Part shown: piece after piece, positions 1 to 64,000 of the stretch | Position numbering within the stretch: position 1 is the stretch's first letter | Layout of the letters: each line of letters opens with the position of its first letter | From: Rhodococcus triatomae BKS 15-14 | GTDB taxonomy: Bacteria > Actinomycetota > Actinomycetes > Mycobacteriales > Mycobacteriaceae | Reading direction: 5' to 3' | Assembly: GCA_000341795.1 (NCBI GenBank) | Contig: AODO01000014.1 | Coordinates: 1 to 64,000, forward strand | Length of the DNA stretch: 64,000 nt | Program-made: the position numbers and the translations under genes | Notes under the pieces: model-generated | What the model saw: only the letters and a program-made list of their open reading frames with translations | What the model was told of the DNA's origin: nothing | Databases searched by the model: none

Positions 1-3
1 CGT

Positions 4-20
4 GCCCGGTCAGACCGGGC
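4..20 (-). terminator. Hairpin downstream of the methyltransferase gene
   Basis: GCCCGGT and ACCGGGC form a perfect 7-bp stem around a 3-nt loop. It lies 12 nt past the stop codon of the leftward methyltransferase gene. No T-run follows, which is usual for actinobacterial terminators. It may end that transcript. Confidence 0.5.
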
Positions 21-31
21 GAGGGTTCCCC

Positions 32-1150
32 TCACCCTGCGGCGGCGGGGGTGGTGGAGGTGGTGAGTCGGTAGAAGCGCCAGAATCCGAAGCCCTCGAT
101 CGGGAGGATCTCGAATCCGGTGAAACCGGCCTCCGTCGCGTAGTGCTTCAGGGTGTGCGGGCGCATCACTGTCCCCGTTCCCGCGCTCGGCTGGTGACTC
201 ATGCCGTCGGGGAGGCAGACGAAGAGGCTGAAGCCGTACATCAGACGCTCCGTCTCGTCGCCGGGGGCGGTGAACTCGTCGGCGACGGCCTCGTCCATGA
301 CGATCGTCATGCCGCCGGGCCGCAGTGAGTTTCGCGCGGCGGCGAGCACGGCGACCGGATCGGGCAGGTCGTGCACGCATTCGAACGCGAACACGAGGTC
401 GAACTCCGCTCGGGGCAGGAGTGCAGCCGTCCCCGCGTGGAAGGCGACCTGTTCGGCGACGTCGGCGCCCGTGTTGGCGACCGCCATGGCGATGGACAGC
501 TCGTCGATGTCGTAGCCGTCGACACGCGCCAGCGGGTAGGCGCGGGCCAGTGCCATCGTCGACCATCCGGCACCGCACCCGAGGTCGGCGATTCGCGTGC
601 CGGGCCTGCGCAGTGCCTCGTCGAGGTCCGGCACAGAGCCCAGCGCACCCGCCAGCTCCCGCTCGTACCACGGGCGATTCATGTCCGCCTGCGATTCCCG
701 CGCGTCGGCGCCGAACTGGGCCCAGCCGACACCCCCGCCTGTTCGATACGCGTCGAGCAGCGCGGGAAGCTGCCCCGCTGATCCGGCGAACATCCGGGCC
801 AGCGGAGCGAGGTACGACAGGCTCGTGACCTCGGTCAGCACGTCCGCTGCCGCATGTGGAAGCGAGAACCGTGGCGTGCCGGGGACGCTCGTGTCGACGT
901 CGAGCAGGCCGGTCACCGCCTGCTGTTCGAGCCACTCACGCGCGTAGCGGGCGTGCGTGGCGGTGTGGTCGGCGAGTTCGGTCGCGGTCGAGGGGCCGTC
1001 CTCCGCGAGGGAGCGGTACCACCCGAGGCGGTCGCCGATGTGGATGGACAGCAGGTCGACCGCTCCGAGGGCGGCCTCGAGGATGTGCTGGGCCAGTGCG
1101 TCGACGGCGTCGGAAGCGGACGCGTCGTCCGCTGAATCGGAGACGGACAC
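32..1150 (-). CDS. SAM-dependent methyltransferase, Rv2258c-like
   Basis: Class I SAM-dependent methyltransferase of 372 aa; the substrate is unknown. Residues about 40-90 look like the winged-helix N-terminal domain of Rv2258c-type and O-methyltransferase-like proteins. SAM motif I is IADLGCGAGWST at about residue 187, followed by an acidic ribose-binding stretch (DGYDIDE) and a typical Rossmann C-terminal half. I chose the GTG at 1150 because AGGAGG sits 5 nt upstream. The open frame extends 22 codons further, but without a ribosome site. The SRPBCC gene lies upstream on the same strand, so the two may be co-transcribed. The family is clear, the reaction is not. Confidence 0.85.
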   Translation of the reverse strand: MSVSDSADDASASDAVDALAQHILEAALGAVDLLSIHIGDRLGWYRSLAEDGPSTATELADHTATHARYAREWLEQQAVTGLLDVDTSVPGTPRFSLPHAAADVLTEVTSLSYLAPLARMFAGSAGQLPALLDAYRTGGGVGWAQFGADARESQADMNRPWYERELAGALGSVPDLDEALRRPGTRIADLGCGAGWSTMALARAYPLARVDGYDIDELSIAMAVANTGADVAEQVAFHAGTAALLPRAEFDLVFAFECVHDLPDPVAVLAAARNSLRPGGMTIVMDEAVADEFTAPGDETERLMYGFSLFVCLPDGMSHQPSAGTGTVMRPHTLKHYATEAGFTGFEILPIEGFGFWRFYRLTTSTTPAAAG

Positions 1151-1228
1151 GGTGTCCTCCTGCGTCACCGGGCGGGTGTGTCCATGGTGACGCGGTTCGA
1201 GCCACCGCGACAGCATCGTTCGCCGAGG

Positions 1229-1687
1229 TCAGGATTCGGCGGAGCGGGCCCGCTCCTCGACCTTGCGCCGGAGGGTGGACTCGGTCTGAGCGATCGCCGT
1301 ACCGACAACAGGCTCGACGACCTTGGCGAGTGCCCTGCCGATCAGGCCGCCGGGCAGGGTGTAGTCGAAGTCGACGGCCAGTTCGGAGCCGCCCGCGGGT
1401 GTGGGGGAGAACCGCCAGGTGGACGAGCTCGTGATGCCGCCGACCGAGTCGAGGACGATCAGCCGGTCCTGCTCCCAGGACGTGATACGAACCCGCGAGT
1501 GCAGCGCGCTCGGTCCGATCTTCATCGTGACGTCGAACTCGGAGCCGAGGCCCTGTGACTGCGCCCCGACCGGCTCGAATCGCGTGACGCCGAACATCCA
1601 GTCGGGGACATTGCGGTAGTCGTCGACGTAGGCGAATCCGGTACCGACCGGTGCGGTGGTCGTCGCCGTGCGGTGGATGTGCCCCAT
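1229..1687 (-). CDS. SRPBCC family protein
   Basis: A 152-aa single-domain protein of the START/Bet v1-like SRPBCC superfamily (polyketide cyclase/dehydrase type). Such proteins bind hydrophobic ligands in a helix-grip cavity; no catalytic residue can be assigned. The N-terminal HRTATTTAPVGTGFAYVDDY and the central TSSSTWRFSPTPAGGSELAV stretch are typical of the actinobacterial members. GAGGAGCACC precedes the ATG. The gene runs toward the methyltransferase and is divergent from the DUF309 gene. The shared upstream region carries two palindromes. Ligand and pathway are unknown. Confidence 0.8.
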   Translation of the reverse strand: MGHIHRTATTTAPVGTGFAYVDDYRNVPDWMFGVTRFEPVGAQSQGLGSEFDVTMKIGPSALHSRVRITSWEQDRLIVLDSVGGITSSSTWRFSPTPAGGSELAVDFDYTLPGGLIGRALAKVVEPVVGTAIAQTESTLRRKVEERARSAES

Positions 1688-1730
1688 GGTGCTCCTCGTG
1701 GACGATCGACCTCGCGTCGAGCTTGTCTCT

Positions 1731-1756
1731 GTTACTCACGGTAACGCATATATGCG
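1731..1756. promoter_or_regulatory. Double palindrome in a divergent promoter region
   Basis: Two palindromes abut between the divergent SRPBCC and DUF309 genes. GTTAC-TCACG-GTAAC (1731-1745) is followed directly by the perfect 12-bp palindrome CGCATATATGCG (1745-1756). They look like regulator half-sites overlapping a promoter. The cognate regulator is not evident in this window. Confidence 0.4.
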
Positions 1757-1793
1757 CACTCGTGCGTGGGGGCCTCCGGAATAGGGTGGGGGC

Positions 1794-2351
1794 GTGGACG
1801 TGGATGACCGGGAGCGCGACGACCGCGGCCGGCCGCGCAACGCGAGGCCGAGAGACGGATTGGGGCGACCCCTGCCGCGTGGTGCAGCGGGTGTCGCGCG
1901 GGCACCGGAAGGGCTGGTGCGAACGCCTGCCGACACGGTCGCCGAGGCTCAGCGGCTACTCGATGCCGAGATGCCCTTCCATGCGCACGAGGTCTTCGAG
2001 GATGCGTGGAAGTCGGCTGTCGAGGACGAGCGACTCTTGTGGCAGGGGCTTGCCCAGCTCGCGGTCGGTCTCACGCATCTGCGCCGCGGCAACATCGCGG
2101 GCGCGCGCAAACTCTTTCCGCGTGGAGCGGATCGCATCCGCCCGTATGCGACGCAGTCCCCGCACGGACTCGACGTGGCCGGGATCGTCGGGTGGGCGGA
2201 GGAGGCCGCTGAGGGCCTGGACGACCCCGAGCTACACGTCGCCGCACCACGCCTGACACGAACGAACACGGACGAGCCACGGGATCGGCGTGCGACGGGC
2301 GGCGCGGGCGAAGGGGTCGAGGACGGGAACCGCACGGGGGGTTCCGCGTAG
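1794..2351 (+). CDS. DUF309 domain-containing protein
   Basis: A 185-aa protein. Residues about 48-130 are a DUF309 domain, a small all-helical fold of unknown biochemical role. The diagnostic motifs are FHAHEVFEDAWK (about 62-73) and LLWQGLAQLAVGLTHLRRGN (about 80-99). An Arg/Asp-rich low-complexity leader of about 40 residues and a similar tail flank the domain. The GTG at 1794 is the first start in frame, but a later one could be used because the leader is not conserved-looking. The gene stands alone, divergent from the SRPBCC gene. The family call is firm; function is unknown. Confidence 0.8.
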   Translation: MDVDDRERDDRGRPRNARPRDGLGRPLPRGAAGVARAPEGLVRTPADTVAEAQRLLDAEMPFHAHEVFEDAWKSAVEDERLLWQGLAQLAVGLTHLRRGNIAGARKLFPRGADRIRPYATQSPHGLDVAGIVGWAEEAAEGLDDPELHVAAPRLTRTNTDEPRDRRATGGAGEGVEDGNRTGGSA

Positions 2352-2448
2352 CCGGCCGCCGCCCTGGAAGGGGGGTGCGGCCGCGCTGCTCACAGAGGAG
2401 GATCCGGGCGGGTCGAGGCGGTCACCGCGGAACCGCCGGGACGGTGTG

Positions 2449-2505
2449 CCGTGACGTCCGCCGGTCGAGTGGACACCGTCACCGCATCCTTGCCGGACGT
2501 CACGG
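2449..2505. terminator. 12-bp inverted repeat with a large loop
   Basis: CCGTGACGTCCG (2449-2460) and CGGACGTCACGG (2494-2505) form a perfect 12-bp inverted repeat around a 33-nt spacer. It begins 12 nt past the stop of the first small-peptide gene on the minus strand. A long stem just beyond a stop suggests a terminator or mRNA-stabilising hairpin. The large loop is odd for a simple terminator. Each arm also contains the palindrome GACGTC. Confidence 0.45.
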
Positions 2506-2516
2506 CCCGGAAACCG

Positions 2517-2672
2517 TCAGAGCGGCTGGATGCCGCCGCCCAGAGTCCAGGAGCTGCCGACGTCCGGAGTGCTGAAGCCGATGTCGGGGGTGCTGCTGCC
2601 GACGTCCGCGGTCGGCTGCACGGCGAGCAGCTGACCGAGAAGATCGCCGAGAATGGTCGAGATCGATCCCAT
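2517..2672 (-). CDS. Small peptide, 51 aa, Gly/Ser-rich tail
   Basis: Short gene encoding a 51-residue peptide that starts MGSISTILGDLLGQLLAV and continues with a Gly/Ser/Pro/Asp-rich tail. The tail holds the near-repeat TADVGSSTPD-IGF-STPDVGSS. CAGGAGTGATTC precedes the ATG, a good ribosome site with 7-nt spacing. There is no signal peptide, lipobox or Cys. The N-terminal 20 residues can form an amphipathic helix. It is the last of four tandem short genes, beyond a hairpin that follows the 33-aa gene, so it may have its own promoter. By size, leaderless start and Ser-rich end it recalls the PorA/PorH channel peptides of Corynebacterium, but I see no direct sequence match. Function unknown. 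Confidence 0.6.
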   Translation of the reverse strand: MGSISTILGDLLGQLLAVQPTADVGSSTPDIGFSTPDVGSSWTLGGGIQPL

Positions 2673-2837
2673 GAATCACTCCTGAGGTGTGGTGTGTGTC
2701 GATCCCCGGGCTCGGGGCCTGACTGTTCTACCCCATGTCCGTTCTCTCTCGGGCTGGAATGGGCTCCGCGGTCGGGACGGTCACCGCCGTTCCGGACTTG
2801 GCGCTCAACGCATTACGCGCCCGGCCTCGAACGCGAA

Positions 2838-2865
2838 GAGGCCACCGGGCTGAGCCGGTGGCCTC
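2838..2865 (-). terminator. Intrinsic-type hairpin after the 33-aa peptide gene
   Basis: GAGGCCACCGG (2838-2848) and CCGGTGGCCTC (2855-2865) form a perfect 11-bp stem with a 6-nt loop. It lies 20 nt past the stop of the 33-aa peptide gene on the minus strand, and TTCG follows in that direction. It probably separates this gene from the next small-peptide gene. Confidence 0.75.
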
Positions 2866-2885
2866 TCCACGTCCAGGTCGAGAAG

Positions 2886-2987
2886 TTAGCTCGAACCGCT
2901 GTCGTCGGATCCACTGGAAATGCTGTTGAGGGCATCGAAGACGGTGGACAGTCCGTCGAAGAGATCCGCGAGGTCAGACGAAAGCAT
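2886..2987 (-). CDS. Small peptide, 33 aa, acidic amphipathic helix
   Basis: Short gene for a 33-residue peptide: an acidic amphipathic helix MLSSDLADLFDGLSTVFDAL followed by a Ser/Gly/Asp tail ending SDDSGSS. It is preceded by CCAGGAGCTCCC and an ATG, a strong ribosome site. The pattern of regularly spaced Leu/Phe with Asp, a Ser-Ser C-terminus and no signal peptide resembles corynebacterial PorH. PorH and PorA reach the outer mycolate membrane without a signal peptide and carry a mycolate ester on Ser. That comparison is inference. A hairpin follows the stop, and a 140-nt gap with its own AT-rich stretch precedes the gene, suggesting separate expression. Confidence 0.6.
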   Translation of the reverse strand: MLSSDLADLFDGLSTVFDALNSISSGSDDSGSS

Positions 2988-3105
2988 GGGAGCTCCTGGT
3001 TTGCCAGAGGGTGGGTACGGCGTGTACGCCGGGCGGCGTTATCGGTATTTGTACACGACGTGATCTGGCTGTGACCACGTTTTTCCGGTGAACGTCTGGT
3101 TGCGT

Positions 3106-3122
3106 GCCGGCTTGTGGCCGGC
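3106..3122 (-). terminator. Hairpin after the 44-aa peptide gene
   Basis: GCCGGC-TTGTG-GCCGGC forms a 6-bp all-GC stem just past the stop codon (3128) of the 44-aa peptide gene on the minus strand. No T-run follows. It is a plausible weak terminator that would split the small-peptide cluster into units. Confidence 0.4.
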
Positions 3123-3127
3123 GGCGA

Positions 3128-3262
3128 TCAGCTGTCGAAGGACACCGAGCCGAGGCCGACGCTGCTGCCGGGGAACGGATCGACGATGATCTCGATCGGG
3201 GTTCCCGGCGGGAGGATCGCGGCCAGCAGTTCGGCGATGCTGGGAATCTGGGGCAGTGCCAT
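3128..3262 (-). CDS. Small peptide, 44 aa, hydrophobic
   Basis: Short gene for a 44-residue peptide beginning MALPQIPSIAELLAAILPPG and ending with a Gly/Ser/Val stretch (PGSSVGLGSVSFDS). AAGGAGAACG precedes the ATG. It lacks Cys and charged clusters and has no cleavable signal. The middle (TPIEIIVDPFPGSS) is beta-like. It shares the GSSxGLG-type Gly/Ser element with the upstream 40-aa peptide, 46 nt away, and the two are probably co-transcribed. The family was not recognised. A membrane- or envelope-associated peptide is the working guess. Confidence 0.55.
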   Translation of the reverse strand: MALPQIPSIAELLAAILPPGTPIEIIVDPFPGSSVGLGSVSFDS

Positions 3263-3308
3263 CGTTCTCCTTGGGTTGTGGTGGGTGTCGGTGGGCTACC
3301 GAATCGGG

Positions 3309-3431
3309 TCAGCTACCGAGACCGATGTTGAGACCGGGCAATCCGAGGCTGCTACCGACCGTCGCATCGGAGCTGCCGAGCGTGATCGGATTGGCGAGCA
3401 GATCGAGAAACGCGACGAGCAGATCGAGCAT
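3309..3431 (-). CDS. Small peptide, 40 aa, hydrophobic helix plus Gly/Ser tail
   Basis: First of four tandem short genes on this strand, encoding 40 residues. A strongly hydrophobic helix (MLDLLVAFLDLLANPITLG) is followed by a Gly/Ser/Leu tail (SSDATVGSS, then GLPGLNIGLGS). CAGGAGTGCGTG precedes the ATG. The frame stays open upstream as far as 3611, but that extension is Arg/Cys-rich and has no ribosome site, so the short form is preferred. The VGSS motif recurs in the 51-aa peptide of the cluster, suggesting common ancestry. No signal peptide. Function unknown; compare PorA/PorH-like mycomembrane peptides. Confidence 0.55.
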   Translation of the reverse strand: MLDLLVAFLDLLANPITLGSSDATVGSSLGLPGLNIGLGS

Positions 3432-3604
3432 CACGCACTCCTGTATCGGTCTGTGTGTCCCTTGCGCCGGGTGGCGCGCGTCCGTTGTACAGCAGCGCCA
3501 TCGTGACCGGGCCCTTTTGGGGAATGTCGCGATTCGGTGGGCTGTGTTGTCGTGCAACGCTATTCGGGCGACCACGGCTCCCACGTGGGGATCTTGTCCA
3601 ATAA

Positions 3605-3627
3605 CAATCATTCGTGATTGCTTTTTT
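3605..3627 (+). promoter_or_regulatory. AT-rich inverted repeat with T-run
   Basis: CAATCA-TTCG-TGATTG (3605-3620) is a perfect 6-bp inverted repeat followed by CTTTTTT. It lies in the gap between the leftward peptide cluster and the rightward acyl-CoA operon and is strikingly AT-rich for this genome. It could be an operator or promoter element, or a small terminator on the plus strand. Nothing is known to be transcribed into it from the left. Confidence 0.35.
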
Positions 3628-3689
3628 ACGCGAGGTGGGTGATCCTGGACACGTCACTGGTGGATGTGACGCCGGACAGAAGGGGACGC

Positions 3690-4481
3690 ATGGCCGAGTT
3701 ACGCGAAGTGATTGCCGATCTTGTGGCCGAGGGTGCGGCCGTCGACGGACTCGTCGCCGATCTGTCCGACGAGCAATGGCACGCGGGTACCGCTTCGGCG
3801 GGCTGGACCATCGCGCACCAGATCGGCCATCTGGCCTGGACGGACCGGGCGGCGCTGCTGTCGGTCGAGGACCCGCAGGGGTTCGCCGACTCCCTCACGG
3901 AGGCATGGCGCAATCCCACAGGATTCGTCGACGAGGCCGCGGAGGTGGAGGCACGGACGCCGCCCCCCGAACTGCTGTCACGCTGGCGTGCCGGCCGGGC
4001 CGCGCTCGCCGACGCGCTGCTCGCCGTGCCGGCAGGCACGAAACTGCCCTGGTACGGCCCCCCGATGAGCCCGATGTCGATGGCAACGGCCCGCCTGATG
4101 GAGACCTGGGCGCACGGCCAGGACGTCGCCGCCGCAGTGGGTGCGCAGCTCGCACCGACCTCGCGACTGCGGTCGATCGCGCATCTCGGAGTCCGAACCC
4201 GGGACTTCGCCTACTCCGTCAACGAACTGTCCCCACCCGACCAGGAGTTCCGTGTGGAGCTCACCGGCCCCGACGGAGACAGCTGGGCATGGGGTCCCGC
4301 AGATGCCGCACAACGCGTCACCGGACCCGCCCTGGACTTCTGTCTCCTCGTCACCCAGCGGGCACATCGCGACGACCTCGCCCTCACCACGGTCGGAGCG
4401 GAGGCCGCGCACTGGTTGACCATCGCCCAGGCGTTCGCCGGTCCTCCCGGCGCAGGCCGCGACCGAAAGGACGACGCGTGA
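3690..4481 (+). CDS. TIGR03084 family metal-binding protein (DinB/MDMPI-like)
   Basis: A 263-aa protein of the actinobacterial TIGR03084 family, related to mycothiol-dependent maleylpyruvate isomerase and the DinB four-helix fold. Metal-ligand-type histidines occur in [15 protein letters not shown] (about residues 38-52) and [14 protein letters not shown] (about 137-150). I chose the ATG at 3690 because AAGGGG precedes it; upstream codons in frame are not family-like. Its stop overlaps the AtuA-family start by 4 nt (GTGA), so it opens the acyl-CoA operon by translational coupling. A mycothiol-linked role in that pathway is possible but unproven. Confidence 0.85.
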
Positions 4482-6208
4482 GCGTTCGGATCGGCAACTG
4501 CTCAGGCTTCTACGGTGACCGGATCTCCGCGATGCGGGAGATGCTCACCGGCGGTGAGCTGGACTACCTGACCGGTGACTACCTCGCCGAGCTCACCATG
4601 CTCATTCTCGGCAAGGACCGCATGCGCGACGCCGAACTCGGGTACGCGAAGACGTTCCTGCGCCAGATGGAGGACTGTCTCGGGGTGGCGACGGAGCGCG
4701 GTGTGCGGATCGTCGTCAACGCGGGCGGACTCAACCCCGCGGGGCTGTCGGTGAAGCTGCGGGAGCTGGCCGACCGGCTGGGGATCCCGGCGCGGATCGC
4801 GCACGTCACCGGCGACGACCTCACGGCGCGGGCGACGGAACTGGACCTCGGGACCCCGCTCACCGCCAACGCCTACCTCGGCGCCTGGGGCATCGCGGAG
4901 TGTCTCGCGGCGGGTGCCGACGTCGTCGTCACCGGACGCGTGACCGACGCGTCCGTCGTGGTCGGACCGGCCGCGCACCACTTCGGGTGGCGTCGCGACG
5001 ACTACGATGCGCTGGCCGGCGCCGTGGTCGCGGGCCACGTGATCGAGTGCGGCACCCAGGCGACCGGGGGCAACTTCTCCTTCTTCACCGAGATCCCCGA
5101 CCTGCACCGTCCGGGCTTCCCGCTCGCCGAGATCCGCGAGGACGGGTCCTCGATCATCACCAAGCACGCCGGCACCGGCGGCGCCGTCACGGTCGACACC
5201 GTCACCGCGCAGCTGATGTACGAGATCCAGGGCGCCCGCTACGCCGGCCCCGACGTCACCACCCGCCTCGACAGCGTGACCCTGCGCCAGGACGGACCCG
5301 ACCGGGTGGAGATCTCGGGCGTCCGGGGCGAGGCGCCGCCCCCGCAGGTGAAGGTCTCGCTCAACACCCTGGGCGGTTTCCGCAACGAGATGGCCTTCGT
5401 GCTCACCGGACTCGACATCGAGCAGAAGGCCGACCTCGCGCGAACCCAGCTGGAGTCGTGGCTTCCGGATCGTCCCGCCGAGCTGACGTGGGAGCTGGCG
5501 CGGCTCGACAGGCCCGACGCCGAGACCCAGGAGCAGGCCAGCGCGATCCTGCGCTGCGTGGTCCGGGACCCCGATCCCGACAAGGTGGGGAGGGCGTTCT
5601 CGAACGTCGCGGTGGAACTGGCGTTGGCCAGCTATCCGGGGTGCAACTTCCTGTCCATGCCCGGCAACGGATCCGCGTACGGTGTCTACACACCGGGGTA
5701 CGTGGATGCCGAGCAGGTTCCGCACGTCGCGGTCCTGCACGACGGTACGCACGTCGACGTCGCTCCGTCGGAGGACACCCGAGCGCTCGAACACGTCGGC
5801 GATCCCGCTCTGCCGGAACCGCTTCCGGCCGGCGACACCGTCGACGCACCGCTCGGTGCGCTGGCCGCCGCGCGCAGTGGCGACAAGGGCGGCAATGCGA
5901 ACATCGGAGTCTGGGTCCGCACCGACGAACAGTGGCGATGGCTTGCGAATGCGCTGACGGTGGACGAGGTCCGCCGCATGCTTCCGGAGGCGGCGGAGCT
6001 GCCGATCACCCGGACACTGCTACCGGAACTGCGGGCCGTGAACTTCGTGATCGAGGGCATCCTCGGTTCCGGCGTGGCCTACCAGGCGCGGTTCGATCCG
6101 CAGGCGAAGGGCCTCGGCGAATGGCTGCGTTCGCGACACCTACCGATTCCCGTCCGCCTCCTCGAGGCGACGTCGTACAGCACCACACTCGAGGAGGCCA
6201 TCTCGTGA
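4478..6208 (+). CDS. Acyclic terpene utilization AtuA family protein (DUF1446)
   Basis: A 576-aa protein of the AtuA/DUF1446 family. The N-terminal domain starts [20 protein letters not shown] and carries [20 protein letters not shown] near residue 155. The last roughly 110 residues are the separate AtuA-like C-terminal domain with [17 protein letters not shown], so both halves are fused here. AtuA is needed for citronellol/geraniol catabolism in Pseudomonas, but its reaction is not defined. The GTG start overlaps the previous stop by 4 nt, and its own stop overlaps the next start by 4 nt. In M. tuberculosis the equivalent position is Rv0976c. Role in the acyl-CoA pathway is inferred from context. 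Confidence 0.85.
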
Positions 6209-7356
6209 CCAGTGCATGGAACAGCCCGGAGCGGCGCGATCTGCGCGAGACCGTGCGGCGGTTCGTCGACAAGGAGGTGCTCCCGTACCTCGACGAGTGG
6301 GAACGTTCGGGAGAGATCCCACGCGAACTACACCGTCGGGCGGGCGAACTCGGGCTGCTCGGGGTGTCGTTCCCGGAATCCGTCGGCGGGGGTGGCGGGG
6401 ATCCGGTCGACTCGATCGTGGTCTGCGAGGAGATGCACCAGGCCGGGGCGTCCGGCGGACTCTTCGCGTCCCTGTTCACCTGCGGCATCGCCCTCCCGCA
6501 CCTGGTTGCGGCCGGGGACCCGGGGCAGATCGACAGGTGGGTGCGGCCCACTCTCTCCGGCGACCTGATCGGATCGCTCGCCATCACCGAACCGGGCGGC
6601 GGTTCGGACGTCGGGCACCTCACCACGCGCGCCGTCCGCGACGGTGACGACTACATCGTCAACGGCGCCAAGACCTTCATCACCTCGGGCTGCCGCGCCG
6701 ACTTCGTGGTCACCGCCGTCCGCACCGGCGGCGACGGCGCGGGCGGCGTGTCGCTGCTCGTGATCGAGAAGGGGACACCGGGATTCACGGTGTCCCGCAA
6801 GCTGGAGAAGATGGGCTGGCTGGCGTCGGACACGGCCGAGCTGTCCTTCGTGGACTGCCGGGTCCCGGCCACGAATCTCGTCGGCGCGGAGAACAGCGGA
6901 TTCGCACAGATCGCGCAGGCGTTCGTCACCGAGCGGGTGGCGCTGGCCGCGCAGGCGTACTCCAGCGCGCAGCGCTGCCTCGACCTGACCGTGGACTGGT
7001 GCCGCGACCGCGAGACGTTCGGTCGGCCGCTCATCAGCAGGCAATCGGTGCAGAACACGCTCTCCGAGATGGCCCGGAAGGTCGACGTCGCACGGGTGTA
7101 CACCCGCTCCGTCGTGGACCGCTACACCGCCGGCGACGCCAATCTCCTCGCCGAGGTGTGCTTCGCCAAGAACACCGCCGTCGAGAACGGTGAATGGGTG
7201 GCACACCAGGCGGTGCAGCTGTTCGGCGGTCTCGGCTACATGCGCGAGAGCGAGGTCGAACGCCAGTACCGCGACATGCGGATCCTGGGAATCGGCGGCG
7301 GCACCAACGAGATCCTGACCTCCCTCGCCGCGAAGGTGCTCGGTTTCCAGGCATGA
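6205..7356 (+). CDS. Acyl-CoA dehydrogenase (FadE13-like)
   Basis: A 383-aa flavin-dependent acyl-CoA dehydrogenase, cytosolic, introducing a 2,3 double bond into an acyl-CoA. It has the FAD/substrate signature ITEPGGGSDVGHL (about residue 130), the motif FGRPLISRQSVQNTLSEMAR and the C-terminal GLGYMRESEVERQYRDMR. IGGGTNEIL near residue 365 supplies the usual Glu catalytic base of the short-chain type. The GTG start overlaps the AtuA stop by 4 nt. It precedes the carboxylase pair, the same order as fadE13-accD2-accA2 in mycobacteria. Branched-chain or isoprenoid acyl-CoA is a likely substrate class; the exact substrate is unknown. Confidence 0.9.
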   Translation: MTSAWNSPERRDLRETVRRFVDKEVLPYLDEWERSGEIPRELHRRAGELGLLGVSFPESVGGGGGDPVDSIVVCEEMHQAGASGGLFASLFTCGIALPHLVAAGDPGQIDRWVRPTLSGDLIGSLAITEPGGGSDVGHLTTRAVRDGDDYIVNGAKTFITSGCRADFVVTAVRTGGDGAGGVSLLVIEKGTPGFTVSRKLEKMGWLASDTAELSFVDCRVPATNLVGAENSGFAQIAQAFVTERVALAAQAYSSAQRCLDLTVDWCRDRETFGRPLISRQSVQNTLSEMARKVDVARVYTRSVVDRYTAGDANLLAEVCFAKNTAVENGEWVAHQAVQLFGGLGYMRESEVERQYRDMRILGIGGGTNEILTSLAAKVLGFQA

Positions 7357-7432
7357 CCTGCTTTCGACACGCCCTCCCGAACGGACAGAAGACGATGACC
7401 CGAAACCCGATGACACAGTGGGGTGGACAACG

Positions 7433-9031
7433 ATGACAGTGATCGGATCGACACTCGACACGGCGAGCGAGGCGTACCTCGCGGCAGCCGAGTCGACCGA
7501 CGCGAAGCTCGCCGAGATCGACGTCGAGCTGCAGAAGGCCCTCGCCGGCGGCGGCCCGAAGGCCGTCGAACGGCACCGCAAACGCGGCAAGTTGACGGCC
7601 CGTGAACGGATCGAACTGCTCGTCGACGAGGACTCGCCGTTCCTCGAGCTGTGCACCCTCGCGGCATGGGGGAGCGACTTCCCGGTCGGCGCCAACGTCG
7701 TCACCGGAATCGGTGTGATCGAGGGCGTCGAGTGCATGATCGTCGCCAACGACCCCACCTCCCGCGGAGGCGCGAGCAACCCGTGGACGATCAAGAAGAG
7801 CTTCCGGATCAACGAGATCGCCCAGCAGAACCGGCTCCCGGTCGTCTCGCTGGTCGAGTCCGGTGGTGCCGACCTGCCCACTCAGAAGGAGGTCTTCATC
7901 CCCGGTGGCCGGATGTTCCGCGACCTGACCAGGGCGTCGGCGGCCGGAATCCCCACCGTGGCACTGGTGTTCGGAAACTCGACCGCAGGCGGTGCCTACA
8001 TTCCGGGCATGTCCGACCACGTCGTGATGATCAAGGAAAAGTCCAAGGTGTTCCTCGGCGGTCCACCGCTGGTGAAGATGGCGACCGGTGAGGAGTCCGA
8101 CGACGAGTCGCTCGGCGGCGCCGAGATGCACGCACGCACGTCGGGGCTCGCGGACTACTTCGCCCAGGACGAACACGACGCGATCCGGATCGGCCGCAAC
8201 ATCGTCAAGCGGTTGAACTGGCGCAAGCAGGGCCCGTCGCCCCGCGCCGAGGTGATCGAACCGCTGTACGACGCAGAGGAACTGGCCGGCATCGTGCCGG
8301 TCGACCTGAAGGTTCCGTTCGATCCGCGCGAGGTCGTCGCCCGGATCGTCGACGGCTCCGACTTCGACGAGTTCAAGCCGCTCTACGGCAGTTCGCTCGT
8401 CACCGGGTGGGCCGAGCTCAACGGCTACCCGGTCGGGATCCTCGCCAACGCGCGCGGCGTCCTGTTCTCGGAGGAGGCGCAGAAGGCGACCCAGTTCATC
8501 CAGCTCGCGAACCGCGCGAACACCCCACTGATCTTCCTGCACAACACCACCGGCTACATGGTCGGCAAGGAGTACGAGCAGGGCGGCATCATCAAGCACG
8601 GCGCGATGATGATCAACGCGGTCTCGAACTCCACCGTCCCCCACATCTCCATCCTGATGGGCGCCTCCTACGGTGCCGGCCACTACGGCATGTGCGGGCG
8701 CGCCTACGATCCGCGGTTCCTGTTTGCCTGGCCGAGCGCCAAGTCCGCCGTCATGGGGCCTGCGCAGTTGGCGGGCGTCGTCTCGATCGTCGCCCGCGGC
8801 AGTGCCGAGGCGAAGGGCCTGCCGTACGACGAGGAAGCCGACAAGGGCATGCGGGCGATGGTCGAGGCCCAGATCGAGGCCGAGTCGCTCCCGATGTTCC
8901 TCTCCGGCCGCGTCTTCGACGACGGCATCATCGACCCGCGCGACACCCGCACGGTGTTGGGTATGTGTCTCTCGGCGATCGCCACCGCCCCGATCGAAGG
9001 CACCGAGAACTTCGGTGTCTTCAGAATGTGA
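7433..9031 (+). CDS. Acyl-CoA carboxylase, carboxyltransferase (beta) subunit
   Basis: A 532-aa carboxyltransferase subunit of a biotin-dependent acyl-CoA carboxylase, of the methylcrotonyl-/geranyl-CoA carboxylase type. Signatures are VSLVESGGADLPTQKEVFIPGG, STAGGAYIPGMSDHVVMIK with VFLGGPPLVK, and the C-terminal GASYGAGHYGMCGRAYDPRF. It moves CO2 from carboxybiotin on the alpha subunit (next gene, 7 nt away) to the acyl-CoA. The ATG at 7433 is preferred; the GTG 15 nt earlier has no ribosome site. It corresponds in position to mycobacterial accD2. With AtuA as neighbour an AtuC-like role is possible, but 3-methylcrotonyl-CoA is equally plausible. Confidence 0.9.
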   Translation: MTVIGSTLDTASEAYLAAAESTDAKLAEIDVELQKALAGGGPKAVERHRKRGKLTARERIELLVDEDSPFLELCTLAAWGSDFPVGANVVTGIGVIEGVECMIVANDPTSRGGASNPWTIKKSFRINEIAQQNRLPVVSLVESGGADLPTQKEVFIPGGRMFRDLTRASAAGIPTVALVFGNSTAGGAYIPGMSDHVVMIKEKSKVFLGGPPLVKMATGEESDDESLGGAEMHARTSGLADYFAQDEHDAIRIGRNIVKRLNWRKQGPSPRAEVIEPLYDAEELAGIVPVDLKVPFDPREVVARIVDGSDFDEFKPLYGSSLVTGWAELNGYPVGILANARGVLFSEEAQKATQFIQLANRANTPLIFLHNTTGYMVGKEYEQGGIIKHGAMMINAVSNSTVPHISILMGASYGAGHYGMCGRAYDPRFLFAWPSAKSAVMGPAQLAGVVSIVARGSAEAKGLPYDEEADKGMRAMVEAQIEAESLPMFLSGRVFDDGIIDPRDTRTVLGMCLSAIATAPIEGTENFGVFRM

Positions 9032-9038
9032 GCCCAGC

Positions 9039-11051
9039 GTGACTGTCACCACCACAGCCGTCACCTCAGTCCTGGTGGCGAACCGCGGAGAGATCGCGCG
9101 GCGCGTGTTCGCCAGTGCCAGGGCGTCGGGCATCGCGACCGTCGCGGTCTACTCCGACGCCGACGCGGACTCCCCGCACGTCCGCGAGGCCGACGTCGCG
9201 GTCCGGCTGCCCGGGAGCACGGCGGCGGACACGTACCTGCGTGGCGAGAAGATCGTCGCGGCCGCGCTCGCCGCGGGCGCGGACGCGATCCACCCCGGTT
9301 ACGGATTCCTGTCCGAGAACGCAGAATTCGCGAAGGCGGTCCAGGACGCCGGGCTCACCTGGATCGGGCCGCCCGTCAAGTCGATCGAACTGATGGGCTC
9401 GAAGGTCGAGTCGAAGAAGATGATGGACGCCGCAGGCGTGCCCGTGCTCGCCGAACTCGACCCCGACCAGGTCACCGAGGCCGATCTGCCCGTCCTGGTG
9501 AAGGCCTCCGCCGGTGGCGGGGGGCGCGGCATGCGTGTCGTGCGCACACTGGCGGACCTGCCCGGGCAGATCGAGGGCGCGGCCGCCGAGGCGCTGTCGG
9601 CGTTCGGCGACTCCACGGTCTTCTGCGAGCGCTACCTCGAGACCGGCCGGCACATCGAGGTCCAGGTGATGGCGGACGCCCACGGGACCGTCTGGGCCGT
9701 CGGCGAGCGCGAGTGCTCCATCCAGCGCCGCCACCAGAAGGTCGTCGAGGAAGCCCCGTCGCCGCTCGTGGAGAAGCTCGACGCCGAGGGCGCGGGCATG
9801 CGCGAGCGCCTGTTCCAGGCCGCCGTCGACGCCGCGGCCGCGATCGGCTACGAGGGCGCGGGCACCGTCGAGTTCCTGGCCGACGACCGTGGCGGCTTCT
9901 ACTTCCTGGAGATGAACACCCGGCTCCAGGTCGAGCATCCCGTGACGGAGTTGACGACGGGCCTCGATCTGGTGGAACTGCAGCTTCAGGTTGCGCAGGG
10001 CGCGGCACTTCCCGCTCGGCAGCCCGCGGCCCGGGGGCACGCGATCGAGGTCCGCCTCTACGCGGAGGACCCGGCGCAGGAGTGGCAGCCGCAGTCGGGG
10101 ACCGTGCACCGCATCGAGATTCCCGGTGTCGACACCGAGTTCGCGGTTCCGTCGGCGCCGCGTGGTCTGCGGCTCGATTCGGGGATCGTCGACGGCTCGG
10201 TCGTCGGCGTGTTCTACGACCCGATGCTCGCGAAGGTGATCGCGTGGGCGCCGACGCGCCGTGCGGCCGCGGCACGACTGGCGACGGCGTTGGCGCAGGC
10301 GAAGATTCACGGCCTCGTCACGAACCGCGATCTACTGGTGAACGTGCTGCGTCACCCCGCGTTCCTGGCCGGAGAGACGGACACCGCGTTCTTCGACCGG
10401 CACGGACTGGACGCGCTCGCCGCACCGGTCGCCTCCGAGTCGACCGAGCAGGTCTCCGCCCTCGCGGCCGCCCTCGCGACGGCCGCGGCCAACAGGCAGG
10501 CTGCGCGGGTCGGCGGGCAGGCACCGAGCGGTTGGCGCAACGTGCCCTCGCAGCGGCAGCGCAAGGTGTTCGAGAGCACCACGACCACACACGAGGTCGA
10601 CTACCGGATCCTGCGCGGCGGGGTGCTCGACACCGATGCCGTGGCGGACGTCGAACTGGTTTCGGCGACACCGGAATCCGTGATCCTCACCGTCGCCGGA
10701 CTGACCAGGCACTTCGCGGTCGCTCGATACGGTGACGCCGTGTTCGTCGACTCGGCGGCGGGCGCCTGCGCCTTCCGCGCCGTGCCGCGGTTCGTCGATC
10801 CGTCCACGGTCGTCGCTGCCGGCTCGCTGATCGCGCCGATGCCGGGCACGGTCGTCCGCCTCGGCGCGGCCGTCGGGGACCGCGTCGCCGCGGGTGCCCC
10901 GATCCTGTGGCTCGAGGCCATGAAGATGGAGCACACCATCTCCGCGCCCGCGGACGGTGTGCTGACCGAACTGAACGTCGCAGTCGGCCGACAGGTCGAC
11001 GTGGGCACCGTCCTCGCGATCGTCGACGACACCACCGAAGCAGGGGAGTGA
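9039..11051 (+). CDS. Acyl-CoA carboxylase, biotin carboxylase/biotin carrier (alpha) subunit
   Basis: A 670-aa alpha subunit. The N-terminal biotin carboxylase domain (SVLVANRGEIARRVFASAR) contains the ATP-grasp loop SAGGGGRGMRVV and EMNTRLQVEHPVTE. The C-terminal biotin carrier domain has WLEAMKMEHTIS, with the biotinyl Lys at about residue 629. It carboxylates its own biotin with bicarbonate and ATP. Between them lies an alpha-subunit linker (about 450-580). The GTG at 9039 follows the beta-subunit stop by 7 nt. It matches accA2 by position in the mycobacterial fadE13-accD2-accA2-fadE12-echA7 order. Confidence 0.9.
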   Translation: MTVTTTAVTSVLVANRGEIARRVFASARASGIATVAVYSDADADSPHVREADVAVRLPGSTAADTYLRGEKIVAAALAAGADAIHPGYGFLSENAEFAKAVQDAGLTWIGPPVKSIELMGSKVESKKMMDAAGVPVLAELDPDQVTEADLPVLVKASAGGGGRGMRVVRTLADLPGQIEGAAAEALSAFGDSTVFCERYLETGRHIEVQVMADAHGTVWAVGERECSIQRRHQKVVEEAPSPLVEKLDAEGAGMRERLFQAAVDAAAAIGYEGAGTVEFLADDRGGFYFLEMNTRLQVEHPVTELTTGLDLVELQLQVAQGAALPARQPAARGHAIEVRLYAEDPAQEWQPQSGTVHRIEIPGVDTEFAVPSAPRGLRLDSGIVDGSVVGVFYDPMLAKVIAWAPTRRAAAARLATALAQAKIHGLVTNRDLLVNVLRHPAFLAGETDTAFFDRHGLDALAAPVASESTEQVSALAAALATAAANRQAARVGGQAPSGWRNVPSQRQRKVFESTTTTHEVDYRILRGGVLDTDAVADVELVSATPESVILTVAGLTRHFAVARYGDAVFVDSAAGACAFRAVPRFVDPSTVVAAGSLIAPMPGTVVRLGAAVGDRVAAGAPILWLEAMKMEHTISAPADGVLTELNVAVGRQVDVGTVLAIVDDTTEAGE

Positions 11052-11055
11052 GCTG

Positions 11056-12216
11056 ATGAGTTTCATCGAGACCGACGAGCAGAAGGAACTGCGGGCCGCA
11101 GTCGCCAAACTCGGTGCGCGCTACAACTACGTCGACTACGTGTTGCCGCGGTCGCGTCGCGGGGAGCCGCTCACCGAACTGTGGAACGAGGCGGGCAAGC
11201 TCGGGTTCCTCGGCGTCAACCTGCCGGAGGAGTACGGCGGAGGCGGCGCAGGCATCTACGAGCTCGCCCTCGTGCAGGAGGAACTCGCGGCGCAGGGTGC
11301 GGGACTGCTGCTCGTGGTCGTCTCACCCGCGATCTGCGGCACCATCATCGGCAAGTACGGCACCGCCGAGCAGAAGCAGAAGTGGCTGCCGGGCCTGGCC
11401 GACGGCAGCAAGATCATGGCGTTCGGCATCACCGAGCCCGACGCCGGCTCGAACTCGCACCAGATCACCACGACCGCCCGTCGCGACGGCACGGACTGGA
11501 TCCTGCGCGGGAACAAGATCTTCATCTCCGGTGTCGACCAGGCCGACGCGGTGCTCGTGGTCGCCCGGACCGAGGACCACAAGTCCGGCAAGCTCAAGCC
11601 CGCGCTGTTCATCGTTCCCACCGACACCGAGAACTTCGGGTGGACGCCGATGGAGATGGACATCGTCGAGCCCGACCACCAGTTCACGCTGTTCCTCGAC
11701 GACGTACGGCTGCCCGCGGACGCGCTGGTCGGTTCCGAGGACGCGGCGCTGATGCAGCTGTTCGCGGGTCTGAATCCGGAGCGGATCCTCGGCGCAGCCA
11801 TGGCGGTCGGCATGGGCCGCTATGCCCTCGACGCGGCGACGAAGTACGCGACGGAGCGGACGGTGTGGAAGACGCCGATCGGTGCCCACCAGGGCATCGC
11901 GCACCCGTTGGCCCAGTGCAAGATCGAGCTCGAGCTCGCGAAGCTGATGATGCAGAAGGCCGCGTCGCTCTACGACAGCGGCGACGACTTCGGGGCCGCG
12001 GAGGCGGCGAACATGGCCAAGTACGCAGCCGCGGAAGCAAGCATCAAGACCCTGGACCAGGCGATCCAGACGCACGGCGGCGGCGGGTTGACGAAGGAGT
12101 ACGGCCTCGCCGCGATGCTCGGTGCGGCGCGGATCGCGCGGGTCGCGCCGGTCAGCCGCGAGATGATCCTCAACTTCGTCTCCCAGCACTCGCTCCGCCT
12201 GCCGAGGTCGTACTGA
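11056..12216 (+). CDS. Acyl-CoA dehydrogenase (FadE12-like)
   Basis: A 386-aa acyl-CoA dehydrogenase, the second in the operon and unlike the first. It has FGITEPDAGSNSHQITTTAR (FAD/substrate contact, about residue 127), MGRYALDAATKYATERTVWKTPIG, and a C-terminal IQTHGGGGLTKEYGLAAMLG. The ending ARIARVAPVSREMIL lacks the usual GTNEI base motif, so the catalytic base is not assigned from sequence. It starts 4 nt after the alpha subunit and its stop overlaps the hydratase start. Two dehydrogenases around one carboxylase suggest two successive oxidation steps, or use of two substrates, in the same pathway. Confidence 0.9.
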   Translation: MSFIETDEQKELRAAVAKLGARYNYVDYVLPRSRRGEPLTELWNEAGKLGFLGVNLPEEYGGGGAGIYELALVQEELAAQGAGLLLVVVSPAICGTIIGKYGTAEQKQKWLPGLADGSKIMAFGITEPDAGSNSHQITTTARRDGTDWILRGNKIFISGVDQADAVLVVARTEDHKSGKLKPALFIVPTDTENFGWTPMEMDIVEPDHQFTLFLDDVRLPADALVGSEDAALMQLFAGLNPERILGAAMAVGMGRYALDAATKYATERTVWKTPIGAHQGIAHPLAQCKIELELAKLMMQKAASLYDSGDDFGAAEAANMAKYAAAEASIKTLDQAIQTHGGGGLTKEYGLAAMLGAARIARVAPVSREMILNFVSQHSLRLPRSY

Positions 12217-12998
12217 TGACCGACCGCGTCGTGCGGTACGAGGTCGCGGCCGGGTTCGCCACCGTCACCCTGGACTCGCCGCACAACCGCAACGCGATCT
12301 CGACGCGTCTGGTCGGCGAGCTGCGCCAGGCGCTCGCCGAGGCGGCCGCGGACCCGGGCGTCCGCGCGATCGTGCTCACGCACACCGGTGGAACGTTCTG
12401 CGCCGGTGCCGATCTGTCGGAGGCGAGCGGCGCCTCGGAGGATCCGGCGACCCTGGCGGCGCAGCGCACCGCGTCGATGACCGAACTGCTGCGGGCGTTC
12501 CTGGAACTGCCGAAGCCGATCGTCGGAAGGATCGACGGTCACGTTCGGGCCGGCGGCATGGGTCTGGTCGGCGCGTGCGACATGGTGGCGGCGGGCCCGT
12601 CGAGCACGTTCGCGCTGACGGAGTCACGCCTCGGCCTGGCCGCCTCGATCATCTCCCTGACGGTGCTCCCGCGGATGACCTCGCGGGCGGCGGGGCGCTA
12701 CTTCCTCACCGGCGAGAAGTTCGACTCCGGGACTGCCGAGTCGATCGGGCTGATCACCTCGGCCGTGCCGGACGTGGACGCGGCGGTCGAGGCCTGGCTG
12801 CAGGAGCTGGCGGCGGCGTCGCCACAGGGCCTCGCGGAGTCCAAGCGGCTGACGACGACGCGGATGCTCGCCGACTTCGACCGGTACGGTTCCGACGTGG
12901 CCGCCCAGTCGGCCCGGTTGTTCGGCTCGGCGGAGGCGGTCGAGGGAATGACGGCGTTCCTGCAGCGGCGCCCGCCGTCGTGGGCGCCGGCCCCGTAG
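12216..12998 (+). CDS. Enoyl-CoA hydratase/isomerase family protein (EchA7-like)
   Basis: A 260-aa crotonase-fold protein that would hydrate the enoyl- or glutaconyl-CoA product of the carboxylase. The oxyanion-hole motif TGGTFCAGADLSEA lies at about residues 52-65 and the second, IDGHVRAGGMGLVGACDM, at about 108-125. Typical catalytic Glu positions are not clearly occupied, so hydratase versus AtuE-like specificity cannot be decided. The ATG overlaps the preceding TGA by one base. The matching mycobacterial position is echA7. It is the last catabolic gene before the TetR regulator. Confidence 0.88.
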   Translation: MTDRVVRYEVAAGFATVTLDSPHNRNAISTRLVGELRQALAEAAADPGVRAIVLTHTGGTFCAGADLSEASGASEDPATLAAQRTASMTELLRAFLELPKPIVGRIDGHVRAGGMGLVGACDMVAAGPSSTFALTESRLGLAASIISLTVLPRMTSRAAGRYFLTGEKFDSGTAESIGLITSAVPDVDAAVEAWLQELAAASPQGLAESKRLTTTRMLADFDRYGSDVAAQSARLFGSAEAVEGMTAFLQRRPPSWAPAP

Positions 12999-13037
12999 CC
13001 GGGAACGTTCGAGGTCGAGAGAGAACAGGTGTGAGCG

Positions 13038-13637
13038 ATGCGTGAACCGCAGCAGGACCGCAGTCGGGTCACCCGGCGGCGGCTGCTCGAGGCGACCATC
13101 GACTGTCTCGCGGAGAACGGGTGGGCGGCGACCACGGTCGGGGTCGTCGCCACCCGGGCGGGGGTGTCGCGCGGCGCGGCTCAGCACCACTTCCCGACGC
13201 GGGAGGATCTCATCACCGCCGCCCTCGAGTACATGTTCGACACCCGGATGCAGATGGCGCGGGAGGAAGCCGTCGATCTGCCGGTCGGCGAGGGCCGCAC
13301 GATCGCGGTCGTCGAGCGGCTCGTCGACTACTACACCGGCACGTTGTTCAAGGCGGCGCTGCAGGTGTGGACGGCGGCGGCGTCGGATCCCGCTCTGCGA
13401 GAGTGGGTCCTGCCGCTCGAGGACCGGTTCGGGCGCACCGCCCACCGGATGGCCGTCGATCAGCTCGGTGTCGACGGCAGCGACCCGGTGGTGCGGGCCG
13501 CGGTCCAGGCCACGCTCGACCTGGCGCGTGGGCTCGGCCTCGCGGACCTGCTCACCGACGACTCGGCGCGCCGCGCGGAGGTGGTCCGGCAGTGGGCGTC
13601 CTCACTCGACGCGCAACTCGGAGCCCGATCGCGCTGA
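13038..13637 (+). CDS. TetR family regulator of the acyl-CoA operon
   Basis: A 199-aa TetR-type repressor. The helix-turn-helix lies in residues about 12-58 (RRRLLEATIDCLAENGWAAT, then VATRAGVSRGAAQHHFPTRE). The remaining all-helical domain would bind the effector, probably an acyl-CoA given its place at the end of the acyl-CoA carboxylase operon, 39 nt after the hydratase. Being the last gene of the operon allows autoregulation. An operator is not obvious; the AT-rich inverted repeat at 3605-3620 upstream of the first gene is one candidate. Confidence 0.88.
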   Translation: MREPQQDRSRVTRRRLLEATIDCLAENGWAATTVGVVATRAGVSRGAAQHHFPTREDLITAALEYMFDTRMQMAREEAVDLPVGEGRTIAVVERLVDYYTGTLFKAALQVWTAAASDPALREWVLPLEDRFGRTAHRMAVDQLGVDGSDPVVRAAVQATLDLARGLGLADLLTDDSARRAEVVRQWASSLDAQLGARSR

Positions 13638-13755
13638 CGGCCGCCATCGCCTCGGCAGGTGGACGGGAGAAACCGGACGGTTCGCACTAGGCTGTCGTTT
13701 CGACCCGGTGGACCATCCGGCGGCGGAGTACATGCACCAGGGGCGGAACACACAC

Positions 13756-15216
13756 ATGGACCGACTGACGGCGACCGATGCGACACACGTGCTGGCCGAG
13801 TCGGGCTCGCACGTCTCGCGGATCATCGACGGATACGTGTTCGATCCGGCGGGCGCGACCGTGGACCGGGACATCGTCCTGGAGTGGCTCACCCCACGCG
13901 TCGAGCACTCTCCCGTGTTCCGCAGTGTGATCCGACGTGTTCCCGGTGATCTCGAGTACCCGTACTGGGCGCCGGCCACCGACTTCGACCTGCGTGATCA
14001 CGTGACGGTCGAGCCGGCACGCGCGCCCGGCTGGCCGGCCGTCCGCGACCGGATCGTGGAGATCTGCGACACCCGTCTGCCTGCCGGGAAGCCGCCGTGG
14101 GAGCTGCTGGTCGTCACGGGAGTCACCGGAGTGGACCGGTTCCCCGACGGCGCGTGCGTGGTGGTGCTGAAGATGCACCATGCGGTCGGTGACGGCATGG
14201 CGACGGTCGAGTTCGCCCGCGAACTCTTTGCGGCGCAACCTCTTCCGGCTCGGCCCGGTCACCGTTCGGTGGGGACGGGCGGAGCGCTCGCTCGTGCCGT
14301 GGTGCGGATTCCCGGCAACCTCTTCCGGTTCGCGCGCGGCTCGTTCCGTGCTCAGGTGCTCAGCAGGGTGGCCGCGCGGGCGGCGGCGAGCGGGGAGATC
14401 CGGGCGCCCCAGTTCCGGTGGCCGACGACGCGATTCAACCGCAGGCACGGAGGCGGGATCTCGTTCGACGTGGTGACCCTCGACCTCGCGGAGATCCGGT
14501 CGCTGCGATCTCGGCATCCCGGTGTCGCCGTCACCGACGTCGTCGTCGCCGTGATCGGCGACGCGATGGTGTCGTATCTGCGTGAGCACGGCGAGGTCCC
14601 GAACGGGTCGCTCGGAGGCAAGGTCTCCTACTCGCTCCGTGGGTCGACCGCCCCCGCCGCGGACCAGGACACCGTCGTCTCCGGCAACAACTTCGTCGTC
14701 CTGACCGTCGACCTGCACACCGACGTCGAGGATCCCGTGGATCGCCTGCGGGCCATCCACGCGTCGATGGCCTCGGAGAAGCGCAGGTTCTCGAACCCGG
14801 CGGTCGCGGAACTCGCCGATGCGCTCGACACCGCGCCGGCGGTGTACGTCGACTGGCTGGTCTGGCGTCGGTCCAAGCTGCCGATCGGCGAAGGGGAGAC
14901 GGTGGCGCTGGGGAACACGATGGTGTCCAACGTCCCTCGCCGGGCCGAGGACATGCGGTTCCTCGGTGGCCGGGTGGTCGAGTCGTTCGGGATCCTGGGG
15001 GTTGCCGACGGCACCCGGCTGAATCACTTCGTCGCCTCGGTCGGCGACCGGCTGACGATCACCTTCGCGGTCGATCCCGAGGTGATGCCCGATCCCGATC
15101 GGTACGCGGAGGCGCTCGGTCGGGCGTTCGCGAGCGTGGTCGACGCGCATCGGGACGGTGGTGAGGGTGCGCGCGCAGCCGCAGAGGAGGACCTCGGCGT
15201 GGTCGAGGAGGCATGA
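13756..15216 (+). CDS. Wax ester synthase/diacylglycerol acyltransferase (WS/DGAT)
   Basis: A 486-aa O-acyltransferase that esterifies acyl-CoA to diacylglycerol or long-chain alcohols for storage lipid. The active-site motif HHAVGDG is at residues 141-147, in the family form HHxxxDG. Further family marks are PPWELLVV just before it and, near the C-terminus, LGNTMVSNVPR. The ATG at 13756 gives the family-typical MDRL start; an in-frame ATG 24 nt upstream is possible. It is a single gene between the TetR gene and the str operon. Rhodococci and mycobacteria carry many paralogues, so the specific lipid product is not predictable. Confidence 0.9.
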   Translation: MDRLTATDATHVLAESGSHVSRIIDGYVFDPAGATVDRDIVLEWLTPRVEHSPVFRSVIRRVPGDLEYPYWAPATDFDLRDHVTVEPARAPGWPAVRDRIVEICDTRLPAGKPPWELLVVTGVTGVDRFPDGACVVVLKMHHAVGDGMATVEFARELFAAQPLPARPGHRSVGTGGALARAVVRIPGNLFRFARGSFRAQVLSRVAARAAASGEIRAPQFRWPTTRFNRRHGGGISFDVVTLDLAEIRSLRSRHPGVAVTDVVVAVIGDAMVSYLREHGEVPNGSLGGKVSYSLRGSTAPAADQDTVVSGNNFVVLTVDLHTDVEDPVDRLRAIHASMASEKRRFSNPAVAELADALDTAPAVYVDWLVWRRSKLPIGEGETVALGNTMVSNVPRRAEDMRFLGGRVVESFGILGVADGTRLNHFVASVGDRLTITFAVDPEVMPDPDRYAEALGRAFASVVDAHRDGGEGARAAAEEDLGVVEEA

Positions 15217-15237
15217 GCCCAGGCAGGGTCGCTCACT

Positions 15238-15267
15238 TTGACCTTCTTGTCCGCTGCCGGGTATTGT
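15238..15267 (+). promoter_or_regulatory. Probable str operon promoter
   Basis: TTGACC (15238-15243) and TATTGT (15262-15267) are spaced by 18 nt, a good housekeeping sigma match 250 nt before rpsL. The leader 15268-15516 has no open gene. It contains small GC hairpins, for example CGACCTCGGGGTCG, and a C-run/G-run element just ahead of the rpsL ribosome site. A leader this long is suitable for autoregulation, but no specific motif was recognised. Confidence 0.6.
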
Positions 15268-15516
15268 TGTAGGTCGTGTCCGGACTTTCCGGGCCGATTT
15301 GTGTGCCTAGCGAGGTAAAGCCGTGCGCGCAGTCGCGTCGCGATCGACGTGAGTTGCGAGTATCGGGCTGCCTGTGTGGGGGTATGCGACACGCCCGACC
15401 TCGGGGTCGAGGAACGGGTGAGGAGCAGCGTTTTCTTGCTCCAACTGCTAGATCCCTGAATACACACCAGTCCGCTCTCCCCGTGGGGGAACGGGCGAAA
15501 AGAAGAAAGCCGGTAT

Positions 15517-15891
15517 ATGCCAACCATCAACCAGTTGGTCCGCAAGGGACGGCACGACAAGCCGTCCAAGCAGAAGACCGCTGCACTGAAGGGCAGCCCG
15601 CAGCGTCGTGGCGTGTGCACCCGCGTGTACACCACCACCCCGAAGAAGCCGAACTCCGCGCTGCGTAAGGTCGCCCGTGTGCGCCTGACCAGCTCCGTCG
15701 AGGTCACCGCCTACATCCCCGGTGAGGGCCACAACCTGCAGGAGCACTCGATGGTGCTCGTTCGCGGCGGTCGTGTGAAGGACCTCCCGGGTGTTCGCTA
15801 CAAGATCATCCGCGGCTCGCTCGACACCCAGGGTGTCAAGAACCGCAAGCAGGCGCGTAGCCGCTACGGCGCGAAGAAGGAGAAGGGCTGA
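15517..15891 (+). CDS. rpsL: 30S ribosomal protein S12
   Basis: Ribosomal protein S12, 124 aa, in the decoding centre of the 30S subunit and site of streptomycin-resistance mutations. The hallmark segments are [38 protein letters not shown] with the Lys of KKPN (streptomycin position 43), and [13 protein letters not shown] with Lys near position 88. Both streptomycin positions hold the wild-type Lys. It opens the str operon; its stop overlaps the rpsG start (TGATG). Confidence 0.98.
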
Positions 15892-16361
15892 TGCCTCGTA
15901 AGGGTCCCGCTCCCAAGCGGCCGCTCGTCGCGGATCCGGTCTACGGTTCCCCGCTGGTCACCCAGCTCGTCAACAAGATCCTGCTGGACGGCAAGAAGTC
16001 CACGGCCGAGCGCATCGTCTACGGCGCGCTCGAGCAGGCGCGTGAGAAGACCGGCACCGATCCGGTCGTCACCCTCAAGCGCGCGCTGGACAACGTCAAG
16101 CCTGCCCTCGAGGTCCGCAGCCGCCGTGTCGGTGGCGCCACCTACCAGGTGCCGGTCGAGGTTCGCCCCGGCCGCTCCACCACCCTCGCGCTTCGCTGGC
16201 TGGTCACGTTCTCGCGTGCCCGCCGGGAGAAGACGATGGTCGAGCGCCTCGCCAACGAGCTCCTCGACGCCAGCAATGGCCTCGGTGCAGCCGTGAAGCG
16301 TCGCGAGGACACTCACAAGATGGCTGAAGCCAACAAGGCGTTCGCGCACTACCGCTGGTGA
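15891..16361 (+). CDS. rpsG: 30S ribosomal protein S7
   Basis: Ribosomal protein S7, 156 aa, which nucleates assembly of the 30S head and contacts the E-site tRNA. Signature stretches are [40 protein letters not shown] and the C-terminal [20 protein letters not shown]. Length matches the bacterial family. The ATG overlaps the rpsL stop, so the two are translationally coupled. A hairpin follows the stop within 4 nt. Confidence 0.98.
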
Positions 16362-16364
16362 TTC

Positions 16365-16403
16365 GACGCCGGGCGGCACTCACACGGGTGCCGCCCGGGC
16401 GTC
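16365..16403 (+). terminator. Hairpin between rpsG and fusA
   Basis: GACGCC-GGGCGGCAC (16365-16379) pairs with GTGCCGCCC-G-GGCGTC (16388-16403), a 15-bp stem with one bulged base and an 8-nt loop. It starts right after the rpsG stop. No T-run follows, so it may be an attenuator, a partial terminator or a processing site that sets the ratio of ribosomal proteins to elongation factors. Confidence 0.55.
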
Positions 16404-16499
16404 GTCACTGCAGTGTCGGGTCCGATCAGGGCCGGCTGCGACAAAAAAGAAGACGTGGTCCGGTAGGGCCGACACAAGCTACGAGCGGGGAAGAATCCT

Positions 16500-18602
16500 G
16501 TGGCACAGGAAGTGCTGACCGACCTGAACAAGGTCCGCAACATCGGCATCATGGCGCACATCGATGCCGGTAAGACCACCACCACCGAGCGCATCCTCTT
16601 CTACACCGGTGTGAACTACAAGATCGGTGAGACCCACGACGGTGCGTCGACGACGGACTGGATGGAGCAGGAGAAGGAGCGTGGTATCACCATCACCTCC
16701 GCTGCTGTGACCTGCTTCTGGAACAAGAACCAGATCAACATCATCGACACCCCCGGCCACGTCGACTTCACCGTCGAGGTCGAGCGGTCGCTCCGCGTCC
16801 TCGACGGCGCGGTCGCGGTGTTCGACGGCAAGGAAGGCGTCGAGCCGCAGTCGGAGCAGGTGTGGCGTCAGGCCGCCAAGTACGACGTTCCGCGCATCTG
16901 TTTCGTCAACAAGATGGACAAGATGGGCGCGGACTTCTACTTCACGGTCCAGACCATCATCGACCGTCTCGGCGCGAAGCCCCTCGTCCTCCAGCTGCCG
17001 ATCGGCGCCGAGGACGACTTCGACGGCGTCGTCGACCTCGTCGAGATGCGCGCCATCACCTGGCGTGGCGTGGTGCCGACCGGCGCCGAGCCGACCATCG
17101 AGGAGATCCCCGCGGATCTGGCCGACAAGGCCGCCGAGTACCGCGAGAAGCTGCTCGAGACCGTCGCCGAGTCCGACGAAGCTCTCATGGAGAAGTACTT
17201 CGGCGGCGAGGAGCTCACGGTCGAGGAGATCAAGGGCGCCATCCGCAAGATGACGGTCAACTCCGAGCTGTACCCGGTGCTGTGTGGCTCCGCGTTCAAG
17301 AACAAGGGCGTTCAGCCCATGCTCGACGCGGTCATCGACTACCTGCCGAACCCGCTGGACATCGGTGAGGTGCACGGTCACGCGCTGAACAACGAGGAAG
17401 AAGACCTCACGCGCAAGCCGAGCAAGGAGGAGCCGTTCTCGGCTCTGGCCTTCAAGATCGCGGCGCACCCGTTCTTCGGCAAGCTGACCTTCGTGCGTGT
17501 CTACTCCGGCCGGATCGATCCGGGTGCCCAGGTGCTCAACGCCACCAAGGGCAAGAAGGAGCGCATCGGAAAGCTCTTCCAGATGCACGCCAACAAGGAG
17601 AACCCGGTCGACGAGGCCGTCGCGGGCCACATCTACGCGATGATCGGTCTGAAGGACACCACGACCGGCGACACCCTGTGCGCGCAGGACGCCCCGATCG
17701 TCCTCGAGTCGATGAGCTTCCCGGACCCGGTCATCCAGGTCTCGATCGAGCCCAAGACCAAGTCCGACCAGGAGAAGCTGGGCACCGCGATCCAGAAGCT
17801 CGCCGAAGAGGACCCGACCTTCTCCGTCGAACTCGACGAGGAGACTGGCCAGACCGTCATCGGCGGCATGGGCGAGCTGCACCTCGACATCCTCGTCGAC
17901 CGCATGCGTCGCGAGTTCAAGGTCGAGGCGAACGTCGGCAAGCCGCAGGTCGCGTACCGCGAGACCATCACCAAGACGGTCGACAAGCACGAGTTCACCC
18001 ACAAGAAGCAGACCGGTGGTTCCGGTCAGTTCGCGAAGGTGATCATCGCGCTCGAGCCGTACATCGGTGAGGACGGCGAGTCCTACGCATTCGAGAACAA
18101 GGTCTCCGGTGGCCGCGTTCCGCGTGAGTACATCCCCTCCGTCGACCACGGTGCTCAGGACGCCATGCAGTACGGCGTGCTCGCCGGCTACCCGCTGGTG
18201 AACCTGAAGCTGACCCTGCTCGACGGCGCGTACCACGACGTCGACTCCTCGGAAATGGCCTTCAAGGTTGCCGGTTCGCAGGCGCTCAAGGAAGCTGCCC
18301 GCAAGGCCGGCCCGGTCATTCTCGAGCCCCTCATGGCCGTCGAGGTCACCACGCCCGAGGATTACATGGGTGAGGTGATCGGCGACCTCAACTCCCGCCG
18401 TGGCCAGATCCAGGCCATGGAGGAACGCAGTGGTGCCCGTGTCGTGAAGGCGCTGGTTCCGCTCTCGGAGATGTTCGGTTACATCGGTGACCTGCGGTCG
18501 AAGACCCAGGGTCGCGCGAACTTCTCCATGGTGTTTGATTCCTACGCAGAGGTTCCCGCGAACGTCTCGAAGGAAATCATCGCCAAGGCGACCGGCGAGT
18601 AA
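16500..18602 (+). CDS. fusA: Elongation factor G
   Basis: Translation elongation factor EF-G, 700 aa, the GTPase that drives ribosomal translocation. G1 is [19 protein letters not shown] (about residues 19-37), G3 is DTPGHVDF and G4 is NKMDKMGAD. Domains II-V follow, ending with the usual [20 protein letters not shown]. The GTG start gives the normal [20 protein letters not shown]-type N-terminus. It lies 138 nt after rpsG and 107 nt before tuf, the standard order. Confidence 0.98.
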
Positions 18603-18709
18603 GTACTGCTGGGAGCAAGACCGCTGGCGACTTGTCACCAGCAGAGCACGACCAAGTAAGAACCAACACTGCTGCGATTTACGCAAGCAACACAACAGGA
18701 GGCCATCAA

Positions 18710-19900
<1,191 letters not shown>

Positions 19901-19944
19901 TCTCACCTTCCCGGTGATTGCTTGCTGATCGAAGCAAGAACAGC

Positions 19945-19982
19945 CCACACGGCGTCCACCCTTCGGGGTGGGCGCCGTGTGG
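19945..19982 (+). terminator. Strong terminator after tuf
   Basis: CCACACGGCGTCCACCC (19945-19961), loop TTCG, GGGTGGGCGCCGTGTGG (19966-19982) make a 17-bp stem with one G:U pair and a stable tetraloop. It ends the str operon. A leftward gene ends about 145 nt further on, so it could also protect against transcription from the right. Confidence 0.9.
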
Positions 19983-20126
19983 CGTTCGTGGAGCGGCCAC
20001 GCCGGGTCCGAACCGGCCGAGGCGTCGACCTCCGGTGAACCGTCGGATCCGGGTCGCCACCCGGCTTCTCGGAGGCGAGACACCGTGCCTGGAGTCGACG
20101 AGGCCCGTGACCCGTGGCCCCCGACG

Positions 20127-20753
20127 TCAGTCGGGGCTGGACGGCGGGGAGCCGTGTGCCTGCTCCGCCACGGTCGTGACCGACTGGTCCGCCGGACTCA
20201 GATGCAGCAGGACCTGTGCGGCGACGGGCGCGCCCGGCAGGGCTGCGGCCATCGACCTCGCGAAAGCCTCTGCGCTGCGCGTGAAGTCGGCGACGTCGAT
20301 GTTCGGGTCGGCGACGACGGTGACCCGCAGCGTCGCGAGCCCACGGTCGTCGACGGCGGATCGACGTACGCTCCGCACACCGTCGAGGGCGGCGAGCTCG
20401 GCGGCGAGGCCCTCGGCCAGCGGACCGGGATCGACCGACAGGGATGCGTCCCCTCCGGCCGGAGTCGGGCCCGACGGCAGCACCGGCAGGGTCTCGGGAC
20501 GGCTGCGCCGCAGGTTCAGCAGCAGGAGCGTCAGGCCGGCGATCACGGACACCACCGCGGTCACGCCGAGCGCGGTCGGCCACCAGGACTGCTCCGGGAG
20601 CGCCGCGACATCGGCGCGGTCGAACCGCCGGGCGAACGAGCGCACGGACTCGACGCCCACGATCCAGGTCAGTGTCACGCCCGCACCACCGACCAGCGCG
20701 AGCCCGGCGGTGAGCGCGACGAGACGGTCCACGACGGAGGTGCGCCGATTCAC
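20127..20753 (-). CDS. Alkaline shock response membrane anchor (AmaP-like)
   Basis: A 208-aa membrane protein. Two hydrophobic helices near the N-terminus (LVALTAGLALVGGAGVTLTW and ALGVTAVVSVIAGLTLLLLN) form a hairpin anchor. A soluble C-terminal domain (about 95-195) resembles an Asp23/AmaP-type fold. AmaP tethers Asp23 to the membrane in Gram-positive bacteria. It is the last gene of a five-gene leftward cassette and overlaps the preceding gene by 4 nt. The C-terminal about 15 residues are Ser/Pro-rich. Family assignment rests on context and topology as much as sequence. Confidence 0.7.
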   Translation of the reverse strand: MNRRTSVVDRLVALTAGLALVGGAGVTLTWIVGVESVRSFARRFDRADVAALPEQSWWPTALGVTAVVSVIAGLTLLLLNLRRSRPETLPVLPSGPTPAGGDASLSVDPGPLAEGLAAELAALDGVRSVRRSAVDDRGLATLRVTVVADPNIDVADFTRSAEAFARSMAAALPGAPVAAQVLLHLSPADQSVTTVAEQAHGSPPSSPD

Positions 20754-21748
20754 GATTTCGTCCTTCCGACCCGGACTCGCAGCTCACGTGGTGAGGACAC
20801 CGCGGCCAGGGACGGTTCGACGGCCTCCCGGACCTGTTGTTCGAGAGCCTCTCTCGACACTTCTCCGGTCGGCGTCACGTGCACCGTCGCCCGTTTGCGA
20901 TCCACCGTCGTGTGGACGCCGGTGACCCCGCCGACCGCACCTGCCCGGGCGCTGCACATACGGGCGATGTCCGTCGGACGCAGCCACACGACCGCATTGC
21001 CGGTGTCCCCGGCCGGGACATGGGTGCGCGTTCGCGGCATCAGTGCGAGACAGATCAGAACGAGGCCGACCACCCCGGCGGCCACGGCGGTGGGCACCAT
21101 CCAGGTCTGCGACTGCACCTCGGCCAGCCAGCCGACCGAGTTGCGCACCCACGCCGCCGGGGCGATCACCTCCTGCTCGATGAGGAACTCGCGTCCCGCG
21201 ACCACGCCGAGCGCGATCAACAGGACCGCCACGACCACCGCGACCATCGCCGCATCGGGACGCGCCAGCGGCGGACGGGACCGGACGGGCACCCCGTCCG
21301 GTTCGAACTCGGCGAATTGCCGGGTGTCCAGATCGGCGGTGCCAGGCGGGCGCGGCACCGTGGCGGCGACGACGATGTGCAGGTGCTCGAGCGGCATCCC
21401 CGTCAGCACCTCCACCCGTTCGGCGACGGTCGCGTGCACCTCACGGGAGAGCGCGGCGACCGGGGAGGGCCAGGTCACGGCAAGGTAGAGCGTGATCGCG
21501 ACGGAGTCCGGTCCCGTCGTCACATCCGCCCGCGGCAGATCGCGCGCGGGCAGGGCCAGCAGCCGTCCGGCGTGCCGGACGACCCCGGGAACCGACAGTG
21601 CCGCCGCGACAGCGATTTTCGACACCGCCCGATCCTTGATCGTGAGTTGTCCGCGGGTGCCCCGCTCGAGATCGACCTCGTTGTGCGGCGGTGCGGGACC
21701 CGGTTCCCCGGACGGAGCGTCCCCGGTGACCGCGATCGGGTCAGCCAC
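20750..21748 (-). CDS. Asp23/DUF6286-type membrane protein
   Basis: A 332-aa protein with an N-terminal Asp23-like domain (from GQLTIKDRAVSKIAVAAALS to LHIVVAATV, about residues 35-135). Two membrane helices follow (AMVAVVVAVLLIALGVVAG and VPTAVAAGVVGLVLICLALM), with a C-terminal domain that again looks Asp23/DUF6286-like. The GTG at 21748 is chosen for the GGAGCAGGGG ribosome site and because it overlaps the preceding 59-aa gene by 8 nt. It probably bridges soluble Asp23 protein and the membrane in an envelope-stress complex. No enzymatic motif. Confidence 0.72.
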   Translation of the reverse strand: MADPIAVTGDAPSGEPGPAPPHNEVDLERGTRGQLTIKDRAVSKIAVAAALSVPGVVRHAGRLLALPARDLPRADVTTGPDSVAITLYLAVTWPSPVAALSREVHATVAERVEVLTGMPLEHLHIVVAATVPRPPGTADLDTRQFAEFEPDGVPVRSRPPLARPDAAMVAVVVAVLLIALGVVAGREFLIEQEVIAPAAWVRNSVGWLAEVQSQTWMVPTAVAAGVVGLVLICLALMPRTRTHVPAGDTGNAVVWLRPTDIARMCSARAGAVGGVTGVHTTVDRKRATVHVTPTGEVSREALEQQVREAVEPSLAAVSSPRELRVRVGRTKS

Positions 21749-21920
21749 GGCCCCTGCTCCGCAGCAGTGCCCCGAGATCGAAGTGACCGTCGCGATGGGC
21801 ACCGATCGCCATGCCGACCGCGCCGAGCATCACCGCGAAGACGAAACCGGCGAAGCCGCCGAGAATGCCGGCCAGCGCGAGCAGCAGCCCGGCCAGCAGT
21901 CCGACGACCGTGCTGTTCAT
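21741..21920 (-). CDS. Small membrane protein (DUF2273-like), 59 aa
   Basis: Short gene for a 59-residue, almost wholly hydrophobic protein: MNSTVVGLLAGLLLALAGIL, then a Gly/Phe/Val-rich second segment. A basic tail (HRDGHFDLGALLRSRGRG) follows. Two short membrane helices are likely. Asp23 operons of Firmicutes and actinobacteria carry a DUF2273 small integral membrane protein in this position, and the match in size, Gly content and context supports that. The ATG overlaps the upstream gene by 4 nt, and the 3' end overlaps the next gene by 8 nt. Confidence 0.7.
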   Translation of the reverse strand: MNSTVVGLLAGLLLALAGILGGFAGFVFAVMLGAVGMAIGAHRDGHFDLGALLRSRGRG

Positions 21921-22255
21921 CGCGAGGTTCCTTCCAGGTCTCCGGCCGCGGCCGGGATCGAGTTGCCCGCGTCGGACACGTCCTCGACGGTCACGATCAC
22001 CGGCCCGCCGGCCAACGGGGTGACCGCGTGATGAACCGCATCGGCGACGTCGACGACGTTGTGCGGGTAGGCGACGACGATGTGGATCGCGCAGCCCGGG
22101 TCGGTGAGGCGAATTCCCAGGACGCGGCGACCGGGCAGGTAGGTCGCGACCTCGCCGAAGGTGCCGCCGTGCAACCCGGCGACACCGGGAACGGCTAGCA
22201 CCCGTGCCGCGATCAGGTCGGCCTCGGTGTCGGAGGTGCCCGGCTGATCGCTCAT
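21917..22255 (-). CDS. Small Asp23-related protein
   Basis: A 112-aa protein whose central part (LIAARVLAVPGVAGLHGGTF to GGPVIVTVEDVSD) follows the Asp23 alpha/beta pattern, including the 'V-x-G-V-x-G-L' turn. It is shorter than canonical Asp23. The ATG overlaps the upstream Asp23 stop by 4 nt. As part of the cassette it may be a second soluble partner. No catalytic or metal motif. Moderate confidence in the superfamily, no specific function. Confidence 0.65.
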   Translation of the reverse strand: MSDQPGTSDTEADLIAARVLAVPGVAGLHGGTFGEVATYLPGRRVLGIRLTDPGCAIHIVVAYPHNVVDVADAVHHAVTPLAGGPVIVTVEDVSDAGNSIPAAAGDLEGTSR

Positions 22256-22728
22256 TGCACCCTCGGTCGCTGGTCCGGCTCGGTCGACTGTCCCGCCTCG
22301 TCGAACATCACCACGTCGAAGACGGTGATGTCGACTTCGGTGACCTCGAGCCCGGTCATCCGTTCCACGGCGGCGATCACGTTGCGGCGGATCCCGGCGG
22401 CGAGCTCGTGGAGCGCAACTCCGTATTCGGCGACGATGCCGATGTCGATGGCAGCCTGTTTCTCGCCGACCTCGACGGCAACACCCTGTCCGTGGTTGAC
22501 CCGGGCGCCGGGGATGCGGTCGCGTAGAGCGCCGACGACGCGGGCGGTGCCGCCTCCGACGTCGAACACCCCGCTGATCTCCCGGGTGGCGATTCCGGCG
22601 ATCTTCGCGACGACCGCATCGGCGATGATGGTGCGGCCCTGGGCGCCGACCAGTTCGGTCGACGCCGCCGACGCGAACTGCACGGGGCCGCGGGCGGGAG
22701 TGTCGCCGGAATCGGATGCTGTGGTCAC
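22252..22728 (-). CDS. Asp23/Gls24 family envelope stress protein
   Basis: A 158-aa Asp23/Gls24 protein and the first gene of the cassette. The domain runs from GRTIIADAVVAKIAGIATRE (about residues 31-50) through IDIGIVAEYGVALHELAAGI to MTGLEVTEVDITVFDVV. Asp23 is an abundant, membrane-tethered, scaffold-like protein induced by alkaline or envelope stress. The GTG at 22728 is the first usable start; TTGAGGGG overlaps it closely. It is divergent from the Mce-associated-type genes, about 90 nt away, so both sides may share a control region. Confidence 0.85.
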   Translation of the reverse strand: MTTASDSGDTPARGPVQFASAASTELVGAQGRTIIADAVVAKIAGIATREISGVFDVGGGTARVVGALRDRIPGARVNHGQGVAVEVGEKQAAIDIGIVAEYGVALHELAAGIRRNVIAAVERMTGLEVTEVDITVFDVVMFDEAGQSTEPDQRPRVQ

Positions 22729-22821
22729 CCCTCAACCCTAGTGAGTACGGAGGGGTCGCGGCGGCTGTGAGGCGGATCACCTACGGTGGAGCGCGCACGG
22801 AAGTCGGACGAAGGACGGGGA

Positions 22822-23364
22822 ATGGCGCAGACGCGGGTGGACGGGTCGCCCCGATCGGTGGGGGCCCCTCGTGTCGGGATGTCCCGGACGGGACGTGTCG
22901 TGGTGGCGGCGCTCGCCGTTGTCTGCCTGGTGCTCGCCGGTGTGTCCGGCGTGCTGCTGTGGCAGCTTCGTCAGGCGGTCGTGCAGGAGTCCGAGCAGCG
23001 TGACGCGCTGGCGGCCGCGCGAGAGACCGCGACGAATCTCGCGACCGTCGATCACACGACGGCGGAGAGTGACGTCCAGCGGGTACTGGACGGCGCGACG
23101 GGCGAGTTCCACGACGAGTTCGCATCGAGCGCCGATTCGTTCGTGTCCGTCGTGAAGGACACCGAGGTCACCACCGTCGCGGAGGACGCGGACGCGGCGA
23201 TCGAGACGTGGGACGGCGACCGCGGCGTCGTCCTCGTCCAGGTTCGGTCGACGGTCACCAACCGGGTGGAACCACAGGAGAAGACCCGCGTGTGGCGACT
23301 GCGGCTGACCATGGAGCAGAGCGACGGCTCCTACCGCACGTCCGCACTGGAGTACGTCCGATGA
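22822..23364 (+). CDS. Mce-associated-type membrane protein
   Basis: A 180-aa protein with an Arg-containing cytoplasmic leader, one membrane helix (VVVAALAVVCLVLAGVSGVL, about residues 30-50) and an extracytoplasmic domain. The domain has a helix (RETATNLATVDHTT) followed by beta-rich sequence ending MEQSDGSYRTSALEYVR. This layout is that of Mce-associated membrane (Mas) proteins. No mce genes are nearby. The ATG at 22822 is preferred over one 36 nt upstream because GAAGGACGGGG precedes it. The stop overlaps the next start by 4 nt, and that gene encodes a similar protein. Confidence 0.65.
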   Translation: MAQTRVDGSPRSVGAPRVGMSRTGRVVVAALAVVCLVLAGVSGVLLWQLRQAVVQESEQRDALAAARETATNLATVDHTTAESDVQRVLDGATGEFHDEFASSADSFVSVVKDTEVTTVAEDADAAIETWDGDRGVVLVQVRSTVTNRVEPQEKTRVWRLRLTMEQSDGSYRTSALEYVR

Positions 23365-23912
23365 GCGCGCGCGACGGCGACGAGGGTGGCGCCGCGGGGG
23401 CAGGTGCGAGCCGGGGAGGGGCCGGCAGACGGCTCCGGGTCCTCGGATGGTCGCTCGGCGCCGCACTCGTGTTGCTTGCGGTGCTGGCGGCGGTGCTGTT
23501 CGCGGCGGTGGGCCGGGCCGAGGAGCCGGTCGATCCGCAGACGCGCAGCGAGGTGGCGCAGGCCGCGGCGGACGCATCCGCCGCGCTGTTGACGTACACC
23601 CCGGACACCGTCGCGTCGGACCAGTACGCGGCAGCGGAGCGGTTGACGGGCGACTTCCGGGAGCGGTACGGACAGTTCACCGACACGGTCGTCGTTCCCT
23701 CCGCGCGGGCTGATCGCATCACGTCGACGGCCACGGTCACCGCATCCGGAGTGTCCGCCGTGGATGGCGACGAGGCGCAGGCGTTGGTCTTTCTGACCCA
23801 GGTGACCAGCAGCAACGCCTCCCCGGAGCCGGTCACCGCCACGGTCGGTGCCCGAGTGGACCTGCAGTTGGTCGAGGGTCGGTGGCTCGTCTCGGGATTC
23901 GACGTCACCTGA
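23361..23912 (+). CDS. Mce-associated-type membrane protein, second copy
   Basis: A 183-aa protein built like its upstream neighbour: a Gly/Arg-rich cytoplasmic leader, one membrane helix (LGAALVLLAVLAAVLFAAV) and an extracytoplasmic domain. That domain contains RSEVAQAAADASAALLTYTP and ends VDLQLVEGRWLVSGFDVT. The sequence GRWLVSGFD at the C-terminus is typical of the Mce-associated/SnoaL-like fold. It overlaps the previous gene by 4 nt, so the two may form a heterodimer. Orphan from any mce operon in this window. Confidence 0.65.
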   Translation: MSARDGDEGGAAGAGASRGGAGRRLRVLGWSLGAALVLLAVLAAVLFAAVGRAEEPVDPQTRSEVAQAAADASAALLTYTPDTVASDQYAAAERLTGDFRERYGQFTDTVVVPSARADRITSTATVTASGVSAVDGDEAQALVFLTQVTSSNASPEPVTATVGARVDLQLVEGRWLVSGFDVT

Positions 23913-23914
23913 CC

Positions 23915-23937
23915 TGGCACTACTGCATCGAGTGCCA
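23915..23937. promoter_or_regulatory. 7-bp inverted repeat before the ferredoxin reductase
   Basis: TGGCACT (23915-23921) and AGTGCCA (23931-23937) form a perfect 7-bp inverted repeat with a 9-nt spacer. It lies 3 nt after the upstream stop and about 60 nt before the reductase. It could be an operator or a small terminator; TATGAC just downstream is a possible -10 element. Confidence 0.4.
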
Positions 23938-23999
23938 ATTTGGTATGACTTTCACCACGGTCGACAGCGACCGTGAACGCATCGAAGGGGAATTACGTC

Positions 24000-25202
24000 A
24001 TGGGTGTCGGACGGATCGTGATCGTCGGGGCGGGGCTTGCCGGTGTGCGGACCTGCGAGGAGCTGCGCAGGGCCGGACACGACGGCGAGATCGTCCTGGT
24101 CGGCGAAGAGCAGCACCTGCCCTACGACCGCCCGCCCCTCTCCAAGGACGTCGTCCGCGGCGAGACCGACGACGTGACCCTCAAGCCCGCCGAGTACTAC
24201 GAGGAGCTTCGGGTCGAGCTCAGACTCGGCGCTGCCGCGACGGCACTGGACCCGACCGCGCGCACCGTCACCCTCGCCGACGGCGCCGTACTCGACTACG
24301 ACCACGCCGTGATCGCCACCGGCCTGACGCCGCGCCGCATCCCCGGCCTGCCCGATCTGGCCGGTGTGCACGTGCTGCGGACCCTCGAGGACGCGCACGC
24401 ACTCCGCGGCGACCTGGTCGCCGGCCGGAGCGCCCTCGTCGTCGGAGCCGGATTCATCGGCTGCGAGGTCGCGGCGAGCATGCGGGCACGCGGACTCGAC
24501 GTCGTCCTCGTCGAACCCCAGCCGACGCCGCTGGCGTCCGTGCTCGGTGAACAGGTCGGTGCGCTCGTGGCACGCCTGCACAAGGACGAGGGCGTCGACG
24601 TGCGCAGCGGCGTCGGACTGGCCTCGCTCGTCGGTGACGACCGCGTCACCGGGGCCGTGCTCGGTGACGGCTCCGAGGTCGCCGCGGACCTGGTCGTGGT
24701 CGGGATCGGCTCGCACCCCGTCACCGGTTGGGTCGAGGGATCGGGGATCGCACTCGCCGAACGCGCCGCGGGCGGCGGAGTGCTCGCCGACGCGACCGGC
24801 CGCACCAGCGACCCGAACGTGTGGGTCGTGGGCGACGTGGCGTCCTGGCAGCAGCCGGAAGGGGAGCACCGGCGCGTCGAGCACTGGACCAATGTCGGTG
24901 AGCAGGCCAAGGTCGCCGCACACGCACTGGTGACCGGCGCGGCACCTGACGCCCCCGCCCAGGTGGCGTACTTCTGGAGCGACCAGTACGACGTCAAGAT
25001 CCAGGCACTCGGCGAGCCGTCCGGCACCGACACCGTCCACGTCGTCCGCGACGACGGACGCAAGTTCCTCGCCTACTACGAACGCGACGGCGCCCTGGTC
25101 GCTGTCGTCGGCGGCGGTCTCGCCGGACCCGTGATGAAGATGCGTGCCAAGGTCGCCGGCCGAGTCCCGATCGCCGAGGTGCTCACCGCGGCCGGGGTCT
25201 GA
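24000..25202 (+). CDS. FAD-dependent ferredoxin reductase (rhodocoxin/putidaredoxin reductase type)
   Basis: A 400-aa pyridine nucleotide-disulfide-type flavoprotein. The FAD motif is IVIVGAGLAGVRTCEELRRA (residues about 6-25), with EQHLPYDRPPLSKDV close behind. The NAD(P) motif is ALVVGAGFIGCEVAA (about residue 146), the second FAD motif GRTSDPNVWVVGDVA, and a reductase C-terminal domain follows. Members pass electrons from NAD(P)H to a [2Fe-2S] ferredoxin for P450s or Rieske oxygenases. No ferredoxin or oxygenase gene is adjacent, so the partner is unknown. AAGGGG supports the ATG at 24000. Confidence 0.88.
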   Translation: MGVGRIVIVGAGLAGVRTCEELRRAGHDGEIVLVGEEQHLPYDRPPLSKDVVRGETDDVTLKPAEYYEELRVELRLGAAATALDPTARTVTLADGAVLDYDHAVIATGLTPRRIPGLPDLAGVHVLRTLEDAHALRGDLVAGRSALVVGAGFIGCEVAASMRARGLDVVLVEPQPTPLASVLGEQVGALVARLHKDEGVDVRSGVGLASLVGDDRVTGAVLGDGSEVAADLVVVGIGSHPVTGWVEGSGIALAERAAGGGVLADATGRTSDPNVWVVGDVASWQQPEGEHRRVEHWTNVGEQAKVAAHALVTGAAPDAPAQVAYFWSDQYDVKIQALGEPSGTDTVHVVRDDGRKFLAYYERDGALVAVVGGGLAGPVMKMRAKVAGRVPIAEVLTAAGV

Positions 25203-25215
25203 TCGTCTCGGCCGG

Positions 25216-25315
25216 TGCACCGGTCGATCGGCTCCACCGCTGCACCGGTCGATCGGCTCCACCACTGCACCGGTCGATCGGCTCCACCACTGCACCGGTC
25301 GATCGGCTCCACCGA
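25216..25315 (+). repeat. Four tandem copies of a 25-bp repeat
   Basis: Four head-to-tail copies of a 25-bp unit start at 25216, 25241, 25266 and 25291. Each begins TGCACCGGTCGATCGG and ends CTCCACC plus two variable bases; copies differ only in the last two bases. The core contains the palindrome CGATCG. The array fills the gap between the reductase stop (25202) and the DUF35 gene (25342), so it sits in that gene's upstream region. It is not CRISPR, as the units have no spacers. Confidence 0.95.
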
Positions 25316-25341
25316 TGTGCCCCGGCGGTTACCGTGAATTC

Positions 25342-25770
25342 ATGGTGCACGGTCGGCGCGTGCTCCCGGAGCCGACGGAGCTGACCGCGGCGCACTGGAC
25401 GAGCGGTGCGTCGGGTCGACTGCTGGTGCAGCGTTGTCTGCAGTGCAGGCGCTGGTCGTTCCCCCCGGTCCCGAACTGCAGGCATTGTTGGTCCGGGACG
25501 CTGGAGTTCGAACCGGTCGGCGGGAAGGGTGCGTTGACGTCGTGGGCCGGTGTTCCGGGGCCGCGCACGCAGAGTCGCCTGGTGGGGATCGTCGACCTGG
25601 TCGAGGGTCCACGCCTCATGCTCGGCCTGGTCGAATGCGACCCGGACGACCTGCGCGTCGGAGCGCCTGTCCGGCTGGTGTTCGAGAACGTCGACGACCG
25701 GATCTGGCTGCCGCTGGCCGAGCTCGAGGAATCCGATCTCTTCGAGGATCGGATCGAGGCGGTGTCGTGA
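25342..25770 (+). CDS. DUF35/Zn-ribbon OB-fold protein
   Basis: A 142-aa protein with an N-terminal zinc ribbon, CLQCRRWSFPPVPNCRHC (Cys pairs CxxC and CxxC), about residues 33-50. An OB-fold (ALTSWAGVP through RLVFENVDDRIWLPLAE) follows. Such proteins act as acyl-CoA-binding partners of thiolase-like proteins, for example in steroid side-chain retro-aldolases. The thiolase-like gene is 13 nt downstream, which fits. The ATG at 25342 has a poor ribosome site; an ATG 27 nt upstream lies at the edge of the tandem repeat. That makes the repeat a likely influence on expression. Confidence 0.85.
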   Translation: MVHGRRVLPEPTELTAAHWTSGASGRLLVQRCLQCRRWSFPPVPNCRHCWSGTLEFEPVGGKGALTSWAGVPGPRTQSRLVGIVDLVEGPRLMLGLVECDPDDLRVGAPVRLVFENVDDRIWLPLAELEESDLFEDRIEAVS

Positions 25771-25783
25771 CCGGGGCCGCGTC

Positions 25784-26845
25784 GTGAGCGCGGCGGTCGC
25801 GATCTCCGGCGTCGGGCGGACAGCGGCGGGGGACGCGTCGAGATCAGCGGGTGCGGCGGTGCGCGCCGCACTCACCGACGCGGGCACCGCTGTCCCCGAC
25901 GTCGACGGCCTGCTCGCCTCCGGAATCGACGGCCCCTCGGTTGCGGACCTCTTCGGATTCGAATTGCGTTGGCGCACCGGGATCACCGATCGTCGGGAGG
26001 TGGGGGCCGCAGTCGTGCAGGCCGTCGACGCGGTCGCATCGGGGCGGGTCCGCGCCGTCGTCTGCGTCGACGTGCTCCCCGCGCCCGAACCGGAGCCGGC
26101 CGCCGACCGGTTCGGCCGTTCCGGATCCGCCTCCGGCTGGGCGAGCTGGCACGCTCCCTACGGAGCGGTCGACGAGACGGTGGACGTCGCACTGCAGGCC
26201 CGCGCGTACATCGAACGATTCGGGCTGACCCGTGCCGAACTCGCCCGGGTCGCGCTGGTCGCGGCGGCCAACGCCGGTCGGGCACTGAGCCTGCGCGAGT
26301 ACCTGTCGGCGCCGATGCTCGCCGACCCGCTCTGCGTGCACGACCACGCGGCCACCGCCGGTGGTGCCGCGGCCGTGGTGCTCGAACGCGCGGGAAGCCG
26401 GCCGGTGGAAGTCGTCGGCGTCGGCGCCGCGTACGCGGTCAGTCCGCTGCCCGAGCAGTCGCCCGAGCCGGTGTCGGAACGTGCCGCAGCGCAGCTGCTC
26501 CCTGTGCTCGCCGGATCGTCGCCGGGCATCCTCCTGATCGGTGACGAGTACTCGTTCCACGTGGTGACCTGGCTGGAGGCGCTCCACCTGTGCGGCGCCG
26601 GCGCAGCGGCCGGAGTCCTGGCATCGGCCGACACGATCTCCCGCGGCGGCGCGTTCCCGGTGAACCCGCACGGCGGCCATCTCGGGCTGGGGCGACGGCC
26701 CGATCTCGACCTGGCCGTCGAGGCGGTGCTGCAGATGCGGGGCGACGCGGGCGCCTCCCAGCTCGCTGGGCCGCCGGATTCGTCCGTGGTCGCGCTCGGC
26801 GGGTCGCTCTCGGCCGGCTGCCTGCTCCTGCGCCGCGCGGGCTGA
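25784..26845 (+). CDS. Thiolase-like protein (lipid-transfer/SCP2-thiolase type)
   Basis: A 353-aa thiolase-superfamily protein. It begins AAVAISGVGRTAAGDASRSA and has the C-terminal GGAFPVNPHGGHLGLG, the HGG motif of SCP-x/lipid-transfer proteins. The usual catalytic Cys region near residue 85-95 reads VCVDVLPAPEPEP, so an active-site Cys is not obvious. That fits non-condensing Ltp-type aldolase partners that pair with a DUF35 protein. Start GTG 25784. It lies 13 nt after the DUF35 gene, probably one complex. The substrate acyl-CoA is unknown. Confidence 0.78.
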   Translation: MSAAVAISGVGRTAAGDASRSAGAAVRAALTDAGTAVPDVDGLLASGIDGPSVADLFGFELRWRTGITDRREVGAAVVQAVDAVASGRVRAVVCVDVLPAPEPEPAADRFGRSGSASGWASWHAPYGAVDETVDVALQARAYIERFGLTRAELARVALVAAANAGRALSLREYLSAPMLADPLCVHDHAATAGGAAAVVLERAGSRPVEVVGVGAAYAVSPLPEQSPEPVSERAAAQLLPVLAGSSPGILLIGDEYSFHVVTWLEALHLCGAGAAAGVLASADTISRGGAFPVNPHGGHLGLGRRPDLDLAVEAVLQMRGDAGASQLAGPPDSSVVALGGSLSAGCLLLRRAG

Positions 26846-26915
26846 ACCGCATGTGCGGCCGAGGCGACGCTGCGGATATCCTCGACCTTCGAGTCGAGTC
26901 GGTGGGAGGAGTGCG

Positions 26916-27761
26916 GTGACGGTCGCGTTGATCGATTCCGGGCTCGGTCTGTTGCCGACGTCGGCGTGGCTGCGCCGCCTGCGGCCGGAACTGGACCTGC
27001 TTCTCTCGATGGACCCCGAGGGCGCCCCGTGGGGGCCGAAACCGGAGCCCTGGGTCGTCGACCGGGTGGTGGCTGCGGCGGACCGGGCGGTCGGCCTGGG
27101 CGCGGAAGTCGTCGTCCTGCCCTGCAACACGGCCAGTGTCACCGCGTTGGACGACGTGCGCGCGCATCTGGGTGACGCGATCCCGGTGATCGGGACCGTC
27201 CCGGCCATCAAGCCGGCGGCGGCGGTGTCGAGTTCGGTCGCGATCTGGGCGACGGCGGCAACGACACGCAGCGCTTACCAGGCGGATCTGATCGCGCGAT
27301 TCGGCAACGGCAGTGACGTCGTCGGTGTCGCCTGCCACGGACTGGCCGATGCCATCGACCTCGGGGACACGGAACGGATCGCCGCCGCCGTCGATGCCGC
27401 GGTCGCGAACACGCCGGAGTCCTGCGATGCCGTCGTCCTCGGGTGCACGCACTACCCGTTGGTGGCCGATCTGATCGGTGAACGGCTTCCCGCAGGCGTC
27501 GCGCTCTTCGACAGCGCCCGGGCGGTGGCGGCGCAGACGCTCCGGCGGATCGACGCCCTCGGCCGGACCGTCGGCGGCGGCGGGACGGTGTCGGTCCTGA
27601 TCAGCGGCAGGCCGGGGTCGTTGCCGGCGAGCGCGAGCGTGTACGTCGACGGCCGCGAACTCGCGGCGGGCGCCCCGACGGCGTCGACGCCCGTCGACGG
27701 GTGGGCCGGCGCGGCGGGACCCGCCGACGCGGATCGCGTGGGCGACTCACGGCTGCGATAG
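26916..27761 (+). CDS. Glutamate/aspartate racemase-like protein (MurI family)
   Basis: A 281-aa protein of the Asp/Glu racemase superfamily. Catalytic features are kept: DSGLGLLP (residues 7-14, Asp-Ser), VLPCNTASVT with the first Cys (about 69-72) and VVLGCTHYPLVADLI with the second Cys and His. It departs from housekeeping MurI at DSGxGG and has a Gly/Ala-rich extension after residue 210. The GTG at 26916 has GGAGGAG 5 nt upstream. It is placed after the DUF35/thiolase pair, and its 3' end overlaps the convergent TetR gene by 15 nt. A specialised racemase or second MurI is likely; the substrate is not settled. Confidence 0.75.
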   Translation: MTVALIDSGLGLLPTSAWLRRLRPELDLLLSMDPEGAPWGPKPEPWVVDRVVAAADRAVGLGAEVVVLPCNTASVTALDDVRAHLGDAIPVIGTVPAIKPAAAVSSSVAIWATAATTRSAYQADLIARFGNGSDVVGVACHGLADAIDLGDTERIAAAVDAAVANTPESCDAVVLGCTHYPLVADLIGERLPAGVALFDSARAVAAQTLRRIDALGRTVGGGGTVSVLISGRPGSLPASASVYVDGRELAAGAPTASTPVDGWAGAAGPADADRVGDSRLR

Positions 27762-28349
27762 CGCGCCCAGTCCGGCGGTCACGACGTCCGCGACCGCCCG
27801 CAAGCTCGCCGCGCGTTCGGCGCGCTCGCGGAACCGGTCGAGGTGCGTGGCGGCGAACATCGCGGACACCCAGGCGTTCGCACACGAGTCGAGGACCCGC
27901 GCCGGCGCGGTCAGTGGTGCGCTCGCCCGCAGTACCTCGACGGTGAGCGTGTGCAGATGCGCACGCAGCGCTCGCAGTTGCTCGTGTGCGACGGGGTGGG
28001 TGCTCGACTCGCGCCAGAGGATCTCGCGGACGGTCCGACCTTCCTGTCGGTCGAGTGCCGCGTCCAGGTTGACGAGCGAGTCGACGGGTTCGCCGCTCAC
28101 CGCGACGCCGGTCAGGTCGACGGCGGGATCGGTGGACGTCCGCTCGGTGAGCAGTGCGGTGAGTATCCCCTCCTTGGTGGGGAAGTAGTAGAAGACGAGA
28201 CCCTTCGGGACGCCCGCCCGTGCGGCGATCGCAGCGGTCGGTGTCCCGTCGAATCCCCTTGTGGCGATGAGTGTCTCGGCGGCATCGAGAATGCGTGCCC
28301 GGGTGTCGCCCTCCGTGCCTGCCGACCGGCGTCGGCGTGGGCCGGGCAT
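27747..28349 (-). CDS. TetR family regulator
   Basis: A 200-aa TetR regulator. The HTH is in residues about 15-60 (TRARILDAAETLIATRGFDG, then AIAARAGVPKGLVFYYFPTK). The YYFPTKEGI helix end is typical. The C-terminal domain is all-helical and not assignable to an effector. The ATG at 28349 has GGGAGG 8 nt upstream. It is convergent with the racemase-like gene (15-nt overlap) and follows the SPW gene on the same strand at 75 nt. It could control the SPW/AlkD divergent promoter, which has two inverted repeats. Confidence 0.85.
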   Translation of the reverse strand: MPGPRRRRSAGTEGDTRARILDAAETLIATRGFDGTPTAAIAARAGVPKGLVFYYFPTKEGILTALLTERTSTDPAVDLTGVAVSGEPVDSLVNLDAALDRQEGRTVREILWRESSTHPVAHEQLRALRAHLHTLTVEVLRASAPLTAPARVLDSCANAWVSAMFAATHLDRFRERAERAASLRAVADVVTAGLGALSQP

Positions 28350-28424
28350 GTGCGTCACCTCCCTGTTCGGGCGTCGGCTGCCGCGGGGGCGACCGGTCGG
28401 CCGCCTCCGGGGCCTGCGACGTGG

Positions 28425-28802
28425 TCAGCCGTGGCTGGCGATGCCACCGCCGTGATGGTGTCCGATGTGCATCCGGGAGCCTTCCGGCATCGCGACCAGT
28501 GCCGTCAGGACGGTCAGTGCTCCGCCGATCCACGAGGTCCACGCGGCGCCGCCGAAGTCTGCGTAGCCGGTGACCCACGGTGCGATGAACAGGAGAACAC
28601 CGAGGACGCCCATCGCCCAGACGACCATGTCCATGTCGGGGGCCATCATGTTGGCGAGACCGGCGACGGCCACGAGGACGCCGAGGACGATCATCGACCA
28701 CATCGCCGCGGAGTTCGTGTCGACCCAGAGGGGTGACAGCGCGACGACGGCACCGATCACCACGGCGGCCCAGTCCTGCCACCGGCGCATACCTGCGTTC
28801 AT
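28425..28802 (-). CDS. SPW repeat membrane protein
   Basis: A 125-aa integral membrane protein with two SPW repeats: VVALSPLWVDTNSAAMWSM and LLFIAPWVTGYADFGGAAW. Each is followed by a hydrophobic helix, giving about four membrane segments. The tail MHIGHHHGGGIASHG is His-rich and may bind metal. Function of the SPW family is unknown. It is divergent from the AlkD-like gene, and the intergenic region carries two inverted repeats. Confidence 0.85.
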   Translation of the reverse strand: MNAGMRRWQDWAAVVIGAVVALSPLWVDTNSAAMWSMIVLGVLVAVAGLANMMAPDMDMVVWAMGVLGVLLFIAPWVTGYADFGGAAWTSWIGGALTVLTALVAMPEGSRMHIGHHHGGGIASHG

Positions 28803-28833
28803 TTCCAGCCTCCTCTGCCGGAGTTGTGAGATT

Positions 28834-28883
28834 TGTCGGTTGTGCCGACACTTCCGGTATAGCGCTGATCGACCGACCGATCA
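28834..28883. promoter_or_regulatory. Two inverted repeats in the SPW/alkD divergent region
   Basis: TGTCGG-TTGTG-CCGACA (28834-28850) and TGATCG-ACCGAC-CGATCA (28866-28883) are separate 6-bp inverted repeats in the 128-nt gap between divergent genes. TATAGC between them may be a -10 element for the rightward gene. The spacing suits a TetR-type repressor, possibly the one at 27747-28349. Confidence 0.45.
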
Positions 28884-28930
28884 ACAGTGTCGGACCAGGA
28901 AAACGCGCCTTCTCGTGACAAGGTCGAACC

Positions 28931-29674
28931 ATGTACGACGATGTGGTGGGTGCGCTCGCCGCCGTCGCCGACCCCGCTCGGGCGACGGTGTCGCGCCGAT
29001 TCTTCAAGACGGGGCCGGGCGAGTACGGCGACGGGGACCGATTCATCGGTGTCGCGGTGCCTGCGACCAGGGAGATCGCCCGGAACTTCGCGGAGCTTCC
29101 GCTCGCGGATGTCGACAGACTGCTCGAGAGCGAGGTGCACGAGCACCGGCTGGCGGGACTGCTGATCCTGGTGCAGCGGTTCGAGAAGGCGAGTGCGGCG
29201 CGCACCCGTGACGACGCGCAGCGCGAACGGATCGCCGCGTTCTACCTCGACGCCGTGCTGCGGGGGCGGGTCGACAACTGGGACCTCGTCGACTCGTCCG
29301 CCGAGCGGATTCTCGGGGGCTGGCTGTTCGACCGGCCACGCGAGCTGGTCTTCGAACTCGGTGCCGACGACGACCTGTGGCGCAGGCGCGTCGCCCTGCT
29401 CACCACGTTCGGATTCATCCGCCGCGGGGACGCGACGACGACGCTCGAACTCGCACCACGAGTGCTGTCCGACCGCCGCGATCTGACGCAGAAGGCGGTG
29501 GGCTGGATGCTTCGCGAGGTGGGTAAGCGAGTCGACCGCGAGTTGCTGATCGGATTCCTCGACGCGTACGCCCCCGAGATGGGGGCGACGGCGTTGAGCT
29601 GTGCGACCGAGCACCTCGCCCCGGACGACCGTGCCAGGTACCGGCGACTGCGCCGCGGTGATGCACCGGTGTGA
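28931..29674 (+). CDS. DNA alkylation repair protein (AlkD-like)
   Basis: A 247-aa HEAT-repeat-like DNA glycosylase of the AlkC/AlkD family, which excises 3- and 7-alkylated purines. Family marks are FFKTGPGEYGDGDRFIGVAV (residues about 25-44), REIARNF, ESEVHEHRLAGLLILVQRFE (about 68-87), NWDLVDSSAERILG and KAVGWMLREVGKRV. The Trp-Asp of NWDLVD matches the region that holds the catalytic Asp. Length agrees with the family. It is a single gene, convergent with kshB, from which a stem-loop separates it. Confidence 0.87.
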   Translation: MYDDVVGALAAVADPARATVSRRFFKTGPGEYGDGDRFIGVAVPATREIARNFAELPLADVDRLLESEVHEHRLAGLLILVQRFEKASAARTRDDAQRERIAAFYLDAVLRGRVDNWDLVDSSAERILGGWLFDRPRELVFELGADDDLWRRRVALLTTFGFIRRGDATTTLELAPRVLSDRRDLTQKAVGWMLREVGKRVDRELLIGFLDAYAPEMGATALSCATEHLAPDDRARYRRLRRGDAPV

Positions 29675-29689
29675 CGGCGCATCACCGCG
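29654..29689. terminator. Bidirectional terminator between alkD-like gene and kshB
   Basis: CGCGGTGATGC (29654-29664) and GCATCACCGCG (29679-29689) form a perfect 11-bp stem with a 14-nt loop. It spans the stop of the rightward gene and lies 10 nt from the stop of the leftward one. It is well placed to end both transcripts. Confidence 0.7.
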
Positions 29690-29698
29690 CGCGGCGGG

Positions 29699-30754
29699 TC
29701 AGAACTCGATTTCGAGGCGGTCCGTCAGGGGCTTGGCCTGGCAGCCCAGGATGTAGCCGGCCGCAATGTCCTCCGGGTCGAGGATCTCGCTGTTCTCCAT
29801 CTCGACCTTGCCCTCGAGCACGGTGCAGGCGCAGGACCCGCACTCGCCCTCCTGGCAGGAGTAGGGCACGTCCAGGCCCTTGGCGAGCATGATGTCGACG
29901 AGGGTCTGCTTGCGGGGCCAGCTCAGCTCGTGGGTCTCGCCGTCCAGGGTGACGGAGACGGTCGCGGCGCCCGCGGCCTCCTCCTCGGTGACCTCGACCG
30001 GCGCGACGTCCTGGAACGGGTCACCGGCGAGCGAGTTGAAGACCTCGGCGTGCACCTGGTTGCGCGGGACGCCGGCCTCGGCGAGGGCCTTGTGGACGGT
30101 GTCCATGAACGGGCCGGGCCCGCACATGAACGACTCGAACGAGGTGAAGGGCGCCGCGAGGGTGGCGAACTGGTCGGGCGTCGGCAGGCCCTGCAGCGAC
30201 TCGAGCCAGTGCACCACGGTCAGTCGGGTGGGGTACTGGGCGGCGAGGTCGCGGAGCTCGTCGCGGAAGATCACCGACTTCTCGTCGCGGTTCGCGTAGA
30301 TCAGGACGACACGGCCGCTGCCCTGGCTGAGTGCGGACTTGAGGATCGAGATGACCGGCGTGATGCCGCTGCCCGCGCCCCACAACAGGAAGTCGTGGTC
30401 GAGCGTCTTCGGGGTGAAGACCCCGGACGGCGGCAGCAACTCGATGGTGTCGCCCACCTTGACGTTGTCGCACAGCCAGTTGGATCCGTAGCCGTCGACG
30501 GTCCGCTTGACGGTCACCTTGGGATCGCCGTCCCCGAAGGGCGAGCTGGCCAGCGAGTAGCAGCGTGCGACGGAGCCGGTGCGGTCGCTCGGAATGCGCA
30601 GGGTCAGAAACTGGCCGGGCTTGTACTCGAAGCGGCTGCGCAGCTCGTCCGGCACCGCGAACACCAGCGAGCGCGCGTCCGCCGTCTCCTCCACGACACC
30701 CGACACTGTCAGCACAACCGACCGTGAGCTGTGCGGAACGTCAACAGTGGTCAT
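29699..30754 (-). CDS. kshB: 3-ketosteroid 9-alpha-hydroxylase reductase subunit KshB
   Basis: A 351-aa flavin and [2Fe-2S] reductase. It takes electrons from NADH to the KshA Rieske oxygenase that hydroxylates ring B of 3-ketosteroids. The FAD domain has KPGQFLTLRIPSDRTGSVAR and CYSLASSP, the NAD domain LLWGAGSGITPVISILKSAL, and the C-terminal ferredoxin domain CQEGECGSCACTV (Cx4Cx2C, fourth Cys in ILGCQ). The ordering and wording are very close to mycobacterial KshB (Rv3571). GAGAGG precedes the ATG. A perfect KstR-type operator lies 44 nt upstream, supporting steroid control. No kshA is present here. A related phenylacetate or general FNR-type reductase is the alternative. Confidence 0.8.
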   Translation of the reverse strand: MTTVDVPHSSRSVVLTVSGVVEETADARSLVFAVPDELRSRFEYKPGQFLTLRIPSDRTGSVARCYSLASSPFGDGDPKVTVKRTVDGYGSNWLCDNVKVGDTIELLPPSGVFTPKTLDHDFLLWGAGSGITPVISILKSALSQGSGRVVLIYANRDEKSVIFRDELRDLAAQYPTRLTVVHWLESLQGLPTPDQFATLAAPFTSFESFMCGPGPFMDTVHKALAEAGVPRNQVHAEVFNSLAGDPFQDVAPVEVTEEEAAGAATVSVTLDGETHELSWPRKQTLVDIMLAKGLDVPYSCQEGECGSCACTVLEGKVEMENSEILDPEDIAAGYILGCQAKPLTDRLEIEF

Positions 30755-30797
30755 GGTCGATCCTCTCGGGGTGCTGCGATTGGCGTGAATCACGTTC

Positions 30798-30811
30798 TGT
30801 AACGTGTTCTA
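30798..30811 (-). promoter_or_regulatory. KstR-type operator upstream of kshB
   Basis: TGTAACGTGTTCTA (plus strand) fits the KstR consensus TnnAACnnGTTnnA exactly, and on both strands. It lies 44 nt before the kshB start. It overlaps a second inverted repeat, CACGTT-CTGT-AACGTG (30791-30806), and abuts CTAGT-TTTTCAG-ACTAG (30809-30825). KstR is the TetR-type repressor of upper cholesterol catabolism in Mycobacterium and Rhodococcus. Confidence 0.8.
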
Positions 30812-30890
30812 GTTTTTCAGACTAGCAGACAGCATGGAACCAGCTGGATCGTAAGTTGTGAACGAGGGTTCCCGGCAACCGGGACAACGG

Positions 30891-31571
30891 TCAGTCCTGC
30901 TGCTGCTCCCGCTGACGTTCGAGCTGCGCCTGCAGACCGGCGATGAGTGTCGCGACCCCGAACCGGTAGACGTCCGGGCCGTGGATGCGGTCGAGGTGGG
31001 CGGTCGCCCGCGCTATCGGCTCCGGGAGGCTCGTGCGGTCCGGGATCGACGGATCCTGTGTGGTGACGCCGCTGCGCCCGTAGAGGTAGGTGTGGATCGT
31101 CGCGTAGGCGCAGTAGACGTTGCGATCGGAGAAGCCGGCGTCGAAGAGGATGTCCATGACCAGCGCGACCAGGTGCCGTTGTGACCGCAGCATCCGGTCG
31201 AGCAGGACCTCCCCGAGCCCGGGATAGGTGGACAGCCGCTCGTCGATCTGGTCGATCACGACCCGGAGTCGCTCGGTCCAGTCGGGGCCCGGATCGGGTG
31301 CGGTGATGCCGCCGAGCGCCTCCGTGGCGACGAGATCGAGCAGTTCGTGCTTGTCGGTCACGTAGTAGTACGGCGCCATCGCGGACACGCCGAGCTCGCG
31401 GGAGAGTCGTCGCATGGACAACTTGTCCAGCCCGTCCTGGTGGATCACGCGCAGGGCTGCACTCACGATCTCCTGCTCGGACAGGTTGCCGTGTGTGGCG
31501 CCGGTCGTCCGTGAGTCGGCGCCGGTGTTGCGTCCGGCGGGCCGACCCAAGATCACGGACTTGTCCGTCAT
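30891..31571 (-). CDS. TetR family regulator (TetR/ActII-type C-terminus)
   Basis: A TetR regulator of about 226 aa. The HTH is in SEQEIVSAALRVIHQDGLDK, then MRRLSRELGVSAMAPYYYVTD (residues about 30-75). The C-terminal half, with LDLVATEALGGI, LLDRMLRSQRHLVALVMDIL and FGVATLIAGLQAQLERQ, resembles the tetracycline-repressor-type ligand domain. The start is uncertain: ATGs at 31571 and 31583 and a GTG at 31619 are in frame, and GGGA precedes the chosen ATG. It lies upstream of kshB on the same strand at a distance of 136 nt. Effector unknown. Confidence 0.78.
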   Translation of the reverse strand: MTDKSVILGRPAGRNTGADSRTTGATHGNLSEQEIVSAALRVIHQDGLDKLSMRRLSRELGVSAMAPYYYVTDKHELLDLVATEALGGITAPDPGPDWTERLRVVIDQIDERLSTYPGLGEVLLDRMLRSQRHLVALVMDILFDAGFSDRNVYCAYATIHTYLYGRSGVTTQDPSIPDRTSLPEPIARATAHLDRIHGPDVYRFGVATLIAGLQAQLERQREQQQD

Positions 31572-31758
31572 CGAGCGTCCCATGGCGAGTGTTCGGGCCG
31601 GCTCGGTGCCGACCATCACTGGCTCAAGTTTAAGGCGGATTGCGCGGGCGGGAGGGCCGGTCCCGAGATTTGCTGCCCGGAACTTCGCTGACCTGGAAAT
31701 CGTGCCCTCAGGATCCGAGTCGTACGACGGACCGGTCCACTGTCCGACGTTCGACGGG

Positions 31759-32409
31759 CTACCGATCGGCCGGTCCGGACAGCGTCGCGAGGCCGTGGGC
31801 CAGAATCTCGCTGCCGGAACGCAGCAGGTCGATCAGCTCGAGGCTCTCGTCGGCGAGCCATTGCTCGTACGCGGCGAGCGCCGTACCGAGCATCATCCAG
31901 CCCGCGGTGCGGGGTAGATGGTCGGTCGTGCTCGCGCCCGTGCGGGCCGCCACGTACTCGGCGACGACCTCACGCCAGCCCGTGTACATGACCATCGAGT
32001 ACGCCTGCAGAGCCGGCGCGTTGAGGATCACCTGCATGCGCTGGCGGTGGACCGGCGCGACGTCGGGCGGAAACCGGTTGAACTCGAGCAATGCCCTGGT
32101 CAGCCCTTCGGCGAGCGGGATGTCCGCCGGCAGGCTCGCGAGCTGTTCGCGCATGTCCGAGAGGTGGTTGTCGAAGTCGCCCCACGGCACCGCGTTCTTC
32201 GAGGGGAAGTACCGGAAGAAGGTGCGCCGCGCGATGCCCGCGGCCTCCGCGATCTGGTCGACGCTGGTCTCCTCGAATCCCTGCTCGGCGAACAGCGCGA
32301 TCGCGATGTCGCTGATGCGGTCGGGGGTGGTGGACGGCCTGCGGCCGATACGCCCCGACTCTGACCTGCGGGTTCGTGTCAACTCTTCCTCCGGTCTTTC
32401 ATTCTGCAC
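31759..32409 (-). CDS. mftR: Mycofactocin system transcriptional regulator MftR
   Basis: A 216-aa TetR-type regulator, divergent from mftA, the standard place for MftR. The HTH is in residues about 28-75 (DRISDIAIALFAEQGFEETS, VDQIAEAAGIARRTFFRYFP). The C-terminal marks LPADIPLAEGLTRALLEFNR and AGWMMLGTALAAYEQWLADE match the family. MftR represses the mft operon and has been reported to respond to long-chain acyl-CoA. The start is GTG 32409; its ribosome site is weak. A 21-bp imperfect palindrome lies in the 79-nt gap before mftA. Confidence 0.9.
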   Translation of the reverse strand: MQNERPEEELTRTRRSESGRIGRRPSTTPDRISDIAIALFAEQGFEETSVDQIAEAAGIARRTFFRYFPSKNAVPWGDFDNHLSDMREQLASLPADIPLAEGLTRALLEFNRFPPDVAPVHRQRMQVILNAPALQAYSMVMYTGWREVVAEYVAARTGASTTDHLPRTAGWMMLGTALAAYEQWLADESLELIDLLRSGSEILAHGLATLSGPADR

Positions 32410-32436
32410 TCGATGCCATTATGGTGGTGAGCCGAG

Positions 32437-32457
32437 TCACAGCGAACGTCGCTGAGA
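32437..32457. promoter_or_regulatory. Candidate MftR operator
   Basis: TCA-CAGCGA-ACG-TCGCTG-AGA: a 6-bp inverted repeat around a 3-nt centre, extended by two further pairs after a mismatch. It is centred in the 79-nt gap between divergent mftR and mftA, so it could control both. Assignment to MftR is from position only. Confidence 0.5.
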
Positions 32458-32488
32458 CCGCAACAACCCTGACACAGGAGGCAACTCG

Positions 32489-32587
32489 ATGTCCGACACT
32501 CGTGAGTCCGCAATCACCGAGACCGAGCTCGTCCAGGAGTCGCTGGTGGAAGAGGTCTCGATCGACGGCATGTGCGGCGTGTACTGA
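32489..32587 (+). CDS. mftA: Mycofactocin precursor peptide MftA
   Basis: A 32-aa ribosomal precursor of the redox cofactor mycofactocin. The C-terminus IDGMCGVY carries the Val-Tyr dipeptide that becomes the cofactor core, preceded by the leader [16 protein letters not shown] bound by MftB. ACAGGAGGCAACTCG precedes the ATG, a full Shine-Dalgarno sequence. It heads the mftABCD block, and all processing genes are present downstream. Confidence 0.95.
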
Positions 32588-32589
32588 CC

Positions 32590-32868
32590 GTGAACCTCGA
32601 CACCGGGTGGCAGCTGCACCCGCAGGTGGCGCTTCGCCCCGAACCTTTCGGGGCGTTGCTCTACCACTTCGGGACCCGCAAGCTGTCCTTTCTGAAGAAC
32701 GTGACCATCGTCGGCATCGTGAAGTCGCTGGCCGACCATCCCGACGCCCGCAGCGCGATTCGCGCGGCCGGTATCGAGGACGCCCGTATCGACATCTACG
32801 CGCGCGCTCTGGCCACCCTGGCCGAGTCGAAGATGATCGTCCCGGCGGCCGCGGCATCCGCAGCCTGA
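32590..32868 (+). CDS. mftB: Mycofactocin biosynthesis chaperone MftB
   Basis: A 92-aa peptide chaperone (RRE/PqqD-like) that binds the MftA leader and presents it to MftC. The sequence LDTGWQLHPQVALRPEPFGA followed by LLYHFGTRKLSFLKN is the diagnostic MftB N-terminal half. The GTG at 32590 is 2 nt past the mftA stop and gives a family-length protein; a GTG at 32572 inside mftA would add six residues. Translation is probably coupled to mftA. Confidence 0.93.
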   Translation: MNLDTGWQLHPQVALRPEPFGALLYHFGTRKLSFLKNVTIVGIVKSLADHPDARSAIRAAGIEDARIDIYARALATLAESKMIVPAAAASAA

Positions 32869-32908
32869 CCGCCGCCACCCACCATTTCGTCTGACGAGGA
32901 CACAGCCC

Positions 32909-34135
32909 ATGACCTCTGTTCTGGAACCACCCGCTCCCGCACCGGTCGGCCGACTGGTCGATCAGTTCGAGCTCGGCCTCGACGCCCCCATCTGCCTGAC
33001 CTGGGAGCTGACCTACGCGTGCAACCTGTCGTGCGTGCACTGCCTGTCCTCGTCGGGACGACGTGACCCTCGCGAGCTGTCGACCGAGCAGTGCAAGTCG
33101 ATCATCGACGAGCTGCAGAAGATGCAGGTGTTCTACGTGAACATCGGTGGCGGTGAACCGACGGTGCGCTCCGACTTCTGGGAGCTCGTCGACTACGCCA
33201 CCGCGCACCAGGTGGGCGTGAAGTTCTCCACGAACGGCGTCAAGATCGACAAGAAGGTCGCCGCCCGTCTCGCCGCCTCCGACTACGTGGACGTGCAGAT
33301 CTCGCTCGACGGCGCGACGGCGGAGGTCAACGACGCGGTCCGCGGGCCCGGCTCGTTCGCAATGGCGGTGCGGGCACTGGAGAATCTCGCCGAGGCCGGC
33401 TTCGAGGACGCGAAGATCTCGGTCGTCGTGACCCGGCAGAACGTCTCCCAGCTCGACGAGTTCAAGGCCCTCGCCGACAAGTACGGTGCGACACTGCGGA
33501 TCACCCGGCTGCGCCCGTCCGGCCGCGGCGCCGACGTGTGGGACGAACTGCACCCCACCCAGGCGCAGCAGCGCGAACTCTACGACTGGCTCGTCGCCAA
33601 CGGTGAGGGCGTGCTGACCGGAGACTCCTTCTTCCACCTGTCCGCCTACGGTGACGCGCTGCCCGGACTGAACCTGTGTGGCGCCGGCCGCGTCGTGTGC
33701 CTGATCGATCCGATCGGCGACGTGTACGCCTGCCCCTTCGCGATCCACGACCAGTTCCTCGCCGGAAACATCGTGTCCGACGGCGGTTTCCAGCAGGTGT
33801 GGCAGCACTCCGACCTGTTCCAGGACCTGCGGTCCCCGCAGACCGGCGGCGCCTGCTCCAAGTGCAACCACTACGACGCGTGCCGCGGCGGCTGCATGGC
33901 GGCGAAGTTCTTCACCGGCCTGCCGATGGACGGACCGGACCCCGAATGTGTTCAGGGCTACGGCGAATCGGCGCTGGCCGCGGATCGCAGTGTCCCCAAG
34001 TCCAGCCAGGACCACTCGCGCACCGGGAAGCGCGCCGAGCGTCGCGTCCCGCAGGCACCCGTGCCGCTGACCCTGCTCACCACCCGGCCTCCGGCCAAGA
34101 TCTGTGACGAAAACCCGCTCGCGGGAATGAAATAG
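32909..34135 (+). CDS. mftC: Mycofactocin radical SAM maturase MftC
   Basis: A 408-aa radical SAM/SPASM enzyme. It oxidatively decarboxylates the MftA C-terminal Tyr and then closes a carbon-carbon bond to Val. The SAM cluster motif is CNLSCVHC (Cys 38, 42, 45). The SPASM domain has CGAGRVVCLIDPIGDVYACP and CSKCNHYDACRGGC for two auxiliary Fe-S clusters. The last about 50 residues are a basic, Pro-rich tail. GAGGA precedes the ATG. It lies 40 nt after mftB and 10 nt before mftD. Confidence 0.96.
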   Translation: MTSVLEPPAPAPVGRLVDQFELGLDAPICLTWELTYACNLSCVHCLSSSGRRDPRELSTEQCKSIIDELQKMQVFYVNIGGGEPTVRSDFWELVDYATAHQVGVKFSTNGVKIDKKVAARLAASDYVDVQISLDGATAEVNDAVRGPGSFAMAVRALENLAEAGFEDAKISVVVTRQNVSQLDEFKALADKYGATLRITRLRPSGRGADVWDELHPTQAQQRELYDWLVANGEGVLTGDSFFHLSAYGDALPGLNLCGAGRVVCLIDPIGDVYACPFAIHDQFLAGNIVSDGGFQQVWQHSDLFQDLRSPQTGGACSKCNHYDACRGGCMAAKFFTGLPMDGPDPECVQGYGESALAADRSVPKSSQDHSRTGKRAERRVPQAPVPLTLLTTRPPAKICDENPLAGMK

Positions 34136-34145
34136 AGGAATCTCG

Positions 34146-35324
34146 ATGGCTAAGAATGCGTGGTTCGAGACCGTTGCCGAGGCGCAGCGGCGGGCCCAGA
34201 AGCGGCTGCCGAAGCCGGTGTACATGGCGCTCGTCGCCGGCTCCGAGAAGGGTCTGACGACCGCCGACAACCTCGACGCGTTCGCGGAACTCGGGTTCGC
34301 GCCGCACGTCGCCGGCCTGTCCGACAAGCGGGAACTGTCCACCACCGTGATGGGGCAGCCGCTGTCCTTCCCGGTGATGATCTCCCCGACCGGCGTCCAG
34401 GCCGTGCACCCCGACGGCGAGGTCGCCGTCGCGCGCGCCGCCGCCGCACGCGGTGTCGCGATGGGCCTGTCCTCGTTCGCGTCGAAGTCGGTCGAGGAGG
34501 TCGTGGCCGCGAACCCGCAGACCTTCTTCCAGATGTACTGGGTCGGCACCCGGGACGAGCTGCTGCATCGAATGGAGCGCGCCAAGAAGGCGGGCGCCAC
34601 CGGGCTGATCATGACGTTGGACTGGTCCTTCTCGATGGGCCGCGACTGGGGCTCCCCGGCGATCCCGGAGAAGATGGACTTCGCGGCGATGCGGGCGAAC
34701 GCACTGCAGGGCCTGCTGCACCCGAAGTGGCTGGCGCAGTTCGCGAAGTCGGGATCCATCCCGGACCTGACCACCCCCAACCTCGCTCCCGCCGACGGTG
34801 GCCCGGCGCCCACGTTCTTCGGCGCCTACGGGTCGTGGATGGGCACCCCGCTGCCCACCTGGGAGGACGTCGCCTGGCTGCGCGAGCAGTGGGACGGGCC
34901 GTTCATGCTCAAGGGTGTCATGCGTGTCGACGACGCCAAGCGCGCCGTCGACGCCGGCTGCACCGCGATCTCCGTGTCCAACCACGGCGGCAACAACCTG
35001 GACGGCACCCCGGCGCCGATCCGGGCGCTGCCCGCCATCGCCGAGGCGGTCGGGGAGCAGCTCGAGGTCGTCCTCGACGGCGGCATCCGCCGTGGCTCCG
35101 ACGTCGTCAAGGCACTGGCGCTCGGTGCCCGCGCCGTGATGATCGGCCGCGCGTACCTGTGGGGCCTGGCGGCCAACGGGCAGGCCGGTGTCGAGAACGT
35201 TCTCGACATCCTCCGCGGCGGTGTCGACTCCGCCGTCCTCGGACTCGGGCACTCCAACATCGCCGACCTGTCACCGGCCGACCTGGTCGTCCCGGACGGC
35301 TTCCGCCGCGACCTCGGGGTCTAG
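34146..35324 (+). CDS. mftD: Pre-mycofactocin synthase MftD
   Basis: A 392-aa FMN enzyme of the alpha-hydroxyacid oxidase fold. It oxidatively deaminates AHDP, the cyclised Val-Tyr product, to pre-mycofactocin, the redox-active form. Core motifs are FPVMISPTGVQAVHPDGEVA, the FMN/catalytic region SNHGGNNLDGTPAPIRALP (with the catalytic His of SNHGG) and LDGGIRRGSDVVKALALGAR. AGAGGAATCTCG precedes the ATG. It is followed after 4 nt by the first OYE-family gene. Confidence 0.95.
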   Translation: MAKNAWFETVAEAQRRAQKRLPKPVYMALVAGSEKGLTTADNLDAFAELGFAPHVAGLSDKRELSTTVMGQPLSFPVMISPTGVQAVHPDGEVAVARAAAARGVAMGLSSFASKSVEEVVAANPQTFFQMYWVGTRDELLHRMERAKKAGATGLIMTLDWSFSMGRDWGSPAIPEKMDFAAMRANALQGLLHPKWLAQFAKSGSIPDLTTPNLAPADGGPAPTFFGAYGSWMGTPLPTWEDVAWLREQWDGPFMLKGVMRVDDAKRAVDAGCTAISVSNHGGNNLDGTPAPIRALPAIAEAVGEQLEVVLDGGIRRGSDVVKALALGARAVMIGRAYLWGLAANGQAGVENVLDILRGGVDSAVLGLGHSNIADLSPADLVVPDGFRRDLGV

Positions 35325-35328
35325 ACCG

Positions 35329-37332
35329 CTGCCGGGTATCACCGACGAGACCACCCTGGCCGGGCGCACCGCCCGGTCCAGGGTGGTCTTCGGCGCTCAC
35401 GAAACCAATCTCGGTGTGGGCCGGTCCTTCTCGCCACGCCACCGCGACTACTACGAGGCGCGGGCCCGTGGCGGCTGCGGCGTCGTCGTGACCGAGACCG
35501 CCTCGGTGTGCGACGACGACTGGCCGTACGAACGTGCGCCGCTCGCCGCGGAGTGCAGGGCGGGCTGGCGCGCGATCGTCGAGGCGTGCCGGCCCCACGG
35601 CACGCTCGTCCTGGCCGGTCTGGGTCATCACGGCTCGCAGGGGTCCAGCGCCCATTCCCGGTCGGTGCTGTGGGCGCCGTCCGCGGTGGCCGACGTGGTC
35701 AGCAGGGAGATGCCCGCCGAGATGGGCGAACCCGAGATCGCTGCGGTGATCGCCGGGTTCGCGGAGGCGGCGGCGATCGCGGTCGCCGCGGGCGTCGACG
35801 GTGTCGAGCTCGACGCCGGGCCCACCGCGCTGCTGCGCCAGTTCCTCTCCCCATTGACGAACCTGCGCGGCGACCGATACGGCGCCGACCGGACGCGACT
35901 GCTGCGTGAGGTGGTCGGCGCCGTCCGCGAGGTCGTCGGATCCGAGCGCATCCTCGCCCTGCGCCTGTCCTGCAACGAACTCGCCCCGTGGGGAGGCATC
36001 ACCCCGGACGACGCGGTGGAACATCTTCGGACGCTGGCCGATTCGCTCGACCTCGTGACCGTCGTACGGGGCGGACCCACCACGGCCACCCGGTACCGGC
36101 CCGACCACCACACCCCGGCGATGTTCAACGTGGAACCTGCCCGGCAGGTCCGCGCCGCGCTGACGGAGCGGGTGGCCGTGGCCCTGCAGGGCAGCGTCGT
36201 CGACGCGGCGGCCGCGTCGCGTGCACTCGACGAGGGTGTCGCCGACCTGGTCGAGATGACGCGCGCCCAGATCGCCGACCCCGACCTGGTGCGCACCGTT
36301 CGCGCGGGCCTGCGGCCCCGACCGTGTGTCCTCTGCAACCAGGAGTGTCCGGTCCGGGATCCCCGGAATCCGATCGTGTCCTGCATCGGCAACCCCACCC
36401 CGGCTGACGGCCGCCTTCATGCGGTTGGACGGGATGAAGGCCACCTTCACCCGGGGGTGGCCCCGCGAGCGGCGGCGGCCGTCGCGGCGCGGGACGTGCT
36501 GGTGGTCGGTGGGGGACCGGCGGGGCTGGAGGCAGCTCGGGTGCTGGCAGCATCCGGACATCGGGTCCGGCTCGCCGACCGCGCGTCCCGGCTCGGGGGC
36601 ATGGTCGCTCGCACGGCGGTGGGCGATCGGGAACGGCTGTCGGCGTTGACCGACTGGCTCGCCGACGAGTGCAGGCGGCTCGGTGTCCGCATCGACCTGT
36701 GCCGCGAGGTGACGGCGTCGGAGGCCGCGGCCGCGGACCCGGACGCGGTGGTGCTCGCGACAGGGAGCGTTGCCGCGCCCTGGCCGGTGCCGGGGGACGG
36801 GAGCGTGCCCGTCCACTCCGCCGCGGACGTGCTGGACGGGACGTGGCCGGCCACCGCCGTCACGAACGGCGTGCTGGTCTGGGACCCCGTCGGGGGACCC
36901 GTGGGGGTTGCCGTGGCCGAACTGCTGGCGGCGCGGGGCGCGACGGTCGGCGTGGTGACCCCGGATCCCGTGGTGGGCGACGGGCTGGGTCGCACCGGTG
37001 ACCTCGCCGAGGCCAACGGACGCCTCCAGCGGGCAGGCGTTGCCCGGCACCTGCGGTCACGGATCGTCCGAATCGGCGGGGGGCGGGTCGAACTCGAACA
37101 CGTGCACACGGGGGAGCGTGCGACGATCGCTGCCGCGGCCCTGATCGATTGCGGTCACCGGCTTCCGGACGACGTGCTGGAGCGGAGCACGCGGCCCGCC
37201 GTGCCGGATGGCGGGCCGTCAGGCGTCCGATGGGTGGCCGCCGGAGATTGCGTCGCCCCCCGCACCGTCGCCGAGGCCGTTCGCGAGGGACGGTCGGTGG
37301 CACGGGAACTCGTCGCCGGGTGGACGCAGTGA
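35329..37332 (+). CDS. Mycofactocin system FadH/OYE family oxidoreductase 1
   Basis: A protein of about 667 aa with an N-terminal OYE-type FMN barrel and a C-terminal FAD/NAD(P) reductase half, as in 2,4-dienoyl-CoA reductase FadH. The [4Fe-4S] motif CVLCNQECP ending ...IVSC (Cx2Cx3Cx11C) links them. The second half starts [20 protein letters not shown]. This family occurs in mycofactocin loci; its substrate is unknown. No ATG, GTG or TTG fits the N-terminus. CTG 35329, 4 nt after mftD, gives LPGITDETTLAGRTARSRVV, so a CTG start is proposed. The stop overlaps the next start by 4 nt. Confidence 0.85.
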   Translation: MPGITDETTLAGRTARSRVVFGAHETNLGVGRSFSPRHRDYYEARARGGCGVVVTETASVCDDDWPYERAPLAAECRAGWRAIVEACRPHGTLVLAGLGHHGSQGSSAHSRSVLWAPSAVADVVSREMPAEMGEPEIAAVIAGFAEAAAIAVAAGVDGVELDAGPTALLRQFLSPLTNLRGDRYGADRTRLLREVVGAVREVVGSERILALRLSCNELAPWGGITPDDAVEHLRTLADSLDLVTVVRGGPTTATRYRPDHHTPAMFNVEPARQVRAALTERVAVALQGSVVDAAAASRALDEGVADLVEMTRAQIADPDLVRTVRAGLRPRPCVLCNQECPVRDPRNPIVSCIGNPTPADGRLHAVGRDEGHLHPGVAPRAAAAVAARDVLVVGGGPAGLEAARVLAASGHRVRLADRASRLGGMVARTAVGDRERLSALTDWLADECRRLGVRIDLCREVTASEAAAADPDAVVLATGSVAAPWPVPGDGSVPVHSAADVLDGTWPATAVTNGVLVWDPVGGPVGVAVAELLAARGATVGVVTPDPVVGDGLGRTGDLAEANGRLQRAGVARHLRSRIVRIGGGRVELEHVHTGERATIAAAALIDCGHRLPDDVLERSTRPAVPDGGPSGVRWVAAGDCVAPRTVAEAVREGRSVARELVAGWTQ

Positions 37333-39278
37333 GGAACCCGACGTTGCTGTCCCCGGTGACGATCGGGCCGCGCACACTGCGCAACCGCGTCGTGTTCACC
37401 GCGCACCTGACCAACGCCGCCGTCGACGGGCTCCCGAGTGAGCAGCACGCTGCCTACTACGAGGCTCGGGCACGGGGCGGCGCCGGACTGATCATCACCG
37501 AGGAGCACTGCGTCCACCCCACCGATCGGCCCTACGAGAAGGTCATCGAGGGCCACCGACCCGAGGTGCTCGCCGGCTATCGGCGCATCACCGACGCCGT
37601 CCACGCCCACGGCGCCGTCGTCCTCGCCCAGTTGAACCACAACGGGGGACAGGGCTCGGGCATGTACACCCGCCGGCCGCTGTGGGCGCCGAGCCCCGTC
37701 GCGGACCCGCTGTTCCGCGAGGTCCCCCGGCAGATCGGCACCGCCGAGATCGCGGAACTGGTGTGGAGCTACGCCGATGTCGCCGACCGTTGTCGGGCAG
37801 GCGGATTCGACGGCGTCGAGATCCAGGCGTCCCAGTCCTCGATCCTGCGCGCCTTCCTCTCGCCGCAGGCCAACCGGCGCACCGACTCCCACGGTGGTTC
37901 CCTCGACAACCGGGCACGTCTGCTCCTGGACGTGATCGCGGCGGTCCGCGCGGCAGTAGGACCGGACCTCGTGGTCGGGGTGCGCCTGACGGGGGAGGAG
38001 TCGATCACCGACGGCATCCACCTGGACGAGGCCGTGTCGGTGGCGCGCATGATCGAGGCGACCGGCCACGTGGACTACCTCAACACATCCGTCGGGATGG
38101 CAACGCAGACACTGCACCTGATCGAGGCGTCGATGGCGGTGCCTCGCGGTTATGCGCTGTTCGTGCCCAACGCGATTCGCCGCGCCGTCTCGCTGCCCGT
38201 CATCGGCGTCGGCCGCTTCACCGCACCCGCGCAGGCCGAGCAGGCCCTCGTCGAGGGGCACTGCGATCTCGTCGGCGTGGCACGTGGACAGATCGCCGAC
38301 CCCGACTTCGCGGCCGAGGCCGCCCACAACGGAGCCGACGACGTGCGCTCGTGCATCGGCTGCAATCAGGAGTGCATCGGCCGGGTCGGGATGAACAGAT
38401 GGCTCGGGTGCGTGGTGAATCCCCGTGCGGGACGCGAGTCGGTGCCACTGCCGACGCCGCGGCGTCGCGGCCGGACGGTCGTGGTCGTCGGCGGTGGCCC
38501 GGCGGGGATGCGCGCCGCCGCCAGCGCCGCCGCGCTCGGGCACGCGGTCACGCTGTTCGAGCGCGAGACACGGCTGGGCGGGCAGGTGCGGACCGCCGCA
38601 GCTGCTCGGATGCGCGGCGAATTCGGTGTGATGGCGGACGATCTCGAGCGCGAGTGCCGCCGGGCCGGAGTGATCGTGCGCACCGCGGTCGTCGTCGACG
38701 CGGCCCTGCTGCACCGCCTCGCCCCGGATGTGGTGATCGTCGCGACCGGGGCCCGACCCCGCCGACCGGCGTGGGCGGGCGACCGACCCGAGGCCGTCGA
38801 CGTCCGCGACGTGCTCGAGGGGCGCGCGGCACCCACCGGGCGGGTGCTGGTGTTCGACGAACTCGGATTCCACCAGGGCACCTCCACCGCGGAGACGCTC
38901 GCCGCACGTGGCTGCGCTGTCACCGTCGCCACGCCCGCGATGATCGTCGGTCAGGACCTGGGACTGACCCTCGACACGGAGGGGTGGGAACGCCGCGCGC
39001 ACGCCGCGGGAATCGCGCTGGTGACCGATGTGGTGCCGATGGGGATCGACGCAACCGAGTCCGGAATCCGGGTGCGGTTGCTGCATCATCCGACGGGGAC
39101 GACCACCGACCCCGAGTTCGACGCCGTCGTCTGCTCGGTCCATCAAGACCCTGTGGACGACCTGTGGAAGGAGTTGTCCGGCAGTCGGTTCGAGGTGCAC
39201 CGGATAGGTGACGCTCTCGCCCCACGCCGCGCGCACGCCGCCGTGATCGAGGGTGACCGGGTCGCGGTGGCGTTGTGA
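37329..39278 (+). CDS. Mycofactocin system FadH/OYE family oxidoreductase 2
   Basis: A 649-aa paralogue of the preceding gene: OYE barrel (NPTLLSPVTIGPRTLRNRVV, then VFTAHLTNAAVDGLPSEQH), a [4Fe-4S] motif CIGCNQECIG...LGC (Cx2Cx3Cx11C), and a reductase half starting TVVVVGGGPAGMRAAASAA. Predicted to move electrons between NAD(P)H, FAD, Fe-S and FMN and to reduce an enoyl or enone substrate, or to couple with mycofactocin. The GTG overlaps the previous stop. A very large hairpin follows the stop at 16 nt. Two such enzymes side by side suggest distinct substrates or a heteromer. Confidence 0.87.
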   Translation: MRNPTLLSPVTIGPRTLRNRVVFTAHLTNAAVDGLPSEQHAAYYEARARGGAGLIITEEHCVHPTDRPYEKVIEGHRPEVLAGYRRITDAVHAHGAVVLAQLNHNGGQGSGMYTRRPLWAPSPVADPLFREVPRQIGTAEIAELVWSYADVADRCRAGGFDGVEIQASQSSILRAFLSPQANRRTDSHGGSLDNRARLLLDVIAAVRAAVGPDLVVGVRLTGEESITDGIHLDEAVSVARMIEATGHVDYLNTSVGMATQTLHLIEASMAVPRGYALFVPNAIRRAVSLPVIGVGRFTAPAQAEQALVEGHCDLVGVARGQIADPDFAAEAAHNGADDVRSCIGCNQECIGRVGMNRWLGCVVNPRAGRESVPLPTPRRRGRTVVVVGGGPAGMRAAASAAALGHAVTLFERETRLGGQVRTAAAARMRGEFGVMADDLERECRRAGVIVRTAVVVDAALLHRLAPDVVIVATGARPRRPAWAGDRPEAVDVRDVLEGRAAPTGRVLVFDELGFHQGTSTAETLAARGCAVTVATPAMIVGQDLGLTLDTEGWERRAHAAGIALVTDVVPMGIDATESGIRVRLLHHPTGTTTDPEFDAVVCSVHQDPVDDLWKELSGSRFEVHRIGDALAPRRAHAAVIEGDRVAVAL

Positions 39279-39293
39279 CGGCGTCGCCGTCCG

Positions 39294-39342
39294 CCCGAAT
39301 GGCCCATGCGATCGGTTCGACCGACCGCATGGGCCATTCGGG
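39294..39342 (+). terminator. Very long hairpin between the OYE pair and mftE
   Basis: A 17-bp perfect stem (39294-39310 with 39326-39342; inner arms GGCCCATGCG and CGCATGGGCC) continues, after one mismatch, into a 5-bp inner stem TCGGT/ACCGA with a TCG loop. It lies in the 131-nt gap before mftE. No T-run follows. It should act as a terminator, attenuator or mRNA-stability element dividing the mft operon. Confidence 0.85.
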
Positions 39343-39409
39343 AAGGCGGGCGAGGGTGCGTGATGGGGCGGGCGGCGACGTGTGCGGCCCGCTGCATAGC
39401 ATCGAGGAC

Positions 39410-40123
39410 ATGCCCGCCACGTCCGTCCCGCCCGATCGTTCGGCGCCGCTCGCCGACGCGACGTGGCCGGAGGTGGACGGCGCCCGGCCCGGCGTCGCGG
39501 TGCCCGTCGGGTCGGTCGAACAGCACGGGCCGCATCTCCCGCTGGACACCGACACCCGGATCGCCACGGCGGTTGCCGAGCGGTTGCCGGGTCTGGTGGC
39601 GGCGCCCGCGATCGCCTACGGGGCGAGCGGGGAGCACGAAGGGTTCGCCGGCACGGTGTCGATCGGCAGCGACACGCTGCGATCGGTGATCGTCGAGTAC
39701 GGACGTTCGGCGTGTCGCTGGGCGCCGCGCGTGTTGTTCGTCAACGGTCACGGCGGCAACGCGCCTGCCCTGGCGGAGGCGGTGGCGCTGCTGCGCTACG
39801 AGGGGCGGGACGCGGCCTGGTTGCCGTGTGCGGTCCCGGGAGGCGACGCCCACGCGGGCCGGACGGAAACCTCGTTGTTGCTGCATCTTTCGCCAGGTGA
39901 CGTGCGCTCCGACCGGCTGGAGTGCGGGAACGTCCGGCCGATCTCCGCGCTGATGCCCGAGCTCCGCAGCGGTGGTGTGGCGTCGGTCAGTGCGAACGGT
40001 GTCCTCGGCGACCCGACGGGCGCGAGCGCCGAGGAAGGGGCACGGGTGTTCGAGCAGATGTGCGCACGAGCCGCGGATGCGGTGCACCGATGGGCTGCGG
40101 ATGACCGCGGGATGTTGCGGTGA
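39410..40123 (+). CDS. mftE: Mycofactocin precursor peptide peptidase MftE
   Basis: A 237-aa creatininase-family metallopeptidase. It cuts the modified Val-Tyr-derived core from the MftA leader. Metal ligands are in [20 protein letters not shown] (Glu, His, Asp) and [12 protein letters not shown], with [13 protein letters not shown] further on. The ATG at 39410 gives the family length. An in-frame start at 39275 would translate through the large hairpin and is rejected. It is the first gene after the hairpin, so it may have its own promoter (CATAGC about 10 nt before the start region). Confidence 0.92.
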
Positions 40124-40148
40124 GCCCAGATCCGAATACGATCGCCTG

Positions 40149-41546
40149 ATGCGTCACGCTCGACTGCCCGACGGATTCGGGGTTCGCCTCGATCCGACGG
40201 TGCGTACCTTCTCCGCCGGGCGGGTCCTGATCGGCGGGTCGCCGACCAGGATGCTGAAGCTGGCACCCACCGCGGCCGCGATGATCGGCGACGGATACCT
40301 GCGAGTGGTCGACCACCAGTCGGCGGAAGTTGCTCGCCGGCTGCTCGACTCCGGGGTGGCGAACCCGCGCCCGATGAGCTCACCGCCGAACCAGGACGTC
40401 ACCGTCGTCGTCCCCGTCAAGGACAACGTGGCGGGCCTGAACCGGTTGCTGCCCGCCCTGCACGGACTCCGGGTGATCGTCGTCGACGACGGTTCCGAGG
40501 TTCCGGTGACGGCACCGCCGGTGCAGGGGGAGCGTGGCAGCGTGCGTGTGCTGCGGCACGACGTCGCGCGCGGCCCGGCGGCGGCGCGGAACACCGGAAT
40601 GGCCGAGGCGACAACCGGATTCGTGGCCTTTCTCGACTCGGACGTCGTTCCGCGCACCGGATGGCTGGACGCGATGCTGGGACACTTCAGCGATCCGGCG
40701 GTGGCGATGGTGGCGCCGCGGATCGTGGCGCTCGCGCCCGAGGGCGGGTCGCTCGCTCGCTACGAACACGCAAGGTCCTCGCTCGACCTGGGTCGCAAGG
40801 AGGGGCAGGTTCGCGCGGGTGGAGCGGTGTCGTACGTGCCGAGCGCGGCGATGCTGGTCCGCAGGCGCGCACTCGAGGACGCGGGCGGGTTCGACGAGTC
40901 CATGCACGTCGCGGAGGACGTCGACCTGTGCTGGCGGTTGCACGAGGCCGGGTGGCGACTGCGTTACGAACCCGTCGCGCACGTCGCGCACGACCACCGG
41001 GTGACGTTCCGGACCTGGTTCGGCCGCAAGATGTACTACGGCACCGGTGCCGCTCCGCTCGCGTCCCGGCACCGCGGCCTGGTGCCGCCGCTGGCGATGT
41101 CGGTGTGGACGGCGCTGGCGTGGCTGCTCGCGGCGACGGGGACCCGGATCGGATTCGTCGGCGCCCTCGTCACCCAGGGGGTGACGGTGTACCGGCTGCG
41201 TCGGACCTTCGGCGACCTGGACCGGCCGACCCGGATCGCGACCGTGCTCGCCATCCAGGGCATGGCGGGCGGCGCCTGGCAGCTCGCCTCGGCGATGTGC
41301 AGGCACTACTGGCCGGTGACGGTGCTCGCGGCCCTGTGCTCCCGGCGGGTCAGGCGGATCGCGATCACCGTCGCCGTCGCCGAGGGCGCGGCCGACTGGT
41401 GGACCCACCGCGAACCGGGCGGCCTCGGGCCGTTGCGGCACCTGGCCTACAAGCGGCTCGACGATCTCGCCTACGGGACCGGCCTGTGGCGCGGTGCGAT
41501 CGTGCACCGCAGCCGGGCCGCTCTGACGCCGCGTCTGACCCGGTGA
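40149..41546 (+). CDS. mftF: Mycofactocin biosynthesis glycosyltransferase MftF
   Basis: A 465-aa family-2 glycosyltransferase that adds a beta-1,4-glucan chain to the pre-mycofactocin scaffold. The GT-A core has [20 protein letters not shown], the metal-binding FLDSDVVP and [20 protein letters not shown]. The C-terminal part has hydrophobic segments (about residues 310-350 and 375-410), so it is probably membrane-associated. The N-terminal 75 residues include the PqqD-like segment [17 protein letters not shown]. The stop overlaps the mftG start by 4 nt. Confidence 0.93.
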
Positions 41547-42994
41547 CCGCGGACCTGTCGTACTCCGACGTTCTCGTCGTCGGCGGGGGTTCGGCAGGGT
41601 GTGTGGTGGCGGGCCGGGTGAGTGCCGACCCCGCCTGCGTGGTGACGCTCGTCGAGTCCGGACCCCGGGCGGTCGCGTCCGGACCTCTCGGTGTGCTCCC
41701 GGTCGGTCCGGACAGCGACGTCGTGTGGCGCCATCCCGCGCAACTGCGCGAGGACGCCCCGGAGACGGTGCTCGCTCGCGGCCGGGTGGTCGGTGGCTCC
41801 GGTGCGGTCAACGGCGGCTACTTCGTGCGGGCCACGGCGGCGGACTTCACCCGGTGGCCGCGTTCCTGGTCGTACGAGGAGGTGCTGCCGCACTTTCGGC
41901 GCCTCGAGTCCGATCCGTTCGGGGACCGGGCGTGGCACGGCGACAGCGGACCGATGCCCGTCACCCGCACCGCCGATCTGCACCCGGTGGGCGCCGCCTT
42001 CGTCGGTGCCGCGACCGACGCCGGATTCGACCACCGGGCCGACCTGAACGAGCCCGACGCCACCGGGGTTGGTCCGGTACCGCTCAATGCGCGGGCCGGT
42101 GTCCGCGTGAGCACCGCCGATGCCTATCTCGTCCCACACGCCGATCGCCCCAACCTGCGGGTGCATGCCGGCGTGCGGGCGGTGCGGCTGGTCCTCGACG
42201 GCACCCGCGTCGTCGGAGCCGAGGTCGAGGAGGGCGGACGGATGCGGCTGTTGCGCGCGGGGACGGTCGTCCTCTGTGCGGGAGCGGTCGGCACTCCACA
42301 CCTGCTGATGCACTCGGGAATCGGTCCGGCGCAGCAGCTCTCACGTCTCGGTCTGCCCGTCGTGCTGGATCGTCCGGGCGTGGGACAGGGGCTCGAGGAC
42401 CACCCCGAGGCGACGCTCGCATACCGGCCGGCGGGGTCGCTTCCGTACCGACCGGACCGCGCCGTCCTCGAGGTGGTCCTGGAGACGGACGACCTGGAGC
42501 TGCGTCCGTACACCGCGCCGTTCGGTGCGGCGATCCCCGGAGTGGACGATCCGTTCGGACGGGTCGGGGTCGCGTTGATGCGGCCGGACAGCCGGGGCGA
42601 GATCGTCCTGCGATCCGCGGATCCGGCGGTTCCGCCACTGGTGCGGTACCGGTACCTGCGGTCGGACGCGGACCGGGCGGCGCTCGGTGCGGGACTGGAC
42701 CTGGCCGCTGCACTGCTCGCGGCGTCCGGGCTCGGCGAGGTCGCGGGCGGCGGCGCCGGAACGGATCCGCTTGCCGGACTGGGGACCTCGATGCACCTGT
42801 CGGGTGGTTGCGCGATGGGGTCGGCGGACGATCCGCACGCCGTCGTCGACGATCGGTGCCGGGTCGCCGGCGTCGACGGACTGTGGATCGGCGACGGTTC
42901 GGTGTTCCCGTCGCTGCCCAGCAGGGGACCGCACGCGACGGTTGTCATGGTGGCGGAGCGCGTCGCGCGGTTCGTCGCGGGACTGGACGCCTGA
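41543..42994 (+). CDS. mftG: Mycofactocin system GMC family oxidoreductase MftG
   Basis: A 483-aa flavoprotein of the glucose-methanol-choline oxidoreductase family. MftG is proposed to re-oxidise reduced mycofactocin and pass electrons to the respiratory chain. The FAD motif is [20 protein letters not shown] (about residues 7-26), with [19 protein letters not shown] and the C-terminal [12 protein letters not shown] and [16 protein letters not shown]. It is shorter than typical GMC enzymes (about 550) but normal for MftG. It ends the mft locus proper, 63 nt before the GAF regulator. Confidence 0.93.
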
Positions 42995-43057
42995 CCAGCA
43001 GGTCGCCGGGTGCGCACGCGCAAACCATCGCGCTGTGACTGGCGTTACAGTGGGGGC

Positions 43058-44398
43058 ATGGCCCTGCAGTCGTCCACTCCGCACGGCAATCCGTGGGTCG
43101 CGGTCCGGCCGGGGGACGATGTCGCCCAACTCGCCCGCACCGTGTCCTCGGCGCACCGCGCCTTCGTGTCCGGGGAGCATGCGCTCCGGCTGGAGTCCCC
43201 GGACCGGCCGGTGCGGCCCGTGGTCCTCGACTCCTGGCTGCGCAGCCGCGACCGCGGCGTGAACCCGGACCTGGTCGGTGACGCACTCGACCTGGACGGC
43301 GTCGAACTGGAGCGGTACCGGTCGTCGCATCCGATGGCGTTGATCCGCCCGGTGGTGCGCTCACTCCTGGTCGACGACATCGCCGACACCGGGCTGCTCG
43401 TCGCGATCAGCGATGCGGCAGGCCGGCTGTTGTGGGTCGAGGGCGATTCCGCGGCACGGGACCGGGCCCTGTCGATGCACTTCGTCGAGGGCGCCGACTG
43501 GAGCGAGGACCGGGTCGGGACCAATGCGCCCGGGACGGCCCTCGCCGTCGATCAGTGTGTGCAGATCTTCGGCGCCGAGCACTTCAGTTCGGCCGTACAC
43601 GACTGGAGCTGCTCGGCGGCACCGGTTCACGACCCGGTGAGCGGCCGGATTCTCGGGGCCATCGACATCACCGGGGGCCCCCGGGTCGCGGAGCCGCACG
43701 TGCTGGCGCTGGTGCGGGCCACAGTCGCCGCCGCCGAGGCCGAACTGCGCCTGAACCTCCTGAACTCGCCGGGACTGCACCTGCTGGACGGGCACGGCAC
43801 CAGTGCGCCGGAGGCGCATCCGCGACTCGCGGTGCTCGGTTCCGAACGCCCGACGCTCGTCGTCGGCGGCGACCGCATCGCGATCTCCCGCAGGCACGCC
43901 GAGATCCTGCTGATCCTCGCGCACCGGCCCGAGGGAGTCAGCGGTGACCAGCTCGCGGTACTGCTGGACGAGGCCGAACTCGACTCGGTGACCGTCCGGG
44001 CCGAGATGTCCCGGCTGCGTAAGGTGTTCGGCGCCGAGCGACTCGACTCCCGGCCGTACCGGATCCGAGGTGATCTCGGCAGCGACGTCGAGGACGTGGG
44101 ACGGGCGCTGGATCGCGGCGACGCCGCGGCGGCGTTGGCCGCATACCGGGGCCCCGTGCTCCCGGGATCCGTGGCTCCCGGGGTCGAGGAGATCCGCGAC
44201 CAGCTGCGGGCGCGGATGCGCGCGGCGCTGCTCCGCTCGGCCGATCAGTCCCTGCTGGCGCGGTGGACCGCCACGCCGGACGGCCGCGAGGATTCGGCGG
44301 CCTGGTCCGCGTATCTGGCGTCGATCGATCGGCGATCCCCGATGTACGACCAGGTCAGGGCCCGTATCGCCATCTTCGACGAACAGTTCGGACACTGA
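43058..44398 (+). CDS. GAF-domain regulator (AcoR-like sensor with SARP-like C-terminus)
   Basis: A 446-aa regulator. The N-terminal about 270 residues look like the sensor of AcoR-type regulators: VVLDSWLRSRDRGVNPD, a GAF domain with VEGADWSEDRVGTNAPGTAL, and APVHDPVSGRILGAIDITGG. The AAA+ sigma-54 domain of AcoR is missing. Instead, residues about 275-365 resemble a winged-helix of the SARP/OmpR kind (DRIAISRRHAEILLILAHRP, VRAEMSRLRKVFGAERLDSR), with a BTAD-like helical tail. GGGGG precedes the ATG. It lies directly upstream of the aldehyde and alcohol dehydrogenases and is their probable activator. Confidence 0.8.
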   Translation: MALQSSTPHGNPWVAVRPGDDVAQLARTVSSAHRAFVSGEHALRLESPDRPVRPVVLDSWLRSRDRGVNPDLVGDALDLDGVELERYRSSHPMALIRPVVRSLLVDDIADTGLLVAISDAAGRLLWVEGDSAARDRALSMHFVEGADWSEDRVGTNAPGTALAVDQCVQIFGAEHFSSAVHDWSCSAAPVHDPVSGRILGAIDITGGPRVAEPHVLALVRATVAAAEAELRLNLLNSPGLHLLDGHGTSAPEAHPRLAVLGSERPTLVVGGDRIAISRRHAEILLILAHRPEGVSGDQLAVLLDEAELDSVTVRAEMSRLRKVFGAERLDSRPYRIRGDLGSDVEDVGRALDRGDAAAALAAYRGPVLPGSVAPGVEEIRDQLRARMRAALLRSADQSLLARWTATPDGREDSAAWSAYLASIDRRSPMYDQVRARIAIFDEQFGH

Positions 44399-44408
44399 GC
44401 GCGCGTAC

Positions 44409-44425
44409 GCAACGTGGTTGCAACC
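44409..44425 (+). promoter_or_regulatory. Overlapping inverted repeats upstream of the aldehyde dehydrogenase
   Basis: GCAAC-GTG-GTTGC (44409-44421) overlaps the perfect 10-bp palindrome GGTTGCAACC (44416-44425). They lie 56 nt before the aldehyde dehydrogenase start, between it and the GAF regulator. They are a candidate operator for that regulator. Confidence 0.45.
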
Positions 44426-44480
44426 CCCGTCGTCGTAGTGTTCTGGATCACACACCAGATGTATGACGACAGGAGTTCCG

Positions 44481-46004
44481 ATGACCGTCTACGCCCGTCC
44501 GGGTACAGCCGATGCACTCATGTCCTTCCAGCCTCGGTACGGCAATTACATCGGCGGCGAGTGGATCGCGCCGGTCAAGGGCCAGTACTTCGAGAACTCG
44601 ACCCCGGTCACCGGCAAGGTCTTCTGCGAGATCCCGCGCAGCACGGCGGAGGATGTCGAACTCGCCCTCGACGCCGCGCACGCCGCAGCTCCGGCCTGGG
44701 GCAAGACGTCCCCCGCCGAGCGGGCCGTCATCCTCAACAAGATCGCCGACCGGATCGAGGAGAACCTCGAGTCGATCGCGCTCGCCGAGTCCTGGGACAA
44801 CGGCAAGCCGATCCGGGAGACCCTCAACGCCGACATCCCGCTGGCGATCGACCACTTCCGCTACTTCGCGGGAGCCATTCGCGCTCAGGAGGGTTCGATC
44901 TCCGAGATCAACTCGGAGACCGTCGCCTACCACTTCCACGAGCCGCTCGGCGTCGTCGGCCAGATCATCCCGTGGAACTTCCCCATCCTGATGGCCGTGT
45001 GGAAGCTCGCTCCCGCGCTCGCGGCGGGCAATGCCGTCGTGCTCAAGCCCGCCGAGCAGACGCCGGCGTCGATCCTGTACCTGTTCGGGCTGATCGGCGA
45101 CCTGCTGCCGGTGGGCGTCGTGAACATCGTCAACGGTTTCGGCACGGAGGCGGGCAAGCCGCTCGCATCGAGCAACCGCATCAGGAAGATCGCGTTCACC
45201 GGTGAGACCACCACCGGCCGACTGATCATGCAGTACGCCTCGCAGAACCTGATCCCGGTCACCCTCGAACTCGGCGGCAAGAGCCCCAACATCTTCTTCT
45301 CCGACGTGCTCGCCGCGAACGACGACTTCCAGGACAAGGCACTCGAGGGCTTCACGATGTTCGCGCTCAACCAGGGCGAGGTGTGCACCTGCCCGTCCCG
45401 GTCGCTGATCCAGGAGGACATCTTCGACGAGTTCCTCGCGATGGCCGCGATCCGCACCAAGGCGGTCCGGCAGGGTGACCCGCTCGACACCGAGACGATG
45501 ATCGGTGCGCAGGCGTCGAACGACCAGTTCGAGAAGATCCTGTCCTACATCGAGATCGGAAAGTCCGAGGGCGCCAAGCTGATCACCGGCGGCGAGCGCG
45601 CCGATCTCGGTGGCGACCTCTCGGGCGGGTTCTACATCCAGCCGACCGTGTTCACCGGCAACAACAAGATGCGGATCTTCCAGGAGGAGATCTTCGGTCC
45701 GGTCGTGTCCGTGACCTCGTTCAAGGACTACGCGGATGCCATCTCGATCGCGAACGACACGCTGTACGGTCTCGGCGCCGGCGTGTGGTCGCGTGACGGC
45801 AGCGTCGCCTACCGTGCGGGCCGCGACATCGAGGCGGGCCGGGTGTGGACGAACACCTACCACCAGTACCCGGCACACGCGGCGTTCGGCGGCTACAAGC
45901 AGTCCGGCATCGGTCGCGAGAACCACCACATGATGCTCGACCACTACCAGCAGACGAAGAACCTGCTGGTGAGCTACGCACCCAAGGCGCAGGGCTTCTT
46001 CTGA
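44481..46004 (+). CDS. NAD-dependent aldehyde dehydrogenase (ExaC/AcoD type)
   Basis: A 507-aa aldehyde dehydrogenase, close to the acetaldehyde dehydrogenases of alcohol and acetoin catabolism. The NAD/catalytic marks are [34 protein letters not shown] (catalytic Glu) and [11 protein letters not shown] (catalytic Cys). It ends [19 protein letters not shown], as in AcoD/ExaC. ACAGGAGTTCCG precedes the ATG. It lies 82 nt after the GAF regulator and before an alcohol dehydrogenase; a strong stem-loop separates the two. In M. tuberculosis Rv0458 and the DUF779 gene Rv0459 are neighbours in the same way. Confidence 0.92.
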
Positions 46005-46040
46005 TCCGAGCTTCTCCCGGTCTCCCTCGGCCGGGAGAGC

Positions 46041-46083
46041 GACGCGGCGCCCGCCGTCCCCCCTCCACGGCGGGTGTCGCGTC
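46041..46083 (+). terminator. Strong stem-loop after the aldehyde dehydrogenase
   Basis: GACGCGGCGCCCGCCGT (46041-46057) pairs with ACGGCGGGTGTCGCGTC (46067-46083): 17 bp with two G:U pairs and a 9-nt loop. A smaller hairpin, CTCCCGG/CCGGGAG (46014-46037), precedes it. It should end or attenuate the aldehyde dehydrogenase transcript before the alcohol dehydrogenase. Confidence 0.8.
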
Positions 46084-46187
46084 TTCCATCCATCCGAGTC
46101 CCACGACAGACGTCCCTGCGACGCGCGCTCCCGACACGACACCCGATCACTCACGTCACACGGCTCCACGACCCCACGGAGGACACG

Positions 46188-47213
46188 ATGGTCGACACGA
46201 TGAAGGCGGCGGTGGTTCACGAGTTCGGCGCACCTCTGACGATCGAGGAGTTGCCGATTCCCGTGCCCGGCCCGAACCAGGCACTGGTGAAACTGGAAAC
46301 GAGCGGTGTGTGCCACACCGATCTCCATGCAGCGGAAGGGGACTGGCCGGTCAAGCCCAGCCCACCCTTCGTTCCCGGCCACGAAGGCGTCGGCACGGTC
46401 GTGCAGGTGGGCGACGGGGTCACCGAACTGACGGTGGGGCAACGGGTGGGGAACGCCTGGTTGTGGTCGGCGTGCATGGAGTGTCGCTTCTGCCGCACCG
46501 GCTGGGAGACCCTGTGCGAGAAGCAGGTCAACGGCGGCTACTCGGTGAACGGGTCGTTCGCCGAGTACATGCTCGTCGATGCGCGGTTCGCCCCGCGCAT
46601 CCCGGACGGTGCCGACCTGGTCGAGGTGGCGCCGGTGCTGTGCGCGGGCGTGACCGTCTACAAGGGCATCAAGGTGGCCGACGTCGTACCGGGCGAGTGG
46701 ATCACGATCTCCGGCATCGGCGGGCTCGGGCACGTCGCGGTCCAGTACGCGACGGCGATGGGCCTGCGGGTCGCGGCGGTCGACGTCGCGGACGACAAGC
46801 TCGACCTCGCCGCGAAGTACGGCGCGGAGGTACTGGTGAACGCCGCGAACGAGGACCCGGTGGCGAAGATCCAGGAGGCCACCGGCGGCACCGACGGCGT
46901 CCTGGTCACGGCAGTCCACCCGAAGGCGTTCGGGCAGGCGATCGGTATGGCCAGGCGCGGCGGGACGATCGCCTTCAACGGGCTGCCACCCGGTGACTTC
47001 CCGGCGCCGATCTTCGACACCGTGCTCAAGGGGCTGACGATTCGCGGATCCATCGTCGGAACCCGGCAGGACATGGTGGAGGCGCTGGACTTCTACTCCC
47101 GCGGGAGGATTCGACCCACTGTTCACACCCGGCGACTCGAGGAGATCAACGACGTGTTCGACGAATTGCGGGCCGGGACGGTCGACGGCCGTGTCGTTCT
47201 GGACTTCCGGTGA
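46188..47213 (+). CDS. Zinc-dependent alcohol dehydrogenase (AdhP type)
   Basis: A 341-aa zinc alcohol dehydrogenase of the medium-chain family. Catalytic zinc ligands are in SGVCHTDLHAAEGDW and PGHEGVG. The structural zinc site is CMECRFCRTGWETLC (Cx2Cx2Cx7C). The NAD site is ISGIGGLGHVAVQYA. GGAGG precedes the ATG at 46188. It oxidises primary alcohols to aldehydes with NAD, matching the aldehyde dehydrogenase upstream. This is not a nicotinoprotein of the mycofactocin-dependent kind by obvious sequence marks. The stop overlaps the DUF779 start by 4 nt. Confidence 0.92.
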   Translation: MVDTMKAAVVHEFGAPLTIEELPIPVPGPNQALVKLETSGVCHTDLHAAEGDWPVKPSPPFVPGHEGVGTVVQVGDGVTELTVGQRVGNAWLWSACMECRFCRTGWETLCEKQVNGGYSVNGSFAEYMLVDARFAPRIPDGADLVEVAPVLCAGVTVYKGIKVADVVPGEWITISGIGGLGHVAVQYATAMGLRVAAVDVADDKLDLAAKYGAEVLVNAANEDPVAKIQEATGGTDGVLVTAVHPKAFGQAIGMARRGGTIAFNGLPPGDFPAPIFDTVLKGLTIRGSIVGTRQDMVEALDFYSRGRIRPTVHTRRLEEINDVFDELRAGTVDGRVVLDFR

Positions 47214-47734
47214 GCGCGCCGCCGCGCATCGTCGCGACCGTGGCGGCAGCCGACCTGCTTCGCAAGCTGGTCGCCGTCCACGGTGCGGTGATGATGCACC
47301 AGTCGGGCGGGTGCTGCGACGGATCCGCACCGATGTGTTATCCCGCAGGGGAATTCATCGTCGGCGATCGTGACGTCCTGGTCGGTCTGCTGGATCTGCG
47401 TCTCGGCGCCTCCGAGGTGCCGTCCACCGTTCCGGAGGGCGCCGACGCGGTCGCGGTCTGGATCTCTGGGCCGCAGTTCGAGTTGTGGAAGCACACCCAG
47501 CTCGTGATCGACGTCGTCCCGGGCCGGGGGTCGGGTTTCAGCCTGGAGACACCGGAAGGTGTGCGGTTCCTCAGCCGCGGGCGGGCGTTCGCGGGCGACG
47601 AGATGGCCGCACTCGCCGGCGAGGAGCCGCTGACGGGTGAGCAGTGGGAATCGGGCCGCCGACCCGACATGCCCACGCTGCCCCAGATCGTCGCCGAGGC
47701 CGCGGAGGCATGCCCGGTTCCGCCACGCGGGTGA
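47210..47734 (+). CDS. DUF779 domain-containing protein
   Basis: A 174-aa protein. Residues 1-125 are a DUF779 domain with MMHQSGGCCDGSAPMCYPAG (several Cys, possible metal or thiol site) and WISGPQFELWKHTQLVIDVV. DUF779 genes regularly sit beside AcoD/ExaC-type aldehyde dehydrogenases. The last about 45 residues (ERRP-like, EPLTGEQWESGRRPD) extend beyond the usual domain. The start overlaps the alcohol dehydrogenase stop by 4 nt. Function unknown; an accessory role in aldehyde metabolism is suggested by context. Confidence 0.88.
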   Translation: MSAPPRIVATVAAADLLRKLVAVHGAVMMHQSGGCCDGSAPMCYPAGEFIVGDRDVLVGLLDLRLGASEVPSTVPEGADAVAVWISGPQFELWKHTQLVIDVVPGRGSGFSLETPEGVRFLSRGRAFAGDEMAALAGEEPLTGEQWESGRRPDMPTLPQIVAEAAEACPVPPRG

Positions 47735-47785
47735 CAACCCGGCGGTAGGCTCCCGGGAACTGGACGCTTGTACAGGAAGGTTCCC

Positions 47786-49261
47786 GTGCGCACCCTGCTG
47801 CTGACCGCGCTGACCGCCGTGACCGTGTTCGTCGCCCCACCCGCGCTCGCCGCCCCGGCCGCCACCGCGTCGTCGCAGTCCGGGTGGGAGCTGCCGCAGA
47901 TCACGGTCGCGGACCGGACGATCAAGGACGTCGACGGGCGAACCGTCCTCCTCCGGGGAGTGAACGTCAACCAGCTCAACGACTATGCCGTCAACGATCC
48001 GGCCCTGCCCACCGTCGCGCCCCTCGAGCGCAACGACTTCGCGGCAATGGCGTCGCTCGGGTTCAACGTCGTCCGGCTCAACGTCGCATGGTCGGCGCTC
48101 GAGCCGGCCCCCGGCGAATTCGACCAGGCATATGTCGACAGGATCCGCACCGCCGTCGGCGACGCGAAGGACCACGGCATCTACACCGTGCTCGACATGC
48201 ACCAGGATGCGTGGGGCAAGTCGATCGGCACACCCTCAGGCGAATCGTGCCCGCCGCTGATGGAACCGGGTGTCGGCTGGGACGGCGCGCCGGAGTGGGC
48301 CACTCGGACACACGGTTGGACGACCTGCAACATCGGTGGAATCAGGGAGGTCTCGCCCGCGATCGCCCGAGCCTTCCAGGCGTTCTACGACGACGAGCAG
48401 GGGGTGCAGGGCCGCCTCGTCGCGACCTGGGCCAAGCTCGCGGCGGAGTTCCGGGACGAACCTGCGGTGGTGGGTTACGACCTGCTCAACGAGCCGAACC
48501 CGGGCCTACGGGACCCGGTGACGGCGGCGGATCAGATCGGCAGGTTCTACCAGCGTGCCATCGCCGCCATCCGGCAGGCGGAAACGGGCGGGTTCCCGCA
48601 TCTCGTCTTCTTCGAACCGAGTGCGATCTGGTCGGCGCTCGGATTCGACGCCCTCCCGCCCCCGCGGTACCTGACCGATCCGCTGGTCGTGTTCTCGCCG
48701 CACCTCTACAGCGAGTCGATCACCGTGAGCAGTGACTTCCCCAGCCTCGAGAGCGGATTCGAGATCGCCGACCGGGCAGCCGCGACGTACGGGGCGCCGC
48801 TCTGGACCGGAGAGTGGGGATGGTGGAGTGCGCCCGCCGACCAGGCAGCCGACACCGAGCGTTTTGTCGCCGCGATGAACACCTACCGCATCGGCGGGGC
48901 GTGGTGGTCCTGGAAGCAGGCGTGCGGGGATCCACATCCGATCCGGGACGGCAACACCGCGGAACCCCAGGGCAACCTCGAACGACTGGACTGCCCGTCC
49001 GGCGAACCACTGGAGCGGGTCGAGGGCGTCGCGGCTGCGCTCTCGCAGGCGTACCCCCGTGCCGTGCCCGGTGAGCTGACCGAGGTGACCACGCGCGGGT
49101 TCACCGGATCGGGGACGGGGCGGATCGAGGCCTGGTATCCGGGTTCCGAGCGGCCGAGCCCGGCAACCACCGGAGTGAGCGAACTCGACCTGTCTCCGGT
49201 CGAGGGCGGCTGGCGGATGACGGCCCGTGCCGACGGCGACTACTCGGTGGAGATCGGGTAG
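47786..49261 (+). CDS. Secreted glycoside hydrolase family 5, endoglycoceramidase-like
   Basis: A 491-aa exported enzyme. A signal peptide (VRTLLLTALTAVTVFVAPPA, ending about ALA-AP near residue 25) precedes a GH5 (beta/alpha)8 barrel. The acid/base Glu is in GYDLLNEPNPG and the nucleophile Glu in LWTGEWGWW; GVNVNQLNDYAV and LDMHQDAWGKSIG are further family marks. A beta-sandwich-like C-terminal domain follows from about residue 400. The arrangement matches Rhodococcus endoglycoceramidases, which cleave glycan from ceramide in gangliosides. AGGAAGG supports the GTG at 47786. Another beta-glucosidase-type GH5 substrate is possible. Confidence 0.83.
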   Translation: MRTLLLTALTAVTVFVAPPALAAPAATASSQSGWELPQITVADRTIKDVDGRTVLLRGVNVNQLNDYAVNDPALPTVAPLERNDFAAMASLGFNVVRLNVAWSALEPAPGEFDQAYVDRIRTAVGDAKDHGIYTVLDMHQDAWGKSIGTPSGESCPPLMEPGVGWDGAPEWATRTHGWTTCNIGGIREVSPAIARAFQAFYDDEQGVQGRLVATWAKLAAEFRDEPAVVGYDLLNEPNPGLRDPVTAADQIGRFYQRAIAAIRQAETGGFPHLVFFEPSAIWSALGFDALPPPRYLTDPLVVFSPHLYSESITVSSDFPSLESGFEIADRAAATYGAPLWTGEWGWWSAPADQAADTERFVAAMNTYRIGGAWWSWKQACGDPHPIRDGNTAEPQGNLERLDCPSGEPLERVEGVAAALSQAYPRAVPGELTEVTTRGFTGSGTGRIEAWYPGSERPSPATTGVSELDLSPVEGGWRMTARADGDYSVEIG

Positions 49262-49292
49262 GCCGAACGGGAGGGACCCGCCCGTCGTCCTG

Positions 49293-50267
49293 TCAGTCGA
49301 TCAGACCCTCGGTCCGGAGCCAGTCGTAGGCGACGTCCGCCGGATCCTCCCCGTCGATGTCGACGCGGCCGTTCAGTTCCTGCATCACCTCGTCGGTGAG
49401 GCGTTCGGAGATCACCGCCATCAGGTCGGCGATCGGCGGGTACCGCTCGAGGATCTCGCGTCGCACGACGGCGGTGCCGCTGTAGGGCAGGAAGAAGTCC
49501 CGATCGTCCTCGAGGACGGTGAGGTTCAGGTTCTTCACCCGGCCGTCCGTGGTGTACACCATGCCGAAGTTGCACGGGTCGCTGCGCGCCGTCGAGGTGT
49601 AGACGACGCCGGCGTCCATCCTCGTCACGTTCTGCGGTGGAACTCCGCCCGGGGCTCCGAGGGGTATGTCGTAGGCCTCGAGCATCGGCACGAATCCGTC
49701 CGCGCGGCTGTAGAACTCGTCGTCGACACAGAAGGTGCGTTCGGTCTCCGGGAGCTGCGCGACATCGGACAGCGTGGTGACGCCGAGTCGCTGCGCCGTG
49801 TCGGCAGAGGCCGCGAAGGCGTACGTGTCGTTGAAGTTCGCAGGCGGCAACCACACGAGGTCGTTCTCCTGCAACTCGATGTCGTGCACCCGCTGCCACA
49901 GCTCCGTGGGGTCGGACACGGTTTCCGTCTGGCCGTGATAGTTCACCCAGCCGGTACCCGTGTACTCCCAGAGGATGTCGGCATCGCCGTTCAGTTGCGC
50001 CTGGCGCGAGGAGGCGGACCCGGGCGCCCCGGTGAGATCGGTGACCTCCGCTCCCGCGGCGGCCAGATAGGTGGCGGTGATCTTCCCGAGCAGGACACCC
50101 TCGGTGAAACTCTTCGAGGTCACGACGAGACCTGCTCCGTCGAGAGGCCGCTCGCCTCCGGGCAGCGACGCGTCGTGGAACGTGCCCGACGAGCTGACCA
50201 GCCCGCAGCCGGACAGTGTGACGAGTGCGAGAACGGCGACGGCCGCCGAGCCGAGGCGGCGGATCAT
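49293..50267 (-). CDS. Osmoprotectant ABC transporter substrate-binding lipoprotein
   Basis: A 324-aa lipoprotein, the ligand-binding part of a glycine betaine/choline/carnitine-type importer (OpuC/ProX family). Lipobox LSGC lies at about residues 18-21. The binding domain has VVTSKSFTEGVLLGKITATY, GDADILWEYTGTGWVNYHG and FVDDEFYSRADGF-like sequence, ending VAYDWLRTEGLID. The ATG overlaps the permease stop by 4 nt. It is the last of four coupled genes (permease, ATPase, permease, binding protein), the order of mycobacterial proXVWZ-like systems. The exact solute is not known. Confidence 0.88.
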   Translation of the reverse strand: MIRRLGSAAVAVLALVTLSGCGLVSSSGTFHDASLPGGERPLDGAGLVVTSKSFTEGVLLGKITATYLAAAGAEVTDLTGAPGSASSRQAQLNGDADILWEYTGTGWVNYHGQTETVSDPTELWQRVHDIELQENDLVWLPPANFNDTYAFAASADTAQRLGVTTLSDVAQLPETERTFCVDDEFYSRADGFVPMLEAYDIPLGAPGGVPPQNVTRMDAGVVYTSTARSDPCNFGMVYTTDGRVKNLNLTVLEDDRDFFLPYSGTAVVRREILERYPPIADLMAVISERLTDEVMQELNGRVDIDGEDPADVAYDWLRTEGLID

Positions 50268-51001
50268 GCCAGTCCCCGCGGAGTCACGGCCAGCTCGACC
50301 AGCCGGCCGAGCCAGTCGATCGTCAGTGCCAGCAGGCCCACCAGCACGGCCCCGGACACGAGCAGTTTCGGCAGGAACAGCGTCACCCCGGTGGTGATGA
50401 GGGTGCCGAGACTGGTGGCGCCGATGAACGTGCTCAAGGTCGCGGTTCCGACGAGGATCACCAGCGCGGTCCGGACACCGTTGAGGATGACGGGAACGGC
50501 GAGCGGCAACTCCACCTGAACGAGGGTGCGTGGCGCGGAGTAGCCGATTCCCCGCGCGGCCTCGACGGTGCGCTTGTCGACCTGGTCGAGGCCGACGATC
50601 GTGTTCTGCAGGATCGGGAGGACGGCGTACGCGACGAGGCCGATCACCGCGGTGCGGAACCCGGTCCCCAACCACATGGTGAGCAGCACGATCAGGCCGA
50701 TGGCCGGAGCCGCCTGGCCGATGTTCGCGATGTTGACGGCGATCGGTTTGAGGCGTTTCGCCGAGCCGCGGGTGAGCAGGATGCCCAGGGGGATCGCGAT
50801 CACCACCACGATCACGGTGGCCGTCACGGTGAGGCGGATGTGGTCGACGATCGTCAGACGCAGCGCATCCCAACCCAGAGACGCCTCCTCCGTCGCCGTC
50901 AGCGTCGTCGACCGATACCACAGGAAGTAGCCGGTGCCGAGCACGATGATGATCAACGGCTCGAACCACACGTCGATCGGGGCACGGCGGAGGCGGGTCA
51001 C
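50264..51001 (-). CDS. Osmoprotectant ABC transporter permease
   Basis: A 245-aa membrane permease with about six helices. The EAA-type loop is near VEAARGIGYSAPRTLVQVEL, and PIAVNIANIGQAAPAIGLIV is typical of the OpuCB/ProW family. The GTG start overlaps the ATPase stop by 4 nt, and its stop overlaps the binding-protein start. The first about 25 residues are cytoplasmic and basic. It pairs with the second permease at 52227-52871. Confidence 0.88.
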   Translation of the reverse strand: MTRLRRAPIDVWFEPLIIIVLGTGYFLWYRSTTLTATEEASLGWDALRLTIVDHIRLTVTATVIVVVIAIPLGILLTRGSAKRLKPIAVNIANIGQAAPAIGLIVLLTMWLGTGFRTAVIGLVAYAVLPILQNTIVGLDQVDKRTVEAARGIGYSAPRTLVQVELPLAVPVILNGVRTALVILVGTATLSTFIGATSLGTLITTGVTLFLPKLLVSGAVLVGLLALTIDWLGRLVELAVTPRGLA

Positions 51002-52230
51002 GGTGCACGCACCTCGCCCTCGCCCGGCCCGTCGTCGCCCCGCCCGTGTTCGTCGTATCCGGTGTAGGTGACGTGTCCGTCGTCCGCGCGGGCGTCGGAC
51101 AGCTGACCGCGGATGACGGACATGATCGTGGCGATGGTGAGCGAGCCGGTCACCGCGCCGCGTCCGTCGGTGACGAGCACACCGCCCTGGCTCGCCGCGA
51201 GCATCGTGTCGAGCGCATCGTTGAGTGTCGACGACGGCGCGACCACCGGAAGCCTCGGATCGAGATAGTCGGAGATCCGTTCCTTGGTCGCCACTTCGTC
51301 GAGCGACGGCCACGCGCGAGGGCGGCCGTGTGCGTCGACGACCACGATCCAGGTGGCTCCACGCGCCCTCGCCCGGCCGATCACCTCGTGCGACGACTCG
51401 CCGACGCGCGCGGTCACCACAGCGTCGTGGTCGACGTCCTTGACCCTCGACAGCGTCAGGTGGGCCAGGGTGGCGCCGGATCCGACGAACTCCTCGACGA
51501 ACGGCGTCGCCGGTGTCGCGAGGATCTCCTCCGGCGTCGCGTACTGCTCGATGTGCCCGCCCTCGGACAGGATCAGAACCTTGTCGCCGAGCTTCGTCGC
51601 CTCCTCGAAGTCGTGGGTGACGATCACGACCGTCTTCGCCAGCTCGTGCTGGATGGCGATCAGGCTGTCCTGCAGGCGGACCCGGGTGATGGGGTCGACT
51701 GCGCCGAACGGCTCGTCCATCAGGAGGACGGGTGGGTCCGCGGCCAGGGCCCGCGCGACGCCGACCCGCTGCTGCTGCCCACCCGACATGTCCTTCGGGA
51801 GCCGGTCACGGAAGGTGTCGGCATCGAGTCCGACCAGGTCGAGGAGGTACTCGGTGCGCTCCTCGATGCGCCTGCCGTCCCATCCGAGCACGCGGGGGAC
51901 GGCGCCGATGTTCTTCGCCACCGACCAGTGCGGGAACAGTCCGCCCGACTGGATGACGTAGCCGATCGACTGGCGCAGCTTGTCGGGATTCTCGTGGGTG
52001 ACGTCGCGGTCGCCGATGAAGATGCGGCCCGCGGTCGGCTCGATCAGGCGGTTGATCATCTTGAGTGTCGTCGTCTTGCCGCAACCGGAGGGGCCGACGA
52101 AGGCCACGACCTGACCGGCTTCGATGTCGAGGTCGATCGATTCGACCGCCGGCCTCGACTGACCGCGGTACCGCTTGACGACGCCGTCGAGGCGGATGGA
52201 GGCGCCGGTGACGGCACGGTTCTCGGTCAC
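50998..52230 (-). CDS. Osmoprotectant ABC transporter ATPase with CBS domains
   Basis: A 410-aa ATP-binding subunit. Walker A is FVGPSGCGKTTTLKMINRLI (about residues 38-57), the signature LPKDMSGGQQQRVGVARALA, and Walker B VLLMDEPFGAVDP. Residues about 270-390 contain paired CBS-like segments (YLDPRLPVVAPSSTLNDALD), which in OpuA-type transporters sense ionic strength. GAAGGGA supports the GTG; it overlaps the upstream permease stop by 4 nt. The CBS tail fits an osmotically controlled importer. Confidence 0.9.
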   Translation of the reverse strand: MTENRAVTGASIRLDGVVKRYRGQSRPAVESIDLDIEAGQVVAFVGPSGCGKTTTLKMINRLIEPTAGRIFIGDRDVTHENPDKLRQSIGYVIQSGGLFPHWSVAKNIGAVPRVLGWDGRRIEERTEYLLDLVGLDADTFRDRLPKDMSGGQQQRVGVARALAADPPVLLMDEPFGAVDPITRVRLQDSLIAIQHELAKTVVIVTHDFEEATKLGDKVLILSEGGHIEQYATPEEILATPATPFVEEFVGSGATLAHLTLSRVKDVDHDAVVTARVGESSHEVIGRARARGATWIVVVDAHGRPRAWPSLDEVATKERISDYLDPRLPVVAPSSTLNDALDTMLAASQGGVLVTDGRGAVTGSLTIATIMSVIRGQLSDARADDGHVTYTGYDEHGRGDDGPGEGEVRAP

Positions 52231-52871
52231 TGCAGTCCCTTCGAGATGGTCAGGCGCCCCAGGAGGACGAGGAGGGCGTCGAAGACCAGTGCGACGATCA
52301 CGATGAGAACGGTTCCGGTGAAGGCCATCTCGACCGAGTTGGTACCGCCGAGTCGTGAGAGTCCGTTGAAGATGAGCGACCCGAGTCCAGGTCCGAGAAC
52401 GTAGGCGACGATGGCGGCGACGCCGACGATCATCTGGGTGGACACGCGGATCCCGGTGAGAATGACCGGCCACGCGATCGGCAACGACACCGTGACGAGG
52501 ATGCGGCTGCGGGACAGCCCGATTCCACGTGCGGACTCGATGAGCGAGTCGGGCACCGATCTCAGGCCGACGATCGCGTTGCCGATCACCGGCATCGCCG
52601 CGAAGAACGCGAGCATGATGAACGACGGTACGACACCGAGACCGAACGGGATGATCAGCAGGGCGAGCAGGGCCAGGGACGGGATGGTCAGTGCGACGCG
52701 GCTGCTGGTGAGGGTCAGTGCGGAGGCCAGTGGAAGGCGGTGCACCGCAACGGCGATCACGATCGCGACGACGGTTCCCACCAGGACGGTCTGGAAGGCC
52801 AGCGACGCGTGCTGATAGGTGAGGAACGCGAGAAACTCACCCCGACCCTGCAGGTAGTCCCAGAGGTTCAC
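52227..52871 (-). CDS. Osmoprotectant ABC transporter permease
   Basis: A 214-aa membrane permease and first gene of the four-gene transporter operon. It has about five to six helices; MPVIGNAIVGLRSVPDSLIE and ESARGIGLSRSRILVTVSLP form the family loop that contacts the ATPase. GTG 52871 has AGGAG upstream. It begins 115 nt from the MFS gene stop. No operator was recognised in that gap. It resembles OpuCD/ProW; solute specificity depends on the binding lipoprotein. Confidence 0.88.
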   Translation of the reverse strand: MNLWDYLQGRGEFLAFLTYQHASLAFQTVLVGTVVAIVIAVAVHRLPLASALTLTSSRVALTIPSLALLALLIIPFGLGVVPSFIMLAFFAAMPVIGNAIVGLRSVPDSLIESARGIGLSRSRILVTVSLPIAWPVILTGIRVSTQMIVGVAAIVAYVLGPGLGSLIFNGLSRLGGTNSVEMAFTGTVLIVIVALVFDALLVLLGRLTISKGLQ

Positions 52872-52985
52872 GAAGCTCCTTCTCGCGGCGGCGCCTTCCG
52901 GAGTGCTCGAATCCGACGCTAGCAGGGGTGACGTGCAGAACTCCGGATTTGTGCGGCCTCCTTGGCTTCGAGTCGGCCGGGCGGA

Positions 52986-54347
52986 CTACGCTCGCGCCGC
53001 CGCGGCCGCGCTCTGCTCGGCGAGGGTGCGCAGCCCGGCCGGATACACCCGCCTGCCGATCATCAGGGCCACGATCGCCGCGAGGTACACCAGTGGGGTG
53101 AGCTGCAGTGCGCCGAGAAGCCCGATTCGGTCGGCCAGAACACCCACGACGAACGGACCGGTCGCGAGTCCGAGGATGTTGTTGGAGACCGTGAGGGTCC
53201 CCAGCGCGGATGCGCGCACCGACGGATGGGTCAGGCCCGCCACCATCGCCGCCGTCGGGCCCGACGACCCGGCGGAGAAGAAGGCGCCGATGCCGAGCAG
53301 GACGAGCTGGGGTGCCCCGGTCTCCAGGGTGAAGGCGCAGCCGAGGGCAATCAGCGAGACGATGCAGTACGCGACGGCGCTGGCCCACTTCCGGCTCGGG
53401 TCGTTTCGGCTGACGCGGTCCGTGATCATGCCGCACACGACCATGCCGGATCCGATGAGCAGCACGAACACGGAGGCGATGACGCCTGCCTTGTCGGGGG
53501 CGAGGCCGTAGTACCGGTTGAAGAAGCTGGGTGTCCAGGCGAGGAGCACGGCCGCGGTGAACATCTGGAGTCCGCCGCCGACGTACGCGCACCAGATTGC
53601 GGGATTGGTGAACAGGGTGGACACCGGAACCCGGATCCGGCCGGAGACGGGCAGGTCCGTGTGCGGGTCGGCCTCGGCGTTGTGTTCCGCCAGGCGACGT
53701 TCGGTCACGACGGCCCGGAACACCGCGACGAGGAGCAGGCCGAGGACGGCCATCGCAGCGAACGACCACCGCCAGCTCAGGTGCACGGCGATCACGCCAC
53801 CGAGCGAGACGCCGACGACCGAGCCGAACGATCCGCCCGCCATGAAGGCGCCACTGAGCGTCGAGTGCACGCGGGGCGCGAAGACACTGAGCACCAGGGC
53901 GATTCCGACGCTGCCGTACGCCGCCTCACCGACGCCGACCAGGAACCGCGCGGCCAGCATCTGTTCGTAGTTCGCCGCCAACGCGCAGCACAGCGTCGCG
54001 AGGCTCCAGATCACCGCCATCAGGACGAGGCTGCGGACCCGGCCCCAGCGGTCGGCGAGCAGGGAGAGCGGGAAGGTCAGCAGTCCGACCATCAGCGCGA
54101 CGATGCTGGTGAGTGATGCCAGCTGCGAATCCGTCAGTGCCCAATCGGCTTTCAGGAAGGGGAACACCGCACTGAGTACCTGCCGGGACATGTAGTCCGA
54201 GAGGAGCAGTGCGAAGGTGAGCGCGAACACGAGCCAGGGGTAGAGCGATCGGCTGCGGCCGGTCGACGCGACGTCCGGCGCGGTGACGGCGCTCGCCGGC
54301 TCGGGGCCGTCGGTCGGCTCCGCGGTCGTGGTGGTGGGCAGTCCCAT
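52986..54347 (-). CDS. MFS transporter (anion:cation symporter/spinster-like)
   Basis: A 453-aa major facilitator with twelve predicted helices. Family marks are LLLSDYMSRQVLSAVFPFLK after the first helix and SLLADRWGRVRSL, the conserved loop 2-3 motif. RFLVGVGEAAYGSVGIALVL and a Gly-rich GGSFGSVVGVSLGGV follow. This subgroup imports organic acids. AAGGAGC precedes the ATG. It lies 48 nt after the carboxymuconolactone-decarboxylase-like gene and is probably co-transcribed with it. That promoter shares elements with the BKACE operon. Likely carries the pathway's acid substrate. Confidence 0.87.
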   Translation of the reverse strand: MGLPTTTTAEPTDGPEPASAVTAPDVASTGRSRSLYPWLVFALTFALLLSDYMSRQVLSAVFPFLKADWALTDSQLASLTSIVALMVGLLTFPLSLLADRWGRVRSLVLMAVIWSLATLCCALAANYEQMLAARFLVGVGEAAYGSVGIALVLSVFAPRVHSTLSGAFMAGGSFGSVVGVSLGGVIAVHLSWRWSFAAMAVLGLLLVAVFRAVVTERRLAEHNAEADPHTDLPVSGRIRVPVSTLFTNPAIWCAYVGGGLQMFTAAVLLAWTPSFFNRYYGLAPDKAGVIASVFVLLIGSGMVVCGMITDRVSRNDPSRKWASAVAYCIVSLIALGCAFTLETGAPQLVLLGIGAFFSAGSSGPTAAMVAGLTHPSVRASALGTLTVSNNILGLATGPFVVGVLADRIGLLGALQLTPLVYLAAIVALMIGRRVYPAGLRTLAEQSAAAAARA

Positions 54348-54395
54348 TTGGATGCTCCTTGCGCGGGAGGTGGTGGTGGGTGGGTGCGGCGCCGC

Positions 54396-54788
54396 TCAGG
54401 ACGCGGCGCGGCGTGCCTCGAACGCGTCGAGTTCGTCCTCGAGGATGGGGACGCCGAGATTGCAGGCGTGGATGCCGAGAACGCTCACCATCTGCAGGAC
54501 CGTGAGGATCTGCTCACGGGAGACTCCCAGTTCCAGTGCGGCCCGGATGTGCCGCCGCACGCCCGGTGCGTACAGGTGGGTGGCCGCGGCGTCGATGGCG
54601 ATGCTGAGGAGTTCGACGAACTCGGGAGTGAACACACCGCGTCGCACCGGGGTCGCATTCATCGCCATGAACTGCTCGGTCCATTCGGGGTCCCAGTCGG
54701 ACAGTGTGTCCCAGAGGGGATTCCAGTTGCCGGTGCGGCGCATCAGGTCGATGGTCGGCGTCCGGATCGGCTCGGGATTCGTGGTCAT
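54396..54788 (-). CDS. Carboxymuconolactone decarboxylase-like protein
   Basis: A 130-aa all-helical protein of the CMD/AhpD superfamily (FTPEFVELLSIAIDAAATHL, VRRHIRAALELGVSREQILT and VLQMVSVLGIHACNLGVPIL). The AhpD-type CxxC catalytic pair is absent; ATHLYAPGVRRHI stands where it would be, leaving a single His. It is therefore closer to decarboxylase or lactonase members than to peroxidases. It is first in a unit with the MFS gene. The upstream region contains the motif shared with the BKACE operon promoter. Confidence 0.82.
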   Translation of the reverse strand: MTTNPEPIRTPTIDLMRRTGNWNPLWDTLSDWDPEWTEQFMAMNATPVRRGVFTPEFVELLSIAIDAAATHLYAPGVRRHIRAALELGVSREQILTVLQMVSVLGIHACNLGVPILEDELDAFEARRAAS

Positions 54789-54856
54789 GCGGCACTCGTT
54801 TCACGCGTGGGGTGAACGGGGGTGACGCGGACGGCGACCCCCGCCGAAAGTGGCGT

Positions 54857-54903
54857 GGATCACGTTATCCGGATCGGTGAGGGGGTAGTTACCCTCAGGG
54901 GAC
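54857..54903 (-). promoter_or_regulatory. Promoter elements of the CMD-MFS unit, shared with the BKACE operon
   Basis: Read on the minus strand: GTCCCCTGAGGGTAA (54903-54889), then GGATAACGTGATCC (54870-54857), 68 nt before the CMD-like start. Both elements recur upstream of the quinone oxidoreductase gene at 56018-56041. The first contains the palindrome CCCTGAGGG. They are candidate binding sites for the AraC regulator encoded between them. A separate CTGTCC/GGACAG hairpin (54910-54927) lies beyond the AraC stop. Confidence 0.6.
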
Positions 54904-54955
54904 GCTGTTCTGTCCTTTTCGGGACAGGGTGCGTCCCGGGATCGTGTGGCGGGTG

Positions 54956-55960
54956 CTACCGGGTGGCCTGCTTGCGCCACTCTCGGGGGCTCATGCCGAA
55001 CTGCTGGTGGAACCACCGCGAGAAGCTGCTGGGGGTGGAGAACGCCAACATCTCGGAGATCTCGGTGAACGAATAGCGCCGGCCGGTCACCATCCGGTTC
55101 GCCAGTTCGGCCCGCGTCTCGTCGAGGACGGCGGTGAAGGTGAGGCCGGACTTGGCCAGATGGCGGTGCACGGTGCGGCGGTCCACGCCGATGCTGCGCG
55201 CGACCTGGTCGATCGTGCAGCGGCCGGTCGGCAGCAGCAGTTCGACGAGCTCGCGGACGCGGGTGGTCGTCGTGGGCTCCTCGGGTGTGGCGACGGTGTC
55301 GAGGAACTGGCGGGCGTAGGACCGCAGCACCGGGTCGGAGAGTCGGTTGGGCTCGTCGAGGTCACTCGTGTACGTGACGATTCCCGAGTACTCGGCGTCG
55401 AAACTCAGCGGCACGCCGAAGGTGCGCCGGTGTGTGCTGTCGTCTGCGGGCCTGGGGTGCTCGAAGCACACCGACGCCGGGTGCCAGCGGTCGCCGAGGA
55501 CGTGGCCGAGCAGCTGGTACGTGGCGGTGACGGCAAGTTCCACGGACTGGCGTACCGGCATCGGTTCACCGGTGTCGACGTGGATGCGAATCGTGGACAG
55601 TCCGTCGCGCTCCGCGAGGCGGATGTGCAGGGACTCGTTGAACATGTGCTGGAACCTGATCAGCAGGCGGACGGCGCTGCGGGCGTCGGGTTCCTCGCGG
55701 AGGCTGATGCTCAGCGGGCCCAGGGTCGAGAGACGGCGGCGGTCCGCGAGCTTGAGTGCGAAGTCCGGCCGTCCCGATGCCGCCGCCGACAGCTCGAGCA
55801 GGCGTGCAACCGACGCCGCGGGAACCCACCGGTCCTGCAGTTCCAGGCCGGCGGGGTCGAGGTTGACGCTCCGCATCAGCTGGATCGGATCGAGTGCCAG
55901 CGAGCGGCTCAGCTCGATGTACCCGGTCAGCGCGGCGTAGCGCGCGAGTGGCTTGGCCAC
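54956..55960 (-). CDS. AraC family regulator of the BKACE/TauD regulon
   Basis: A 334-aa regulator with an N-terminal arabinose-binding-type domain (GYIELSRSLALDPIQLMRSV onward) and a C-terminal double HTH (STIDQVARSIGV-like segment, RTVHRHLAKSGLTFTAVLDE, MLAFSTPSSFSRWFHQQFGM). This is the OruR/VirS-like subgroup, which usually activates divergent catabolic genes. The GTG start has GGGGGAACC upstream. It is divergent from the quinone oxidoreductase operon and co-oriented with the CMD-MFS unit. Both of those promoters carry a shared motif. Confidence 0.87.
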   Translation of the reverse strand: MAKPLARYAALTGYIELSRSLALDPIQLMRSVNLDPAGLELQDRWVPAASVARLLELSAAASGRPDFALKLADRRRLSTLGPLSISLREEPDARSAVRLLIRFQHMFNESLHIRLAERDGLSTIRIHVDTGEPMPVRQSVELAVTATYQLLGHVLGDRWHPASVCFEHPRPADDSTHRRTFGVPLSFDAEYSGIVTYTSDLDEPNRLSDPVLRSYARQFLDTVATPEEPTTTTRVRELVELLLPTGRCTIDQVARSIGVDRRTVHRHLAKSGLTFTAVLDETRAELANRMVTGRRYSFTEISEMLAFSTPSSFSRWFHQQFGMSPREWRKQATR

Positions 55961-56017
55961 GCGGTTCCCCCGCTCGGTCTCGACTGCGCCCGGGTGTCCC
56001 GAGACGGCAACAAATAT

Positions 56018-56041
56018 GTCCCCTCAGGATAAGTGTGATCC
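56018..56041 (+). promoter_or_regulatory. Promoter elements of the BKACE operon, shared with the CMD-MFS unit
   Basis: GTCCCCTCAGGATAA (56018-56032) overlaps GGATAAGTGTGATCC (56027-56041). The first matches GTCCCCTGAGGGTAA ahead of the CMD-like gene at 13 of 15 bases. The second matches GGATAACGTGATCC there with a one-base length difference. In this promoter the two elements overlap, in the other they are separated. They lie 139 nt before the quinone oxidoreductase start. Confidence 0.6.
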
Positions 56042-56179
56042 CTGACTCCTGGCTAGTGTGGTGTCAGCGAAGTCACAGCCGGGTGGTTCGAGTACGAAAC
56101 CCGTTGTGGTGCAGCGGGAAACCGCACTCGCCGCGCGTGGAACCGCCACCGGCGAGCACGAGAACCGAGGAGAACTCAC

Positions 56180-57154
56180 ATGGCGAATGCGATCCGATTC
56201 CACGAAACGGGCGGCCCCGAGGTCTTGAAGTGGGAGTCCGTCGACGTGGGCGACCCGGGGGCCGGTGAGGTGCGCGTCCGGCACGAGGCCGTCGGTCTGA
56301 ACTTCGCCGACACCTACTTCCGGACCGGCCTGTACCCCGCCCCGCTGCCTGCCGGCATGGGGGTCGAGGCCGCCGGCGTGGTCGAGGCGGTCGGTACGGG
56401 CGTCACCGGCTTCCGCGAGGGTGATCGCGTCACCTACACCGGGAGCCCGCTCGGCGCCTACAGCACCGAGCGCGTGATGCCCGCCGATCACCTGATCGCA
56501 CTGCCGGACCGGATCACCTTCGGCACCGCGGCCGCGATGACCATGCGCGGGCTGACCACGGCGTACCTCCTGCGTCGGATCCATCCCCTGGCGCCCGGCG
56601 ACACGGTCCTGCTGCACGCCGCAGCCGGCGGCGTGGGACTGATCTTCACGCAGTGGGCGAAGCTCTTGGGCGTCAACGTCATCGGTACCGTCTCCACCGA
56701 CGGGAAGGCCGCAGTGGCACGGGCGCACGGATGCAGCGAGGTCATCGTGTACACCCGGGAGAACGTCGCCGACCGCGTTCGTGAGCTCACCGGCGGCAAG
56801 GGCGTCCCCGTCGTCTACGACAGCATCGGCGCCACCACCTTCCAGACCTCGATCGACTCGCTCGCCCGCCGCGGGCTTCTCGTCGCCTTCGGCACCGCAT
56901 CCGGACCGATCCCGCCGATCGACGCCATGCAGCTCGCGGTCAAGGGATCGCTGTTCGTGACCCGTCCCGCCCTCGCCGACTACATCGCCGACCCCACCGA
57001 GCGGGCCGAGCTCGCCGGCGAACTGTTCGACCACGTCGCTTCCGGCCGGATCGCCATCGAGATCAACCAGCAGTACGCGCTCGACGACGCCGTCCGCGCC
57101 CACCGTGACCTGGAATCCGGCCGCAGCGTCGGGTCCTCGGTCTTCACCTGCTGA
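56180..57154 (+). CDS. Quinone oxidoreductase (zeta-crystallin type)
   Basis: A 324-aa zinc-free medium-chain reductase that uses NADPH to reduce quinones or enones. Marks are GLNFADTYFRTGLYPAPLPA, the nucleotide site LLHAAAGGVGLIFTQWAKLL (about residues 148-167) and the C-terminal YALDDAVRAHRDLESGRSVG. No zinc-binding Cys cluster, unlike AdhP. GAGGAG precedes the ATG. It heads an operon with dioxygenase, BKACE, hydrolase and CoA-transferase genes. In that pathway it may oxidise a hydroxyl or reduce an enone; which one is unclear. Confidence 0.87.
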   Translation: MANAIRFHETGGPEVLKWESVDVGDPGAGEVRVRHEAVGLNFADTYFRTGLYPAPLPAGMGVEAAGVVEAVGTGVTGFREGDRVTYTGSPLGAYSTERVMPADHLIALPDRITFGTAAAMTMRGLTTAYLLRRIHPLAPGDTVLLHAAAGGVGLIFTQWAKLLGVNVIGTVSTDGKAAVARAHGCSEVIVYTRENVADRVRELTGGKGVPVVYDSIGATTFQTSIDSLARRGLLVAFGTASGPIPPIDAMQLAVKGSLFVTRPALADYIADPTERAELAGELFDHVASGRIAIEINQQYALDDAVRAHRDLESGRSVGSSVFTC

Positions 57155-57166
57155 GAGGAGACACCA

Positions 57167-58060
57167 ATGACCGCAACCGTCGACAGCCGATCGGTCCACT
57201 CCCGGACCGCCATGGACGCTCGTCCCCTCACCTGCAGCATCGGTGCCGAGGTGCTCGACGTCGCGCTCGCCGAGGTCGCCCACGACGAGATCCGTTTCGC
57301 GGAGCTGCGCGCTCTGCTGCTCGAGCACAAGGTGCTGTTCTTCCGCGACCAGGACATCACCCGCGGTGACCACGTCGCGCTCGCCGAGCGCTTCGGCTCC
57401 CTGGAAGACCATCCCGTCGTCGGCAGCGACCCGGACCATCCCGGGCTCGTCCGCATCTACAAGGACGTCGACAGTCCGCCGGAGCGGTTCGAGAACGCGT
57501 ACCACTGCGATGCGACATGGCGCGAGAACCCGCCGATGGGTGCCGTGCTCCGCTGTGTCGAGGGACCGGCCGTCGGCGGTGACACCATGTGGGTGAACAT
57601 GGCGCTCGCGTACGAGCGGCTGCCCGAACACGTGAAGGAGCGGATCGCCGGCCTGCGCGCCCGGCACAGCATCGAGTCGACGTTCGGTGCCCGCATGCCG
57701 ATCGGAGAACGGCTCGCGCTCAGGGAACGCTTCCCGGACGCCGAGCATCCGGTCGTGCGCACCCACCCGGAGACGGGCGAGAAGATCCTCTTCGTCAACT
57801 CCTTCACCACCCACATCACCAATTTCCACACCGCCGAGAACGTCCGGTGTGGCATCGACTACGCGCCCGGCGCCGGTGAGCTGCTGCGCTACCTGCAGAG
57901 CCAGGCCACCATCCCCGAGTACCAGGTCCGCTGGCGCTGGACCCCGAACAGCATCGCGATCTGGGACAACCGCTCCACCCAGCACTACGCCGTCCAGGAC
58001 TACCGGCACGCCGTCCGAAAGATGGAGCGCGCCGGGATCGTCGGCGACCGTCCCTTCTGA
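57167..58060 (+). CDS. TauD/TfdA family Fe(II)/2-oxoglutarate dioxygenase
   Basis: A 297-aa non-haem iron dioxygenase. The first two iron ligands are in YHCDATWRENPP (His 113, Asp 115), the distal His in IWDNRSTQHYAVQDY (about 273), and a nearby Arg binds 2-oxoglutarate. LLLEHKVLFFRDQDITRGDH is typical of TauD/TfdA. It hydroxylates an unactivated carbon of a small acid with release of succinate and CO2. Known substrates of relatives include taurine, 2,4-D and alkyl sulfates. The sulfur or phenoxy specificity cannot be read here. GAGAGGAGACACCA precedes the ATG; 12 nt after the preceding gene. Confidence 0.88.
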   Translation: MTATVDSRSVHSRTAMDARPLTCSIGAEVLDVALAEVAHDEIRFAELRALLLEHKVLFFRDQDITRGDHVALAERFGSLEDHPVVGSDPDHPGLVRIYKDVDSPPERFENAYHCDATWRENPPMGAVLRCVEGPAVGGDTMWVNMALAYERLPEHVKERIAGLRARHSIESTFGARMPIGERLALRERFPDAEHPVVRTHPETGEKILFVNSFTTHITNFHTAENVRCGIDYAPGAGELLRYLQSQATIPEYQVRWRWTPNSIAIWDNRSTQHYAVQDYRHAVRKMERAGIVGDRPF

Positions 58061-58109
58061 GACCCACCCGTCAGTTCTTCACACATCCATCCAGAAACGG
58101 AGCCACACA

Positions 58110-59165
58110 ATGCATTTCCACGACGATGCGTTCTTCCCCGGGAACCAGGAGAAGCTGGTCATCACCGTCGCGCCGTACGGCCCGGAGTGGGCGGTGGAGG
58201 ACTTCCCCGAAGACCTGCCCCTGACGATGGACGAGCACGTCCAGAAGGCCGTCGACTGCTACGAGGCCGGCGCGACGGTGCTGCACATCCACGTCCGCGA
58301 GGAGGACGGCAAGGGCTCCAAGCGGCTGTCGAAGTTCAACGAGCTCCTCGGCCGCCTCCGGGAAGCCGTGCCGGACATGATCCTGCAGGTCGGCGGCTCG
58401 ATCTCGTTCGCGCCGGAAGGTGACGGTGCCGACGCGAAGTGGCTTCCGGACAACGTCCGCCACATGCTCGCCGAACTGGATCCGAAGCCCGACCAGGTCA
58501 CGATCGCGATCAACACCAGCCAGATGAACATCATGGAGCTGATGACGCCGGGCGACATCAGGGGCACTTCGCTGGAGAACGCCGAGCTCGCCGCGACGTA
58601 CCGCGAGATGACCGTCCCCGCCGGCCCCGAGTGGGTCGAGGAGCACCTGCGCCGCCTGCAGGCCGCAGGCATCCAGCCGCACTTCCAGTTGTCCTCCGTG
58701 CCGCAACTCGAAACCGTGGAGCGGCTGATCCGCCGCGGCGTCTACACCGGCCCGCTGAACCTCACCTGGGTCGGGATCGGCGGCGGCTTCGACGGACCGA
58801 ACCCGTACAACATCATGAACTTCGTCCAGCGCGTCCCGGACGGCGCCTGCCTGACCCTCGAAACCCTGATGCGCAGTGTGCTTCCCGTCAACACCATGGC
58901 CATCGCGATGGGCCTGCACACACGGTGCGGCAACGAGGACAACCTGTGGGCGCCCAGCGGAGAGGAGAAGATCACCTCCGCGGAGCAGGTCCGTCAGCTG
59001 GTGCGGGTGGCGAAGGAGTTGGGCCGCGAGGTGGCCACCGGCAAGGAGGCCCGCGACATCTACAAGATCGGCACCACCTACGCCGACGCGGACGAGACCC
59101 TCGCCGAGCTCGGCTACGCCCCGAACCGCCTTCCCGGACAGGTCGGCTTCACCCAGCACGCCTGA
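58110..59165 (+). CDS. BKACE family beta-keto acid cleavage enzyme
   Basis: A 351-aa protein of the BKACE/DUF849 family, zinc-dependent. It condenses a beta-keto acid with acetyl-CoA and splits the adduct to acetoacetate and a new acyl-CoA. Zinc histidines are in VLHIHVREEDG (His 59 and 61). The TIM-barrel motifs include ISFAPEGDGADAKWLPDN, NTSQMNIMEL and WVGIGGGFDGPNPYNIMNFV. The first 40 residues carry an acidic extension compared with Kce. ACGGAGCCACACA precedes the ATG. The acetoacetate product would be taken up by the CoA-transferase 650 nt downstream. Its keto-acid substrate is unknown. Confidence 0.88.
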   Translation: MHFHDDAFFPGNQEKLVITVAPYGPEWAVEDFPEDLPLTMDEHVQKAVDCYEAGATVLHIHVREEDGKGSKRLSKFNELLGRLREAVPDMILQVGGSISFAPEGDGADAKWLPDNVRHMLAELDPKPDQVTIAINTSQMNIMELMTPGDIRGTSLENAELAATYREMTVPAGPEWVEEHLRRLQAAGIQPHFQLSSVPQLETVERLIRRGVYTGPLNLTWVGIGGGFDGPNPYNIMNFVQRVPDGACLTLETLMRSVLPVNTMAIAMGLHTRCGNEDNLWAPSGEEKITSAEQVRQLVRVAKELGREVATGKEARDIYKIGTTYADADETLAELGYAPNRLPGQVGFTQHA

Positions 59166-59237
59166 TCCGGAGTCGGGGGCGCGGCACATCGCGTCCCCGA
59201 CGGGGGATTCCCGTACCGCACCATCTTTGGAGAACCG

Positions 59238-59822
59238 ATGACCAGCACCACCGACCCGACCGTGGTGATCGTGCCCGGACTGCGGGACCACGTCGCCGAT
59301 CACTGGCAGACCCTGCTCGCCGAGAAGCTCGATCGCGTGGTCACCGTACCGCCGCTCGAGCGTGACGGATTGAGCCTGAAGGCTCGGGTGGCGGCACTCG
59401 ACTCGGTGCTCGCGGGCGTCGACGGTCCCGTCGTCCTGGTCGCCCATAGCGCAGGCGTACTCATCACCGTGCACTGGGCCCGGCAGGCGACCCGCTCGGT
59501 GCAGGGAGCGTTGCTGGCCACGCCGGCGGATCTGGAACTGCCTCTGCCGCAGGGCTATCCCACGACGGGGGAGCTCGACGAGGGCGGCTGGCTGCCGATC
59601 CCGCGGCGGCGGCTGCCGTTTCCGAGCATCGTCGCGGCCAGCGACGACGACCCGCTCGCGACGCACCGCCGTGTCGCAGGCCTCGCCGAGGTGTGGGGCA
59701 GCCGGCTCGTCGATCTCGGTCCCGTGGGGCATCTGAATCCCGCCTCCGGGTACGGGTACTGGTCGCGGGCCGAGGAGTTCGTGCGCGAACTGTCCGGTGC
59801 TCCCACACAGGTGTCGTCGTGA
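59238..59822 (+). CDS. RBBP9/YdeN family serine hydrolase
   Basis: A 194-aa alpha/beta hydrolase of the RBBP9/YdeN type. The nucleophile is Ser 71 in VVLVAHSAGVLITVHWAR; the His is in GPVGHLNPASGYG near residue 172, and an Asp in ASDDDPLA. These small esterases act on short esters, lactones or thioesters. The ATG follows TTTGGAGAACCG. The stop overlaps the CoA-transferase A start by 4 nt, so it belongs to the pathway, perhaps hydrolysing a lactone or ester intermediate. Confidence 0.85.
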   Translation: MTSTTDPTVVIVPGLRDHVADHWQTLLAEKLDRVVTVPPLERDGLSLKARVAALDSVLAGVDGPVVLVAHSAGVLITVHWARQATRSVQGALLATPADLELPLPQGYPTTGELDEGGWLPIPRRRLPFPSIVAASDDDPLATHRRVAGLAEVWGSRLVDLGPVGHLNPASGYGYWSRAEEFVRELSGAPTQVSS

Positions 59823-60610
59823 CGCGCGTGTACGTGTCGGCGGCCGACGCCGTGGCCGACATCCGCGACGGCGCGTCGCTGGCGGTCGGCGGATTCGGGT
59901 TGTGCGGTGTTCCCGATGCGCTCATCGCGGCGCTGGCGGCAGGCGATGCCACCGACCTCGACGTCGTGTCCAACAACTGCGGAACCGACGGACACGGACT
60001 CGGACTCCTGCTGGAGAAGCACCGGATCCGGCGGGTGACCGCGTCGTACGTCGGTGAGAACCGCGAGTTCGCGCGCCAGTACCTGGACGGTGAGCTCGAG
60101 GTGGAACTGTCACCGCAGGGCACACTCGCCGAGCGGCTGCGTGCGGGCGGAGCGGGCATCCCGGCGTTCTTCACCCCTGCGGGGGTCGGAACTCCGGTCT
60201 CCGAGGGCGGGCTGCCGTGGCGGTACGGACCCGACGGCTCGGTCGCGGTGGCGTCGCCGCCGAAGGAGACCCGCGACTACGCGGGCCGGCGCCACCTGCT
60301 GGAGGAGTCGATCACCACCGACTACGCCCTGGTGCACGCCGCCATCGGGGACACCGCCGGGAACCTGGTCTTCAACCTCGCGGCACGCAATTTCAATCCG
60401 CTCGCCGCCATGGCGGGACGGGTGTGCATCGCCCAGGTCGAGACGCTCGTCGAACCCGGGGTTCTCGATCCCGCGATGGTCCACCTTCCGGGCATCTTCG
60501 TCGATCGCGTGGTGTGTACGGGACGGCAGGACAAGAAGATCGAGAAGCGGACGGTGGCCCCGCGGAACGAGCGCAGTGGCCACCGGGCGACGAACGGGGC
60601 ACACACATGA
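59819..60610 (+). CDS. 3-oxoacid CoA-transferase subunit A
   Basis: A 263-aa subunit A of a SCOT-type CoA-transferase. Marks are [20 protein letters not shown] (CoA-binding glycine turn), [38 protein letters not shown], and [20 protein letters not shown]. With subunit B it moves CoA from succinyl-CoA to acetoacetate. The C-terminal about 25 residues are a basic extension. The GTG overlaps the hydrolase stop, and the stop overlaps subunit B, so three genes are coupled. Confidence 0.92.
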
Positions 60611-61257
60611 CCAGCACATCGACCGCCGTCGCGGGCTGGACCCGGGACCGGATGGCGGCGCGCGTCGCAGCCGAACTCGCGGACGGCGACTACGTCAACC
60701 TCGGCATCGGTCTCCCGACACTGATCCCCGACCACGTGCCGCCCGGACTCGGCGTGACCCTGCACAGCGAGAACGGGATCCTCGGCACCGGTCGCTACCC
60801 CGACGAGAGCTCGGTGGACGCGGACCTGATCAACGCGGGCAAGGAAACCGTCACGGTGAACGCCGGAGCCGCCTTCTTCGACTCCGCACTGTCGTTCGGG
60901 ATGATCCGGGGCGGACACATCGACGTCGCGGTGCTCGGCGGCATGCAGGTGTCCGAGTCGGGCGACCTCGCCAACTGGATGGTCCCCGGCAAGATGGTCA
61001 AGGGCATGGGCGGCGCGATGGACCTGGTGCACGGCGCGGGGAAGGTCATCGTGCTGATGGACCACACGGACAAGGCGGGGGAGCCGAAGATCGTGCGCGC
61101 CTGCACCCTTCCCCTGACCGGGCAGGCCGTGGTGCACCGGATCGTCACCAACCTCGCGGTCATCGACGTCACGGAGTCGGGACTGGTGTTGCGTGAATGT
61201 GCACCGGGAGTATCCGCGGACGACGTGCGCGCCGCGACGGGCGCGCCCCTGCGCTGA
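60607..61257 (+). CDS. 3-oxoacid CoA-transferase subunit B
   Basis: A 216-aa subunit B with the catalytic Glu 55 in [12 protein letters not shown]. Other marks are [39 protein letters not shown] and [20 protein letters not shown]. It forms a covalent glutamyl-CoA intermediate during transfer from succinyl-CoA to acetoacetate. The ATG overlaps subunit A by 4 nt. The gene ends the operon; only 13 nt separate it from the convergent LysR gene. Confidence 0.93.
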
Positions 61258-61270
61258 AACCGGTGATGTG

Positions 61271-62170
61271 TCAGGTGCGGCTGCGACGCACGATCCTGAC
61301 CAGGTCGCCGCCGGGACCTTCGAGCTGCCGGGGCGGGCGCCACACTGCGCGCAGGGTGCGGTCCAGATGCAGTCCGTCCACCTCGACGACCCGCAGGGCG
61401 CCGGAGTCCACCTGCGACGACACCGCAAGCGTGCTCAGCACGGCCGGGCCCACTCCGCTCAGCACGCTCGTCCGCACCGCGGCACCGCTTCCGAGTTCGA
61501 GAAGCGGTGCCGCCCTGTCGTATTCGTGGAGGGCGACGTCGAGCGTCGTTCGGGTTCCGGAACCCGGTTCGCGGACGACGAGGGGGGTCGCTGCCAGTTC
61601 GGCGACGGACAACGGGCGCCGCCGCCGGGCCCACGGGTGGCCGGGGTCGACAACCACGACCAGACGGTCGTGGGCGACGGCCACGCTGTGCAGCCCGCGG
61701 GGCACCGTGGGCGATTCGACGAACCCGACGTCGCAGGCGCCCGCCGTGACGTCCTCGCACACCTGCATGGAATTGCGTACCTGCAGGTGGATCGTGACAT
61801 CGGGAGCCGTTCGGCGGAACCGGCCCAACCAGGCGGGCATCAGGTGTTCGGCGACGGTCATGCTGGCGCCGACGGTCAGTTCGGCGGCCCGTTTCTCGCG
61901 CATGCCCGCCGCCACGTCGAGCAGTTGTCCGGCCTCGGCGAGCACCCGCCGTGACCAGTGTGCGAGCACCGTCCCCTCGGGCGTCAACGTCGAACCCGTC
62001 GGCTTCCGCTGGAGCAGCGGAGTACCGACCTGCGCCTCCAGGCGCTTGATCGCCCGGCTCGCATTGGGCTGTGCCATGCCTGCGATCCGGGCTGCCGCAC
62101 TGAGACTTCCGTGATCGTCCACGCCGACGACGAGTTCCAGGACGTCGAGGTCGGGCCACTCACGATGCAT
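61271..62170 (-). CDS. LysR family regulator (YeiE-like)
   Basis: A 299-aa LysR-type regulator. The winged HTH is in residues about 8-60 (VVGVDDHGSLSAAARIAGMA, QPNASRAIKRLEAQVGTPLL). The effector domain (about 92-290) has AELTVGASMTVAEHLMPAWL and VVREPGSGTRTTLDVALHEY, typical of the CysB/YeiE-like group. The ATG at 62170 gives the family start; an in-frame TTG 6 nt upstream is possible. It is divergent from the YeiH-family gene, the arrangement of yeiE-yeiH in enterobacteria, and presumably controls it. A T-N11-A box lies between them. Confidence 0.88.
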   Translation of the reverse strand: MHREWPDLDVLELVVGVDDHGSLSAAARIAGMAQPNASRAIKRLEAQVGTPLLQRKPTGSTLTPEGTVLAHWSRRVLAEAGQLLDVAAGMREKRAAELTVGASMTVAEHLMPAWLGRFRRTAPDVTIHLQVRNSMQVCEDVTAGACDVGFVESPTVPRGLHSVAVAHDRLVVVVDPGHPWARRRRPLSVAELAATPLVVREPGSGTRTTLDVALHEYDRAAPLLELGSGAAVRTSVLSGVGPAVLSTLAVSSQVDSGALRVVEVDGLHLDRTLRAVWRPPRQLEGPGGDLVRIVRRSRT

Positions 62171-62199
62171 TCCCAAATCATATGCCAACTCTGTAGGAC

Positions 62200-62214
62200 A
62201 TATCGTTTCGATAT
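62200..62214. promoter_or_regulatory. LysR-type T-N11-A box
   Basis: ATATCG-TTT-CGATAT (62200-62214) is a perfect 6-bp inverted repeat fitting the T-N11-A LysR motif. A CATATG palindrome lies 16 nt away at 62179-62184. They sit between the divergent LysR and YeiH-family genes. Confidence 0.6.
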
Positions 62215-62263
62215 GAGGCAATGGTGAGATGACGACTACCGCGCCGCCACCGGGTGGACCAGT

Positions 62264-63349
62264 GTGATCGGTATGTCCAGTGAAGTGCGAAACCTCCCGG
62301 AGTCGACAGCCGACCGCCTGCCCGAGGCGGCGACGACGGGCGCACCGTCCGCGGGCTCGGCTCGCGGACGGTGGGCGGGCGTCACGGCCGGCGTCGCCCT
62401 GTGCGTCGTCGGTGCGGCTGTCGCGATGGGGATCGGCCGACTGGTTCCGGCGGTCAACCCGATGCTGATCGCGATCGTCGCGGGCGCTCTGGTGTCGAAC
62501 CTGGTCGCGGTACCCGGCTGGATCAAGCCCGGGCTGGACTTCTCCGCCAAGCGACTCCTTCGTGTCGGTGTGGCGCTGCTCGGTCTGCAGCTGATGTTCA
62601 GCGACGTCGTCGGGCTCGGGTGGGGAGTGATCGCCGTCGTCGTCGCGATCGTCGCACTCGGGATCGCAGGCACCCTGTACCTCGGAAAGCTGCTGGGCCT
62701 GTCCTGGACCCAGCGTGTCCTCATCGCATGCGGCTTCTCGATCTGCGGTGCCGCCGCGGTCGCGGCCACGGACGGTGTGGTCGGCGCGAAAGAAGAGGAA
62801 CTGCTCACCGCTGTGGCACTGGTGGTCGTCTTCGGCACGCTGATGATCCCGGCGATCCCACTGCTTTCCGGCGCGTTCGGGTTGACCGACAGCCAGGCCG
62901 GCATGTGGGCGGGCGGTTCGATCCACGAGGTCGCGCAGGTCGTCGCGGCCGGCGGCATGATCGGCGGCGGTGCGCTCGCCGTCGCGACGGTGGTCAAGCT
63001 CGCCCGGGTCCTGATGCTCGCCCCCGTCATGGCCTACCTGGGTGCCCGTCAGCGACGGGCGGCCCAGGGTGCCGCCGAGGAGCGAACCCAGCCGCCGCTT
63101 GTTCCGCTGTTCGTCATCGGGTTCCTGGCGTGCGTCGCGCTGCGGTCGTCCGGGCTGCTGCCGCAGGCGGCGCTCGACCTGGCCAGGCTCGCCCAGACCG
63201 CCCTCCTCACCACCGCGATGTTCGCGCTCGGCCTCGGCGTCCGTGTGGGTCTGCTGCGCGCGGTCGGACCGAGGCCCTTCGTGCTCGCCGCGGCGTCCAC
63301 CGTGTGGGTGGCGGGCATCGCGCTCGTCGGGACCGTGCTCGTCGCCTGA
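62264..63349 (+). CDS. YeiH family putative sulfate exporter
   Basis: A 361-aa integral membrane protein of the YeiH/UPF0324 family with about ten helices. Marks are NPMLIAIVAGALVSNLVAVP, GLDFSAKRLLRVGVALLGLQ, IACGFSICGAAAVAATDGVV and AGMWAGGSIHEVAQVVAAGG. Family members are proposed exporters of sulfate or related anions. GGTGGA lies 5 nt before the GTG at 62264; an ATG 9 nt later is an alternative. Likely controlled by the divergent LysR protein. Confidence 0.88.
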   Translation: MIGMSSEVRNLPESTADRLPEAATTGAPSAGSARGRWAGVTAGVALCVVGAAVAMGIGRLVPAVNPMLIAIVAGALVSNLVAVPGWIKPGLDFSAKRLLRVGVALLGLQLMFSDVVGLGWGVIAVVVAIVALGIAGTLYLGKLLGLSWTQRVLIACGFSICGAAAVAATDGVVGAKEEELLTAVALVVVFGTLMIPAIPLLSGAFGLTDSQAGMWAGGSIHEVAQVVAAGGMIGGGALAVATVVKLARVLMLAPVMAYLGARQRRAAQGAAEERTQPPLVPLFVIGFLACVALRSSGLLPQAALDLARLAQTALLTTAMFALGLGVRVGLLRAVGPRPFVLAAASTVWVAGIALVGTVLVA

Positions 63350-63481
63350 CCGCGCCGGCAGCGCAGGGTGGGTGCACCGCGCGCCCCTCGGACACGCGAT
63401 GATGTTGCGCAGGACGACGAACCTCGCGTCCCGCCGCGCCGACCACCACGACGGGTCGCGAACACAACAGGAGAGAAACAC

Positions 63482-63973
63482 ATGGCCTTCGCAGGCAACG
63501 TGGACGAGCTGGCCCTGCTCCAGACCGTCCGGCTCAAGGAATCGGTGACGGCTCCGGCCCTCGCGGCTCAGCTGGGGGTCTCGGAGTCCTCCGCTCAGGC
63601 CGCGTTGACCGCTCTCGTCGCGATGGGCCGCGCCACCGAGAACGCGGGCGCCGTCGCGCTGAACGAGGCGGGTCTCGCGGAGCTGGAGAACCAGCTCGAC
63701 GCAGAGCGGGTCTCCATCGACGAGTTCCTCTTCGCCGAGGTCGTCGAGCGCTTCGAGCCCCTCGACGCAGAGTTCGGCGACGTGGAGGGAGACGCGGACA
63801 AGCTGGCCGACCTCGACCGCCGCGCCGCCGACGTCTTCGACGACGTCTCCGCGTACGTGCCGCGTCTCGCCCGCTACCAGGAGCTGCTCGCCGGCTCCGT
63901 CGACGACCCTGATGCGTACGCCGTGGTGTGGTCCGAACTCCGTCAGGAGATCCTCAGCGCCGCCGCGAACTGA
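63482..63973 (+). CDS. Winged-helix-like protein of unknown function
   Basis: A 163-aa protein. Residues about 10-60 resemble a winged helix (LLQTVRLKESVTAPALAAQL, GVSESSAQAALTALVAMGRA), followed by an acidic all-helical region (ERVSIDEFLFAEVVERFEPL through VDDPDAYAVVWSELRQEILS). AGGAGAGAAACAC precedes the ATG. It stands 132 nt after the YeiH gene and ends at the window edge. It may act with an enzyme encoded just beyond, but nothing here shows which. Not recognised as a named family. Confidence 0.7.
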   Translation: MAFAGNVDELALLQTVRLKESVTAPALAAQLGVSESSAQAALTALVAMGRATENAGAVALNEAGLAELENQLDAERVSIDEFLFAEVVERFEPLDAEFGDVEGDADKLADLDRRAADVFDDVSAYVPRLARYQELLAGSVDDPDAYAVVWSELRQEILSAAAN

Positions 63974-64000
63974 GCGTCGACATGTGACGTGGTTCACCCC

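Follow-up and report, generated by a model that had tools for sequence, protein, structure and literature searches.

The 64-kb window, by which we mean the whole stretch of DNA analysed here, contains a tandem array of four unannotated genes (D, C, B and A) for leaderless micro-peptides, which are real and conserved, gene C being the least supported. Profile comparisons appear to place at least one of them, gene B, in a widespread, little-noticed family of helical peptides that lack a signal sequence and are related to the outer-membrane pore peptides of Corynebacterium. We consider it rather likely that the four genes form an array for leaderless mycomembrane micro-peptides, a rhodococcal counterpart of the Corynebacterium porH/porA arrays, and they make promising candidates for lipid-anchored pores, or else anchors, in the outer membrane of rhodococci. 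Almost all work on PorA/PorH-type porins and on protein O-mycoloylation has been done in Corynebacterium, and ORFs this short easily escape gene callers. The array and its flanks are laid out as follows.

3690..4481, plus strand: MDMPI/DinB-type gene, flank outside the array and synteny anchor (Pfam MDMPI_N, 1e-31)
3309..3431, minus strand: gene D, first of the array, 40 aa, MLDLLVAFLDLLANPITLGSSDATVGSSLGLPGLNIGLGS, Shine-Dalgarno (SD) sequence AGGAG
3128..3262, minus strand: gene C, 44 aa, MALPQIPSIAELLAAILPPGTPIEIIVDPFPGSSVGLGSVSFDS, SD AAGGAG, the weakest of the four
2886..2987, minus strand: gene B, 33 aa, MLSSDLADLFDGLSTVFDALNSISSGSDDSGSS, SD AGGAG, the conserved and probably PorA/PorH-related member
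2517..2672, minus strand: gene A, 51 aa, MGSISTILGDLLGQLLAVQPTADVGSSTPDIGFSTPDVGSSWTLGGGIQPL, SD AGGAG, with synonymous bias
1794..2351, plus strand: DUF309 gene, opposite flank, outside the array (Pfam DUF309, 7e-22)

All four ORFs start with ATG, 4-6 nt past an AGGAG or AAGGAG sequence, which confirms the four minus-strand ORFs of 51, 33, 44 and 40 codons, each with an SD and ATG, that the sequence-only reading had proposed at these coordinates. The genes are transcribed in the order D, C, B, A, with spacers of 46, 140 and 213 bp. For gene D, a GTG in the same frame precedes the ATG by one codon, and a longer ORF (ATG at 3611) also exists; the SD supports 3431. The peptides contain no Lys, Arg, His, Cys or Tyr, as had been noted earlier for Cys, and all are acidic with a net charge of -3 to -6. 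The GSS element, which had been ascribed to three peptides, is present in all four, the C-terminus of B being ...DSGSS, and A, C and D have a GSS/VGSS tail in common. None of the four matches Pfam at E values up to 10, and hence none matches PF09203 (MspA).

When ORFs are filtered strictly for a length of 25-60 aa, a GGAG-type SD and no more than 5% R/C/H/W/Y, the window gives exactly A, B, C and D and the reversed window gives none; in 209 kb of syntenic DNA from other genera, two scattered ORFs pass. The genus was sampled with six species, including the window species, Rhodococcus sp. RD6.2, R. spelaei and R. tukisamuensis. Congener loci were located by synteny via the flanking MDMPI/DinB-type gene, which is present in 112 of 121 family genomes; this was more productive than a DNA search of the congeners, which gave fragments only. 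Three or more filter ORFs within 1.2 kb are found in all five congeners, versus none of 55 syntenic loci in other genera. In each congener, the number of matching ORFs is three or four, and location, strand and array order are kept. Genes A and D have counterparts in 5/5 congeners, and the last two residues of D are GS in each of the six species. Gene C has a counterpart by position only in RD6.2 (56 aa, GTG start, different sequence). DNA matches to gene C in two further genomes were dropped, the one in G004 C16 (L006) because no micro-ORF is present there, and the one in G001 C25 (L004) as well.

The codon changes in A, B and D are biased toward synonymous ones, supporting their coding nature. 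Across nine sister-species gene pairs of A, B and D, 197 residues are identical versus 146 expected if substitutions were scattered at random, a number that random-scatter simulations did not approach (maximum 166 in 2000 runs), and the differences per codon position are 105/81/126. The protein-based gapped alignments make this test somewhat generous, and gene B is the clean case: between the window and RD6.2 its alignment is nearly gap-free, with 24/32 residues identical versus 16.0 expected and differences of 7/4/13. Pooled pN/pS values of 0.78 (A) and 0.93 (D) indicate fast divergence. The sequence-only reading had staked the genes on conservation of the frames and on synonymous bias; with the test now run, the frames prove to be kept in the congeners, and the bias is found for A, B and D. 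Gene C, backed by its SD, its composition and its positional counterpart in RD6.2, and thus by two species, is the weakest case.

Folding of the array reveals two hairpins at gene ends.

2820..2882, minus strand: terminator-like hairpin directly 3' of gene B (dG -48.6, z -7.4)
2442..2516, minus strand: possible hairpin 3' of gene A (dG -36.7, z only -1.8 in the window)

A hairpin follows B directly in 6/6 species (dG -42 to -49, z -4.9 to -8.1), and its stem sequences are unrelated in the more distant species, indicating that the structure is conserved rather than the sequence. Downstream of A, hairpin strength is lower and differs from species to species (z -1.3 to -4.8); gene D has no hairpin. 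This layout, inferred from folding, points to D-(C)-B and A as separate transcription units. A promoter/terminator scan of the array gave no match; the hairpins emerged from folding and have no T tract, and that of B is unusually strong despite the missing tract.

Gene B carries the link to known peptides. AlphaFold2 predicts a single helix at residues 2-26 (mean pLDDT 84.5) followed by a flexible Ser/Gly tail, and the helix is amphipathic (permutation p 0.0006). An alignment of the first four sequences has 13 invariant columns. The C-terminus of B is GSS, SSK or SSE in 4/6 species, and the window peptide has a penultimate Ser. A first profile found B in all congeners, with second copies in two, and single SD-preceded relatives in three more genera; the extended profile matches 66 of 401 genomes in nine genera (E up to 0.01), with an SD-preceded micro-ORF at the match position in most loci inspected. 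The commonest type in the family resembles MDLSFLSEFFGAFSDLFGALDFFSGSA, and a profile of this widespread type matches 78 of 301 genomes. Weak matches of the B profile inside long frames, several near E 0.1, were taken as chance, and a PDB search with the profile gave chance matches only.

In genus g4 (genomes of 3.1-3.9 Mb), B-related arrays of two to six genes lie directly downstream of groEL. Because profile iteration can drift, the sets were compared by hhalign, with column shuffles and reversal as checks. The B set aligns with the widespread set at 94.5% (score 35.4; best of 100 column shuffles 17.1), and the widespread set with the groEL-linked set at 96% (score 42.4; best shuffle 13.2). 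The direct comparison of the B set with the groEL-linked set is weak, at just 19% (score 19.1; shuffles 15.5, reversed set 17.5), so the homology goes through iteratively found intermediates. Some of the similarity of B to other short amphipathic helices, which are alike in composition, may be convergent. The two g4 arrays examined are followed by genes for secreted enzymes that, among solved structures, are closest to Cmt1/MytC by a wide margin (2e-59 and 2.6e-51 to Cmt1, versus 1.5e-26 and 2.4e-24 to Ag85A). Cmt1/MytC is needed for the mycoloylation of PorA, PorH and ProtX (PMC5310785, PMC11066868).

The sole NCBIfam match of B is PorACj (NF038022; E 0.048, 13.7 bits versus a cut-off of 28). 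Where relatives of B match NCBIfam, the model hit is mostly PorACj or porH_2, with sub-threshold scores as for B, and the PorACj model also scores on the groEL-linked g4 arrays, again below the cut-off; one g4 peptide has an additional, chance-level match to a secretion protein. Ten shuffled or reversed copies gave no NCBIfam match, and C. glutamicum PorA and PorH, included as a control, were recognised by their own models. A, C and D have no NCBIfam match. A profile of D found nothing convincing outside the genus, to which D is restricted in our sample; its predicted helix spans only residues 2-13, the remainder being disordered (pLDDT 62). In genus g14, a 90-aa leaderless helical protein (L131 1333-1605, minus strand) scores 23 bits with the PorACj model, and the sampled genome of this genus has no MspA match.

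These results suggest that B would work like the PorA/PorH/PorACj group, with which it probably shares a distant ancestry. The earlier proposal of a rhodococcal PorA/PorH counterpart gains ground for B, through the profile chain to groEL-linked, Cmt1-flanked arrays and the sub-cut-off PorACj match, and finds no family match for A, C and D, which could be called counterparts by their size, leaderlessness, composition, tandem arrangement and GSS tails. The size (about 37-60 aa) and leaderlessness of A, C and D are those of the PorA/PorH/PorACj family, and B, with 33 aa and its helix at 2-26, has the amphipathic helix as well. The porin genes of Corynebacterium, which have no presequences, are situated between groEL2 and ppk2 (PMC5944148), and the groEL-linked B relatives of g4 occupy this type of locus. 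The window array is not located at groEL2-ppk2, and B falls below the curated cut-off, so we do not file it as PorA or PorH.

B is most like PorACj and PorACur, the single-peptide channels of C. jeikeium and C. urealyticum, which are leaderless, 37-40 aa long and form one amphipathic helix; unlike them, the window array lies away from groEL2-ppk2 and holds up to four different peptides. PorH and PorA of C. glutamicum (NF033938, NF033925) are leaderless, helical and encoded in tandem, as are the window peptides, and B relatives match porH_2 weakly, but they are 45-57 aa long, form a pair rather than a set of four, and are similar to B via intermediates only. Pore formation and O-mycoloylation, demonstrated for PorH/PorA, are proposed for the window peptides. 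The MspA-type porins of Rhodococcus (PF09203; PorARc, PorARr) are mycomembrane channels in the same organism group (PMC9233653), but with about 200 aa, a Sec signal and a beta-barrel they are unrelated to the window peptides.

The window genome encodes Cmt1-type enzymes, candidates for carrying out the modification. The Cmt1-type protein at C32:52517 scores 257 bits to Cmt1 versus 114 to Ag85A. No mycoloyltransferase gene lies beside the window array. MytC orthologues are reported in Rhodococcus, Gordonia and Nocardia (PMC5310785), and we found no small MytC substrates from these genera in the open-access literature. In the five congeners, a Cmt1-type gene lies about 0.4-0.6 kb after groEL, an adjacency that presumably also holds in the window genome, where both genes are at contig ends. 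No filter-passing peptide is encoded between groEL and the Cmt1-type gene in the congeners, nor at the groEL loci of the genus. In R. spelaei, genes for the leaderless peptides MGSLEGIIGAIIPGLGSMIAADGLFKVFMGSVDGSVNTPPA and MGSITDVLGPLVTSANGAGTKVINALITLSGGTPAPK (L267 967-1311, plus strand) lie directly upstream of Cmt1-type genes, and a leaderless micro-peptide pair likewise precedes Cmt1-type genes in a second congener, G002 (L261 2652-2997, minus strand). These pairs, of the MGS... type (also L257 2741-2989, plus strand), are absent before the tandem mycoloyltransferase genes of the window species and RD6.2.

In the window species and in RD6.2, MspA is represented by a single divergent homologue each, of 113-117 bits (G000:C10:241113-241658, L166, and G003:C5:496427-496972, L165, respectively), versus 10-19 MspA matches of up to 156 bits in the four other congeners, so canonical MspA porins were apparently lost in these two species. 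The two species with few MspA matches are also the two that carry gene C; since they are sisters, this coincidence counts as one evolutionary event and is no test of correlation. We rejected the idea that losing MspA predicts the peptides in general, because many MspA-bearing genera have single B-like genes.

We infer export, mycoloylation, membrane insertion, channel activity and partnership among A-D as follows. The peptides would be made without a Sec signal and would cross the plasma membrane via the same route as PorA, PorH and ProtX, a route that is unknown for PorA/PorH in Corynebacterium (PMC12632848). Cmt1/MytC-type enzymes would then add mycolic acid to Ser residues of the flexible tails, and the peptides would insert into the outer mycolate membrane. 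B would be the core helical peptide, its helices oligomerising into a pore or a wall-linked complex, and D, C and A, with a short helix and GSS tails, would be companions aiding it. O-mycoloylation of the peptides is likely by analogy: reported sites lie in flexible Ser/Gly/Ala stretches with no strict motif (PMC11066868), the ProtX site is the penultimate Ser37 (PMC5310785), and PorH Ser56 of 57 residues is likewise penultimate. The penultimate or terminal Ser of the B and D tails agrees with these sites, which is agreement and not proof, the tails being Ser-rich. An AlphaFold2-predicted pore of five PorA and five PorH has its lipidated Ser residues forming a belt (PMC12632848). That the window peptides are mycomembrane peptides of the PorA/PorH kind is probable, with about two chances in three. 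Counting against this reading are the B score, half of the curated cut-off for PorACj, the weak direct alignment of B with the groEL-linked set, the array position away from groEL and from any mycoloyltransferase gene, the lack of matches for A, C and D, and the known use of MspA-type porins by Rhodococci (PMC9233653).

The peptides could instead be structural parts of the mycomembrane, mycoloylated and wall-linked and forming no pores, as ProtX-like anchors; this differs from the mycomembrane-array reading in the last step only, and we regard it as plausible, though clearly short of an even chance. ProtX (cg2875) of C. glutamicum is tiny and leaderless, with a mycoloylated penultimate Ser and linkage to the wall (PMC5310785, PMC12632848), and window B, likened to it by description, has a penultimate Ser. 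PorH and ProtX are both cell-wall-linked (PMC12632848), Ser-rich tails whose last or second-last residue is Ser are similar to the penultimate ProtX and PorH sites (PMC5310785), the helices of A, C and D seem too short to span a membrane (for D from prediction), and genera rich in MspA porins also retain single B-like genes. B, however, has a predicted 25-residue amphipathic helix of the channel type and most resembles PorACj. Between pore and structural anchor we see about even odds.

The size, tandem layout, leaderlessness and amphipathic helix would also suit secreted surfactant or antimicrobial peptides, such as leaderless bacteriocins or phenol-soluble-modulin-like peptides. We consider this improbable: A-D contain no Lys or Arg and have net charges of -3 to -6, although some such peptides are not cationic, the neighbours examined include neither an ABC exporter nor an immunity-like gene, and the peptides have no Pfam match. 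Moreover, the array position is kept throughout the genus, and B relatives adjoin groEL and Cmt1-type genes. Small regulatory peptides of the cytoplasm or inner membrane, and type I toxins, are likewise short and hydrophobic, but the window peptides have no positively charged flank and a hydrophilic Ser/Gly tail, and the family is linked to groEL and Cmt1-type loci, which makes this origin slightly less credible again. Chance ORFs or parts of a structured RNA, to which the shortness of each ORF and the fast divergence of A and D might point, deserve almost no weight, as the array kept in six species, the filter enrichment, the codon bias and the hairpins at gene ends refute this for A, B and D, with C resting on two species.

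Returning to the mycomembrane-array reading, the window locus and its relatives provide a specific set of candidate substrates from no fewer than nine genera, many of these organisms being growable and transformable. For the open question of how signal-less peptides pass the plasma membrane (PMC12632848), the wide, divergent B family offers comparative material. More speculatively, leaderless O-mycoloylated micro-peptides may form a large, mostly unannotated superfamily across mycolate-bearing actinobacteria, and in the window clade, with canonical MspA lost, the four-gene array might supply the main mycomembrane pores or anchors; we put this forward tentatively and think it somewhat unlikely as a whole.

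Further B-like genes were observed elsewhere. The window genome has two more B-family micro-ORFs, MDLSYLSEFFGAFSDAFSALDFFSG (GTG start; C18, L203 3405-3482, minus strand) and MGSSEIASIVTAVATILTVVEKLSTASSAGEESAPATLSVQ (C53, L204 3403-3528, minus strand). In genus g10 and in four congeners, a B-like micro-peptide such as MGSAEFISFFEFVTDFADAAGDLFAALSFFAGSLETVSGILPA is encoded about 9 kb from the MDMPI-type flanking gene (L231-L238, L240-L242, L243); no such peptide was found in the window at 11.5-17 kb, nor in RD6.2. Genus g6 has a two-gene set, MGSAAVFINDIISGVFDGLVDSIVDQIVGVLTSGSAA and MGSAELAGLFGLLAKLFGAASGSSDTPPA, that is kept in several genomes (L124 3354-3773, minus strand; L185, L188-L190). 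In genus g23, a lone B-like gene lies near the gene for a secreted protein with an OmpA domain (L182 715-1242, minus strand; L206; L222), another link to the envelope.

Follow-up and report, generated by a model that had tools for sequence, protein, structure and literature searches.

Operators of XylS and BenR, two regulators of the AraC/XylS family, are direct repeats of TGCA-N6-GGNTA, in the case of XylS with a period of 21 bp (PMC4514859; PMC6449761). The MtlR operator of Pseudomonas fluorescens, AGTGC-N5-AGTAT-N7-AGTGC-N5-AGGAT, has a 22-bp period and occupies positions -72/-58 and -50/-36 (PMC4514859). Two further classes of sites are relevant for comparison: those of the LysR family, which are inverted repeats of the type T-N11-A (PMC6449761), and those of GlxR/CRP, with consensus TGTGA-N6-TCACA (PMC7999487).

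The locus described here comes from Rhodococcus triatomae BKS 15-14. The analysed stretch of 64 kb (the window) is part of its 5.82-Mb genome and contains an AraC/XylS-family gene, araC, located between a QOR-TauD-BKACE operon and a CMD-MFS unit (Table 1). Residues 23-205 of the encoded regulator constitute an Arabinose_bd domain (PF12625, E 1.7e-41), the separate N-terminal effector/dimerisation domain of the AraC/XylS family. The C-terminal part contains a double helix-turn-helix DNA-binding domain (PF12833, E 1.2e-16; PF00165, E 2.3e-09).

Table 1. Genes and predicted promoter elements of the araC locus in the window
Feature	Position	Strand	Support
MFS transporter	52986..54347	-	PF07690 E 7.4e-48; kept with module in relatives
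CMD / AhpD-like protein, first gene of unit downstream of araC	54396..54788	-	PF02627 E 2.9e-07
Dyad GTGATCCACGCCAC (GTGA-N6-CCAC) over inferred start site	54850..54863	-	GTGATgtgcgCCAC kept in CMD-side alignment
-10 box TAACGT, CMD-MFS promoter (inferred)	54862..54867	-	21 nt past proximal half-site; TAaCGTGAT kept in 21 orthologues
Proximal AraC half-site CGTCCCCTGAGGGTAA, CMD-MFS operator (predicted)	54889..54904	-	Contains the 15-mer 54889-54903
Distal AraC half-site TGTCCCGAAAAGGACA, CMD-MFS operator (predicted)	54911..54926	-	Orthologue alignment
AraC/XylS-family regulator, 334 aa, GTG start	54956..55960	-	Arabinose_bd N-terminal domain and C-terminal HTH_18
Distal AraC half-site TGTCCCGAGACGGCAA, QOR operator (predicted)	55995..56010	+	22 bp upstream of proximal half; kept in orthologues
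Proximal AraC half-site TGTCCCCTCAGGATAA, QOR operator (predicted)	56017..56032	+	Contains the 15-mer 56018-56032
-10 box TAGTGT, QOR operon promoter (inferred)	56054..56059	+	21 nt past proximal half-site; TAnnnT equally spaced in aligned orthologues
CRP-like dyad TGTCAGCGAAGTCACA over inferred start site	56062..56077	+	TCAC at fixed offset past -10 in 70/75 homologous promoters
NADPH:quinone reductase-like oxidoreductase (QOR)	56180..57154	+	NF008024 372.7 bits, cut-off 348
TauD/TfdA-family 2-oxoglutarate dioxygenase	57167..58060	+	PF02668 E 1.5e-65; 5vn6 E 1.2e-139
Beta-keto acid cleavage enzyme (BKACE)	58110..59165	+	PF05853 E 2.6e-65; Kce 2y7d E 9e-36
Serine hydrolase, alpha/beta fold	59238..59822	+	PF06821 E 8.6e-37
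3-oxoacid CoA-transferase subunit A	59693..60610	+	TIGR02429 217.9 bits, cut-off 128.5
3-oxoacid CoA-transferase subunit B	60613..61257	+	TIGR02428 326.1 bits, cut-off 243.55
LysR-type regulator	61271-62221		Far end of QOR operon

Tandem operators at both ends of araC

An earlier note had reported a 15-mer shared by the regions upstream of both units, and the pair is present exactly as described: GTCCCCTGAGGGTAA at 54889-54903 (-) and GTCCCCTCAGGATAA at 56018-56032 (+), identical in 13 of 15 positions. The 15-mer is real, but the full operator had been missed. Comparison of orthologues revealed a tandem operator of which each 15-mer forms the promoter-proximal half, with a second copy exactly 22 bp further upstream. 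The operator consists of two TGTCCC-N4-GGnnA half-sites with a 22-bp period, followed after 21 bp by a TAnnnT -10 box; its aligned consensus is TGTCCCgAAatGnAcAGAAnnnnGTCCCnnnGGGTAA-21-TAnnGT. Operator and -10 box together span 55995-56059 (+) before QOR-TauD-BKACE and 54862-54926 (-) before CMD-MFS. Identity between the two amounts to 36 of 64 positions and clusters in the half-sites and the -10 box. Both window sites, like those of aligned relatives, have half-sites that are direct repeats with a period of 22 bp, within the 21-22 bp of tandem operators of the XylS/MtlR type.

If the -10 box is set as -12 to -7, the 15-bp half-sites (GTCCC...) are located at about -70 to -56 and -48 to -34. 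The proximal half-site would thus adjoin or overlap the -35 position, a placement that depends on the -10 assignment (the half-site ends 21 nt before the conserved TAnnnT).

Taken alone, the 13/15 match is thin evidence, since at least 13 identities were reached in 109 of 1000 dinucleotide shuffles of the two intergenic regions (11%). The short match is secure only by virtue of the second half-site, the spacing to the -10 box and conservation in relatives.

Genome-wide searches were carried out at several levels of stringency. Within the 5.82-Mb genome, only the two 15-mers of the window match GTCCCCTNAGGNTAA exactly. With up to two mismatches, 15 matches were found versus 45 for a reversed control pattern, so that the motif is not commoner than its control. 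Near-matches elsewhere (C7:73221, C21:68769) were rejected, as they are devoid of a second half-site at 22 bp and represent chance level. The complete pattern of tandem operator and -10 box (18 fixed bases) has two exact matches, both at araC; the next ones carry 3 mismatches, on par with the reversed-pattern control. A 67-position sequence profile built from 35 sites retrieved these two sites only, up to E=10 (2.4e-13 and 7.8e-12). A PWM built without the window and without its closest relative, Rhodococcus sp. RD6.2, scored them at 67.9 and 56.6 bits, the next best score in the 64 kb being -11.4. The earlier note had held that frequent occurrence of the motif at unrelated genes would speak against its proposal; the genome contains two sites only, both at araC, an outcome that favours the proposal.

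Conservation and rearrangement in relatives

The comparison covered about 25 regulator orthologues with 66-88% identity, the named ones coming from Rhodococcus and one Nocardia. The search of orthologous loci, suggested in the earlier note, detected both operators in 21 close orthologues, with at most one mismatch on the CMD side. On the divergent (QOR) side, the operator is present in 75 of 89 AraC homologues with at most two mismatches, down to about 45% protein identity.

The module consisting of araC, QOR-TauD-BKACE-hydrolase and CMD-MFS recurs in the 22 loci examined, where CoA-transferase genes are attached to it at varying places. Beyond CMD-MFS, the window contains genes for a glycine betaine/choline-type (osmoprotectant-type) ABC transporter (49293-52871, -), which are not conserved with the module in relatives.

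Operators move with their target genes through rearrangements. A second operator is found where the CMD-MFS or MFS unit stands apart, in whatever place. In RD6.2, some 2.3 kb separate CMD-MFS from araC, and the unit has its own operator in front; in two loci (L078/L079) the reversed MFS gene is likewise preceded by its own operator. In five others (L080-L084), MFS is situated inside the QOR operon, one operator is left and the second is gone. Where araC is co-directional with QOR (G030), the operator is located between the two, and in three relatives without QOR and TauD (L068, L071, L073) it directly precedes BKACE. This behaviour, together with conservation, makes a coincidental 13/15 match, or an inert leftover of duplication, exceedingly improbable. 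Such an origin agrees with the 11% of shuffled regions that reach this score, yet both sites are kept at fixed spacing in the 21 diverged orthologues and follow rearranged genes. RD6.2 also possesses a third operator (L065:2261-2325, -). It precedes a second MFS gene, which shares 61% identity with the MFS of the window, and the regulon has apparently been expanded there.

Distribution of operator and regulator was determined across 121 genomes. Both were present in 22, the regulator only in 4, the operator only in 2 and neither in 93 (Fisher p 4.9e-18). The two operator-only genomes contain a more diverged araC beside the site, and 4 of the 26 regulator-bearing genomes lack an operator match at strict filters. 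All 31 match loci read in this survey adjoin such an araC. This bears on the idea that the repeats are merely a class of promoters common to both units and read by an alternative sigma factor, with no regulator site involved. The fixed distance of the sequence from the -10 box in both promoters would suit such a class; a sigma regulon, however, would be scattered, whereas the element is a tandem direct repeat with two occurrences in the genome, and the loci read elsewhere adjoin this araC. We therefore consider a sigma factor very unlikely.

Similar considerations apply to binding of the repeats by another protein, for example the LysR-type regulator, with AraC as a bystander. A LysR gene is indeed found at the far end of the QOR operon, and RD6.2 has kept it. 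Most relatives, however, have no close LysR beside the module, while araC is always there, and tandem direct repeats suit AraC/XylS dimers rather than the inverted repeats of the LysR family (PMC6449761). We give this possibility very little credence. The claim of the earlier note that one AraC regulator serves both units is, by contrast, strongly supported by indirect, comparative evidence: operators unique in the genome occur at both ends of araC, are kept in orthologues, move with the target units and co-occur with the regulator across genomes.

Weaker versions of the operator were detected in Streptomyces and Cupriavidus; one Streptomyces plasmid carries a version on each side of araC, with 3 and 4 mismatches. 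In one lineage (L029-L033, L035, L037), an extra single half-site GTCCCGCAAGGGTAAGTGTG is located about 30 bp upstream of araC, some 80-100 bp from the tandem operator, and might possibly be a site of araC autoregulation.

Paralogous modules of a variant clade (L020, L046, L085, L087) carry TGCC-type half-sites upstream of QOR, with the 22-bp period retained. Residue 262, located in the first recognition helix, is arginine in 75 of 75 regulators with GTCCC-type sites and lysine in 4 of 4 from the TGCC-type clade. The R262K change would fit direct readout of the operator by the regulator; being confined to one clade, it could also be hitch-hiking.

Dyads over the inferred start sites

GGATAA followed by GTGATCC had been put forward as a second element common to both promoters. 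Both copies are literally present, GGATAACGTGATCC at 54857-54870 (-) and GGATAAGTGTGATCC at 56027-56041 (+), but the element was mis-assigned. On the CMD side, the -10 box TAACGT falls within GGATAACGT, and GTGATCC belongs to the left part of the dyad GTGATCCACGCCAC. On the QOR side, the operator ends with GGATAA, and GTGATCC falls into a poorly conserved spacer. Since the register of the two copies with respect to operator and -10 box differs, they are not a shared element.

The true QOR counterpart of the CMD dyad is the candidate CRP-like dyad TGTCAGCGAAGTCACA. In 70 of 75 homologous promoters, TCAC occurs at offset 9, 14 or 19 after the start of the -10 box, that is in 5-bp steps. The QOR dyad reads TGTCA-N6-TCACA, against TGTGA-N6-TCACA for CRP/GlxR, and Crp-type HTH proteins are encoded in the genome. 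This pattern of conservation marks the predicted dyad over the inferred start site as an additional conserved element. Seven homologous loci (L106, L107, L111, L114, L118, L125, L126) have GTCTCG in the proximal half-site and a shifted TCACATCAG or TCATCAG past the -10 box.

We tentatively propose, as a possibility somewhat short of an even chance, that a composite promoter is characteristic of the whole AraC subfamily: tandem operator, -10 box and CRP-like dyad over the start, with the three offsets 5 bp apart. If so, a pathway-specific activator would share control of every promoter of this BKACE module with a global regulator of the cAMP type, and the operator code would be recognisable even in Streptomyces and Cupriavidus.

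Regulatory model and comparison with known systems

The enzyme set suggests an oxidation step, after which a beta-keto acid would be cleaved with acetyl-CoA, yielding acetoacetate for activation by the CoA-transferase. Assignment of the pathway substrate from protein families alone was not possible. The listed reading frame of CoA-transferase subunit A overlaps the hydrolase gene, while residues matched by TIGR02429 begin at 44; its true start is probably near 59830.

We hold it very probable that the regulator is an AraC/XylS-type inducer-responsive activator that co-induces both units, acting locally on these two targets. A regulator dimer, presumably with a bound pathway metabolite, would occupy the two direct-repeat half-sites before each unit. 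The proximal half-site would reach the -35 position and stand in for a -35 box, and the bound regulator would recruit RNA polymerase to the TAnnnT -10 box at both promoters. QOR-TauD-BKACE-hydrolase-CoA transferase would thereby be induced together with CMD-MFS. Since about 35 bp separate the araC start codon from the QOR operator upstream of it, the regulator bound there may also limit its own expression. We infer all these properties: binding by this very protein, activation, an inducer and autoregulation.

Operator geometry and regulator family both suggest a dimeric activator, with XylS and MtlR as models. Activation is preferred over repression by analogy, from geometry and family habit. 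A regulator that acts mainly as repressor at both sites and is released by inducer seems unlikely, if less so than the other alternatives. Protein bound at the proximal half-site, which touches the -35 region, could also block polymerase; on the other side, no conserved -35 box is recognisable in the place of the half-site, and XylS and MtlR, dimeric AraC/XylS regulators of carbon metabolism that share this geometry, are activators (PMC4514859).

What began as a guess from one sequence is now a defined operator, and for this catabolic module a regulon of two units can be put to the test. Conservation of the operator code throughout the subfamily makes it usable for predicting which genes many uncharacterised regulators of this type control. 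AraC and its promoter could become an inducible system in Rhodococcus once an inducer is known.

Searches of open-licence literature on the motif, on BKACE in Rhodococcus and on QhpR turned up no account of this system. While its design is already known, this operator with its target genes appears undescribed there. The best NCBIfam model for the regulator is QhpR (NF049968, residues 48-329), yet the score of 189.4 bits is below the 250-bit cut-off, so that by this measure it is no QhpR orthologue. The nearest solved structure by sequence is VirS of Mycobacterium tuberculosis (8rcx), similar over the whole length (E 1.1e-34); the relationship is distant, and the comparison covered the protein sequences. 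The QOR dyad resembles CRP/GlxR sites, but differs from them by its imperfect left half and its position over the inferred start site.

The closest parallels are among AraC/XylS operators. MtlR shares the 22-bp period, and the placement of its half-sites (-72/-58 and -50/-36; PMC4514859) nearly coincides with the one inferred here (-70/-56 and -48/-34), but its half-sites differ in sequence and it controls a sugar-alcohol regulon, with its gene apart from its target. Our sites do not belong to the XylS/BenR operator class TGCA-N6-GGNTA: the GTCCC-type sites contain TGTC for TGCA and share the GGnTA part. The period is 22 instead of 21 bp, the targets are others, and two operators are present, one at each end of the regulator gene. 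With XylS/Pm and BenR the system has in common a regulator of the same family, catabolic target genes and tandem direct repeats in the half-site register TGnn-N6-GGnTA (PMC4514859; PMC6449761).
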